Below, piece after piece: positions 1 through 37,681 of a stretch of DNA of 37,681 bases. The notes under the pieces were generated by a model. It was not told where the DNA came from and ran no database searches. It worked only from the letters and a program-made list of their open reading frames with translations. The stretch covers positions 1-37,681 of IMG/VR virus record IMGVR_UViG_3300046369_000549. The stretch is one strand, 5' to 3'. The stretch is from a virus. Every line of letters begins with the position of its first letter. Within the stretch, counting starts at the first letter, position 1. The position numbers were made by a program, and so were the translations under genes.

Positions 1-29
1 CAATTCCTCAGGCGCAGTGTTTGCTTCAT
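1..29 (-). CDS. Start of a gene running off the left edge
   Basis: An ATG at 29 on the minus strand overlaps the TGA stop of the 93-residue gene upstream (ATGA), an arrangement used at many junctions in this window. Only nine codons (MKQTLRLRN) are visible before the edge, with no stop. Nothing can be said about function; the call rests only on the overlap. Confidence 0.35.
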
Positions 30-307
30 CCATTCACATACTCCCGGTTGCTTCTCAAACTCCACTTCTCCAGCACGGGCAGTCCGAACTCGTCCTCGTC
101 TACAGCAACGTATGCCACAGTCTTTTTCACAATACCATAACGGTATCCCTGCTGTCCACCAATCTGATGATCACCAACCCAGATCTTGTGTGGGAAGTCC
201 TCGCACCATGCGAAGCTGTCATCATTGGCAGAGTATTCAAAATAGTTGCCGGTGTCCCTCTCTACGAACTGTCCGATTGGATCTTTGGTGTAAGTGTAGT
301 AAGCCAT
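26..307 (-). CDS. Small hypothetical phage protein (93 aa)
   Basis: I do not recognise a family. The protein is acidic and rich in aromatic residues (Tyr, Trp, Phe), without a signal peptide or membrane segment, so it is probably a soluble cytoplasmic protein. The start is supported by GAGAGG a few bases upstream and by a sigma70 promoter at 340-368 facing it. It is the first gene of a transcript that continues leftward past the window edge through an ATGA overlap. Its own promoter and the position after a long non-coding island suggest an early accessory gene. Confidence 0.75.
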   Translation of the reverse strand: MAYYTYTKDPIGQFVERDTGNYFEYSANDDSFAWCEDFPHKIWVGDHQIGGQQGYRYGIVKKTVAYVAVDEDEFGLPVLEKWSLRSNREYVNG

Positions 308-339
308 TTGCGCCTCTCAATTGCCTAACTGTTATATAC

Positions 340-368
340 AGTATACATTCAACCCAACCACTTGTCAA
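340..368 (-). promoter_or_regulatory. Sigma70-type promoter for the 93-aa gene
   Basis: On the minus strand TTGACA (368-363) is followed by 17 bases and TATACT (345-340). The predicted start is near 333, giving a short leader that contains a good ribosome site. The imperfect palindrome CTGTTATATACAG (329-341) covers the -10 and start region and could be an operator; that is a guess. Confidence 0.75.
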
Positions 369-481
369 CCCCTCATTTGAACAAAAGAACAAAAAGATCT
401 GATCACAAGCATCCGCAGTACACGGACCAAAAGCTGCCAGAACCTAACAGCGGGGCCTATGCTCGAACTGTTCACACTGTA

Positions 482-580
482 CACTATAGTAGTAGAGTGG
501 TTCTAAAAAACTCTTGATGATCAAGGACTTAGTGTAGTAGTGTGTAGTGTGTGTAGTGTGCGCACTATAGTAGTAGAGTG
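482..580. repeat. 18-bp direct repeat with TAGTGTG low-complexity DNA
   Basis: CACTATAGTAGTAGAGTG occurs exactly at 482-499 and 563-580. Its core CTACTATAGTG appears inverted at 951-961, and a related CTACTATAGT lies at 1010-1019. Between and after them are tandem-like GTAGTGTG stretches (533-562, 961-1000). The arrangement suggests slippage-prone or recombining DNA. Confidence 0.7.
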
Positions 581-690
581 AGTTCACTGTACTAACTGTT
601 TGAAAACATTGGAGATTGTTTAGCACAGTAAAACCAGCCACCAACAGCGGGGCCTCATGGTGATTTATGGTTCTAAGTCCATGATTATGG

Positions 691-719
691 TTGACATTCT
701 AGGGATATGGTGTTAATAT
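691..719 (+). promoter_or_regulatory. Sigma70-type promoter inside the repeat island
   Basis: TTGACA (691-696), exactly 17 bases, then TAATAT (714-719). The upstream GG (GGTTGACA) matches other promoters here. No reading frame follows; a terminator-like hairpin lies about 100 bases downstream, so it may drive a small RNA. Confidence 0.65.
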
Positions 720-725
720 TCAGGC

Positions 726-820
726 GATTTCTGTACACTTTCCTGTACAGATATAGTAGGTTTTTGTACGGTGGCTCGTGGTGACGAGAGGCATAGTTCA
801 AATACTTTTCGCCTCTTTTT
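726..820 (+). ncRNA. Candidate small RNA of about 95 nt
   Basis: The segment is bounded by the promoter at 691-719 and a hairpin with a T-run ending at 820. Inside are a stem formed by TCTGTAC and GTACAGA near 730-752 and a stem CTCGT/ACGAG (775-779 with 784-788). There is no tRNA cloverleaf and no open reading frame with a ribosome site. The target is unknown. Confidence 0.4.
787..820 (+). terminator. Possible rho-independent terminator of the candidate small RNA
   Basis: AGAGGC (787-792) pairs with GCCTCT (811-816), followed by a run of Ts to 820. The loop is long (18 nt), so the hairpin is only moderate. Confidence 0.4.
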
Positions 821-1161
821 GTACGCCTAACTATCTACTCATTCTGTACACCATGTACGACTATTCGCATATTGCGCACACACAAACCTAACAGCGGGGC
901 CTCTACACTAATTTGAGAGTGTGCTTCTACCGTACTACACGAACCTCTCTCTACTATAGTGCGTAGTGTGTATAGTAGTGTGCGTAGTGTAGTGCATAGT
1001 GTACTACTACTACTATAGTCTAGTTTACACGATAGCGTACGATCATCTGTGTGCGTAAATTCTATCTCAACGTACATGTGCGTGTGTAAAGTTAACAGCG
1101 GGGCCAATAGGCTGTTCACGCACAAAAATTTTTGCGCATGACACTTCGTGCTTTTGGGCTT

Positions 1162-1353
1162 CTAGTGCAGGTCTGGATCTCTACCCATTCCAGTAACAGT
1201 GTATTTGGTGTAGCTTTCTAGTTCTAGTTCGTTGTTGGGAAACTCTAGTCTCAATAGTTCTATGATTTCCCATGCTTGTTCTCGAGTTGGAATAGCATTG
1301 GCTAGTGTGTTTTGATCAGTGCGATCGTATACTCTATACAGTGTGAGAGGCAT
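1162..1353 (-). CDS. Small hypothetical protein (63 aa)
   Basis: I do not recognise a family. The sequence reads as a compact alpha/beta protein: a beta-like N-terminus (MPLTLYRVYDR), a helix around REQAWEIIELLRLE, and a polar C-terminus. AAAGGAG lies at good distance upstream of the ATG. It is the last gene of the minus-strand radical SAM operon, about 30 bp after the 364-residue radical SAM gene, and the repeat island begins just past its stop. Confidence 0.7.
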   Translation of the reverse strand: MPLTLYRVYDRTDQNTLANAIPTREQAWEIIELLRLEFPNNELELESYTKYTVTGMGRDPDLH

Positions 1354-1382
1354 TGGTGCTCCTTTCAGTGTAGAAGTATTTA

Positions 1383-2477
1383 CTAGGGTTTGTATGGTTC
1401 AATAAGTGCGTATAATTCGGGGAATGTGTGTGCAAATGTTTCCTTGCGTATTTGATCCAATTCTCCAGTAAGACTCCAAAAGGTACGCCAGTTGTTGGTG
1501 TCTTGTGGTTCAGCTGTCATGTAGTTGCGTATGTCTGATCTTGGAATAGTGTGTGCTATTTGATGCTTTACTGGTTCAGGGAGGTTCTGTATTGAGTAGT
1601 GACCAGGACCATACAGCATGTTCCAATAGACTTCACAGGGAGCCCACTCAGCAAACTCCTGCATGTCCAACACATTGAATATGTTCACAGTATGACACAG
1701 TTGCACTCGAGCTACACCTTCATCTAGCACAGTTTGAAAGTTCTGTTGGCATGTGTGCCAATCAGCAGGGTGTCTTTGATAGTTGAACTTGGCTCCCACA
1801 CCGTCAAATGAATACATAACCTCAACATACTTGAACTTGCTCCATAGGTGTCTCTGCTTGGGCAACACAGTGCCGTTGGTGTTGTAGTGTACTGAGATGT
1901 TGTGAGCCACTCCTAGTTCCACAAGACGTTCCAACAATCGCCAGTGTCCTTTGACTAGAAACGGCTCTCCACCTGTGAAGTCAATGAACTCTATGGTGTG
2001 TGCTATACCAGCTAGGTCCTGCCAAAACTGTGAAGTTTCGTCCATCCAGCCCAACACAGTACGATGTTTAGGAGCACCGTATATCAGTGTTTCATCCTCT
2101 TGCCATTTGTGTGAGTATTCAGTTGAGCATATACGACATTTGATGTTGCAGAGACTGCCCAGCTTTAGATCCAAATACACAGGTGCATCAAGTGTGACTC
2201 CGTGAGCGTAGTGAGCAAAACGTTGATTGTCGTTCAGTCGTTTTGATGTGTAGCCACTGGCTTCGGCACGCCAACAGTTGGTGCAACCCGCAGGCCGTTG
2301 GCCTTTACGGAACTGTTCGCGCAGTGTTTCCAAAGGTTCGCCCTGCCATATCTCGTCAAGTGTTTGTGTGTTGAAATTGCCTACGTCTGTGCCTTGCCAT
2401 TGACAGCAGGGTCTAGCACCACCTGTGGGTGTTGTTTCTATGTGTATAAACGGCAGTAGACAGGGCTTATTTTCCAA
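1383..2477 (-). CDS. Radical SAM enzyme, twitch-type, phage family (364 aa)
   Basis: The radical SAM cluster motif CxxxCxxC is at Cys110, Cys114 and Cys117 (CNIKCRIC), and the SAM-binding GGEP motif is at 169-172. Extra cysteines precede the core (Cys6, Cys24, Cys25, Cys65, Cys68), as in proteins that carry a second SPASM/twitch-like iron-sulfur site; here they sit at the N-terminus. Such enzymes cut SAM to a 5'-deoxyadenosyl radical and often modify peptides or sugars; the substrate here is unknown. The start overlaps the end of the SGNH gene by 11 bp, indicating translational coupling. It resembles the 406-residue enzyme two genes upstream, including a C-terminal FPEL segment, so the two are probably paralogues. 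Confidence 0.85.
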   Translation of the reverse strand: MENKPCLLPFIHIETTPTGGARPCCQWQGTDVGNFNTQTLDEIWQGEPLETLREQFRKGQRPAGCTNCWRAEASGYTSKRLNDNQRFAHYAHGVTLDAPVYLDLKLGSLCNIKCRICSTEYSHKWQEDETLIYGAPKHRTVLGWMDETSQFWQDLAGIAHTIEFIDFTGGEPFLVKGHWRLLERLVELGVAHNISVHYNTNGTVLPKQRHLWSKFKYVEVMYSFDGVGAKFNYQRHPADWHTCQQNFQTVLDEGVARVQLCHTVNIFNVLDMQEFAEWAPCEVYWNMLYGPGHYSIQNLPEPVKHQIAHTIPRSDIRNYMTAEPQDTNNWRTFWSLTGELDQIRKETFAHTFPELYALIEPYKP

Positions 2478-3057
2478 AGTATTCTCTCGCTATCTTTAGA
2501 TGTCCGCCTGCGTTCACATGATAGTGATCGTCTATGAAATAGTCGTTGCCCAACCAATCCAATATGCTGTGAGCGGGCAACAGTGTTTGCACCAATGGGT
2601 GTGGATCAACACCAGGATGTCTAGGCAACCAATCAACAAACTGTACTCTACAGTCGTTCCAACCAGCCCATGTGCGAAACTCTACCAGTCTTTGTGCTAG
2701 GTTTTCTGTGCGCCAATTGCTCAGTGTTTGTGTTTCATAATACCATTTGAAGTTGGCATCATGTGAATTAATGTAGTCTGCTATGGTGTAGTGTTCTAGT
2801 CTAGGCTCGCCAGTATAACTTCTATTGTGAGCAAAGTTGTGTGTGCCTTCGTTGGCTAGGGTAGATCTATCCCATGAAGTAAGCTGAAATATTAGATCAG
2901 TTGCACCATGCTCTACAGCACGATGTGCTGACCACAAGCACCATTCGATATCTACTCCAGGCTTGGCCCAATTTTCATAGCCCATAATAATAGGATATGT
3001 TTCACAAGCATCAACGCCTATGCCCGCAGTGTATGAACAACCAACAGCTACTCGCAC
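2467..3057 (-). CDS. SGNH/GDSL-type hydrolase-like protein (196 aa)
   Basis: The N-terminus has GCSYTAGIG, a form of the SGNH block I with nucleophile Ser8, and the C-terminus has DDHYHVNAGGH, fitting the Asp177/His180 end of the triad. SGNH proteins are usually esterases or acyltransferases acting on lipids, sugars or cell-wall groups. The gene lies between two radical SAM genes and overlaps both by about 10 bp, so the three are likely made together and may act in one pathway. No signal peptide is seen, so it should act in the cytoplasm. A second, divergent SGNH protein lies at 9620-10312, again with a radical SAM gene in the same operon. Confidence 0.7.
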   Translation of the reverse strand: MRVAVGCSYTAGIGVDACETYPIIMGYENWAKPGVDIEWCLWSAHRAVEHGATDLIFQLTSWDRSTLANEGTHNFAHNRSYTGEPRLEHYTIADYINSHDANFKWYYETQTLSNWRTENLAQRLVEFRTWAGWNDCRVQFVDWLPRHPGVDPHPLVQTLLPAHSILDWLGNDYFIDDHYHVNAGGHLKIAREYFGK

Positions 3058-4268
3058 ATCAAGTCTCCTAGTTCAGGGAATGTTTGTGCAAAGTCTTCGC
3101 CACGCAGTCTATCAACCAACAGCATTTTATAACGAAACTCTTGGAGAGTGTCTTCTTGTGTGGCCATCATAAACTTTACAGCACTGGCCCAGTCACGTGC
3201 AGTATTGGGTGCGTTCACACTCAATGATTCTTGTTGAGCTTGGGTATAGAGTTCAGCTAGTGCTTGCTTGTGATGTTGAGGCAGTGCTGATATGCGTAAC
3301 CATTGTGGATCTTGCACTAGGTTAACATGAAAGTGTTCAGCAGTGTCTATAAAATTAGTTGTGTAGGCCCAACGCCAAAAGTCTACAACATGGTATGCAT
3401 TTTGTATTGATGTTGTGCAGTTGATGCCAAACCATACGTGCGGCGCTTGTTCTCTAAGACGTTGTCGATTGTCTAGTATCTGTTGCCAATCCATACCCGA
3501 GCGTACAAATTCACCCTGTTGGTTCATTCCATCTATGCTACAGTCTATTTTTACATCTGAAAAGTGTTTCCATAGTTCTATTACATCTTGACGTTTGTAT
3601 TTCATTGTTGAGAAGTTGGTGTTGTAGCGTATGTGTACATCGGTCTTGCCCATTTCAATCAGACGATTGAGTATGCGATAGTGTTCTTCCATAAGCAAAG
3701 GTTCACCCCCTGCAAAGTATATCTGTTCTACAGAGTCAAACAATGGCTCTAGTTGTTCCCATAGGGTAATGGGTCTATCTGGGTCTGGACAGTTGGGAGG
3801 TAACACACCATTGTTGAGTTGTTTGAAATCTTTGTACCACCCTGATGACAGTTGTGGCCCACATGAACGACATTTGAAGTTGCAGATGTTCGAGAATCTA
3901 AAGTCCCAATAGACTAGATTCATATCATCTACGGTTCCGTCTTCTTGTGTAGTGGCTATTAGATTGTTGTGATGTTTAAAACGTTCATTTGAGTCGTTTC
4001 GCATACTAAACAAACCAGCACGTTCTTGTTCAAAGCAACGGGTACAGCTAGGGGGCTCTACGCCATTCAACATGTCTTTGCGTATGCTTCGCATACCCTC
4101 TGAGTTGAATACTTCTTTGAGTGTTTGTGTGTCTAAGTTACCTACAATATCCGACTGTGGAGTTAGACAGCAAGGGTAAACATCATTGTTAGGCCATGTG
4201 TGTAGATGTATCCATGGAAGTATACAAGTTTTACAGTTACTCAATTGAATACTCCTTGACAGGCTCAT
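3048..4268 (-). CDS. Radical SAM enzyme, twitch-type, phage family (406 aa)
   Basis: The protein has CxxxCxxC at Cys129, Cys133, Cys136 (CNFKCRSC) and GGEP at 187-190. N-terminal cysteines at 12, 15, 33, 34, 75 and 78 resemble an auxiliary cluster region. It shares domain order with the 364-residue enzyme downstream, with an LPWIHLHT-type start and a C-terminal FPEL segment. It overlaps the SGNH gene by 10 bp and the upstream unknown gene by 32 bp. A SAM-radical modification of peptide, sugar or nucleotide is inferred, but the substrate cannot be read. The two enzymes may act on successive steps or form a pair. Confidence 0.85.
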   Translation of the reverse strand: MSLSRSIQLSNCKTCILPWIHLHTWPNNDVYPCCLTPQSDIVGNLDTQTLKEVFNSEGMRSIRKDMLNGVEPPSCTRCFEQERAGLFSMRNDSNERFKHHNNLIATTQEDGTVDDMNLVYWDFRFSNICNFKCRSCGPQLSSGWYKDFKQLNNGVLPPNCPDPDRPITLWEQLEPLFDSVEQIYFAGGEPLLMEEHYRILNRLIEMGKTDVHIRYNTNFSTMKYKRQDVIELWKHFSDVKIDCSIDGMNQQGEFVRSGMDWQQILDNRQRLREQAPHVWFGINCTTSIQNAYHVVDFWRWAYTTNFIDTAEHFHVNLVQDPQWLRISALPQHHKQALAELYTQAQQESLSVNAPNTARDWASAVKFMMATQEDTLQEFRYKMLLVDRLRGEDFAQTFPELGDLMCE

Positions 4269-5094
4269 TTAGATTAACCTGTACTCCGTTACGTTCAATA
4301 ACATTTCCAATAGGATATCTGTCTAGTGTTTTGTTAGGACACAGACGTTGATGCCATTCGTTGAACTCGATACTGTTTAAAACTTTATCGTACATGCGAT
4401 CTATATCAACATACAGGCTAGGTGTTAAGAACAAGTTTCCTGTGATGTCCGGATTGTTAGGATCGTCGTTGTCTAAAAAACATCTTACTAGATCTTTGCC
4501 TAGTATATCTTCGTTGAGCCAAACGTCATAGTTTGTTTCTTGTGTAGTATGATCAAACGGCTCAGTTATGTTTGTGTTCCACATAGAAAAATCTTTACCT
4601 TCCATGTTACCTGCATCTGTAAATAGAATTTGTTGTACTTGTCCGTTGAACTTTTGTCTAGTTTCTAGTTGTTGATAGGTATAAAACGATTCTAATTCAT
4701 GTACAGCACTGTTAATAATGTGTACTTGCCTATCTAGCTCTTGTGTATAAAATGTTTTTAAATGACCTTTTAGGGTCATAAATGTAAAAGCACGATGTAT
4801 AGTGTTACAGTGTTTTTGTTGTCTATCCTGCATTACAGCTGACACAGCATCTTTTGTTTTACTCCAATCATAATCAGTTATGCGTTGTGAAACATAGTCT
4901 ATACATTCTACAAGACTACTATGAGCCTTCTCAGCAAGTTCTAGATTTTCGTTGTGCAACATGCTCCAAGGTCGTGTGATATAAAAGTTATCCTTGGTAA
5001 GAGTTCGTGCATAAACACCCCATTGTTTTGCAAAAGGAGTGTTTGCTAGTTGTATAGTCAGATCTGTTGTGTCAGTCTTAATTTTTATCTGCAT
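4237..5094 (-). CDS. Hypothetical protein of the radical SAM operon (285 aa)
   Basis: I do not recognise a family. The protein is soluble, rich in Asn, Asp, Gln and Thr, and has a probably helical middle (about 60-160) with many His and Gln residues, followed by an acidic Asn/Asp-rich stretch near 208-216. There is no signal peptide. Its 3' end overlaps the 406-residue radical SAM gene by 32 bp, so tight co-expression is likely. It could be the substrate, a substrate carrier or a subunit for the two radical SAM enzymes; this is inference from context only. Confidence 0.75.
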   Translation of the reverse strand: MQIKIKTDTTDLTIQLANTPFAKQWGVYARTLTKDNFYITRPWSMLHNENLELAEKAHSSLVECIDYVSQRITDYDWSKTKDAVSAVMQDRQQKHCNTIHRAFTFMTLKGHLKTFYTQELDRQVHIINSAVHELESFYTYQQLETRQKFNGQVQQILFTDAGNMEGKDFSMWNTNITEPFDHTTQETNYDVWLNEDILGKDLVRCFLDNDDPNNPDITGNLFLTPSLYVDIDRMYDKVLNSIEFNEWHQRLCPNKTLDRYPIGNVIERNGVQVNLNEPVKEYSIE

Positions 5095-5119
5095 ATCGTA
5101 TTTAGACTGTTTTAGCAGG

Positions 5120-5407
5120 TTATTCTTCTGATGTGACTAATGGTTCATTCCATTCTACATCATCGATATCCCAACAATCGTCAAAGCTCACAACAAAAAC
5201 TCTTTTTGATTTAGTGTCTTCAATTTCTACTAAACGTTGTTCACTGTCACGAGTTTTAATTACACCGAGGCTTTCGTATTCACCAGGTCCTTTTAACGGT
5301 GTGTCGCTTAATCCTGGCGGACGACCAAATGTGTCAAGCATTGTAAATGTTTTAAACATACAAGCAACACTAGTGCCTTCTTTGATATCATCGATTGAAT
5401 CGTACAT
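5120..5407 (-). CDS. Small acidic hypothetical protein (95 aa)
   Basis: First gene of the radical SAM operon, with GGAG upstream of its ATG and a strong promoter at 5435-5463. The protein is acidic, especially at the C-terminus, has no membrane segment, and is probably a small beta-rich domain (the segment RLVEIEDTKSKRVFVVSF alternates like strands). I recognise no family. Confidence 0.75.
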   Translation of the reverse strand: MYDSIDDIKEGTSVACMFKTFTMLDTFGRPPGLSDTPLKGPGEYESLGVIKTRDSEQRLVEIEDTKSKRVFVVSFDDCWDIDDVEWNEPLVTSEE

Positions 5408-5434
5408 TATGTATCTCCATTAAAGTATATGTTT

Positions 5435-5463
5435 ATTATATAGCATTTTTGTAAGACTGTCAA
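5435..5463 (-). promoter_or_regulatory. Sigma70 promoter of the radical SAM operon
   Basis: On the minus strand TTGACA (5463-5458), 17 bases, TATAAT (5440-5435): a perfect consensus. It lies back to back with the late box at 5472-5479 on the plus strand, so this gap controls divergent early-type and late-type transcription. Confidence 0.85.
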
Positions 5464-5471
5464 CTTAAAAA

Positions 5472-5479
5472 TATAAATA
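5472..5479 (+). promoter_or_regulatory. T4-like late promoter box TATAAATA
   Basis: An exact match to the T4 late consensus. With T4 spacing the transcript would start at 5485, which is the A of an ATG. A second ATG with a ribosome site follows at 5503. Confidence 0.75.
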
Positions 5480-5484
5480 TTAAT

Positions 5485-5715
5485 ATGCAGAAGGAGACTC
5501 CAATGACATTAAAGAACTTAAACCTAAGCCTTGAGCTAGGACAGACTATTTTAGTAGGCCAAAACAATCAGCCGGCTAAAATTACTAAGATAGAGTATCA
5601 TGAAAGAACAGGTGAAGTCTCAATAAACACTACCAAGGGCCCAAGAAAGGCCCTAACCTTCCGTCTTTGCAACGAAACTCCTAATTACGAAAATCCAGCT
5701 GACCGTTACCGTTAA
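5485..5715 (+). CDS. Small hypothetical protein (76 or 70 aa)
   Basis: I recognise no family. The sequence suggests a small beta-barrel-like domain (LGQTILVGQNNQPAKI, then a basic KGPRKALTF strand). There are two credible starts. The ATG at 5485 coincides with the predicted first base of the late transcript and would be leaderless. The ATG at 5503 has AAGGAG six bases upstream and gives 70 residues. It heads a plus-strand late group and is followed after 14 bp by the next gene, which has its own late box. Confidence 0.75.
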   Translation: MQKETPMTLKNLNLSLELGQTILVGQNNQPAKITKIEYHERTGEVSINTTKGPRKALTFRLCNETPNYENPADRYR

Positions 5716-5716
5716 A

Positions 5717-5724
5717 GATAAATA
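5717..5724 (+). promoter_or_regulatory. Late promoter box GATAAATA, leaderless geometry
   Basis: The box overlaps the stop codon region of the upstream gene and is followed by exactly five bases and the ATG at 5730. No Shine-Dalgarno is present, so the mRNA is predicted to start on the start codon. Confidence 0.7.
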
Positions 5725-5729
5725 TCTAC

Positions 5730-5984
5730 ATGAGAGTAGATGAAGTTTTAACAGACGACGAACAGTTAGACGATTGGCGAGCAAGCAAAGACCTTTGTTT
5801 AGGTGATAAGCCCGATAAAGCTATTGGTGCTAGTGCCCTTGCTAGTTGTAAGTCGCAAGGCTATCGTAACCGTAAAGGAAACAAGAGTCATAAAATTGGC
5901 AAGCGTCGAGTTAAAGTTGGCGGCAAGAAGATTCGTGGTAAAAAATACGGAGGCCCATTACCAGACTGGGGTTCACGCAAATGA
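5730..5984 (+). CDS. Small basic hypothetical protein (84 aa)
   Basis: The N-terminal 30 residues are acidic and the C-terminal half is strongly basic and Gly/Lys/Arg-rich (NRKGNKSHKIGKRRVKVGGK), suggesting nucleic acid binding. I recognise no named family. The ATG has no ribosome site and lies at the expected first base of a late transcript. The stop overlaps the start of the next gene (ATG at 5981), so translation is likely coupled. Confidence 0.7.
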   Translation: MRVDEVLTDDEQLDDWRASKDLCLGDKPDKAIGASALASCKSQGYRNRKGNKSHKIGKRRVKVGGKKIRGKKYGGPLPDWGSRK

Positions 5985-6829
5985 GATATAGTGATTTTAA
6001 ATTAATTGAAGCACCAGATGATGGTTCAAGAGCAGGACAAGAACCTAATCGTCCAAGTGAAACCGGCTTACAAGCAGGTCCTCCTTATCCTAGAGAAGAC
6101 TTAGAGAGAGTCAAGTCTATGCAAACTAGACTAGAAGAATTAGGATACTCAGTTGGTAATACAGGTATTGACGGCAAGTACGGTCCAAGGACTACAAGAG
6201 CAGTTAGCGCATTCAAAAAAGACAATAATATTACTGGACAAGGTAATACAATGTCAGAACAAGAATTAGACAAACTATCTACAGCAGACAAAATTGAAAA
6301 CCCTAGCCCAACAGGCAATGAAGGAATGGGCGGCAGCACATTTGATTATACATCAGCTGTTCCAGTTGATGACATACAACCAGCAGGGGCTAACCTTAAT
6401 GGTAGAGAATCAAATAAAGCAACAGTAAGATACAACAACCCAGGCGGCATGTACCCAGCAGGATGGCAATCACGCTTTGGAGGAACACGAGGCGGCGTCA
6501 TTGGCGGCGGACATCTTATTGCACAGTTTCCTGACAAAGTTTCAGGTGGCGCGGCTATGTTTGCATTATTAGGCGGCAGTATGTACGTCAACAAAACAGT
6601 TGCAGAAGCTATGAGAAGATGGACCGGCGGCAACAATGCAAGCACATACATTGCATGGTTAGCAAGAAGAGGAATCGACACAGGCGAAGTTGTTGGTAAC
6701 TATCTTGCAAACAAAGATGCGGCAATTGCCTTAGCAACTAATATGGCAAGATGGGAAACAAGTCATGCTTACCCTATGAGTTTAGATGAATGGGAGGAAG
6801 CATATCGGAGGTCAGGTGTAGGACAATGA
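5981..6829 (+). CDS. Virion-type cell-wall hydrolase: peptidoglycan-binding plus lysozyme-like domain (282 aa)
   Basis: Residues about 43-97 fit a PG_binding_1 domain (MQTRLEELGYSVGNTGIDGK, then YGPRTTRAVSAFKK). The C-terminal half has RYNNPGG, a Gly-rich turn and PDKVSGGAAMFALL, as in NNPG-type phage cell-wall hydrolases. It probably digests peptidoglycan at entry or release. The N-terminus MRYSDFKLIE|A closely resembles the T4 capsid-targeting peptide (MKTYQEFIAE|A in internal protein III), which is cut after Glu by the prohead protease, so the protein may be packaged in the head. No export signal is seen. Its stop overlaps the next start (ATGA). Confidence 0.75.
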   Translation: MRYSDFKLIEAPDDGSRAGQEPNRPSETGLQAGPPYPREDLERVKSMQTRLEELGYSVGNTGIDGKYGPRTTRAVSAFKKDNNITGQGNTMSEQELDKLSTADKIENPSPTGNEGMGGSTFDYTSAVPVDDIQPAGANLNGRESNKATVRYNNPGGMYPAGWQSRFGGTRGGVIGGGHLIAQFPDKVSGGAAMFALLGGSMYVNKTVAEAMRRWTGGNNASTYIAWLARRGIDTGEVVGNYLANKDAAIALATNMARWETSHAYPMSLDEWEEAYRRSGVGQ

Positions 6830-7377
6830 GCAGAGCGGGAAAACTTTTAATAGCCCACCCAAATTTACCTAGCACAGACCCATTCTATAAAAGTGTAGTT
6901 CTTTTACACAAAGACGATCACGAAGGCGCACAAGGCCTTATCCTAAACAAACCTAGCGAGTTTTATGTTTCAGACTTTTTTAGTCGTAGAGGTTTGACAA
7001 TTCCAACACAAAGAGAAACAATGCGGTTTGGCGGCCCGTTGAATACCAAACAAGTAGTTATGCTACATTCAGATGGTTGGTATTCATCTACAACACAAAC
7101 TGTTACACCAGGTATTTCTATCAGTGGAGACGAGTTCATGATACAAAAGATTGCAATGGGCGACCTTCCAAGATTTTATAGAATGTTTATAGGTGTAAGT
7201 GGCTGGGCGCCTAAACAGTTAGACGCAGAGTTCGCAGGTCAAGCTCCTTTCAAACCTGAGAACAGTTGGCTCATTGCTCATGCAGATAATGACTTAGTAT
7301 TTGAACATGACAGTCAGAGACAATGGTCAAAAGCATTAGAGCGAAGTAGTCATGAAATGATTAACCAGTTCTTTTAA
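6826..7377 (+). CDS. AlgH/YqgE (UPF0301, DUF179) family protein (183 aa)
   Basis: The protein starts MSRAGKLLIAHPNL and continues with DPFYKSVVLL, a typical UPF0301 opening, followed by HEGAQGLILNKPS, GGPLNTKQVVMLHS and a C-terminal SGWAPKQLDAEFA segment. Length fits the family (about 185). The biochemical role of YqgE/AlgH is not settled. The start at 6826 is chosen because ATG overlaps the upstream TGA (ATGA); a longer upstream frame would overlap the previous gene needlessly. It is probably co-translated with the cell-wall hydrolase. Confidence 0.85.
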   Translation: MSRAGKLLIAHPNLPSTDPFYKSVVLLHKDDHEGAQGLILNKPSEFYVSDFFSRRGLTIPTQRETMRFGGPLNTKQVVMLHSDGWYSSTTQTVTPGISISGDEFMIQKIAMGDLPRFYRMFIGVSGWAPKQLDAEFAGQAPFKPENSWLIAHADNDLVFEHDSQRQWSKALERSSHEMINQFF

Positions 7378-7379
7378 TA

Positions 7380-7387
7380 GTTAAATA
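7380..7387 (+). promoter_or_regulatory. Late promoter box GTTAAATA
   Basis: Late-type box about 30 bases before the ATG at 7416, which has its own ribosome site (GAGAGGAAAG). Confidence 0.5.
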
Positions 7388-7415
7388 TAACTATAAATTT
7401 TGAGAGGAAAGAAAA

Positions 7416-7757
7416 ATGAAATGGTGTATCATAGCACTCATGTGTATGTTTACTACATTGCCAGCATATGCCCAAGATAGGTTTATTCAATTACCTATGT
7501 TTTTAACTTGTTCAACAAAATCACCAGTGCCGATGCTACAAGGTCAACACGGTGAACTTCCGTTATTACAAGGTGACGGCAAAATATTCATACCCGGAGG
7601 ATCACAAGTAAGCGGCAAGATGCAAATGCTTATGGATCCTGACGATGGTAGTTTTACTATTTTATTTTTACTAGGTAATAAACCTGAGATAACATATTGT
7701 TTAGTGATGAGCGGACAAGACGGTGAACCAATAGCTTACATAGGAGATCCTTTGTAG
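7416..7757 (+). CDS. Secreted small protein with signal peptide (113 aa)
   Basis: The first 20 residues are a Sec-type signal (MKWCIIALMCMFTTLPAYAQ) with an A-x-A site before Gln-Asp. The mature part (about 93 residues) is Gly/Pro/Leu-rich with two cysteines (one in LTCST, one in ITYCLV) that may form a disulfide, so it is likely periplasmic. I recognise no named family. It has a strong ribosome site and a late-type box upstream. A phage periplasmic protein could serve lysis, exclusion or envelope modification; none of these can be shown. Confidence 0.7.
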   Translation: MKWCIIALMCMFTTLPAYAQDRFIQLPMFLTCSTKSPVPMLQGQHGELPLLQGDGKIFIPGGSQVSGKMQMLMDPDDGSFTILFLLGNKPEITYCLVMSGQDGEPIAYIGDPL

Positions 7758-7759
7758 TA

Positions 7760-8272
7760 ATGGCCGATACTCTCGTTCTAAATGCAGACGGGCAACCTAT
7801 ATCTCTACTACCACCCTCAACTATTAACTGGAAAGAAGCAGTAACTTATATTTGGTTAGATAAAGTTACAGTTCTTGATTGGTATGATGATTGGATAGTA
7901 AGTAGTGCAAATTGGGAAACTCGTGTGCCAGCAGTTATAATGTTAAAAGAAATGTATCGACGGCGGCGAAACCCTCGCTTCTCAAAATACAACGTTCATC
8001 TACGCGACATGTTCCATTGTCAATACTGCCTAAACAAATTTTCCAAACAACAATTAACACTAGACCACGTACACCCTATCAGCCTTGGTGGTAAAACATC
8101 TTGGGAAAATATTGTAAGTGCATGTGGCCCGTGTAATACACGTAAGAGTAATAAAACTATTATGAAGCCAAAGAGTGTGCCTTATCGTCCTGACTACTAC
8201 GAGCTTGCCAACAAACGAAAGCAGTTAGACTTTGAAATAAAACACCCTAGCTGGTCAAGTTTTTTATCTTAA
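7760..8272 (+). CDS. HNH endonuclease (170 aa)
   Basis: The C-terminal half carries an HNH/zinc-ribbon domain: CxxC at 87-90, Asp-His at 102-103 (LDHVHPISLGG), Asn117 (ENIV), and a second CxxC at 122-125 (CGPCNTRKSN). The domain cuts DNA in homing nucleases and related phage enzymes. The N-terminal 70 residues (LNADGQPISLLPPSTINWKE) match the opening of many phage HNH proteins with this architecture. It starts 3 bases after the previous stop, and its 3' end overlaps the convergent radical SAM gene by 26 bp. Confidence 0.9.
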   Translation: MADTLVLNADGQPISLLPPSTINWKEAVTYIWLDKVTVLDWYDDWIVSSANWETRVPAVIMLKEMYRRRRNPRFSKYNVHLRDMFHCQYCLNKFSKQQLTLDHVHPISLGGKTSWENIVSACGPCNTRKSNKTIMKPKSVPYRPDYYELANKRKQLDFEIKHPSWSSFLS

Positions 8273-9167
8273 TTTCTTTTTTGGAAGGATCTAGTTGTTG
8301 TTCGTTAGCAAACAATGTATCTTTACTAACATTACCATAAAGCACACCTTTGATATTACATTTGTTACAAGGATGACAGTTTCTGTCTTGAGCTAGTCTT
8401 TGTCTAAATTCCCATAGTTTTTTACTTTTAAGCCAAATGTCTTGTATGCTTTGCTTGCCTACGTTGCCCATGATCTGTTTCTTTTCCCAATCATGTGAAC
8501 ATAATAGTACATCGCCGTCCCAATGTATGCTCATCGCATAGAACGGAATGTTACACCCTAGTTCGGGTAGTTTTTGATCAAACAAATATCCTGCTCTATT
8601 ACTTAGATAAAGAAACCCGTAGTTTTCTTCAGGTGGCTTGTAATAGTGTTGCAGGATATATTGATCTTTAGTCATACCAACTTTTTCAAATAGTTCTGTG
8701 AACTTCTCTACTTGCCACTCACCGTCGTACATTGATACAAAGAATTTATTGATTCCTGCGTCGAGTAGTTCAAGTGTCTTATCGTAAGTAAGCCTATCAC
8801 CATTTGTTACCATGTGTATATTTTCTTGCCATGGCATGTGCTTTTTAAGCAGTTGTATACTTTCAGTTAGATGCTTGTATAATAAACTTTCGCCAAAGCC
8901 GCAATACAACAGTCTATTCTTATAATGACTGTTGGCAAGTTCTTTGCCTATTTTGTCAATTAACTTTAAATCCATGTGTAAGTTTAGATTTGGATATCCG
9001 TGAGCTCTTGGACAGAACTCGCAAGTTAAGTTACATAGTTCTGTAGTCATTAAGTCAATTAACATTAACGAACTAAACGGATCTTCATCATGCATCCTAT
9101 CTTCCATAGGATCATACATTGACTCTCTATCTTTTGCAATATAGTTTGTGCTTTTCATCTCTGGCAT
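8247..9167 (-). CDS. Radical SAM enzyme with SPASM-like C-terminus (306 aa)
   Basis: CxxxCxxC is at Cys45, Cys49 and Cys52 (CNLTCEFC), and CGFGESLL replaces the usual GGEP strand. The C-terminal part has a Cys cluster (GCNIPFY, LLCSHDW, NCHPCNKCN) like a SPASM domain binding extra Fe-S clusters, typical of peptide-modifying maturases. The substrate is unknown. The ATG has no ribosome site; a TTAAATA late box ends exactly five bases upstream, inside the stop codon of the DUF454 gene, so the message is predicted leaderless. It ends head-on with the HNH gene. Confidence 0.85.
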   Translation of the reverse strand: MPEMKSTNYIAKDRESMYDPMEDRMHDEDPFSSLMLIDLMTTELCNLTCEFCPRAHGYPNLNLHMDLKLIDKIGKELANSHYKNRLLYCGFGESLLYKHLTESIQLLKKHMPWQENIHMVTNGDRLTYDKTLELLDAGINKFFVSMYDGEWQVEKFTELFEKVGMTKDQYILQHYYKPPEENYGFLYLSNRAGYLFDQKLPELGCNIPFYAMSIHWDGDVLLCSHDWEKKQIMGNVGKQSIQDIWLKSKKLWEFRQRLAQDRNCHPCNKCNIKGVLYGNVSKDTLFANEQQLDPSKKEIKIKNLTS

Positions 9168-9171
9168 ATTG

Positions 9172-9603
9172 TTATTTAATCCAAGCTATCCTTTTACCAG
9201 CATCCTTACGGCGCTGATGTTCTTCGTGTGACCCTGGATATCTCCAAGCCCATATAGCAACAAGGGCCATAAAGCCTCCGCTCCATAGTACAGCTTTCAT
9301 ATTACCTGTGCTGAACCATATGAACGCAACACTTGTTGTCATTGTAATTATCATAAAGTATTTGAACTTAGTAGGGAAGACACGCTTCTCTGACCATCCA
9401 CGCAGGAAAGGTCCAAACAGTTTATGATTCATTATGTAATTATGCATACGATCGCTTGACTTTGCGAAACAGTATGCCGCGCCTACTGCTGGTGTACTCC
9501 AGGGCAATCCTGGTAAGTATATTCCAACAAACGCAACTCCCAGTAGTACACAGCCTAGGCTGAACCACAATGCTTTTCTTATATTTAAATTTGGTATTCG
9601 CAT
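9172..9603 (-). CDS. DUF454 (YbaN-like) inner-membrane protein (143 aa)
   Basis: The protein matches the DUF454 pattern: an N-terminal membrane hairpin (LGCVLLGVAFVGIYLPGLPW), then AAYCFAKSSDRMHNYIMNHKLFGPFLRGW, and two further hydrophobic segments near 80-120. The cationic C-terminus should face the cytoplasm. The biochemical role of DUF454 is not established. GGAG lies upstream of the ATG. It sits in the operon with hemA and an SGNH protein; a link to heme or envelope metabolism is only inferred from position. Confidence 0.85.
   Translation of the reverse strand: MRIPNLNIRKALWFSLGCVLLGVAFVGIYLPGLPWSTPAVGAAYCFAKSSDRMHNYIMNHKLFGPFLRGWSEKRVFPTKFKYFMIITMTTSVAFIWFSTGNMKAVLWSGGFMALVAIWAWRYPGSHEEHQRRKDAGKRIAWIK
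9173..9179 (-). promoter_or_regulatory. Late promoter box TTAAATA, leaderless geometry
   Basis: On the minus strand TTAAATA ends at 9173 and is followed by five bases and ATG at 9167. The box includes the last codons of the DUF454 gene (ATT AAA TAA). Confidence 0.6.
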
Positions 9604-9619
9604 TTGGGATACTCCTTTT

Positions 9620-10312
9620 CTAGTTTTTATTCATTAGTTGTGCTTCAATAATTCTTTCTCGTAAGTCAACTGCTAACACTTGATGTGTACTTTCTGCAGG
9701 GTGACTTCCATCTAGTGCCTTGTCGCCAGCATCTAAAAGTTGTGTGTAATCTCGCAATAGTCTTATGTTATATATGTCTAAAAATTCAGGCGGGCATGTG
9801 TTGCCTACTGCAATGTTGAATACATTGTTTGTAAACTGTTTAGCATATGTGTTACCAAAGTTCATCCATACTGCATTCTCGTGCATTAAGTCAACTCCGT
9901 CCGGATCAGCAAATGCTCTAAATTTAAGCCATGCTTTAGATGCCTTTACTTTTGCTCGTGAATGAGACCCTGGAGAATGGTTAGCATGAAGGTAAAGTTC
10001 TTCACCCCATGTATCAGTAAAACATGCAGATCTTAATTTCCAAGTCCATGCAAAAATAACAGCGTCATCTGGAGTAATTGGATCGTAACCTAATTCTTTT
10101 AGCCTAGTTATACTGTAACCAATACGTTTGTTTGATGCCGCTGGCATTGATAAGTTTATTACTTTGCTTTTAAACATCTTAGCAAGTTTATTAGGGTATC
10201 CTTTTTTACTTGGACCTTTAGAGTAATCTACCTTACCAGTCGGATACGATATATCACTTAACCCATGGCCGTAGGTATTGCTACAGCCGCAGAAGATTAT
10301 TCTTTTAAACAC
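9620..10312 (-). CDS. SGNH/GDSL-type hydrolase-like protein (230 aa)
   Basis: Block I is [10 protein letters not shown] with nucleophile Ser11, and the C-terminal [10 protein letters not shown] gives Asp201/His204, as in SGNH hydrolases. The middle is variable. The start is a GTG at 10312, overlapping the end of hemA by 16 bp without a clear ribosome site, so translation is probably coupled. Like the SGNH gene at 2467-3057 it shares an operon with a radical SAM gene, the second time this pairing occurs in the window. The substrate is unknown. Confidence 0.7.
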
Positions 10313-11481
10313 TCAGCTACTGCCTTTACACATTCACTAATCATTGCATCAGTGTGCTTTGGTGTAGGAGCGAAACGTAGTCGTTCTTGTCCTACAGCCA
10401 CCGTTGGATAATTAATTGGTTGAACATAAATTCCATAATCATTTAGAAGTTTATCACTAATTGCTTTACATTTTACAGCATCACGTATCATTACAGGAAT
10501 AATATGTGTTGTTGTTGTTTCAGCAACTTCGACACCATTTGCTTCAAAGCCTTTTTTAAGACGCTTTGCTTGACGTTGGTGTTGTTCCCTAAGTTCATTG
10601 TGGTCTTTAAGATATTTTATACTAGCCAATGCTCCAGCACAAGTGACTGGAGACATTGACGTAGTAAAAATAAAGCCTGAAGCAACAGAGCGGACAGCAT
10701 CTATGATGACAGCATCCCCTGCTATATATCCGCCCTGTACTCCATAAGCCTTGCCTAACGTTCCGTTGATTATATCAACTCGATCTTCCCCTATCTGTTC
10801 GCAGATACCTGCGCCAGTGTTTCCGTACAGCCCAACGGCATGTACTTCGTCTATATAGGTCATCGCACCGTAACGTTCAGCTAAATCGCAAATGTCTTTG
10901 ATAAGTCCTACATCCCCATCCATGCTATACACGGATTCAAATACTATGCATGGAGTACCTGAACACTGTTTTAACTTATCTTCAAGATCCTCTATATCGT
11001 TGTGCTTCCAAACTAATTTGTCGGCACCACTGTGACGTATACCTTGTATAAGGCTTGCGTGATTCATGCTATCACTTAAAAACACAATGTCGGAAACGAT
11101 TTGTTTAAGAGAAACTAACGTCCACTCATTTGCTACATATGCAGACGTATAAAGTAAAGCTGACTCCTTGTTATGTAACTTAGCCAGCTCGTGTTCTAAT
11201 GCAACGTGATAGTGTGAAGTACCACCAATATTACGAGTACCACCACTGCCTGCACCAGTTTGATCTAGTGCAGTGTGCATTGCATCTATGACAACTTTGT
11301 TTTCCCCCATTCCAAGGTAATCATTGCTACACCAATTTACAATCTCTTTGATTGCATACTTACCGTACCAAATCGCTTTAGGAAACTTTCCGCGCTCTCT
11401 GAGAATATCATTGAACACACGGTACTTGCCTTCCTGTTTTAGATCGTTAATTTTATCTTGAAAAGGTTTTTTGGTTATCAT
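10297..11481 (-). CDS. hemA: 5-aminolevulinate synthase (394 aa)
   Basis: This is a PLP enzyme of the alpha-oxoamine synthase family that joins glycine and succinyl-CoA to make 5-aminolevulinate, the first step of heme synthesis in alphaproteobacteria (C4 pathway). Visible marks are [24 protein letters not shown] (residues 76-92), NHAS with His141, DEVHAVG (211-217) and TLGKAYG with PLP lysine 244. Length is normal for the family (about 400). AKB ligase and 8-amino-7-oxononanoate synthase are close relatives, but the [12 protein letters not shown] region favours ALAS. A late box GATAAATA ends five bases before the ATG and no ribosome site is seen, so a leaderless late message is predicted. 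The source is probably an alphaproteobacterial host. Confidence 0.88.
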
Positions 11482-11486
11482 ATTCT

Positions 11487-11494
11487 TATTTATC
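11487..11494 (-). promoter_or_regulatory. Late promoter box GATAAATA for hemA, leaderless geometry
   Basis: The box on the minus strand (11494-11487) is followed by AGAAT and the ATG at 11481. It is divergent from the late box at 11510-11516. Confidence 0.7.
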
Positions 11495-11509
11495 TACGTA
11501 TATAATTGG

Positions 11510-11516
11510 TTAAATA
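11510..11516 (+). promoter_or_regulatory. Late promoter box TTAAATA for the oxygenase, leaderless geometry
   Basis: The box is followed by TTTGT and the ATG at 11522. Only about 40 bp separate the two divergent start codons, each with its own late box and five-base spacer. Confidence 0.65.
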
Positions 11517-11521
11517 TTTGT

Positions 11522-12100
11522 ATGATACCATTAGTTAATCCAGATTTAAACGGTCAATATATTTTCGTAGTTGAAAATGTATTTCCAAACGAGCATTTAG
11601 AATTTTTAAAAAACTATTTTACAGCTGATAAACTAGAGTCAGCTAAAACACAAAGTAACATTGCAGACGATGATGAAGTACGAAAAACAGATATTGCTTG
11701 GTTAGATATAAATGACGAAGCAACACATTCTATATATGAGTTACTAAACAATCTTGTTAAGTATGCAAATGATCAACACTACCATTGGAATCTACAACAT
11801 TTAGAGACTGTACAGTACGGAGAGTACGGTGTTGGAGGACATTATAAAGTTCACACAGACACAGGATTACATAATCCAATGGGAAGCAATAGAAAACTTA
11901 GTTTTAGTATTTTGTTGAATGATAATTATGAAGGCGGCGAATTAAATATACCAGGCAGTCCAGGACAACCCGATAGTTTTGTGCCGCAAGCAAATTCAGC
12001 AGTGTTCTTTCCTAGTTCTATGCCTCATTGTGTCAAGCCAGTAACAAAAGGAGTGCGCAAAAGTTTAGTTGGTTGGGTACACGGACCAAACTTTGTATAA
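11522..12100 (+). CDS. 2-oxoglutarate/Fe(II) oxygenase, prolyl-4-hydroxylase-like (192 aa)
   Basis: The double-stranded beta-helix motif is clear: HTD with His111 and Asp113 (HYKVHTDTG), distal His169 (SSMPHCVKPV), and Arg179/Ser181 (GVRKSLVGW) for 2-oxoglutarate. GGELNIPG and VFFPS are typical of phage P4H-like enzymes. These hydroxylate protein side chains or other small substrates using oxygen; the target is unknown. The start at 11522 is chosen over an upstream in-frame ATG because it lies at the predicted first base of a late transcript and the upstream extension would span the promoter. The next gene starts 8 bp after its stop. Confidence 0.87.
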   Translation: MIPLVNPDLNGQYIFVVENVFPNEHLEFLKNYFTADKLESAKTQSNIADDDEVRKTDIAWLDINDEATHSIYELLNNLVKYANDQHYHWNLQHLETVQYGEYGVGGHYKVHTDTGLHNPMGSNRKLSFSILLNDNYEGGELNIPGSPGQPDSFVPQANSAVFFPSSMPHCVKPVTKGVRKSLVGWVHGPNFV

Positions 12101-12103
12101 ATA
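12096..12103 (+). promoter_or_regulatory. Late promoter box TATAAATA, leaderless geometry
   Basis: The exact consensus overlaps the oxygenase stop codon and is followed by TTATT and the ATG at 12109. Confidence 0.8.
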
Positions 12104-12108
12104 TTATT

Positions 12109-12390
12109 ATGAGAACAACAGATATTATAAGAGCAGTATTAGATGTACTTGACAAAGCTGAAGAGCCTAAAGCTGAAGTATTGCCGGCACCGGAACAAGG
12201 TGAGCCTGAGGCAAGTCGTTTTAAACAGATCTTTGCAATGTTAAGTAATCCTAGTAAAGGACCATTAGGCAACAGCCCAAACGAAGTAGTTGCAGATGTC
12301 GATGCAGTTACAACACTTGCAGGCGGCGGAGTAAACGGTCCGAAAGATCCAGCTGATATAAGAGTTAAAGATCCAAGGGGGTTTGAATAA
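12109..12390 (+). CDS. Small hypothetical, probably virion-associated (93 aa)
   Basis: I recognise no family. The N-terminus (MRTTDIIRAVLDVLDKAEEP) is helical and amphipathic, and the rest is Pro/Ala/Asn/Gly-rich and likely flexible. The ATG at 12109 coincides with the predicted late transcript start and has no ribosome site. The stop overlaps the next start (TAATG). Co-transcription with two apparent structural genes suggests a minor virion or assembly role. Confidence 0.7.
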   Translation: MRTTDIIRAVLDVLDKAEEPKAEVLPAPEQGEPEASRFKQIFAMLSNPSKGPLGNSPNEVVADVDAVTTLAGGGVNGPKDPADIRVKDPRGFE

Positions 12391-12605
12391 TGCCAACTAA
12401 ACGTGAAAGACAAGATGCAAAACTAACACAGGCTAACGCAGACAGAGCGGCTCGCAATGTTATACAACCAGGACGCTATGCAGATGTTACAGCAGACGCA
12501 ACTCAACTACCTACACGTTATGCAGTTGGTGATAACGATACCAACAACGTGGTTGACAATCCTAACACTGGCGGCCTTAAACTAGGCAGACCTTGGGCTA
12601 GTTAA
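12390..12605 (+). CDS. Small hypothetical (71 aa) between coupled late genes
   Basis: The protein is polar, basic at the N-terminus (MPTKRERQDAKL) and Asn/Asp/Thr-rich after that, with no membrane segment. It joins both neighbours by TAATG overlaps, so all three proteins are probably made by re-initiating ribosomes. I recognise no family; position suggests a virion or assembly component. Confidence 0.7.
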   Translation: MPTKRERQDAKLTQANADRAARNVIQPGRYADVTADATQLPTRYAVGDNDTNNVVDNPNTGGLKLGRPWAS

Positions 12606-13378
12606 TGGCTAATAGAAAACATTACAATCTAAGACAAATGGTAGCCTCAGGCTACAATAGTAATGATCACAGTTACATCCACAAGTTTGGACAGATTGCC
12701 GAAGCCGCTTCCGATCAATTTGGCACAGTATGGGATGTTGACGATACAGTTTATCCGTGGGCAAGTTTTGACACAGCAGGTACACTCAGTGTTGTAAGCG
12801 ATAGCACTGATGATGTAAACAGCACAGGAACAGGTGCTTTTAATATTGTAATAGAAGGACTGGACAACGATTATAATGTTGTATCAGAAACAATCTTGAT
12901 TAATGGTGTCACACCAGTAGCAGGCACAGTCAGTTTCAAAAGAGTATATCGTGCTTATGTAGGTGCCGCAGGAAGCACAGGCAATAATGTTGGAAAACTA
13001 TCAGTATCAAAAGGCGGTGTAGTGGTATTGTGTATCCGACCTCAACTGAATCAAACACTAATGGCTATCTATACCATACCAGCAGGCAAAACAGGATATC
13101 TTTATCAAGTAACCAGTACAGGTGAGAAAGACGCAGACTTTTCAGGTTATGTTTATGCCCGTATAGGAGGCACAGGATTATTTAGAGCCCAGCATGTTTG
13201 GGATGTCACTGGCGGCGGACAATATGTATACAACTTTAGTTTTCCTGTCCGTTATCCAGAGAAGTCCGACATTGACATAAGAGTTCTACCACGGGACAAC
13301 AACCGTAGCACCACAGCCTGTTTTGATATGTTATTAGTTGATGACGAACCAGATCATCCTGATTCTTACGGCGCATAA
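12605..13378 (+). CDS. Probable virion structural protein (257 aa)
   Basis: The sequence is rich in Gly, Ser, Thr, Val and Asp with alternating beta-type segments throughout (GTLSVVSDSTDDVNSTGTGA, PAGKTGYLYQVTSTGEKD), as in phage head-decoration or tail beta-sandwich proteins. There is no signal peptide or membrane segment. The gene is last in a TAATG-coupled late group under the exact late box at 12096. I cannot place it in a named family. Confidence 0.65.
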   Translation: MANRKHYNLRQMVASGYNSNDHSYIHKFGQIAEAASDQFGTVWDVDDTVYPWASFDTAGTLSVVSDSTDDVNSTGTGAFNIVIEGLDNDYNVVSETILINGVTPVAGTVSFKRVYRAYVGAAGSTGNNVGKLSVSKGGVVVLCIRPQLNQTLMAIYTIPAGKTGYLYQVTSTGEKDADFSGYVYARIGGTGLFRAQHVWDVTGGGQYVYNFSFPVRYPEKSDIDIRVLPRDNNRSTTACFDMLLVDDEPDHPDSYGA

Positions 13379-13388
13379 AGGTGATTAA

Positions 13389-13414
13389 CCCCTACGCTAT
13401 TTCTAACGCAGGGG
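13389..13414. terminator. Weak inverted repeat after the structural gene
   Basis: CCCCT (13389-13393) can pair with AGGGG (13410-13414), extended by two pairs after a mismatch. There is no T-run on either side, so it is at best a weak terminator or processing site between convergent genes. Confidence 0.25.
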
Positions 13415-13452
13415 CTGCCGTTATATATACTTTATGTAAGGACTATGTCCCT

Positions 13453-13782
13453 TTATTCTTTAGTTTTACTAGTTTTACCATTTACAAATTCGTAAAACTT
13501 TTCAGCCGCTTCTAATACAGCGTCTGTTCCTGGTACTTCTGGCATTGTAACAGAATTTACAATCTCACCAGTTTCAGGATCACGTTTTACACTTTGTTCC
13601 CATCCGCCAAATTTAGCATGATAGTCGTTCCAGACATTGCCCTGGGCCATCTCTAAAACTTTTGTGCGGATTTCATATCCATTCTTATTTGTTGTGATTT
13701 TTGGCATTGCGGCTTTAAACATTTCAGCAACTTCCTGTGTTTGTTTAAAGATGGCTTCGCCGTATTTGGTGTCTACGCTCAT
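13453..13782 (-). CDS. Conserved phage hypothetical (109 aa)
   Basis: The pattern YGEAIFKQTQEVAEMFKAAM, then PKITTNKNGYEIRTKVLEMA and KFGGWE, resembles a small protein conserved in T4-like cyanophages, as far as I recall; its function is unknown. It is helical and soluble, with MPEVPG and a helical C-terminus. AAGGAG precedes the ATG, and a short hairpin (TGTTAC/GTAACA, 13813-13828) lies in the leader. It has its own sigma70-like promoter. Confidence 0.75.
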   Translation of the reverse strand: MSVDTKYGEAIFKQTQEVAEMFKAAMPKITTNKNGYEIRTKVLEMAQGNVWNDYHAKFGGWEQSVKRDPETGEIVNSVTMPEVPGTDAVLEAAEKFYEFVNGKTSKTKE

Positions 13783-13818
13783 TATATTCTCCTTTGTGTG
13801 TATGTGTGTAGTGTTACT

Positions 13819-13847
13819 AATGTAACAGAGTATTTAGTATTTGTCAA
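13819..13847 (-). promoter_or_regulatory. Sigma70-like promoter of the 109-aa gene
   Basis: On the minus strand TTGACA (13847-13842), 17 bases, TACATT (13824-13819). The TGA stop of the upstream 71-aa gene is part of the -35 box (GGT TGA CA). A CTAAATA late-type box also lies in the spacer. Confidence 0.55.
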
Positions 13848-14059
13848 CCGCCTGGAACAAATTCTTTTGGAGTATACCATACCTTTTGATGATGTATACG
13901 TCCTAGCAGTTCTTGTATCTCGTGCATTTCTTCTTTTAGCTTTTCCGATACATCGCCTTGTGCAATGGCCAATCCTCTACGGCCAGCCTTTGCTCTTAGT
14001 GCCTGTTCGATAACTTCAATGTCTCTTACAGTTAATTCAAAGTTTTTATTTGGTTTCAT
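13844..14059 (-). CDS. Small conserved phage hypothetical (71 aa)
   Basis: The helical protein has the pattern FELTVRDIEVIEQALRAK, which I associate with small T4-like phage proteins of unknown function. The start at 14059 is chosen because ATG overlaps the stop of the 28-residue gene (ATGA) and GAGGAG lies 10 bases upstream; a longer frame from 14131 would run across that gene. It is the last gene of the pseudoazurin operon. Confidence 0.75.
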   Translation of the reverse strand: MKPNKNFELTVRDIEVIEQALRAKAGRRGLAIAQGDVSEKLKEEMHEIQELLGRIHHQKVWYTPKEFVPGG

Positions 14060-14142
14060 AGTCCTAGACTCCTCATCCATATAGGTATTACTACAATGTG
14101 TAGGAATACGCATAGGGCTAACATGAGCCAAACTATTTTCAT
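14056..14142 (-). CDS. 28-residue single-span membrane micro-protein
   Basis: The frame reads MKIVWLMLALCVFLHIVVIP then eight more residues (IWMRSLGL), almost all hydrophobic: one membrane helix with a short basic tail. AGGGG lies upstream of the ATG, and the TGA overlaps the next ATG (ATGA). Its size and place beside an oxidase-subunit-like peptide recall tiny accessory subunits of respiratory oxidases (CydX and CcoQ are examples), but this is inference only. Confidence 0.6.
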   Translation of the reverse strand: MKIVWLMLALCVFLHIVVIPIWMRSLGL

Positions 14143-14162
14143 GTTACCCCTATCGCCGTGCA

Positions 14163-14360
14163 TTAGTCTGTACTTAGTCCTGTTGGGCTATACTGTTCTC
14201 CGTTGTATCCTGGATAGGTATCATCTTCAACACCAAAGTTACAACTTGCAACAATAAACAAAAATGCTATTGAAGCATAGGTAGTGCGTTTGCTCCACAA
14301 GATGAAGCCGTCAAATGCAACTTCGGCTTGCTTTTGTGCATCTTCAGTTACCTTACTCAT
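14163..14360 (-). CDS. Small membrane protein resembling aa3-type cytochrome oxidase subunit IV (65 aa)
   Basis: The pattern AFDGFILWSKRTTYASIAFLFIV matches in order the bacterial aa3-oxidase subunit IV (COX4_pro_2) pattern, an amphipathic 'F-GFI-W' stretch before one membrane helix; the helix here is about residues 27-45. The C-terminus after the helix is polar and would face the periplasm. It is coupled to the pseudoazurin gene by ATGA. A blue copper electron carrier beside an oxidase-like subunit suggests a respiratory function. The resemblance is short, so any small membrane protein remains possible. Confidence 0.5.
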   Translation of the reverse strand: MSKVTEDAQKQAEVAFDGFILWSKRTTYASIAFLFIVASCNFGVEDDTYPGYNGEQYSPTGLSTD

Positions 14361-14788
14361 AGGTCAGCCAATAGTGCCTTTAGTTTCTTCTTTGACTTGC
14401 CACGTACCTTAGCGTCTTTGATAGCATCAACGCCTTCTTGTGTTAGTTCACCTACAACTACAATAGCAATCATTCCCATGCTCTTGTGTGGTGTACATTG
14501 GTACAAGTACACACCTGGTGTGTCAAATGTATATGTGTATTCTTTTGATAGTTTTGATTTCTTTGGTGAGTCCCAACCATCTGGCCCAGCAATGAATTCT
14601 ACATTGTGACCTTTTGATGTTGGCAACCATGTGATTGAATCTCCTACTTCGATAACTGAGATGTCTTCACTGTAAACCATTTTAGCGCCATCGTCACGCT
14701 TGTTTAGCATGTCGACGGAAATGTCTGCGGCAAATGCCGGGGTTGATAGTAGACCCATGAGGGCAACTGTAGTGAGTAATTTTTTCAT
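14357..14788 (-). CDS. Pseudoazurin-like blue copper protein (143 aa)
   Basis: A signal peptide (MKKLLTTVALMGLLSTPAFA, 20 residues) directs it to the periplasm. The mature cupredoxin has copper ligands His61 (KGHNVEFI), Cys98 and His101 (YQCTPHKSMGM) and Met106, with the spacing of pseudoazurin (C-x2-H-x4-M), and a C-terminal tail rich in Lys. Pseudoazurin carries electrons between cytochromes and oxidases or nitrite reductase. It heads a minus-strand operon with a subunit IV-like peptide and a 28-residue membrane peptide. The sigma70 promoter at 14849-14877 suggests early or middle expression. It is comparable in logic to plastocyanin in cyanophages. Confidence 0.9.
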   Translation of the reverse strand: MKKLLTTVALMGLLSTPAFAADISVDMLNKRDDGAKMVYSEDISVIEVGDSITWLPTSKGHNVEFIAGPDGWDSPKKSKLSKEYTYTFDTPGVYLYQCTPHKSMGMIAIVVVGELTQEGVDAIKDAKVRGKSKKKLKALLADL

Positions 14789-14822
14789 TTGTGTTTTCTT
14801 TCTTTGTGTATATGTGTAGTAT

Positions 14823-14840
14823 GCTACAAGAATTTGTAGC
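14823..14840 (-). other. Perfect hairpin at the 5' end of the pseudoazurin message
   Basis: GCTACAA (14823-14829) and TTGTAGC (14834-14840) form a perfect 7-bp stem with a 4-base loop, just inside the predicted transcript start near 14842. It could protect the mRNA 5' end or be an operator; no T-run follows. Confidence 0.5.
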
Positions 14841-14848
14841 GTGTATTA

Positions 14849-14877
14849 TATATAGCAGAGAACACAGGCATAGTCAA
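14849..14877 (-). promoter_or_regulatory. Sigma70 promoter of the pseudoazurin operon
   Basis: On the minus strand TTGACT (14877-14872), 17 bases, TATATA (14854-14849), preceded by GGG. Start expected near 14842. Confidence 0.7.
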
Positions 14878-14922
14878 CCCTGTTAGCGTAAACTGTGTAA
14901 ATTTGTAGCAGTATTACAACAC

Positions 14923-15045
14923 TTAGATTTGACTAAGTGATATGTACATAACACTGACACAAAAAATAGCAAGTAGACTAAAGCCTATGTTGTCACATAG
15001 TTCGCCGTCGCATCGTGCTATTAAGTTTTCAAGTAAGTTTTTCAT
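14923..15045 (-). CDS. 40-residue membrane micro-protein
   Basis: MKNLLENLIARCDGELCDN is followed by a hydrophobic helix (IGFSLLAIFCVSVMYISL) and a stop at 14923. AGAGGA lies upstream of the ATG. It starts after the terminator of the DUF1127 operon, so it may be read from readthrough. Two cysteines precede the membrane segment. No family is recognised. Confidence 0.6.
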   Translation of the reverse strand: MKNLLENLIARCDGELCDNIGFSLLAIFCVSVMYISLSQI

Positions 15046-15063
15046 AAGTCCTCTGTGTGTGGT

Positions 15064-15090
15064 AAAAGGGCGACTACTTGCCGCCCTTTT
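15064..15090 (-). terminator. Bidirectional rho-independent terminator after the micro-gene operon
   Basis: AAAAGGGCG (15064-15072) pairs with CGCCCTTTT (15082-15090), and T-runs follow on both strands. On the minus strand it ends the DUF1127 operon; the stop codon of the last micro-gene lies within the hairpin. Confidence 0.75.
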
Positions 15091-15145
15091 TATCTATTAT
15101 TTTTCTGTTTAAGAAATCGTTTTCTTCTTCAGTATAAGGCCACAT
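15074..15145 (-). CDS. 23-residue micro-protein MWPYTEEENDFLN-type
   Basis: The frame encodes MWPYTEEENDFLNRKIIDKK and three more residues (GGK). The ATG overlaps the previous stop as TAATG, the fourth such junction in this chain, and the stop falls inside the terminator hairpin. A WPYT-E-E-WLN-like pattern occurs, as I recall, in short alphaproteobacterial proteins of unknown function. Without the coupling pattern I would not call so short a frame. Confidence 0.5.
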   Translation of the reverse strand: MWPYTEEENDFLNRKIIDKKGGK

Positions 15146-15279
15146 TAAAATGTTCCGTATACTTTATGTTTAAACTCAGATATCTCGTTGGCTTTTTCAT
15201 AATAGCCTCTGCTTCTTAGTTCTCTTATCGCCATACAGTAACTTCTGTATTCCATTGCTTTAATAAACCGTTTCCACAT
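15145..15279 (-). CDS. 44-residue micro-protein, related to the C-terminal part of its neighbour
   Basis: MWKRFIKAMEYRSYCMAIRE is followed by LRSRGYYEKANEISEFKH and KVYGTF. The RxxAxxELxxxGxxxEA pattern also occurs in the next protein upstream (AASELSRMGMHKEAKAL), so the two look like members of one short helical family. GGAG within the end of the previous gene precedes the ATG, and TAATG joins both neighbours. Cytoplasmic and helical; function unknown. Confidence 0.6.
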   Translation of the reverse strand: MWKRFIKAMEYRSYCMAIRELRSRGYYEKANEISEFKHKVYGTF

Positions 15280-15476
15280 TAGCGTTTCTCCAACATAAGA
15301 GCTTTGGCTTCTTTGTGCATACCCATGCGTGATAGTTCAGAGGCCGCTCTCGCTCTGCCTGCTGATTCACCAAATGCAATAAAGCCGACCCATATTGCAA
15401 TTAATGTGTTTCGTAAAACTACACAAGTCTTACAAGTAAAGTTCCAAGTGTTGTCTCTAATAGTTGCCGCAGTCAT
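15279..15476 (-). CDS. Small membrane-anchored protein of the DUF1127 operon (65 aa)
   Basis: A hydrophobic segment (LRNTLIAIWVGFIAFGES) is followed by GRARAASELSRMGMHKEAKA, a pattern I associate with short alphaproteobacterial proteins near DUF1127. Two cysteines (CKTC) precede the segment. The start at 15476 is chosen because it overlaps the DUF1127 stop (TAATG) and has AAGGA at good distance; an ATG nine bases further upstream would overlap more and is less well placed. Confidence 0.7.
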   Translation of the reverse strand: MTAATIRDNTWNFTCKTCVVLRNTLIAIWVGFIAFGESAGRARAASELSRMGMHKEAKALMLEKR

Positions 15477-15736
15477 TATACCCATCCTTTTAAGTTAGCA
15501 TTAGTTCTTGCTTTCATTCTGTTATCATGAAAGGTTCCGTTTGCAATACTTGTTATATCGCTTCGACCTATTCCTAGGTCACGTAGTTCATGATCAGTAA
15601 GGTTGGATAACTCTCTACGAGTTGTTGCAATCATAGCCTTGCGGGCTCTGTTGCGTCTCCATTGTTTAACTAAATCTACAAGACCCCAATAGGCGTCACT
15701 AATCCAGCTTGATGCTGTTAATACATATTGTGTCAT
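15476..15736 (-). CDS. DUF1127 (YjiS-like) small protein (86 aa)
   Basis: Residues about 36-76 contain the DUF1127 pattern: ATTRRELSNLTDHELRDLGI followed by GRSDITSIANGTF. In alphaproteobacteria DUF1127 proteins are short, arginine-rich, and some bind RNA or affect RNA turnover and phosphate or carbon physiology. The N-terminal 30 residues are amphipathic with several aromatic residues. The start at 15736 is chosen by the TAATG overlap with the upstream gene and a GGGAG site; a longer frame from 15805 would overlap that gene. It lies in a coupled chain of five small genes. Confidence 0.85.
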   Translation of the reverse strand: MTQYVLTASSWISDAYWGLVDLVKQWRRNRARKAMIATTRRELSNLTDHELRDLGIGRSDITSIANGTFHDNRMKARTNANLKGWV

Positions 15737-15912
15737 TAGTTGTATACTCCCGCTCTTGGGCCGCGGCCGTTGTGCGATAGCATATAAGAATAGGCATACT
15801 GCCAATCTTTTCCGTACTCTGTTTTGGCGTAAGTGAGCATCTCTTTTTCAAACTTCCTAGTCGGAAGTGGGTTTCCAAGTAAACTCACAAGGCCATTCAA
15901 TGCTTTTAACAT
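15736..15912 (-). CDS. 58-residue protein heading the DUF1127 operon
   Basis: MLKALNGLVSLLGNPLPTRK is followed by FEKEMLTYAKTEYGKDWQYA and YSYMLSHNGRGPRAGVYN, then TAA overlapping the DUF1127 ATG. AAGGAG lies 7 bases upstream of the ATG. The protein looks helical, with a Tyr/Lys-rich middle. It is the first gene after a long structured leader and a sigma70 promoter. No family is recognised. Confidence 0.7.
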   Translation of the reverse strand: MLKALNGLVSLLGNPLPTRKFEKEMLTYAKTEYGKDWQYAYSYMLSHNGRGPRAGVYN

Positions 15913-16104
15913 TTTTTTCTCCTTGATAAAGTTTTTAGGATGCTTGAGGAAAGCAATACCCCGGAACTTCCCCGGCGGTGCAACTACCTTTGGTAGCCGT
16001 CAATCGCTTGTAACGGATGGATAATCCGCATTGTCTATCCAATGTGTCTATGTGTGTCGAATAGTACAGCACTACTGCCCTATTCACTCTTATTTATTAA
16101 AAGT
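15913..16104 (-). ncRNA. Long structured leader of the DUF1127 operon
   Basis: From the predicted start near 16104 to the first ATG there are about 190 bases without a gene. On the minus strand at least five hairpins can be drawn: GAATAG/CTATTC (near 16054-16080), CGGAT/ATCCG (near 16015-16030), CTACC/GGTAG (about 15983-15995), CCGG/CCGG (about 15959-15974) and TGCTT/AAGCA (about 15940-15955). The segment is GC-richer than its surroundings. It could be a riboswitch, a protein-binding leader or a separately processed small RNA; no known class is recognised. Confidence 0.45.
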
Positions 16105-16110
16105 AACTTT

Positions 16111-16139
16111 ATTATAACGTCTATTTGAGCATAAATCAA
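16111..16139 (-). promoter_or_regulatory. Sigma70 promoter of the DUF1127 operon
   Basis: On the minus strand TTGATT (16139-16134), 17 bases, TATAAT (16116-16111). It is divergent from the phosphate permease promoters about 70 bp away; the palindrome ATGCATATTGTGCAT lies between them and might be a shared operator. Confidence 0.7.
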
Positions 16140-16187
16140 ATGCATTTTTCAAATACTCGTTATGCATATTGTGCATACCATCTTCGG

Positions 16188-16216
16188 TTGACATTTTACA
16201 AATAGTTTTGTATTAT
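16188..16216 (+). promoter_or_regulatory. Sigma70 promoter of the phosphate permease
   Basis: GGTTGACA (box 16188-16193), 17 bases, TATTAT (16211-16216). Its -10 overlaps the late box that follows, so the gene can be read by both classes of promoter. Confidence 0.7.
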
Positions 16217-16221
16217 AAATA
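16214..16221 (+). promoter_or_regulatory. Late promoter box TATAAATA overlapping a sigma70 -10
   Basis: Exact late consensus. The predicted start at 16227 falls at the foot of the first leader hairpin. Confidence 0.6.
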
Positions 16222-16225
16222 ATCA

Positions 16226-16293
16226 GTAGGCAACGTCGAGCCTACCTTATTATGTGAGCGACGGGGTAAAGCCGTCAAGCAGAGGAGAAACTA
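16226..16293 (+). promoter_or_regulatory. Structured leader of the phosphate permease, possible pseudoknot switch
   Basis: GTAGGC (16226-16231) and GCCTAC (16240-16245) form a hairpin whose loop holds CGTCG (16234-16238). That can pair with CGACG at 16259-16263, making an H-type pseudoknot, while the overlapping GACGG (16260-16264) can instead pair with CCGTC (16272-16276) just before the ribosome site AGAGGAG. The two pairings exclude each other, as in small pseudoknot riboswitches. No known class is recognised and the ligand is unknown. Confidence 0.5.
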
Positions 16294-17265
16294 ATGGACG
16301 CACTCACCTTATGGAGCCTAGTCGGGTTCCTGTTAGCCGCATACGCGGTTATTGCAAATGATTCAGTACAAACGCTCGGTACTTGGATGGCATCAAACAA
16401 TGAGCGATTCAACTACAAAGTATTATGGGGAGCCGCAAGTGCAGTGTTACTTGCAACCTTATGGTATGGTTGGACAGTAAATGGTGGAGACATCAGTTAC
16501 GGAAGACTAAACAAAATACCCTGGCAAGAGGTACAATGGTATCACGCCGCCGCACCAGCAATCCTAGTTGCACTAACGCGAATAGGTGTACCAGTGTCAA
16601 CATCGTTCTTGGTGTTATCAGTATTTGCTTCAACTTTTGTGTTGGAGAAAATGCTTATGAAATCGATTATGGGCTACGGTGTTGCGGCCGCATTTGCATA
16701 CTTTATATGGTTTGCAATACACAAGTACTTTGGACAATGGTATGACGAAACAAAACCTGTAGACGAAGGCAACAAACGGTTCTGGCGCATCGCCCAATGG
16801 GTAGCAACAGGCGGACTATGGTGGACTTGGTTGTCGCACGATATGGCTAACATAGCAGTGTTCCTTCCAAGAGTTATTCCAGTTGATCTAATGTTAATGA
16901 TCAGTGTAGTATTTGTTGCAGGCTTGTTCTTTATGTTTAGAGAAAAAGGCGGTCGCATACAGCAGATCGTTTTAGAGAAACACAACACACGATATGTTAG
17001 GTCAGCAACATTGATTGACTTGTTCTATTGGATGTGCTTGTACTTCTTTAAAGAGCTTAATGATATTCCTATGTCAACAACGTGGGTGTTCGTAGGCTTA
17101 CTTGCAGGTAGAGAACTAGCAATGGCTACTTACTTTGGTAAGCAAAAAACAAAGTCTATCTTTCCACTTGTGGCAAAAGACTTTGGTAAGATGATGGTAG
17201 GGTTAGGTGCATCAGTTGCACTGGTACTTGCCATACACTATGTAATCCTACCAAACGGATTATAA
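16294..17265 (+). CDS. PiT-like inorganic phosphate permease (323 aa)
   Basis: The protein has about nine or ten hydrophobic segments. The N-terminal half carries ANDSVQTLGTWMAS, like the ANDVANAFGT signature of PiT permeases, and GVPVSTSFLVLS. The C-terminal half carries a matching ELNDIPMSTTWVFVGLLAG, so the inverted-repeat layout of the family is visible. PiT proteins import phosphate with a cation. The length is shorter than typical PiT (about 400-500). Two promoter types and a structured leader precede the gene, a terminator follows, and PRPP synthetase is next. Phosphate is inferred from family; another anion is possible. Confidence 0.75.
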   Translation: MDALTLWSLVGFLLAAYAVIANDSVQTLGTWMASNNERFNYKVLWGAASAVLLATLWYGWTVNGGDISYGRLNKIPWQEVQWYHAAAPAILVALTRIGVPVSTSFLVLSVFASTFVLEKMLMKSIMGYGVAAAFAYFIWFAIHKYFGQWYDETKPVDEGNKRFWRIAQWVATGGLWWTWLSHDMANIAVFLPRVIPVDLMLMISVVFVAGLFFMFREKGGRIQQIVLEKHNTRYVRSATLIDLFYWMCLYFFKELNDIPMSTTWVFVGLLAGRELAMATYFGKQKTKSIFPLVAKDFGKMMVGLGASVALVLAIHYVILPNGL

Positions 17266-17273
17266 AATAAGGG

Positions 17274-17303
17274 AGGTGAGGTTCGACGGCTTCACCTTTT
17301 CTC
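17274..17303 (+). terminator. Rho-independent terminator after the permease
   Basis: AGGTGAGG (17274-17281) pairs with CTTCACCT (17290-17297, with one G-T), followed by TTTT and a T/C-rich tail. The next promoter begins at 17304. Confidence 0.6.
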
Positions 17304-17332
17304 TTGACAAAAGTATCAAAGTCATATATACT
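17304..17332 (+). promoter_or_regulatory. Sigma70 promoter of prs
   Basis: TTGACA (17304-17309), 17 bases, TATACT (17327-17332). Start expected near 17339. Confidence 0.75.
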
Positions 17333-17372
17333 CTAACAATAATATAACTTTTAACCTAGAAGGGACCACCGT

Positions 17373-18332
17373 TTGAAAATGAAAATAATAACAGGAAATG
17401 CTAATCCTCAATTAGCGCAAGAGATTGCCGAGCATTGCTTCGCAACTCTAGTTCCAGCAACAGTATCAACTTTTGCTGATGGCGAGTCGAGTGTAGAGTT
17501 TAATGAAAACATACGTGGCGAAGATGTGTTTATTGTGCAGAGTACAGCAACTCCTGTTAATGACAGTTTAATGGAACTGTTGATTATGATTGATGCGGCA
17601 CGTAGATCAAGTGCAAGTCGTATCACAGCAGTTATTCCTTACTTTGGTTACGCAAGACAAGATCGTAAGAGTGCAAGTCGTACTCCTATTACAGCAAAGT
17701 TGGTTGCTAATTTGTTGGTAACAGCAGGTGCAGATAGAATTCTTACAATGGATCTACACGCAGGACAGATACAGGGTTTCTTTGACATCCCAGTGGATGA
17801 TTTAACAAGCCGTGTAGTGTTTGCTAAAGACATTAGACGTTCAATTGGGATTATTGATGACCCAGATGTTGAGCAACAAGGTACAGTGTTTGTATCACCA
17901 GATGCAGGTGGCGCAGTTCGTGCTAGAAAGTTTGCTGATATGTTTAATGGCGACATTGCTATTGTTGACAAGATGCGTCCTGAAGCAGGCAAGAGCGAAG
18001 TTATGAACTTGATCGGCGATGTTGAAGGTAAACACGCCATTCTAGTTGATGACATTATTGATAGCGGAGGTACATTGTGTAAAGCCGCAGAAGCAATTAT
18101 GAAAGCAGGTGCTCTTTCAGTTCGTGCATATATTACACACGGAGTACTGTCAGGCGAAGCATGTCAAAAAGTTGAGAAGAGTGTTCTAGATGAATTAGTA
18201 GTAACTGATTCAATTGCCGATCGCTGTCCTAAGAATTGCAAAAAGACACGACAGGTTAGTGTCGCGCCTTTGTTTGGTGAAGCAATTAGACGAGTTACAA
18301 ACGAAGAGTCTGTGTCTAGTCTATTTGTTTAA
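17373..18332 (+). CDS. prs: Ribose-phosphate pyrophosphokinase (PRPP synthetase, 319 aa)
   Basis: This enzyme makes PRPP from ribose 5-phosphate and ATP for nucleotide synthesis. Visible marks are FADGE with ENIRG, GYARQDRKS, the catalytic loop region, DLHAGQIQGFF (divalent cation/ATP region) and the PRPP-binding DDIIDSGGTL. Length is normal. The TTG at 17373 has AGAAGGGA seven bases upstream; an ATG two codons later would give the usual MKIITGN start, so either is possible. Phage prs genes are known in large T4-like phages. The gene fits with ribonucleotide reductase and phosphate uptake. Its end overlaps the convergent lipase gene by 17 bp. Confidence 0.92.
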   Translation: MKMKIITGNANPQLAQEIAEHCFATLVPATVSTFADGESSVEFNENIRGEDVFIVQSTATPVNDSLMELLIMIDAARRSSASRITAVIPYFGYARQDRKSASRTPITAKLVANLLVTAGADRILTMDLHAGQIQGFFDIPVDDLTSRVVFAKDIRRSIGIIDDPDVEQQGTVFVSPDAGGAVRARKFADMFNGDIAIVDKMRPEAGKSEVMNLIGDVEGKHAILVDDIIDSGGTLCKAAEAIMKAGALSVRAYITHGVLSGEACQKVEKSVLDELVVTDSIADRCPKNCKKTRQVSVAPLFGEAIRRVTNEESVSSLFV

Positions 18333-19077
18333 TATGTTTAATGTACTCAGTCATTGAATGATCACCAAAGCTATCTATCTTACCTTGCTTTAGGCCCATC
18401 CATATACCACGCCACTTGTCCTTAAAGCGTTGCCAACCAGTAGGCTTTCTATACTTGCCATAGGCATTTAGATAGTGTTCATTGCCGCAGTGTCTGTAAC
18501 CCATAACAGTAAGAGGAACAGTAGTGACAATGTCATTATTGTTCTTCCAACGATGATGCACAGTACCAAAGCTCTTAACATATGTTGGCCAACCTACTCT
18601 TGGACTACCATAAGTATAAAGCTCTTCTGGGTCATTTAGATTACTATCACACTCGCAACGATTAGCCATAATAGTCGCCATTGCCGCTCCTAAACTATGA
18701 CCACACATCCATAACTTCTTGCCTAAGTTTACTTTACGATTGATGTCTTCACATATCATAGGCCAAAGATCATCTACTTCGTCTTTGAATCCTCTATGGA
18801 CTCTGCTTACAGTTTCGGCAATAACAGGAAATGCTTTTAAGTCTGCTTTAATATCATTAAACTCTGCAGGTTGGGTTCCGCGACACGCTATGACTAAATC
18901 TTCTTTGTTCATAAAGCGATATGCCTGGGCACCTTCCTTATTATAAAATTCAATTGTTGTAAAACCTAACTTTTTTGCTTGCTTTTTAACATCAGATGTG
19001 TTATTATTATAAGCTAATGCACTTAGTTCGGCAAACAACAAGGAACGCTGTTTAAAATTCATGTTTGTAATTGACAT
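18316..19077 (-). CDS. Class 3 lipase-like alpha/beta hydrolase (253 aa)
   Basis: GHSLGAAMA gives nucleophile Ser128, and Asp182 (NNNDIVTTVP) and His240 (GDHSM) complete the triad in lipase_3 order; CRGTQ (64-68 region) is the typical oxyanion strand. These enzymes hydrolyse acylglycerols or phospholipids. No signal peptide is seen, so release at lysis or action on inner-membrane lipids is more likely than export. GGGAG precedes the ATG. A role in lysis, membrane remodelling or storage lipid use can be imagined but is not shown. Confidence 0.85.
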   Translation of the reverse strand: MSITNMNFKQRSLLFAELSALAYNNNTSDVKKQAKKLGFTTIEFYNKEGAQAYRFMNKEDLVIACRGTQPAEFNDIKADLKAFPVIAETVSRVHRGFKDEVDDLWPMICEDINRKVNLGKKLWMCGHSLGAAMATIMANRCECDSNLNDPEELYTYGSPRVGWPTYVKSFGTVHHRWKNNNDIVTTVPLTVMGYRHCGNEHYLNAYGKYRKPTGWQRFKDKWRGIWMGLKQGKIDSFGDHSMTEYIKHIKQID

Positions 19078-19136
19078 AATACTCCCTCATATAGTACAAG
19101 TTAACTCATGTACTGCAATATTTATTAATTTGAACG

Positions 19137-19143
19137 CTAAATA
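19137..19143 (+). promoter_or_regulatory. Late promoter box CTAAATA
   Basis: Predicted start near 19149, 15 bases before the ATG at 19164, with CGGAGAG as ribosome site. It probably drives the late group to 22342. Confidence 0.55.
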
Positions 19144-19163
19144 GTAATACGGAGAGTAGAGAT

Positions 19164-19427
19164 ATGAGAAAACGTACTAGAAGCATACTTGAAGAACTGA
19201 ACAATTTAGATCGTTCTCGTAGAAGTCAAGACCATTTGATAGAAGCAAGTGGAAGCAACATCATTGAAAGTGCTATTAATCTTTTAAATAAGATTTCAAA
19301 AACTTATGATGCAGATACAGCAAGTGAATTAGAAAGACGTTTTCTAAATAGTATTAGAACAGGCGATCCACGTAAATTTAAACGTAGTATTACAAAAGTA
19401 ATTGAGAACAAACACAATGACCAATAA
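19164..19427 (+). CDS. Small helical hypothetical (87 aa)
   Basis: The protein is highly charged and helical with a basic N-terminus (MRKRTRSILEELNNLDRSRR). SILEE and LxE steps fit T4-type prohead protease sites (L/I-x-E), so it may be a small core or internal protein; this is inference. It overlaps the next gene by 11 bp. Confidence 0.7.
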   Translation: MRKRTRSILEELNNLDRSRRSQDHLIEASGSNIIESAINLLNKISKTYDADTASELERRFLNSIRTGDPRKFKRSITKVIENKHNDQ

Positions 19428-20322
19428 ATTGCTAGAAGGCGGATCTATGCCTAATGTAGGACCAATTCATATAGATGAAATTAATCCTACTCTTGACGCA
19501 CTAGAAAAAGATTTAGGTATTGACCTAAAGAACAATGTTCTAGGTAGTGTTGGAAAGAAAGAATTCAGCGGCGACATTGATGTTGCCATACAAGTTGCAC
19601 CAGAAGATATTCCAGAACTAATTAAAAAGTTAGAAGCTAGTTCATTAATTAAAGCTCTTCAAAAAACTAGTATTATAATGACAAGTGTTGATATTATTGG
19701 GTTTGATCCTAACAAACAAAGTGATGATCCAAAACACGGCGAGCGAACAGGCACAGTACAGGTAGACTTTATGCCAGGCGACCCAGGTTGGATGAAAACT
19801 TATTACCACTCACCAAGTGCCGACGAAAGCAAATACAAAGGTGTGTTCCGTAACATTATGATTGCTACTATTTGTGCAATTTACCAACGTGATGCATCAG
19901 AAGAAAAGATTGACGATGGTCGTCCTGTAGAAGTAGAGCGTTGGATGTGGGCACCAGACAAAGGCTTAGTAAGAATTAAACGTGTACCAAAACCTAAAGC
20001 AAAGGGCGACGGGTATACAAAAGCAAATTTAAACACAGTAATTGGGAATCCAATTCAAACAGCACCAGAAATTGCAAAAGCATTAGGTCTTAACGGACCA
20101 GAAGATTTAAACTCATACGAAAGTTTAAAAGCCGCAATTGAAAAAAATTATGCACCGGAGATGGTTGAAAAGATTTTAGATAGTTTTGCAGATAATAAAC
20201 AAGTGCAAGACATTGGCGTGCCAGATGATTTAGTTAAACAAGAAAGTTTAGCTGATGTACAACTTGAGCGTATTAAAGAACTAAGTGGTACCTTGTTAAA
20301 CAGTACAAGGATGATTTGTTAA
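19417..20322 (+). CDS. Polymerase-beta-type nucleotidyltransferase (301 aa)
   Basis: The catalytic motif is clear: GS at 43-44 then Asp53 and Asp55 (GSVGKKEFSGDIDVAI), with third Asp117 (VQVDFM). The fold transfers NMP groups to proteins, RNA or small molecules. The C-terminal 100 residues look helical. The start is chosen at the ATG overlapping the previous gene; a TTG five codons earlier is possible. It begins MTNKLLE|G with an L-x-E site that could be cut in the prohead. The TAATG overlap with the next gene, a ligase-fold protein, suggests the two act together. The substrate is unknown. Confidence 0.8.
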   Translation: MTNKLLEGGSMPNVGPIHIDEINPTLDALEKDLGIDLKNNVLGSVGKKEFSGDIDVAIQVAPEDIPELIKKLEASSLIKALQKTSIIMTSVDIIGFDPNKQSDDPKHGERTGTVQVDFMPGDPGWMKTYYHSPSADESKYKGVFRNIMIATICAIYQRDASEEKIDDGRPVEVERWMWAPDKGLVRIKRVPKPKAKGDGYTKANLNTVIGNPIQTAPEIAKALGLNGPEDLNSYESLKAAIEKNYAPEMVEKILDSFADNKQVQDIGVPDDLVKQESLADVQLERIKELSGTLLNSTRMIC

Positions 20323-21554
20323 TGAGATACACAGATTTTAAACTTGTAGAACGTAAGCAAAAAACTGGCAGTGCAGGACAAGCCAAAGGCAAAGATCCAA
20401 TGCCAAAAGCAACACCAGGACGTAAAAAGCATCCACTACAAGATAAACTAGTAGGCGAAGCAATAGTCAACGAAGCAGAAGCTCGTATACAACACATGGA
20501 AGACTTAGTTTTCCGTGAAGGATCGCAAGGTGCAGTACGTGCTATTGAAAGTTTAAAAAGTTTAGAACAAGGTTCACATAAAGATGTAACAATTAAATGG
20601 GACGGCTCACCGGCTGTAATATTTGGACGTGACGCAGATGGTAACTTTGTTTTTACAGATAAGTCAGGCTTCAGTGCAAAAGGATACGATGGCAAAGCCA
20701 AATCAGCAAAAGAACTAGCACAGATGTTAAAGAACCGTCCAGGCTATGCAAAGAATCCAGAAGGGTATGGCCCATTCATTGCTAACATGGTAGACGTGTA
20801 CGACGAGTATGAAAAAGCAGTTCCTAAAGACTACAGAGGATTCTTTAAAGGTGACTTGTTATATTTTAACACACCTGAAATACAAGACGGGCATTATGTG
20901 TTTACGCCAAACATTGTAACTTATTCAGTAAAACAAGACAGTGACATTGGCAAGCGTATTGGAATGAGCAAGACTGGAATTGTTATACATAGAGAAGCAG
21001 ACATATCAGGTGCTGAAGGACCATTAAGAGATACAAACATATTTCAAGGTAATGAAGTATTAGTGTTGCCACCGGTAGTAGCACAAGAACCGCCAAGTGT
21101 TGACGACTCACAACTTAAAACATTACAAGCAATGGTAACAAAGCACGGTCCTTCAATTGATGCTATACTTGAAAAGAGACAAGGACTATCAGACTTGTCA
21201 CAAATATTTTATACCTATATGAATTCAAGAGTTGATTCAGGTATTAAAAACTTAGCACAAGACTTTGCAGGTTGGCTTGCAACATCTAAAGTCAGTAAGC
21301 CTAAACAACAAAAGGTTATTGAGATAATTAATAACAATGTTGAAGGGTTTAATGCTATGTGGGATCTAGTACATGGAATAATGAAAGTTAAAGACAACAT
21401 TATTAATCAACTAGAAGATCAAGAAGCTGATATTACGGCTACTATCAAAGGTGAAAAGGGCGGCGAAGGCTATGTACTTGCACATCCAGGGGGCGATATT
21501 AAACTTGTTCCTAGAGAATTTTTTACAAAACACAACAGAGCAGTGGAGAGATAA
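20322..21554 (+). CDS. Ligase-fold (KxDG) phage protein with capsid-targeting N-terminus (410 aa)
   Basis: KWDGSPAVIF (Lys92, Asp94, Gly95) looks like nucleotidyl-ligase motif I, KGDLLYF (176-182) like motif III, and EGYVLAHPGGDIKLV with Glu382 and Lys394 like motifs IV and V. Such proteins are ATP-dependent DNA or RNA ligases or capping-like enzymes; as I recall, T4-like phages carry a family with KWDG of unknown function. The N-terminus MRYTDFKLVE|R matches that of the cell-wall hydrolase at 5981 and resembles the T4 capsid-targeting peptide. Injection with the DNA is therefore plausible. It couples by TAATG to the nucleotidyltransferase. Confidence 0.7.
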   Translation: MRYTDFKLVERKQKTGSAGQAKGKDPMPKATPGRKKHPLQDKLVGEAIVNEAEARIQHMEDLVFREGSQGAVRAIESLKSLEQGSHKDVTIKWDGSPAVIFGRDADGNFVFTDKSGFSAKGYDGKAKSAKELAQMLKNRPGYAKNPEGYGPFIANMVDVYDEYEKAVPKDYRGFFKGDLLYFNTPEIQDGHYVFTPNIVTYSVKQDSDIGKRIGMSKTGIVIHREADISGAEGPLRDTNIFQGNEVLVLPPVVAQEPPSVDDSQLKTLQAMVTKHGPSIDAILEKRQGLSDLSQIFYTYMNSRVDSGIKNLAQDFAGWLATSKVSKPKQQKVIEIINNNVEGFNAMWDLVHGIMKVKDNIINQLEDQEADITATIKGEKGGEGYVLAHPGGDIKLVPREFFTKHNRAVER

Positions 21555-21989
21555 ATGAAAAACTACATGAAAGAATATGAAGCACATCTTAATGATATTA
21601 CTAAAGATGTACTTGACGAAGGCTTTGAATCTTCGCCATTAGAAAAGAAATTAGCCAAGTACGGCAGAATACTAATGGACCAGGCAGTGACACAAAAAGA
21701 TGATGCACTATCAAACTTAATGTCAAAAGTTGGTGATCAACTTACAAACTATGGCACAACTTATGGTGCAAGCAGTTTGGAAGATCTAGTAAAGAAAACT
21801 GGAGCAACACCAAATGTAATTAAAAAGATGTTAGCATTTGCTGAGAAGATTGCACAAACTACCGGCGACTTCAAAGCAGATCATAAAGATGGCGGACTAG
21901 ATGACGAAGGCGATGATGATTTTACATCAGGTGCTGACGACGAAATGGATGCAATGGCAGCAGATCAAGCGGCAAGAGACAAAATGTAA
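21555..21989 (+). CDS. Hypothetical late protein with acidic tail (144 aa)
   Basis: A helical protein ending in a strongly acidic tail (about 115-137; DDEGDDDFTSGADDEMDAMA). The acidic tail is typical of prohead core or DNA-mimic proteins, but I recognise no family. GGAGAG precedes the ATG, which starts right after the previous stop; the end overlaps the next gene by TAATG. Confidence 0.7.
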   Translation: MKNYMKEYEAHLNDITKDVLDEGFESSPLEKKLAKYGRILMDQAVTQKDDALSNLMSKVGDQLTNYGTTYGASSLEDLVKKTGATPNVIKKMLAFAEKIAQTTGDFKADHKDGGLDDEGDDDFTSGADDEMDAMAADQAARDKM

Positions 21990-22342
21990 TGGAGTTTATC
22001 CAAGCTATAGAAAACGGTTCAGAAATACTTCTAGACGATGACATCAAACAAATGATTGAAAGTTTAGACTTAGAAAACCTTGACGAAGATGCGTTAGATA
22101 GAATTGAACAACGTGTAAGTCAGCGTGAAATTGCTCTGTACGGTTTCCTTGTAGGCAAGTCTAATGCATTAAAAGCTAAACTTGCAGTTGATAAGATACA
22201 AGCAGGCCAAACTGTGCCAACTAATATAGCAAATGGATACAAACCAGCTGTTGAAATGATACATGATATTGTAAAAGCAGGTCCTGGATACATAAATCTA
22301 CTAAAAAGCCTACATCAACGAGCCAAAAGAGCATCTAATTAG
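21989..22342 (+). CDS. Hypothetical late helical protein (117 aa)
   Basis: The protein is helical with an acidic first half (DDDIKQMIESLDLENLDEDA) and basic second half. It starts in a TAATG overlap and ends the five-gene group 19164-22342. I recognise no family; a scaffold or assembly role is possible from context. Confidence 0.7.
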   Translation: MEFIQAIENGSEILLDDDIKQMIESLDLENLDEDALDRIEQRVSQREIALYGFLVGKSNALKAKLAVDKIQAGQTVPTNIANGYKPAVEMIHDIVKAGPGYINLLKSLHQRAKRASN

Positions 22343-22360
22343 GGTATTTTTTGTCTAAAT

Positions 22361-22368
22361 GGTAAATA
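22361..22368 (+). promoter_or_regulatory. Late promoter box GGTAAATA
   Basis: Predicted start near 22374, about 54 bases before the ATG at 22428. Confidence 0.5.
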
Positions 22369-22427
22369 CATATGTATAACTTTACAGAGAGTAGAGTTGA
22401 CCATTTAGAGAAAACAGGAGAAATAAA

Positions 22428-22679
22428 ATGGCAGTAGTATCAAACCCAAATGCGGCAGTAGTTGCAAAGAGTGGCATTGGCCCAACAACATACATCTATG
22501 CAGTAGCAACTGGAACAATTACAGTAGCGGCAGCATGTGATTCAATCACTACAACATACGGCGGAACAATCGCTGGTGTTGAAGGTACAGCAGACGGCAA
22601 CCACGTTGCAGTACAAGGTGGGCCAGGTGGCGCAGAAGCAGTTAGTGGAATTTCACTAGTAGCAACATTTGCCGCTTAA
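22428..22679 (+). CDS. Small Ala/Gly/Thr/Val-rich structural candidate (83 aa)
   Basis: The protein is almost all small residues (Ala, Gly, Thr, Val, Ser) with no charged N-terminal signal. It has the composition of a virion coat, fibre or decoration protein. A strong ribosome site (CAGGAGAAATAAA) and its own late promoter and terminator indicate high, separate expression. There is no clear family. Confidence 0.7.
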   Translation: MAVVSNPNAAVVAKSGIGPTTYIYAVATGTITVAAACDSITTTYGGTIAGVEGTADGNHVAVQGGPGGAEAVSGISLVATFAA

Positions 22680-22700
22680 TTAACCTAATACCTTAGGACT

Positions 22701-22732
22701 AAAGGGTTCAGTTTTTACTGGACCCTTTTTTT
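22701..22732 (+). terminator. Strong rho-independent terminator
   Basis: GGGTTCAG (22704-22711) pairs with CTGGACCC (22718-22725, one G-T), followed by seven Ts. It separates the 83-aa gene from the next, which has its own late box. Confidence 0.85.
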
Positions 22733-22737
22733 ATGAC

Positions 22738-22745
22738 TGTAAATA
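22738..22745 (+). promoter_or_regulatory. Late promoter box TGTAAATA, near-leaderless geometry
   Basis: The box is followed by four bases (one fewer than usual) and the ATG at 22750. No ribosome site is present. Confidence 0.55.
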
Positions 22746-22749
22746 CAGT

Positions 22750-23142
22750 ATGAAATTTACTATCCAAACATTGATAGACGTTACTAAGACAGATGTACGT
22801 AGACACGAGCATCCTAAACTTGTCAATCAACAAGCAAACTTTAATACCTTATACAATACACTTGGATTAAGAACTAATCCAGATAGATTTACTGTTACTA
22901 ATGAAAAAGTTGCAGTAGCAAATTTAGGATTCGGAAGTGAGTACAAAAACAAGCAAATGGTTTGGACCGTTGACTTTGAAGTTGAACAGATAGATTCAAC
23001 TAATACTGATTTAATGATTGAAGATTTTCATATGGTTCCGATTATTGCAGGTTTAGACGAAACTATTAAATTAAAGAATAAGATGTTTGTCACATTAGAT
23101 AATAAATTTACTAATATATTATTTGAGCGTACGGATAAATAA
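22750..23142 (+). CDS. Conserved phage hypothetical (130 aa)
   Basis: The start MKFTIQTLIDVTKTDVRR and FNTLYNTLGLRTNP resemble, as I recall, a T4-like cyanophage protein of unknown function. It is probably a beta-rich soluble protein. The ATG has no ribosome site and lies one base off the predicted late start. Its stop codon overlaps a further GATAAATA box. Confidence 0.75.
   Translation: MKFTIQTLIDVTKTDVRRHEHPKLVNQQANFNTLYNTLGLRTNPDRFTVTNEKVAVANLGFGSEYKNKQMVWTVDFEVEQIDSTNTDLMIEDFHMVPIIAGLDETIKLKNKMFVTLDNKFTNILFERTDK
23134..23141 (+). promoter_or_regulatory. Late promoter box GATAAATA
   Basis: Overlaps the end of the previous gene. The predicted start is near 23147, giving a leader of about 76 bases before 23223. 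Confidence 0.5.
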
Positions 23143-23222
23143 CAGTGTACAAGGCAACTAATATAATACAACTTTAGGCATATGAAGGGCAACGTAGGAG
23201 TTTACTTTAACGGAGGAGTATT

Positions 23223-23462
23223 ATGGCGGATTTGCCAACTACAGATTTAGAAAGACAAAGTTTAGAAGCACACGTAGACTTATGCGCTTTGCGTTATGCC
23301 GCGTTGGATAAGCGTCTTATCACAGTCGAAGAAAAGATGGAACACATCCATCAAGATATTATTAACGGTCAATCATCAATGACAAAAGTCTTAATTGGTA
23401 CAGCAGGTACTATTATTGCAGGACTTTTATCTACTGTAATCGTAATAGTAATGCAGATGTAA
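23223..23462 (+). CDS. Small membrane protein, holin/XhlA-like candidate (79 aa)
   Basis: A polar helical region (residues 1-52, probable coiled coil around LDKRLITVEEKMEHIHQDII) is followed by one C-terminal membrane helix (VLIGTAGTIIAGLLSTVIVIVM). This shape is typical of XhlA-type lysis proteins and tail-anchored holins. A strong CGGAGGAG site precedes the ATG. Other tail-anchored roles are possible. The other lysis candidate in the window, the hydrolase at 5981, is far away. Confidence 0.6.
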   Translation: MADLPTTDLERQSLEAHVDLCALRYAALDKRLITVEEKMEHIHQDIINGQSSMTKVLIGTAGTIIAGLLSTVIVIVMQM

Positions 23463-23471
23463 TACTTGGAG

Positions 23472-23478
23472 CTAAATA
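23472..23478 (+). promoter_or_regulatory. Late promoter box CTAAATA, leaderless geometry
   Basis: Followed by GAAAC and the ATG at 23484. This decides the start: an upstream in-frame TTG at 23466 would span the box. Confidence 0.7.
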
Positions 23479-23483
23479 GAAAC

Positions 23484-23771
23484 ATGCTATTAAGAGAGTT
23501 TTATACACAACCAACCCAAATAGACGAGAAACAAGTGTGGGCACGTTCAGGAAAGAACGTGGTGCGCAAGTATCGTTGTACTAGTGGCCGTAGAAAAGGT
23601 CGTGTAGTAGCAAAAATGTCACAGTGCTTTGCCGCTCCAAACATGAAACAAAGCAAAGTACTAAAAGTTATGAAAGCAAGACTTGGACCTAGACTAGCTA
23701 AAAAGATTAAACGTACAAAACGAATTAATCCTGCTAGTAAAAGAGTACAAGCATTGAACAAAAGAAGATAA
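23484..23771 (+). CDS. Small very basic protein, probable nucleic-acid binder (95 aa)
   Basis: Highly basic: Lys/Arg make up much of residues 17-95 (KRTKRINPASKRVQALNKRR at the end). There are two cysteines (YRCTSGRRKGR and SQCFAAP). It may be a DNA-condensing internal virion protein, and MLLRE at its start has an L-x-E prohead-type site. The ATG is predicted to be leaderless. I recognise no named family, though similar proteins occur in T4-like phages of marine hosts. Confidence 0.7.
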   Translation: MLLREFYTQPTQIDEKQVWARSGKNVVRKYRCTSGRRKGRVVAKMSQCFAAPNMKQSKVLKVMKARLGPRLAKKIKRTKRINPASKRVQALNKRR

Positions 23772-23773
23772 AA

Positions 23774-24016
23774 ATGAAAGTTTTCGAAGTCACACAAGCA
23801 AAGGTAAGCAGAGCACAGGGCAACGAAGTTGAGTTAGATCATGGTGATGGAACCAAGACCGTAATTGATACTAAGAAAAATCCTCAAGCAATCCAGCGTG
23901 ACCAACAAGGAAAACTTAAAGTTACCAAGCCAAGCAACAGCTCAATGAAGCAAGGTAACAACAACCAACCCCGAACACCTCGCCCAGGCGAGAAAATAGA
24001 TATAGAAACTGATTAG
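23774..24016 (+). CDS. Small hypothetical (80 aa)
   Basis: The short polar protein has a beta-like N-terminus (MKVFEVTQAKVSRAQGNEVE) and a flexible Pro/Asn/Gln/Lys-rich C-terminal part (PSNSSMKQGNNNQPRTPRPG). It starts two bases after the previous stop with a weak purine-rich site. No family is recognised. Confidence 0.65.
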   Translation: MKVFEVTQAKVSRAQGNEVELDHGDGTKTVIDTKKNPQAIQRDQQGKLKVTKPSNSSMKQGNNNQPRTPRPGEKIDIETD

Positions 24017-24018
24017 TA

Positions 24019-24228
24019 ATGAAGATCAACGAACTAATAAATTCGTTTGAAATTTTTATTACGAATGAAGAGCGAAGTATTTACGAAACTATGAACGAGA
24101 AATCGGCATTAGCTCAGTTTAATGAGAGAGAACAATTCATTATTCAGAACCTAATAAGAAAGAGTTTAGTAAGTAAAGTTATATCTAACGGACAGGTACT
24201 GGTTGTAAAAAATGATCACAAAATCTAA
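24019..24228 (+). CDS. Small hypothetical (69 aa)
   Basis: A helical protein (MKINELINSFEIFITNEERS, later FNEREQFIIQNLIRK), probably a winged-helix-like or helical bundle fragment. It overlaps the next gene by 17 bp. No family is recognised. Confidence 0.7.
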   Translation: MKINELINSFEIFITNEERSIYETMNEKSALAQFNEREQFIIQNLIRKSLVSKVISNGQVLVVKNDHKI

Positions 24229-24646
24229 GAATCTTCTTAGCGATTTAGAAAAAATCGTTAATGCGTCTATTGATCCTTCGATGTTTCCTTATAAAAAAGG
24301 CAACTCGATAAGAATAGGAAAGTACGCAATACGAACAACAAAGTACGGACATAAAGTATTTGACTGTGAACTAAACTGTATGATAGCAGAAACGTTCTCA
24401 AAAACTGCGGCAGTAGCACTAGCAAAGTATACATCGCAACACGAAGAAGACAGATCAGCACATGAATGTATTCTTAGGATAGATCGAAAGGTTGAAAAAT
24501 GGTATAATGATTGTATGTTTTATCGCAATACTATACAACAAACAGATGATCCAATAAAAGCAGATGTTGCACATACTAGATATGATATTGCTAAAACAGA
24601 AACGGAACATGCCCGGAGTCAATTAGATAAATACATTTATAGCTAA
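24212..24646 (+). CDS. Hypothetical late protein (144 aa)
   Basis: The N-terminal half looks like a small alpha/beta domain (GNSIRIGKYAIRTTKYGHKV), the C-terminal half a helical, charged coiled-coil-like region (VEKWYNDCMFYRNTIQQTDD). Four cysteines are spread along it. No family is recognised; similar proteins occur, I believe, in T4-like marine phages. Confidence 0.7.
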   Translation: MITKSKNLLSDLEKIVNASIDPSMFPYKKGNSIRIGKYAIRTTKYGHKVFDCELNCMIAETFSKTAAVALAKYTSQHEEDRSAHECILRIDRKVEKWYNDCMFYRNTIQQTDDPIKADVAHTRYDIAKTETEHARSQLDKYIYS

Positions 24647-24660
24647 AGTAGTTAAAAAGG

Positions 24661-24667
24661 CTAAATA
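24661..24667 (+). promoter_or_regulatory. Late promoter box CTAAATA
   Basis: Predicted start near 24673, leader of 28 bases with a TAGGAAG site before the ATG at 24701. Confidence 0.5.
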
Positions 24668-24700
24668 AATTATAAAGCATAATACATTAGGAAGAATGTA

Positions 24701-25714
24701 ATGAACATAAGAGAAATTTCAAAACCAGTTACAGCAAAGAGCTTGAACGAAAGCCTTGCGAAGAAGTTTGGCCAGAAGCTAAACTTAGAAGCATATACGA
24801 TAGAACAATTAGAAGACGTAAGAAATAAAATGCGTACTAAGATTTTCAATGTTGAAACAAATGAAAGTTTTGACAGTGTACGAAATGAAGCATATCAAAA
24901 GTCAAAACTCTTCCTAGACGTATTGAATGCAGAAATAGCAGAGCGTGAGGAGCGCAACGTAAACGAAGCCAAAGCGGGATATTGTTCCGATGATTGCTGT
25001 GGTGCAGACGTAAAAGCAGAAGATTGCACATGTAAACCAACATGTGAAAGTTGCGATTGCAATTCAGTAAAAGAATCAGCTAAGCCTGATTACATCGATA
25101 TTGACAAAGATGGCGACAAGAAAGAGCCTATGAAGAAAGCAGTAAAAGACGCCAAAAAAGATAAGAAAACAGACGAAGGCGCATACGGCAAGAAAAAGAA
25201 AAAAGTAAAAGAAGGCAAAGAAGACGAAGCAGAACTAGTAATGGCAGCCAAAGACATGGTAGACCGTGTTACAGGTTGGATGGAAGACACAGCAGAAATG
25301 CAAACTGAATCCATGCTAGAACTAGCAGACGCTATTCGTGACGAACATGGTCAAGAAAAAGCAGATCAGTTTTCGCAATCAGTTAAACCGTCGCTAGAAG
25401 GCATGTATGAAGCAATGGAAGCATGTCGTGGCACATTAACTGCTGGCGTACAAATACTAACTGGTGAAGGCGCAGGCGATATGATGATGGGCGATGAACC
25501 AGCAATGGACATGGAGCCAACTACTGATGATGACACAGTCGGCGGCGACTTAGACTTAGCTCTAGATAACGATGACGAGTTTGCGGCAGCGGCACCAGCC
25601 GCAGGTGGCGAAGATGAAGCAGGTCGTGCTAAGAGAGAATCAAAACTACATAAGAAAAAATCCATTGTAGAGAGAAGTCGCAAATTAGGTACCATTCTTT
25701 CAAAAAAAAAATAA
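24701..25714 (+). CDS. Acidic virion or prohead-core-like protein with Cys-rich insert (337 aa)
   Basis: The order is: helical N-terminus with NIRE and LNLEA sites (L/I-x-E, possible prohead protease cuts); a Cys-rich stretch (about 94-123; CSDDCC, CTCKPTCESCDC) with ten cysteines; an EF-hand-like DIDKDGDKKEP loop; Lys-rich KKDKKTDEGAYGKKKKK; a helical domain (about 175-255); an acidic Ala/Asp tail; and a basic end. The mix suggests a prohead core or internal protein. It ends at TAA within an A10 run, where the -1 frame stays open into the next reading frame. Confidence 0.6.
   Translation: MNIREISKPVTAKSLNESLAKKFGQKLNLEAYTIEQLEDVRNKMRTKIFNVETNESFDSVRNEAYQKSKLFLDVLNAEIAEREERNVNEAKAGYCSDDCCGADVKAEDCTCKPTCESCDCNSVKESAKPDYIDIDKDGDKKEPMKKAVKDAKKDKKTDEGAYGKKKKKVKEGKEDEAELVMAAKDMVDRVTGWMEDTAEMQTESMLELADAIRDEHGQEKADQFSQSVKPSLEGMYEAMEACRGTLTAGVQILTGEGAGDMMMGDEPAMDMEPTTDDDTVGGDLDLALDNDDEFAAAAPAAGGEDEAGRAKRESKLHKKKSIVERSRKLGTILSKKK
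25702..25711 (+). other. A10 run, candidate -1 frameshift site
   Basis: Ten As follow TC (TCA AAA AAA AAA TAA in the zero frame). A one-base backward slip reads AAA AAA AAA ATA AGT GAG and continues without a stop to 26085. The run could also be a sequencing or assembly indel. Confidence 0.5.
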
Positions 25715-26085
25715 GTGAGAATATTGACTCGCAGAAGTTGATACAAGTCTTGCGAACAGTAATAGGCAGTGCGGATACTACTAAACAATCTGTCTTTTTA
25801 CACTTCAATACTCCAACTACAAATACCAAATCTGGTATGAAGAACTTAGATCTAAACAAACTAATGCAAAATGTAGGCGCAGAGCAATTTGACTACGAAA
25901 CATTTAAGTCAGCATACGACAGCGATCCAAGAATTAAAACAATGGTCAAAGACTTTAATCAAGATGGCATTGAACCAATGACTGCTATGAATAAAAGTCA
26001 CCGCGATCCAAGTAAGCCAGATACAGGTGCTGACCCAGTTAGTACAATGGCTAAACGTGCTACAGACGTAGGCGCCAAACTTTAA
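25711..26085 (+). CDS. C-terminal reading frame, open from the A10 run (up to 124 codons)
   Basis: The frame is open from the slippery run through ISENIDSQKLIQVLRTVI to MKNLDLNKLMQNVGAEQFDY, and ends with TMAKRATDVGAKL. The region from about 25840 resembles a short T4-like phage protein with FDYETFKSAYDSDPRI. If made alone, starts are poor: TTG at 25738, or ATG at 25840 with no good ribosome site (81 residues). The weak start and open upstream frame support fusion to the 337-residue protein by frameshift. A homopolymer error is the main alternative. Confidence 0.6.
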   Translation: MSENIDSQKLIQVLRTVIGSADTTKQSVFLHFNTPTTNTKSGMKNLDLNKLMQNVGAEQFDYETFKSAYDSDPRIKTMVKDFNQDGIEPMTAMNKSHRDPSKPDTGADPVSTMAKRATDVGAKL

Positions 26086-26096
26086 TCAATAACTAC

Positions 26097-26125
26097 TTGA
26101 CAAAATTACAACTTTAGTATATACT
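26097..26125 (+). promoter_or_regulatory. Sigma70 promoter of the RecB-type exonuclease
   Basis: TTGACA (26097-26102), 17 bases, TATACT (26120-26125). Start expected near 26132, just before the ribosome site TGAGGA (26135-26140). Confidence 0.75.
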
Positions 26126-26148
26126 ATAAGTTGAATGAGGAATTTATA

Positions 26149-26829
26149 TTGACTTTAATTATTGACAAGTACGACTACAAACCAATTAATCGAAAACAAG
26201 TAAACGGAAAACGATTATATCAAACTCCGGACGGCAATGCTGTTGCGAGTGTTACAACTATTTTAGATGCTACTAAAGATAAAACGCATCTTATTGCTTG
26301 GAGAAAGCGTGTTGGAGAACAAAAGGCACAAGAGATTGTAACAGAAGCCGCAAGTGTAGGCACAAGGATGCACAAGTATCTTGAAGACTATGTTGAGTTT
26401 GGTGAATGGCCACAGCCAGGGTCCAACCCATATGCACAGCAAGCTCATATGATGGCAACTCAAATTAAAGAGAAAGCCATGAATGATGTTGATGAGATAT
26501 GGGGTAGTGAAGTTAACTTGTATATGCCCAATATGTATGCAGGAACTACTGACCTTGTAGGTACTTATAAAGGTCAGCCTGCAATTATGGACTTCAAGCA
26601 AACAAACAAGCCCAAAAAACTAGAATGGGTAGTAGATTACTTCCTACAGTTAACAGCATATGCTGAAGCACACAACGAAATCTATGGTACTAACATCCGT
26701 GAAGGACACATCTTTATGTGTAGCCGTGCAGGCGAGTATCAACAGTTTGATATTTGGCCAGATGAATATGACGAATGGCGCAATGAATGGTACGATAGAG
26801 TCTACACATATTACGAGAAGTTCGCATAA
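26149..26829 (+). CDS. PD-(D/E)XK exonuclease, RecB/Cas4-type (226 aa)
   Basis: The fold is recognised by GTRMHKYLEDY (helix with His), a Glu before the core, AGTTDLVG with the first Asp, and IMDFKQTNK giving D-x-K, followed by QLTAYAEA, the family's conserved Gln-Tyr helix. It should cut DNA ends in recombination, DNA processing or host genome breakdown. The start is a TTG at 26149 because the ribosome site TGAGGA lies eight bases upstream; a TTG at 26131 would lie at the transcript's start. Similar exonucleases occur in T4-like marine phages. Confidence 0.85.
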   Translation: MTLIIDKYDYKPINRKQVNGKRLYQTPDGNAVASVTTILDATKDKTHLIAWRKRVGEQKAQEIVTEAASVGTRMHKYLEDYVEFGEWPQPGSNPYAQQAHMMATQIKEKAMNDVDEIWGSEVNLYMPNMYAGTTDLVGTYKGQPAIMDFKQTNKPKKLEWVVDYFLQLTAYAEAHNEIYGTNIREGHIFMCSRAGEYQQFDIWPDEYDEWRNEWYDRVYTYYEKFA

Positions 26830-26832
26830 ATA
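26825..26832 (+). promoter_or_regulatory. Late promoter box CATAAATA
   Basis: Overlaps the exonuclease stop. The predicted start is near 26838; the tail fibre starts at 26860 with AGGAG. Confidence 0.6.
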
Positions 26833-26859
26833 CAATAATAATGCGTATAGGAGACACTC

Positions 26860-28743
26860 GTGGCAGTAGTACAAATATCGAAAATACAAATAAGACGAGG
26901 TAGGAAAAATACCGGTAGTGGACTACCGCAACTATCCTCAGGTGAACTTGGGTGGGCAATTGACTCACAGGAACTTTATATAGGTAATGGTGCAGTAGCA
27001 GAAGGCGCACCTACAGTAGGTAATACAAAGATTCTAACTGAAGAAGATGACTTATTTGAGATTGCAAAAAACTACACATACAGAGAAGGCGACGGATCTA
27101 TTGTTACAGGTCCAGACGCAACTAATCCTATTGTTAGAACTTTACAAGAAAGATTAGATGACAATGTTAATATTAGGTCTTTTGGTACTACAGGACAAAT
27201 TACTCAAGACGCAACTGTACTTTTACAAAGAGCTATAGATCAATTATATCTAAACAATGGTGTAGAAGCGTCTGTAAACAATAGAGTTAAATTAGAACTT
27301 GCCGCTGGTATATATAAAATTACAGACACTATCTATGTTCCGCCACACGCTACAATTATTGGTGCAGGATCTGGCAAAACTGTTATTCAACAAGAAACAG
27401 CTGGCAAAAGTGTTTTCACTACAGTAAGCGACTCAAGTACTCCTGGTAACTATGTACTAGACGGAGAGTACAACACACAAGCAAGAAACATTCGTTTGCA
27501 AGGATTGACACTAAAATGTACGGTAAAAGCAAACGGACTTGTACTACAAAGTTGTAGAGATAGTTACTTCCAAGATGTGCAGATTGCAGGCAGTTGGACA
27601 AGTACAGACGGAATCGACCTTGATAGTTCTACATCAACTAGTATTGGACTAGGAATAAACAGCAAGAACGGTGGAGTTGAAACTGTTCGAAACGAATTCA
27701 CTAACTGTCACATTGACGGCTTTATGTACGGCATTGTATCTAATTGGGATACAAACGATAACGTATGGACAACATCAAACTTTACTAATTTAGGTTATGG
27801 ATTTACATTTGGTAAAGATATGCTAATTGACGGTAATAATGCAAATGGCACTTCAGTAGGTCCAACTAACAATATTATTTCAGACTGTGTATTCACAAAC
27901 GTATATAGAGAAGCTATACTTGTTGACGAAGGAACTTATAACGTAAGTCGTAACAATAAATTTAATACTTGTGGTAACGACGGTGCATCAGATGCGTCAC
28001 CTCTTTATCCTATTATTAGATATACAAGACTAGGTAATACTAGTGATGGAGACTTCTTTAGTAGAACAAAAGTGTTATCATATACACAAGGTACTATTAT
28101 TACAGCAAGTTCTACAATTACAGCAGGACAATCAACTATTACAGTTACAGATGCTTCAAACTTAGTAGCAGGACAAATTGTTACTGTTGATAGCGGTATT
28201 GGAGAACTAGGTGCGGCAACTGTAGTCATTACTGATGTTGATCAACCAACTAACACAGTTACAGTTAACTTGCCACATTTGACAAGCGGCTTAATTAATT
28301 TTAGTGTACTATCACCAATTATTACAAGTATTTCTTATATTCCTGAAGTAGACGGACCATGTCACTTTGTTTGGGGTTTTGAACACGAAATAACAATTAG
28401 AGACGGTCTAAACCAAACACTATTTAGACTTCCAAAACTTGCTAATCAAAGTTTTGATATTGACTATGTTGCAAAAGGAGCAACAGGTTACACAGGTATG
28501 CGATCAGGAAATATGCGAATAACGATGGATAACCAAGCCAACGTTACTGTTTCAGATGAATTTGATTTTGTTGGAGACGAAATATATGTTGACAACATTG
28601 CATTTGATGCTATAATAAGTGATATAGACGGAGACAGTACTGTTGACACAATCCTTGTAAAAGGTAATGTTAGTGGTTCACTTCCGGCAAATGCAACAAC
28701 GAAGTTAAAGTTCAAAGTGAAAACAAAACAGATAAGCATATAA
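26860..28743 (+). CDS. Tail fibre/spike with beta-helix (627 aa)
   Basis: The start is GTG at 26860 with AGGAG. The N-terminal 60 residues (IQIRRGRKNTGSGLPQLSSG, GELGWAIDSQELYIGNG) match the attachment region of phage fibre proteins. From about 110 a pectate-lyase-like right-handed beta-helix follows (AAGIYKITDTIYVPPHATII, GAGSGKTVI), with many short turns (NGLVLQSCRDSYFQDVQIAG). The C-terminal part is a Thr/Val-rich beta domain. It probably binds or cleaves a surface polysaccharide of the host; no catalytic residues can be named. Confidence 0.85.
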   Translation: MAVVQISKIQIRRGRKNTGSGLPQLSSGELGWAIDSQELYIGNGAVAEGAPTVGNTKILTEEDDLFEIAKNYTYREGDGSIVTGPDATNPIVRTLQERLDDNVNIRSFGTTGQITQDATVLLQRAIDQLYLNNGVEASVNNRVKLELAAGIYKITDTIYVPPHATIIGAGSGKTVIQQETAGKSVFTTVSDSSTPGNYVLDGEYNTQARNIRLQGLTLKCTVKANGLVLQSCRDSYFQDVQIAGSWTSTDGIDLDSSTSTSIGLGINSKNGGVETVRNEFTNCHIDGFMYGIVSNWDTNDNVWTTSNFTNLGYGFTFGKDMLIDGNNANGTSVGPTNNIISDCVFTNVYREAILVDEGTYNVSRNNKFNTCGNDGASDASPLYPIIRYTRLGNTSDGDFFSRTKVLSYTQGTIITASSTITAGQSTITVTDASNLVAGQIVTVDSGIGELGAATVVITDVDQPTNTVTVNLPHLTSGLINFSVLSPIITSISYIPEVDGPCHFVWGFEHEITIRDGLNQTLFRLPKLANQSFDIDYVAKGATGYTGMRSGNMRITMDNQANVTVSDEFDFVGDEIYVDNIAFDAIISDIDGDSTVDTILVKGNVSGSLPANATTKLKFKVKTKQISI

Positions 28744-29163
28744 ATGTTCAATAAAAAATATGAAGATCGGCTGGCCGCCTGGAGTGATTTTAGAAACACA
28801 CTTGAAACAACAGACAACCCTTATCAAGATGTAATTGACTTTTATCAACAAGCACCTCTAGTTTCAATTCACACTGACCCATTTGATCAAGCACAATGGC
28901 CTACGCCTTGGGAGTTAATTCAAGAGAACCAGTATTGTGAGTTCGCTCGTGTACTAGGATACTGCTTTTCTTTACAGTTAACCGAACGCTTTTCAGGGGC
29001 CAATTTTGAGATACATATCGTTACAAGCAGAGAGAAATCGTACTTATATCTCTTAATAATCGACAGTAAAATTGTGCTAGGATATGATGAAACTTCACCA
29101 GTGTCATATCTTGATATCCAGTCAGATTTACAATCGCAAGTTATATACAGTATGGAAAATTAA
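28744..29163 (+). CDS. Conserved late hypothetical (139 aa)
   Basis: The protein starts right after the tail-fibre stop without a clear ribosome site. It has a helical N-terminus, WPTPWELIQENQYCEFARVL and a beta-rich C-terminus; it resembles, as I recall, small proteins next to tail-fibre genes in marine T4-like phages. It could be a fibre chaperone, but that is only inferred from position. Confidence 0.7.
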   Translation: MFNKKYEDRLAAWSDFRNTLETTDNPYQDVIDFYQQAPLVSIHTDPFDQAQWPTPWELIQENQYCEFARVLGYCFSLQLTERFSGANFEIHIVTSREKSYLYLLIIDSKIVLGYDETSPVSYLDIQSDLQSQVIYSMEN

Positions 29164-29171
29164 AATAAATA
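29164..29171 (+). promoter_or_regulatory. Possible late-type box AATAAATA before nrdA
   Basis: The box is followed by the 14-base perfect palindrome TTTCATTAATGAAA (29172-29185), which surrounds the predicted start. In T4, nrdA is early/middle, so the box may be chance. Confidence 0.35.
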
Positions 29172-29196
29172 TTTCATTAATGAAAGAGGAAAAAAG

Positions 29197-31497
29197 ATGA
29201 TTCAAGTTACCAAGCGAGACGGGCGTAAAGAGCCACTAGATATAGAAAAATTACACAAAGTAGTTTTTCATGCATGTGAAAATATAACAGGAGTTAGCCC
29301 AAGCGAGGTAGAGATAAAAAGTCAAATTAGTTTTGCAAACGGTATGACTACTAAAGAAATTCAAGAAACTTTAATTAAGGCTGCCGCTGATCTTATCAGT
29401 GAAGAAACACCAAACTATCAGTTCGTTGGTGGTAGGCTAATTAATTATGCATTACGCAAAGAAGTATACGGTAACTATACACCTTGCACAGTGAAAGAAC
29501 TTGTTGAAAGGAATATAGATTTAGGCTTTTATGATCCTGACCTCATTTCATATTATAACGACGAAGAGTGGCAACGAATCAATAGTTTTGTTAAACACGA
29601 ACGCGACGAAAACTTAACCTATGTAGCAATGGAACAGCTACGTGGCAAGTACCTATGTCAAAACAGAGTAAACGGAGAGATCTTTGAAACACCTCAAATG
29701 TGCTATGTACTAATTGCGGCAACATTATTCCAAAGTTATCCAACAGAAACTCGACTACACTGGATTAAAGAATATTATGATGCTATTAGTTTACACGATA
29801 TTAGTTTGCCTACTCCTGTTATGGCTGGTGTTAGAACTCCACAGCGACAATTCAGTAGTTGCGTCCTTATTGAAAGTGACGACAGTCTTGATAGTATTAA
29901 TGCTACTGCATCAAGTATTGTTAAGTACGTAAGTCAAAAAGCAGGCATTGGAATTGGCGGCGGCAAGATTCGTGCTATTGGTTCGCCAGTACGTAAAGGT
30001 GATGCTTATCACACAGGTATTATCCCGTTTTATAAACTATTTCAAAGTGCAGTAAAATCGTGCTCGCAGGGCGGAGTTAGAGGCGGAGCCGCTACAGTAT
30101 ATTACCCAGCCTGGCATTTAGAAGTTGAAGAAATGTTAGTGCTAAAGAACAACAAAGGTACAGAAGATAATCGTGTACGCCATATGGACTACGGTGTGCA
30201 GTTTAATAAACTAATGTATGAAAGACTTATTGCGGGCGCCGATATAACTCTTTTCTCGCCTAGTGATGTACCAGGACTGTATGAAGCATTTTATGCAGAC
30301 CAAGACAAGTTTAAAGAATTATATGAAACAGCAGAACGCAATACAAAGTTGCGTAAGAAAACTATTCCAGCTATTCAATTGTTTAGTACATTTATGGAAG
30401 AGCGTAAGAATACAGGACGCATTTATCTACAGAACGTAGACAATGCTAATGAGCATGGGTCATTCCTTCCTGAGGTTGCACCTATTCGTCAATCAAACCT
30501 ATGTGCAGAGATTGACTTACCAACAAAGCCACTAAAAGATCTTAATGACCCTGAAGGTGAGATTTCCCTATGTACACTTAGCGCAATCAATTGGGGCAAC
30601 ATTAAATCAGTTAGTGATTTTGAAAGAGTATGTCGACTTGCAGTTCGTGGACTTGATGCACTATTAAGTTATCAAGACTATCCAATACTAGCCGCACAGT
30701 TATCTACAGAAAAGCGTAGACCTTTAGGCGTTGGCATTATTAATTTTGCATATTGGATGGCAAAGAACGGACTCGACTATCAGAATATTGATGCAGAAGG
30801 ACTAGAACTAATTGACGAATGGGCCGAAGCATGGAGTTACTATCTAATTAAAGCGAGTGCTGACCTAGCCGCAGAGCAAGGAGCACCAAGTGGCAACATG
30901 GAAACAAAATACGGACATGGTATTACACCTAATCAAACATATTCAAAAGCCCTTGACGAGATTGTTCCTCACAAAGAACGTATGCCTTGGGATAAATTAC
31001 GTGAACAACTTAAAGAAACAGGCATTCGTAATTCAACACTAATGGCACTTATGCCAAGTGAAACAAGTGCGCAAATTGCAAATGCAACTAACGGAATTGA
31101 GCCGCCACGTTCGCTTATATCTATTAAACAAAGCAAGCACGGTGTACTTAAACAAGTTGTGCCTGAATATAAAAGGCTTAAAAACAAATATGATTTACTA
31201 TGGGAGCACCGCTCACCTGAAGGGTATATTAAAATTGTGTCTGTACTACAGAAATACATTGATCAAGGTGTAAGCGTAAACACAAGCTACAACCCAACAT
31301 ATTTTGACGATGAAAAAATTCCGCTAAGTACAATGCTACAACATTTATTGTTGTTTTATAAACTAGGCGGCAAACAATTATACTATTTCAATACATATGA
31401 TGGCCAGGGCGAATTAGATGTCAACAAAATGTTTGAAACAGAACTAGCACCAACTGAAATTGAAGACGACGAATATTGTGAATCATGCACAATATAG
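29197..31497 (+). CDS. nrdA: Ribonucleoside-diphosphate reductase alpha subunit, class Ia (766 aa)
   Basis: An ATP-cone (TKRDGRKEPLDIEKLHKVV) is followed by the catalytic barrel: RQFSSCVL (substrate cysteine), NLCAEIDLP (N-x-C-x-E active site), GEISLCTLS (second cysteine), LYYFNTYDG (tyrosine pair for radical transfer), and a C-terminal CESC for reduction by glutaredoxin. Length fits E. coli NrdA (761). With NrdB it reduces NDPs to dNDPs. AGAGGA precedes the ATG. A six-codon frame (MKEEKR) in the leader overlaps the start by ATGA. Confidence 0.95.
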   Translation: MIQVTKRDGRKEPLDIEKLHKVVFHACENITGVSPSEVEIKSQISFANGMTTKEIQETLIKAAADLISEETPNYQFVGGRLINYALRKEVYGNYTPCTVKELVERNIDLGFYDPDLISYYNDEEWQRINSFVKHERDENLTYVAMEQLRGKYLCQNRVNGEIFETPQMCYVLIAATLFQSYPTETRLHWIKEYYDAISLHDISLPTPVMAGVRTPQRQFSSCVLIESDDSLDSINATASSIVKYVSQKAGIGIGGGKIRAIGSPVRKGDAYHTGIIPFYKLFQSAVKSCSQGGVRGGAATVYYPAWHLEVEEMLVLKNNKGTEDNRVRHMDYGVQFNKLMYERLIAGADITLFSPSDVPGLYEAFYADQDKFKELYETAERNTKLRKKTIPAIQLFSTFMEERKNTGRIYLQNVDNANEHGSFLPEVAPIRQSNLCAEIDLPTKPLKDLNDPEGEISLCTLSAINWGNIKSVSDFERVCRLAVRGLDALLSYQDYPILAAQLSTEKRRPLGVGIINFAYWMAKNGLDYQNIDAEGLELIDEWAEAWSYYLIKASADLAAEQGAPSGNMETKYGHGITPNQTYSKALDEIVPHKERMPWDKLREQLKETGIRNSTLMALMPSETSAQIANATNGIEPPRSLISIKQSKHGVLKQVVPEYKRLKNKYDLLWEHRSPEGYIKIVSVLQKYIDQGVSVNTSYNPTYFDDEKIPLSTMLQHLLLFYKLGGKQLYYFNTYDGQGELDVNKMFETELAPTEIEDDEYCESCTI

Positions 31498-31526
31498 TTG
31501 ACAACAGAGCAATAACGTGTTAATAT
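31498..31526 (+). promoter_or_regulatory. Sigma70 promoter of nrdB
   Basis: TTGACA (31498-31503) directly after the nrdA stop, 17 bases, TAATAT (31521-31526). Start expected near 31533. Confidence 0.75.
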
Positions 31527-31563
31527 ACATAGACACGCAGAGACATAAAGGAAGTAAAATATA

Positions 31564-32691
31564 ATGGGCGTATTTGACGTAGATAACAGAGTCGATCATA
31601 CTAAAGTAAAAGCATTTTTAGATCCATCAGGCGGTCCTACTATACAACGATATGATAATCTAAAGTATAAACAGTTTGACGGGTTAACTGACAAACAGTT
31701 AGGATTCTTTTGGAGACCTGAAGAAGTTGATATCTATAAGGATTCGGCTGACTTCAAGTCACTTACTGAACACGAACAGCATATCTTTACTTCTAATTTG
31801 AAGAGACAAATTCTATTAGATAGTGTTCAAGGTCGTGCACCTGCAGAAAGTTTTGGTTCTATTGTTTCTTTACCAGAACTTGAAAATTGGATCATTACTT
31901 GGACCTTTAGTGAAACTATCCATTCACGTAGTTACACACATATTATTCGTAATGTATATTCAAATCCAAGTAAAGTATTTGATGAACTTATGGATGTAGG
32001 TGAAATTGTTGATTGTGCAGATAGTATATCTAAACACTATGACGATCTTATTGAAACTAGTATGTATTACAACCTGTTAGGTGCAGGAACACACACAGTT
32101 AATGGCAATAAAGTAGAAGTAGATATGTACGAGCTAAAGAAAAAACTTTGGCTTGCGTTAATGAGTGTAAACATTCTTGAAGGTGTTCGCTTCTATGTGT
32201 CTTTTGCATGTAGTTGGGCATTTGCAGAACTTAAAAAGATGGAAGGCAATGCTAAGATTATTAAACTTATTGCTAGAGATGAAAACTTGCATCTTGCATC
32301 AACACAAGCACTATTGAAAGTGTTAAAAACTGACGACAAAGACTTTGCAAAAATTGCAAAAGAAACAGAAGCTGAATGTATTCAGATGTTTGTAGAAGCA
32401 GTTGATCAAGAAAAAGAATGGGCTAACTATTTGTTCAAAGACGGATCAATGATTGGACTAAACACAGAATTGTTAAGCCAGTACATTGAATTTATTTGTA
32501 CACGTAGAATGACAAACGTAGGTCTTAAAAGTCCATACAACCAAAAACAAAACCCATTGCCGTGGACACAGAAATGGATCTCAGGAGCCGAAGTTCAGGT
32601 GGCACCACAAGAGACTGAGATAACTAGTTATGTTCAAGGCGGCACTAAACAAGATGTGTCAGCTGACACATTTAAAGGATTTAGTTTATGA
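31564..32691 (+). CDS. nrdB: Ribonucleoside-diphosphate reductase beta subunit, class Ia (375 aa)
   Basis: Di-iron ligands and radical site can be seen in order: LLDSVQG (Asp), FSETIHSRSYTHI (Glu, His, radical Tyr), NILEGVRFYVSF (Glu) and RDENLHLAS (Glu, His). The C-terminus (DTFKGFSL) is the tail that binds NrdA. Length fits the family. It has its own sigma70 promoter and AAAGGAAG site, and overlaps glutaredoxin by ATGA. Confidence 0.95.
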   Translation: MGVFDVDNRVDHTKVKAFLDPSGGPTIQRYDNLKYKQFDGLTDKQLGFFWRPEEVDIYKDSADFKSLTEHEQHIFTSNLKRQILLDSVQGRAPAESFGSIVSLPELENWIITWTFSETIHSRSYTHIIRNVYSNPSKVFDELMDVGEIVDCADSISKHYDDLIETSMYYNLLGAGTHTVNGNKVEVDMYELKKKLWLALMSVNILEGVRFYVSFACSWAFAELKKMEGNAKIIKLIARDENLHLASTQALLKVLKTDDKDFAKIAKETEAECIQMFVEAVDQEKEWANYLFKDGSMIGLNTELLSQYIEFICTRRMTNVGLKSPYNQKQNPLPWTQKWISGAEVQVAPQETEITSYVQGGTKQDVSADTFKGFSL

Positions 32692-32942
32692 CAATTGAAA
32701 TTTGGGGCAAGCCAGCTTGTCCATCATGCACAAAGGCAAAACAGTTTTGCGAAAGCAGATCGCTTCCTTATGTGTACAAAGAACTAGGTAAAGACTTTGA
32801 CAGAGAAGAAGTGTTTGAAGTATTTCCTACAGCAAGGACATTCCCACAAATTATCGTTGGTGGTAATAAAGTTGGTGGGTATGAAAGTTTATTAGAATAT
32901 GTTGATAACACAGGTTACAACGGCACAGGACATACATTATAA
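32688..32942 (+). CDS. Glutaredoxin (84 aa)
   Basis: The active site is CPSC at 11-14 (KPACPSC context), followed by TFPQIIVGG with the cis-Pro, and GGYESL for glutathione binding. It should reduce the C-terminal disulfide of NrdA. Coupled to nrdB by ATGA and to the next gene by TAATG. Confidence 0.92.
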   Translation: MTIEIWGKPACPSCTKAKQFCESRSLPYVYKELGKDFDREEVFEVFPTARTFPQIIVGGNKVGGYESLLEYVDNTGYNGTGHTL

Positions 32943-33229
32943 TGTTAATCGAAGCACCATATAAAATTGGAGATACCGTATCTCTAAAACTAACTTCAGG
33001 CGAAGAAATCATTGCACGTTTAGATGCAGAAGATTCTAACACCTATACACTTAAAAAGCCTATGGTGCTTATAGCACAATCAGAAGGCTTAGGACTTGCT
33101 CCTTTCATGTTTTCAGTGTCTCCGGACGGAAAATTTGTAATGAAAGCAAGTGCAGTAAGTTGTTTAGCAGTCACACAAGACGAAATTTCCAAGCAATATA
33201 CACAACAAACTACCGGTATTGTTACTTAA
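32942..33229 (+). CDS. Small Sm-like-fold hypothetical (95 aa)
   Basis: The N-terminal part (IGDTVSLKLTSGEEIIARLD, then YTLKKPMVLIAQ) has the strand order and Gly-x-Glu turn of Sm/LSm domains. This suggests a ring-forming RNA-binding protein or a small beta-barrel. Similar proteins follow glutaredoxin or nrd genes in marine T4-like phages, as I recall. It is coupled to glutaredoxin by TAATG. The fold call is tentative. Confidence 0.6.
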   Translation: MLIEAPYKIGDTVSLKLTSGEEIIARLDAEDSNTYTLKKPMVLIAQSEGLGLAPFMFSVSPDGKFVMKASAVSCLAVTQDEISKQYTQQTTGIVT

Positions 33230-33244
33230 ATTTGTAAATATCGG

Positions 33245-33273
33245 TTGACAAGCCCGCACGAGTATTGTATAAT
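33245..33273 (+). promoter_or_regulatory. Sigma70 promoter with leaderless geometry
   Basis: GGTTGACA (box 33245-33250), 17 bases, TATAAT (33268-33273). The ATG at 33280 is seven bases past the -10, at the expected start, and has no ribosome site. Confidence 0.75.
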
Positions 33274-33279
33274 ACTAGT

Positions 33280-33903
33280 ATGAATAAGGCAAAAAGAAAA
33301 GGCAATAAATTGTATAAAGTAATACTCACAGACGCTGATGGCGTACTATTGAACTGGGAATATGCATTTACATGTTGGATGGAACAACATGGACATACGA
33401 AAGTAGAAAATGCAAATTTCATTTATGACATTGGCGAACGTTTTGGAATAACCAAAGAACAAGGCAAACAATTAGTTAAGATTTTTAACGAAAGTGCCGC
33501 AATTGGTTTCCTTCCAGCACTACGTGACGCAATGTATTATGTAAAAAGATTACACGAAGAACACGGATATGTTTTCCGTTGCATTACAAGTCTAAGTTTA
33601 GACAAAAATGCATACAAACTTCGTAAGATGAATTTGGAGAAACTGTTTGGAAAAACAGCTTTTGAAGAATTAGTTTGTTTAGATACAGGTGCAGACAAAG
33701 ATGAAGCTCTTGAACAATATAGAGATTCAGGTTTGTATTGGATTGAAGACAAACTATCTAATGCACAACTTGGTTTAGACTTAGGTTTAAAATCAATACT
33801 CATCGAGCATGGATTTAATATGAACGATGATATTCCAGAAGGTATGACTAAAGTAACTAACTGGAAAGAAATATACGAAAACATTACAGGAGAAAACGCA
33901 TGA
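33280..33903 (+). CDS. HAD-superfamily hydrolase (207 aa)
   Basis: The nucleophile motif is LTDADGVLLNW (Asp18, Asp20), and the C-terminal GLYWIEDKLSNAQLGLDLGL has the conserved Asp of HAD motif IV; ITSLSLDKN is the motif II region. The cap is helical. The enzyme should be a phosphatase, perhaps a nucleotidase given the nrd genes beside it. The start at 33280 is preferred over an upstream frame that would run across the promoter. It overlaps the next gene by ATGA. Confidence 0.8.
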   Translation: MNKAKRKGNKLYKVILTDADGVLLNWEYAFTCWMEQHGHTKVENANFIYDIGERFGITKEQGKQLVKIFNESAAIGFLPALRDAMYYVKRLHEEHGYVFRCITSLSLDKNAYKLRKMNLEKLFGKTAFEELVCLDTGADKDEALEQYRDSGLYWIEDKLSNAQLGLDLGLKSILIEHGFNMNDDIPEGMTKVTNWKEIYENITGENA

Positions 33904-34076
33904 CATTACATGACGAAATCGTACAAGCATTTAATAATTACTTGGCAGAGTCTGAAACATTTGAAGACAAAAGTGTCAAGGCAGCGGCCGCAAGAGCTCG
34001 TAAAGCATTGGGTGACCTAGGCAAACTTACAAAAGATCGCCGTAAAGAAATCCAAGACAAAAAGAACGCAATGTAA
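33900..34076 (+). CDS. Small histone-like basic protein (58 aa)
   Basis: A short frame from the ATGA overlap at 33900: MTLHDEIVQAFNNYLAESET then KSVKAAAARARKALGDLGKL and a basic end (KDRRKEIQDKKNAM). The Ala/Lys/Arg-rich middle resembles small H1-like proteins of T4-like cyanophages, where a similar protein ends KKNAM. It probably binds DNA or a protein partner. It ends in a TAATG overlap. Confidence 0.75.
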   Translation: MTLHDEIVQAFNNYLAESETFEDKSVKAAAARARKALGDLGKLTKDRRKEIQDKKNAM

Positions 34077-34285
34077 TGAGTGGGCAGAGACGCTGGCTCA
34101 AATTATGGGCTAGGACAGTTGGAATGCCCATAGGTATTACAGACGACGATAAGCCAGAATTCCTTCCTATATCACAAGAAGATGTAAGAAGGGCACTGGC
34201 TTTTCGCACCTTTTGGATCGCGTTACACATTGTAACATGTGCTATGATCATCACAGGAAACGGCAGAACTTTGGGTTGGTGGTAA
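34076..34285 (+). CDS. Small protein with C-terminal membrane helix (69 aa)
   Basis: A basic N-terminus (MSGQRRWLKLWARTVGMPIG) is followed by a polar part and one membrane segment (FRTFWIALHIVTCAMIITG). It starts in a TAATG overlap. No family is recognised. Confidence 0.7.
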   Translation: MSGQRRWLKLWARTVGMPIGITDDDKPEFLPISQEDVRRALAFRTFWIALHIVTCAMIITGNGRTLGWW

Positions 34286-34298
34286 ACTACGCATTTAA

Positions 34299-34305
34299 CT
34301 AAATA
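34299..34305 (+). promoter_or_regulatory. Late promoter box CTAAATA
   Basis: Predicted start near 34311, before the AAGGAG at 34318-34323. Confidence 0.5.
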
Positions 34306-34332
34306 CTTGTAACAGACAAGGAGATGTTAGTT

Positions 34333-34569
34333 ATGATGTGGGTCGACTACAATATTGACCAAATAGGTGAAAACTTCAAAGTCAAAGGAGACTATGAAGG
34401 AGAAGTAATGGGTGTTTGTAGAGATGGCACACCTAGAGACCATTGGTTGTATAAACCAGGCGATGTTTTTGTTGTTAACGAACACGGTTGGTTAGTTAAA
34501 ACAGACGAAGTAAGTGCTTTAATGCTAAAACACGAAAGTAATAAAAATGAACGTAAACAAGGGCGATAA
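34333..34569 (+). CDS. Small hypothetical (78 aa)
   Basis: The ATG at 34333 is chosen because AAGGAG lies nine bases upstream; another ATG directly after it (34324) would be too close. The protein has beta-like segments (NFKVKGDYEGEVMGVCRDGT, PGDVFVVNEHGWLV). No family is recognised. It overlaps the next gene by 23 bp. Confidence 0.7.
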   Translation: MMWVDYNIDQIGENFKVKGDYEGEVMGVCRDGTPRDHWLYKPGDVFVVNEHGWLVKTDEVSALMLKHESNKNERKQGR

Positions 34570-34846
34570 AGCAATAATTGTTTTTTCAATTAATCCTAGT
34601 AATATAGGACGCATTGTTAACGTATCAGAATACATTGGCAAGTTTGAGCAAAACGAACAGTTCGAAGCATTTGGTATGAAGTGTCATTGTGCTGTTCACG
34701 ATCATTACTGGTGGATTGAAGGTGACGACATTGATATACAACTTGGACCAAGTCCTAAAGCATATATTGCTGACAGTTGGTTGCGAAAAATACCAACTAC
34801 TAAAAAGAGCAAAAAACTACAAAAAGAACTTGACATTCTAGCATAA
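34547..34846 (+). CDS. Small hypothetical (99 aa)
   Basis: The sequence has a beta-rich N-terminus (NKGDKAIIVFSINPSNIGRI) and His/Trp-rich middle (MKCHCAVHDHYWWIEGDDID) that could bind a metal. A basic tail ends the protein. The start lies inside the previous gene. No family is recognised. Confidence 0.7.
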   Translation: MNVNKGDKAIIVFSINPSNIGRIVNVSEYIGKFEQNEQFEAFGMKCHCAVHDHYWWIEGDDIDIQLGPSPKAYIADSWLRKIPTTKKSKKLQKELDILA

Positions 34847-34852
34847 GAGTGT

Positions 34853-34860
34853 TATAAATA
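34853..34860 (+). promoter_or_regulatory. Late promoter box TATAAATA of the tmRNA gene
   Basis: Exact consensus. The predicted start at 34866 fits the 5' end of the acceptor piece. Confidence 0.65.
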
Positions 34861-34865
34861 TACTC

Positions 34866-35150
34866 GTAACGTTGAAGCAATTCAAACGCTATACAGGACC
34901 CGGGGGCGGTACCCGGCGACTCCACCAAAAATACATTCTGCTTACTGTATAGCAGAAGCAACAGGCTGATAAACTGGGAATGTATTTTTGATGGGGTCGA
35001 AATAGGATCGACTGGTAGTTAATAGGAGAGTGGAGTTGCCCGGATGTAAGCTCGGTTAACGCGAACAAACTTAATAATTGCAAACGCAAATTATTCATTA
35101 GCGGCTTAGGCTGTTACGAGGTAGTTAGGCCTTGTTACCAAACATAGCAT
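34866..35150 (+). ncRNA. ssrA: Circularly permuted two-piece tmRNA
   Basis: The acceptor piece comes first: T-stem CCGGG/CCCGG, then CGACTCC and ACCA ending at 34927. A spacer (34928-34992) follows, whose ends AAAATACATTC and GAATGTATTTTT continue the stem. The coding piece starts at 34993 with GGGGTCG, pairing with CGACTCC, and GGATCGACTGG typical of alphaproteobacterial tmRNA. The tag frame at 35080-35109 reads ANANYSLAA and TAG, similar in ending to known tags (LAA). The RNA would free stalled ribosomes and tag proteins for decay. A late box precedes it and a terminator follows; the exact 3' end is estimated. Confidence 0.9.
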
Positions 35151-35153
35151 TAA

Positions 35154-35185
35154 AGAGTGTTGTTTTTTAGCAACACTCTTTTTTT
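35154..35185 (+). terminator. Terminator of the tmRNA gene
   Basis: AGAGTGTTG (35154-35162) pairs perfectly with CAACACTCT (35171-35179), followed by Ts to 35185. Confidence 0.85.
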
Positions 35186-35231
35186 ATACCTGCTCGTTTT
35201 TGCACTAAAAGAGTGCGATAATGATAACTAA

Positions 35232-35270
35232 TAGTGTGAACAACAAATTCCCACCCCAAAGTTCACACTA
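35232..35270 (+). promoter_or_regulatory. 10-bp inverted repeat upstream of the outer-membrane barrel gene
   Basis: TAGTGTGAAC (35232-35241) and GTTCACACTA (35261-35270) pair perfectly around 19 bases that include CCCACCCC. A shorter hairpin GCACT/AGTGC lies at 35203-35217. The site may be a leader structure or an operator. No confident promoter could be assigned between the tmRNA terminator and the gene. Confidence 0.5.
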
Positions 35271-35303
35271 AAAATTTAATAATAATAAAAAAAGGAAATA
35301 ACA

Positions 35304-36104
35304 ATGCGTATTCTCGCGACAGCATTTGTGGCCGCAATGGCCGCAACAACAGCAATGGCTGATACACTAATAGTTAGTGAAGCACCTGCGCCAATCCTAA
35401 GTGGTGAAGTTTCTTTAGACTTCGCTGAAAAGGCAAACGAAAACTATGGCGGCACAATGGGTGTCGAACTAGATATCAATGCAGGAGAAATTGCAACTGT
35501 TGATTTAGGTTTTAAAGCAACAGACGGCAATGCTCTAACATTAGACACATGGACAGTAGGTACAGAAGTTAATGGTTTAGGTCTTGCATTTGGTGATGAC
35601 AATGGCGTTATGCCAGAAGCTGAAAAGTCAGCATATAGCACACTAGCAACACCGGCAATGACTGAATCATTAGCACTATCTATAGGCGATGCAACAGTTG
35701 CAATCGGACTAACTGATTGGACCGCAGATGTGTCTGATCTAAGCAACGTACAAGGTGCATATAGTTTTAATATGAATATGATAGATGTTACTGCTATGCT
35801 AGACTATAATTTAGATTCAGAAAATACTGTACTAGGTGCAGAAGTTGAAGGTTTAGATTTAGGTATGGTTGCACTTGGTGGCGTAATGACATATGACACT
35901 GATGCAGAATCAATTGGCTACGAAGGTAATGCAAATGTTAACGGTATTACAGCGTATGTCAACGGTGACGATGCAAATAAACTACAGCATGTAGGTGCTG
36001 AAGTTGAAAGAACATTTGCCGAAGCTACATGGACAGCTGGCGTCAACTATGATACTGATGCAGAAGAATTTGCACCAACAGCCGGTGTAAGTTTTAACTT
36101 CTAA
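35304..36104 (+). CDS. Outer-membrane beta-barrel (porin-like) protein (266 aa)
   Basis: A signal peptide (MRILATAFVAAMAATTAMA) precedes a mature protein of repeated alternating strands, Asp/Gly/Thr-rich with short turns, ending in VSFNF with a C-terminal Phe as the BAM complex prefers. Length suits about 12-14 strands. Phage-encoded porins are known in lambdoid phages and can block adsorption of other phages; here exclusion or nutrient entry is inference. AAAGGAAATAACA precedes the ATG. A strong terminator follows, so it is a separate unit. Confidence 0.8.
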   Translation: MRILATAFVAAMAATTAMADTLIVSEAPAPILSGEVSLDFAEKANENYGGTMGVELDINAGEIATVDLGFKATDGNALTLDTWTVGTEVNGLGLAFGDDNGVMPEAEKSAYSTLATPAMTESLALSIGDATVAIGLTDWTADVSDLSNVQGAYSFNMNMIDVTAMLDYNLDSENTVLGAEVEGLDLGMVALGGVMTYDTDAESIGYEGNANVNGITAYVNGDDANKLQHVGAEVERTFAEATWTAGVNYDTDAEEFAPTAGVSFNF

Positions 36105-36122
36105 GTTAAAAACATAACAAAC

Positions 36123-36160
36123 AAAAAAGGGTTGCTTTCTTGAATTGCAACCCTTTTTTT
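36123..36160 (+). terminator. Strong rho-independent terminator
   Basis: GGGTTGC (36129-36135) pairs with GCAACCC (36147-36153), flanked by As and seven Ts. Confidence 0.9.
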
Positions 36161-36164
36161 ATGA

Positions 36165-36171
36165 CTAAATA
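36165..36171 (+). promoter_or_regulatory. Late promoter box CTAAATA
   Basis: Predicted start near 36177, about 20 bases before the ATG at 36198. Confidence 0.55.
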
Positions 36172-36197
36172 ATGTTAGCATATAAAGGGCAGGGCAA

Positions 36198-36539
36198 ATG
36201 CGAGAAAAATTACGCAAATGGTTTAACGTCGATAATGTTATCGACGCAAGTGTTGACCTGTTTTTAATATTGTTTGATGTGCTTAGTTCGCCTATCCTAA
36301 TTGTAATGAGGTTGGCACGTTTTGTAATAGGAAACTATTTACTGGGCGGCGTAAAGAACAAAATTAAGCGAGTAGCACATTGGACAGAAGGCAAGCATCC
36401 ATTACTACAAATTTGGGTATGGACACTTATAGTATGCGTAGGAGTAGTAATTCTTACATTAATGTGGCTCTTTGGAACAGCGTTTGGAGAGTTCATAATG
36501 GAAGAATGGGGCGATCAAGCATTAAACTTAGATGAATAA
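36198..36539 (+). CDS. Two-span membrane protein (113 aa)
   Basis: Hydrophobic segments at about 16-46 (VDLFLILFDVLSSPILIVMR) and 71-96 (IWVWTLIVCVGVVILTLMWL), with a basic linker between and an acidic tail. AAGGGCAGGG is a weak ribosome site. It may be a holin, exclusion or envelope protein; no family is recognised. Confidence 0.7.
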   Translation: MREKLRKWFNVDNVIDASVDLFLILFDVLSSPILIVMRLARFVIGNYLLGGVKNKIKRVAHWTEGKHPLLQIWVWTLIVCVGVVILTLMWLFGTAFGEFIMEEWGDQALNLDE

Positions 36540-36551
36540 GAGGGAAATAAA

Positions 36552-37043
36552 ATGCAACAAAATGAATATGATGTAAAAGTTATAAAAGTAGTAGACGGTG
36601 ATACAGTAGATGTAGATATCGATCTAGGATTTGGAGTAACACTAACAGACGAACGTGTAAGAATTATGGGCATTGATACACCTGAGTCACGCACGAGAGA
36701 CAAAGTAGAAGACTTGTTTGGTGAAGCGGCTAAAGCACGATTGAAGGAACTTATGGAAGACGGTGGTAAACTTATTACTACTGAAAACCGTAAAGGAGAA
36801 GATATGAAAGGCAAGTTCGGACGTATCTTAGGAGACTTCAAAGTAGAACGTTTTGAAAACGGTGAGCCAGAACTTGTAACAGATATTCTAATAGAAGAAG
36901 GACATGCAGTAGCATATTTTGGTGGAAGCAAAGAAGAAATACAGCTAAAACACGAAGCAAATAGGCAGAAATTGCTACGTGAAGGCGTGATCAAACAAGA
37001 AGATTACGATGCGGCTGTTAAATTAATGGAAGAAAAAGGTTGA
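36552..37043 (+). CDS. Staphylococcal nuclease (thermonuclease)-like protein (163 aa)
   Basis: The SNase fold is shown by KVVDGDTVDVDID with the Ca-binding Asps, VRIMGIDTPES with catalytic Arg and Asp, GKFGRILGDF and a C-terminal helix. It hydrolyses DNA or RNA with calcium. No signal peptide is present, so it acts in the cytoplasm, perhaps on host DNA. AGAGGG precedes the ATG, and its TGA stop forms part of the next -35 box. Confidence 0.9.
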   Translation: MQQNEYDVKVIKVVDGDTVDVDIDLGFGVTLTDERVRIMGIDTPESRTRDKVEDLFGEAAKARLKELMEDGGKLITTENRKGEDMKGKFGRILGDFKVERFENGEPELVTDILIEEGHAVAYFGGSKEEIQLKHEANRQKLLREGVIKQEDYDAAVKLMEEKG

Positions 37044-37067
37044 CAAGATCTTAAAAGGTGCTATAAT
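37040..37067 (+). promoter_or_regulatory. Sigma70 promoter of the winged-helix candidate
   Basis: GGTTGACA (box 37040-37045), 16 bases, TATAAT (37062-37067). The upstream gene's TGA stop lies within the -35. Confidence 0.75.
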
Positions 37068-37126
37068 ATACAAATACTAAGGAATTAGTATGTTTTTTTA
37101 AACCTATATTTGGAGGCATAAACATT

Positions 37127-37372
37127 ATGGCATTTACTAAAATTAAAACAAACCAAAAGACCTTTTTAGAATCATATCTTAGAGGCACCGGCAAATCATT
37201 GACTTCGGCAGACGCTAAAGCAAGATTTGGCATTCAGCAACTACCAGCAAGAATGAGTGAACTCAAAGCGGCTGGCTTGAATGTAAAAACATCAGTTGCA
37301 ACTACTGGTAAAACACGTTATTCAATTACATCACGTGACGTTACTGGTTCAAGAGCAAAAATGTTTGCATAA
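37127..37372 (+). CDS. Small winged-helix-like DNA-binding protein (81 aa)
   Basis: The protein reads as a HTH with wing: TFLESYLRGTGKSLTSADAK, FGIQQLPARMSELKAAGL, then a hairpin (VKTSVATTGKTRYSIT). The length and pattern fit small phage wHTH proteins, which are often regulators. TTTGGAGG lies before the ATG with a slightly long spacer. It has its own sigma70 promoter and is followed by the nested promoter-terminator element. Confidence 0.65.
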   Translation: MAFTKIKTNQKTFLESYLRGTGKSLTSADAKARFGIQQLPARMSELKAAGLNVKTSVATTGKTRYSITSRDVTGSRAKMFA

Positions 37373-37378
37373 AACTGG

Positions 37379-37407
37379 TTGACAACCTACTAAACTCCTG
37401 CTATAAT
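37379..37407 (+). promoter_or_regulatory. Sigma70 promoter nested in a terminator hairpin
   Basis: GGTTGACA (box 37379-37384), 17 bases, TATAAT (37402-37407). Start expected near 37414, inside the loop of the hairpin. Confidence 0.8.
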
Positions 37408-37442
37408 AGTTTTACTATTAACAGAATAGCAGGAGTTTTTTT
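37392..37442 (+). terminator. Hairpin terminator that also holds the next ribosome site
   Basis: AAACTCCTGCTAT (37392-37404) pairs perfectly over 13 bp with ATAGCAGGAGTTT (37426-37438), with Ts to 37442. The right arm includes AGGAG (37431-37435), the ribosome site for the ATG at 37443. Readthrough RNA would fold and terminate or hide the site, while RNA from the nested promoter lacks the left arm. Confidence 0.75.
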
Positions 37443-37681
37443 ATGACTATGTCACTAGCCCGTGGGCTATCAACTATCAATACAAAAAAGCCTAAACAGA
37501 AAAAACTAACACAGGCAAAACTAGACAAACTTAGAATTCAATGGCGTCAATATAATAAAGATATGCGGCGCAAGCATTTACATAGCCTTCAATATGATAA
37601 CTTTGACGACTATGTAGCATACACACAAGGTACTGCAAAGCCTAGAAAGCAACAGTCTCGTGGCGTGTATGATCCAAACAA
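37443..37681 (+). CDS. Partial gene at the right edge, conserved phage hypothetical
   Basis: The frame (MTMSLARGLSTINTKKPKQK, then basic and Tyr-rich residues such as LHSLQYDNFDDYVAYTQG) is open to the window end, 79 complete codons. It resembles, as I recall, a basic protein of T4-like cyanophages with the same MSLARGL start. Function unknown. Confidence 0.7.
   Translation, partial: MTMSLARGLSTINTKKPKQKKLTQAKLDKLRIQWRQYNKDMRRKHLHSLQYDNFDDYVAYTQGTAKPRKQQSRGVYDPN

Follow-up and report, generated by a model that had tools for sequence, protein, structure and literature searches.

The window, i.e. the whole stretch of DNA that we analysed, is a complete entry of the IMG/VR collection, a linear virus record of 37,681 bp. 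On its plus strand, a TTGACA hexamer at 34830-34835 lies inside the last codons of an ORF (34547-34846) and is followed, 17 nt further on, by TATAAATA at 34853-34860, a box of the T4-late type. We read the two as the -35 and -10 elements of a promoter from which transcription should start around 34865-34866. The -35 element is found at the same place in viral relatives whose upstream sequence and spacers are unrelated. The acceptor piece, which is the 3' part of a tRNA-like domain, spans 34866-34927 in the alignments to RF04321 and RF01849, its first base being the presumed mature 5' end. It contains the T-arm stem (34900-34904 with 34912-34916) and one strand of the acceptor stem (34917-34923), and it ends with an encoded CCA (34925-34927). 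The intervening spacer of 65 nt (34928-34992) carries no gene in this copy and folds on an 11-bp processing stem (34928-34938 with 34978-34988). The coding, mRNA-like piece (34993-35151, the latter position being the presumed mature 3' end) begins with GGGG. It includes the second strand of the acceptor stem (34993-34999), the core GAAATAGGATCGAC, a segment at 35035-35039 that forms a helix with 34866-34870, and a tag frame at 35080-35106 that encodes ANANYSLAA and is closed by a TAG at 35107-35109. The two strands of the acceptor stem bring together G34995 and U34921, i.e. the G3-U70 wobble that gives tRNA and tmRNA their alanine identity. An intrinsic terminator closes the locus (35152-35187), with a hairpin at 35152-35181 made of a 13-pair stem and a 4-nt loop, followed by a T run. 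In the relative L060 a different hairpin and T run replaces it at the same place.

Judged by its sequence, this locus is a phage-encoded, permuted, two-piece tmRNA gene of the alpha type. Such a gene had been placed at 34853-35185 in a preliminary description of this DNA, which called for Infernal with the alphaproteobacterial model as a check, and the covariance models confirm it. Using cmscan and Rfam, we found a match to alpha_tmRNA (RF01849) at 34826-35182 on the plus strand (98.6 bits, cut-off 50) and one to tmRNA_permuted (RF04321) at 34866-35109 (102.9 bits, cut-off 47). Both scores are about twice the cut-off, and no other Rfam family is found in the window, even at E = 0.5. The acceptor and coding pieces, the spacer stem, the tag frame and the terminator are readable as had been claimed. 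The order of acceptor piece, spacer and coding piece is that of alpha-type permuted tmRNAs, the tRNA-like domain has its acceptor stem, T-arm and G3-U70 pair, and the tag frame joins an alanine resume codon to a degron ending in AA. ARAGORN makes no call on the window copy and calls most of its viral relatives. One of these, L371, is called as a permuted tmRNA with the same tag ANANYSLAA, and its mature parts are 96.6% identical to those of the window.

Covariation speaks for the same fold. We aligned 36 distinct viral homologues over 37 predicted pairs and found 97.4% of the cells to be paired, with changes on both sides in 23 of the 37 pairs. Cells changed on both sides number 213, against 59.4 +/- 7.9 in shuffles, and none of 500 shuffles reaches the observed values. 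When the structure is slid along the alignment the paired share drops to 36-42%. Covariation is seen in the T-arm, in the helix between 34866-34870 and 35035-35039 and in the spacer stem. Letters imposed by the search motif, which cover part of the acceptor stem and leave the T-arm free, are invariant by construction and were excluded as evidence.

The gene belongs to a large set, contrary to the initial view that tmRNA genes are rare in phages. One motif family matches at least 119 IMG/VR contigs at the alpha-type core, at least 120 contigs with spacers of 66-96 nt and 86 contigs with spacers of 128-158 nt, and 53 two-piece phage tmRNAs had already been counted (PMC9004378). Among the matches listed, four contigs agree with the window at every position over 513 nt. 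When the locus was compared by BLASTN with 50,697 phage records, only 35-nt matches in the conserved core were obtained, hence there is no close isolate by DNA. The window tmRNA adds to the two-piece tmRNAs already published for marine phages. As in Methylophilales phage Melnitz, Pelagibacter phage Mosig and pelagimyophage contigs (PMC9004378), a permuted alpha-type tmRNA is found in a large marine phage, a promoter lies close upstream and no evidence of host-like integration is reported. For Melnitz, the authors inferred an early promoter and early expression and linked the tmRNA to a glutamine riboswitch (PMC9004378). The window differs from it by a hybrid early/late promoter, by having no riboswitch match and by the distance to any isolate. 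Pelagibacter phage HTVC008M also carries a permuted tmRNA (90.6 bits, KC465899.1 145161-145370, L170:47877-48086), which is unannotated in the record table and lies a few hundred bases upstream of the late-transcription factor gene.

The promoter turned out to be different from what had been proposed. The exact late box TATAAATA is indeed present, but the idea of an own late promoter does not hold as such, because the box is the -10 half of TTGACA-N17-TATAAATA at 34830-34860, with a perfect TTGACA. The box occurs four times in the window for 3.8 expected. Hence, alone it proves nothing and its meaning comes from its position and from the TTGACA partner. The remaining consensus promoters of the window have TATAAT at their end. 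Over a set of 120 viral sequences (1.06 Mb), TTGACA-N16-18-TA sites have TATAAATA in 61 of 70 cases when they lie at tmRNA genes, against one of 298 elsewhere, where TATAAT is found in 26. Seen from the box, TTGAC lies 16-18 nt away at 49 of 57 tmRNA boxes and at 6 of 121 other boxes of the same contigs, and a second, later sample gave 69 of 98 against 12 of 222. Without conditioning on the box, both elements are found at 50 of 91 non-redundant loci, and at 39 of 91 and 18 of 52 loci in later sets; all these promoter counts come from related loci and are not phylogenetically independent. Yet, common descent in its simple form does not account for the conserved promoter, since the 17-nt spacers between -35 and -10 have a mean identity of only 37% and loci such as the window, L060 and L014 have different sequences upstream. 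In some relatives there is just a sigma70-like or just a late-like box, and L027, L040 and L057 are examples of a late-like box without TTGACA. In this phage NATAAATA does mark the regions upstream of genes, as it lies at most 120 nt upstream of an ORF start at 17 of 24 sites, against a background of about 10%.

A T4-type late promoter has its box upstream of the transcript, as TATAAATA is here, and has no conserved -35, whereas at this locus TTGAC is conserved at 16-18 nt. The best reading of TTGACA-N17-TATAAATA is therefore that of a combined sigma70/T4-late promoter, which would allow expression through infection. Such a hybrid predicts both early and late expression of the tmRNA, early expression being at least as likely as late. 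For T4-like phages lacking MotA, early promoters that overlap with late ones have been proposed (PMC2984593), and genes of the T4-like phages RB49 and S-PM2 have both an early and a late promoter, as we propose here. Unlike in those phages, the two elements share one -10 box at the tmRNA, and many phages have this arrangement at the same RNA gene. At 16180-16294 of the window, upstream of a permease-like gene, a TTGACA-N17-TATTAT overlaps TATAAATA; an untranslated stretch rich in hairpins, for which Rfam gives no match, comes after it.

How close is this gene to those of the hosts? It shares with alphaproteobacterial ssrA (RF01849; Rhodobacteraceae, SAR11 and Caulobacter type) the permuted order, the two pieces, the T-arm sequence, the GGATCGAC core, the alanine resume codon and a tag ending in AA. 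It differs from host ssrA by its longer and exchangeable spacer, its 9-aa tag, its separate clade and its lower score, since host alphaproteobacterial tmRNAs reach 143-322 bits on RF01849 against 98.6 for the window. We built a tree of 142 sequences, with about 146 columns kept, including 57 alphaproteobacterial host genes (Rhodobacteraceae, SAR11 and others). It has a single viral/host change, on a branch of length 0.53 with support 100/100, to be read with the possible bias that the hosts were sampled with a looser motif than the viruses. The sampled viral permuted tmRNAs thus appear, with full branch support, as one lineage apart from the 57 host genes. The window gene does not nest within the sampled host ssrA genes and, given this single viral lineage, is no recent copy of any of them. 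The two-piece form had been taken to mark an alphaproteobacterial source, which holds for the ancient type of the molecule and not for a fresh copy of a host gene. As tags, Rhodobacteraceae mostly have ANDNRAPVALAA and SAR11 mostly ANDNRLALAA, whereas viral tags are more varied, with 136 distinct ones among 300 loci. The variation extends to the ANDN motif, which is kept in the tags of hosts (199 of 300 viral loci against 72 of 79 host genes). ANANYSLAA is also found in L371 and L322. As far as the searched literature shows, a separate viral tmRNA lineage appears to be new.

Host spacers are short, with 22-26 nt in Rhodobacteraceae, 4-21 nt in SAR11 and at most 57 nt in other alphaproteobacteria. 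In the length ranges that we searched, viral ones have up to 158 nt. We compared 252 distinct viral precursors and found 137 pairs whose mature parts are at least 93% identical; in 77 of these the spacers are unrelated or of very different length. Some of these have mature sequences that are 100% identical, such as L336 and L423, with spacers of 72 and 130 nt. Conversely, 106 pairs have spacers shared at 85% or above and mature parts less than 75% identical. The window itself takes part in this pattern. Its spacer is almost exactly that of L014, and L371, with a mature RNA about 96.5% identical to that of the window, has a spacer of 150 nt holding a 41-codon gene. L121 encodes nearly the same small protein; its mature tmRNA and that of the window are only 53% identical. 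L330 and L286 are another pair in which spacer and mature parts have differing histories. The spacer is modular, being exchanged independently of the mature tmRNA, which appears to be a new result.

Many of the long spacers contain what look like small genes. An ATG frame of at least 30 codons starts within the spacer in 63 of the 86 long ones, a few of these 63 starting late and perhaps by chance. The ORFs have 30-50 codons and fall into ten families with at least two members; examples in spacers of 128-158 nt are L369, L370, L371, L357, L401, L361, L390 and L121. Values of pN/pS are between 0.07 and 0.39 in seven families and 0.52 in an eighth, the latter from a single pair, and families beyond these eight are single sequences in pN/pS terms. 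Among 40 distinct spacers whose ATG comes early, 29 have a Shine-Dalgarno motif ahead of the frame; in shuffled leaders the share is 8%. Low pN/pS and the excess of Shine-Dalgarno motifs both disfavour the view that these ORFs are chance frames. Hence, small spacer genes seem to be under purifying selection in many relatives, which also appears to be new. Their products are unfamiliar, as nine of ten representatives have no PHROG match, none reaches the Pfam cut-off and no homing-endonuclease match is found among the spacer ORFs. The Shine-Dalgarno is mostly paired in the predicted fold in 21 of the 29 spacers, in many of them within the processing stem, and the largest family, with 20 contigs, uses as its stop codon the TAG in the GAAATAG of the tmRNA itself. 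We infer a possible competition, on one transcript, between translating the small gene and cutting out the tmRNA pieces.

These observations lead us to lean, if only slightly, towards the view that viral tmRNA genes are an exchangeable slot for small genes. The spacer would be swapped as a unit while the mature RNA stays constant, and in many phages it would hold a gene of 30-50 codons, with a ribosome-binding site often in the processing stem and a stop sometimes inside the tmRNA. One transcript, often under the combined early/late promoter, might then yield either the tmRNA or the small protein, and the 65-nt spacer of the window would be an empty slot. Some tmRNA genes contain group I introns, part of them with homing-endonuclease genes (see the tmRNA database overview, PMC11915505), so that a removed transcript segment can carry a gene, as in the viral relatives. 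Unlike these introns, the viral segment is the normal spacer of a permuted gene. If protein-coding, the swappable spacer would be a gene-within-RNA-gene arrangement absent from the searched papers, and a source of small phage proteins overlooked by annotation. To the extent of these papers, the hybrid promoter and the exchanged, sometimes gene-bearing spacer appear new, like the viral lineage.

Trans-translation is a basic quality-control system, of which some phages have their own copy. We think it probable that the phage has here a working two-piece tmRNA gene that belongs to a virus-specific lineage, is driven by a dual promoter and relies on host partners. Host RNA polymerase with sigma70 would transcribe it early and phage late machinery of the gp55 type later, so that it would be made throughout infection. 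The precursor is predicted to fold with the halves of the tRNA-like domain joined by the 65-nt spacer stem, and host tRNA-processing enzymes would excise the spacer, which would be absent from the mature RNA and passes between phages like a cassette, with a small gene in some relatives. Host alanyl-tRNA synthetase would charge the RNA via G3-U70 and host SmpB would bring it to ribosomes stalled on cut or degraded mRNA. ANANYSLAA would then be added and the ribosome freed, the LAA end flagging the broken protein for host proteases. Recycling of ribosomes late in infection, as first proposed for this gene, is plausible under such a scheme. The lineage's own promoter type and set of tags suggest a selected role in infection instead of an accidental capture, and the scheme predicts that the tmRNA is made during the whole cycle and needs the SmpB of the host.

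Other roles deserve consideration. The viral tmRNA could mainly be a decoy that competes with host trans-translation or blunts it, for example because it takes up SmpB or because its tag is poorly recognised by the adaptors of the host, and phage proteins would be spared. The variation of viral tags at ANDN goes in this direction, and the tag-less form of phage DS6A inhibits the endogenous tmRNA in E. coli (PMC11915505). Yet, the window gene differs from that form by an intact tag frame ending in LAA, a G3-U70 pair and a CCA, and we regard a decoy as unlikely. The promoter could instead be purely late, with TATAAATA as a T4-type late promoter and TTGACA as a coincidence. This has on its side the exact match to the T4 late consensus, the presence of T4-type late boxes in this phage and the few relatives with a late-like box and no TTGACA. 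The frequency of the TTGAC partner at tmRNA boxes in both samples, against its scarcity at other boxes, disfavours it and leaves it a rather small chance.

Selection might also act mostly on the small genes of the spacer, the tmRNA halves being kept as a conserved frame for docking and processing. Exchange of spacers and purifying selection on their genes are what one would expect from this. But the window and many relatives have no gene in the spacer and still keep the pairs of the mature parts and the tags, so that we give this idea slightly less credence still. Finally, prophage exchange has been suggested as the origin of the Melnitz copy (PMC9004378), and by analogy the window gene could be a host gene taken by faulty excision and now decaying. 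Strong covariation, a conserved promoter and the long, fully supported branch to the host genes make this reading highly improbable.

A record of 61 kb (G151, L090) is 99.8-100% identical to the window where the two overlap and adds 40 kb, with genes for a GroEL-like protein, an endolysin, a 2OG-Fe(II) oxygenase and a DNA ligase. A T4-type late promoter goes with phage-encoded gp55, gp33 and gp45. We did not find gp23 and gp55 in the window or in the 61-kb record, both of which are partial; they are found in other viral records that bear the tmRNA, 3 of 39 such records having a gp55 homologue. SmpB was not found in 25 viral records, many of them fragments, with a search that was positive in 10 of 14 control genomes. 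Hence, the phages presumably use the SmpB of the host. As for the identity of this host, searches for NrdA and NrdB leave the phage unplaced. The best matches of the phosphate-permease-like protein (16294-17262) are three copies, 80-93% identical to it, in one Rhodobacteraceae bin, Water_Bin34 (G001, L130-L137), which would point to a host of this family. The same bin has eight alpha_tmRNA matches, one host-like (284 bits) and seven weaker and phage-like, and the latter indicate that it probably contains phage contigs; a Rhodobacteraceae host is thus no more than a candidate. Following the tmRNA, at 35304-36104, the window encodes a protein of 266 aa whose start resembles a signal peptide and which, by eye, looks like a porin; it has no match in Pfam, PHROG or phage records. 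Several further genes of the window are of host type. Pfam identifies an aminotransferase resembling aminolevulinate synthase (10297-11481) and an azurin-type copper protein (14357-14788), and they are accompanied by the phosphate-permease-like gene (16294-17265) and by what looks, by eye, like a ribose-phosphate pyrophosphokinase (17373-18332).
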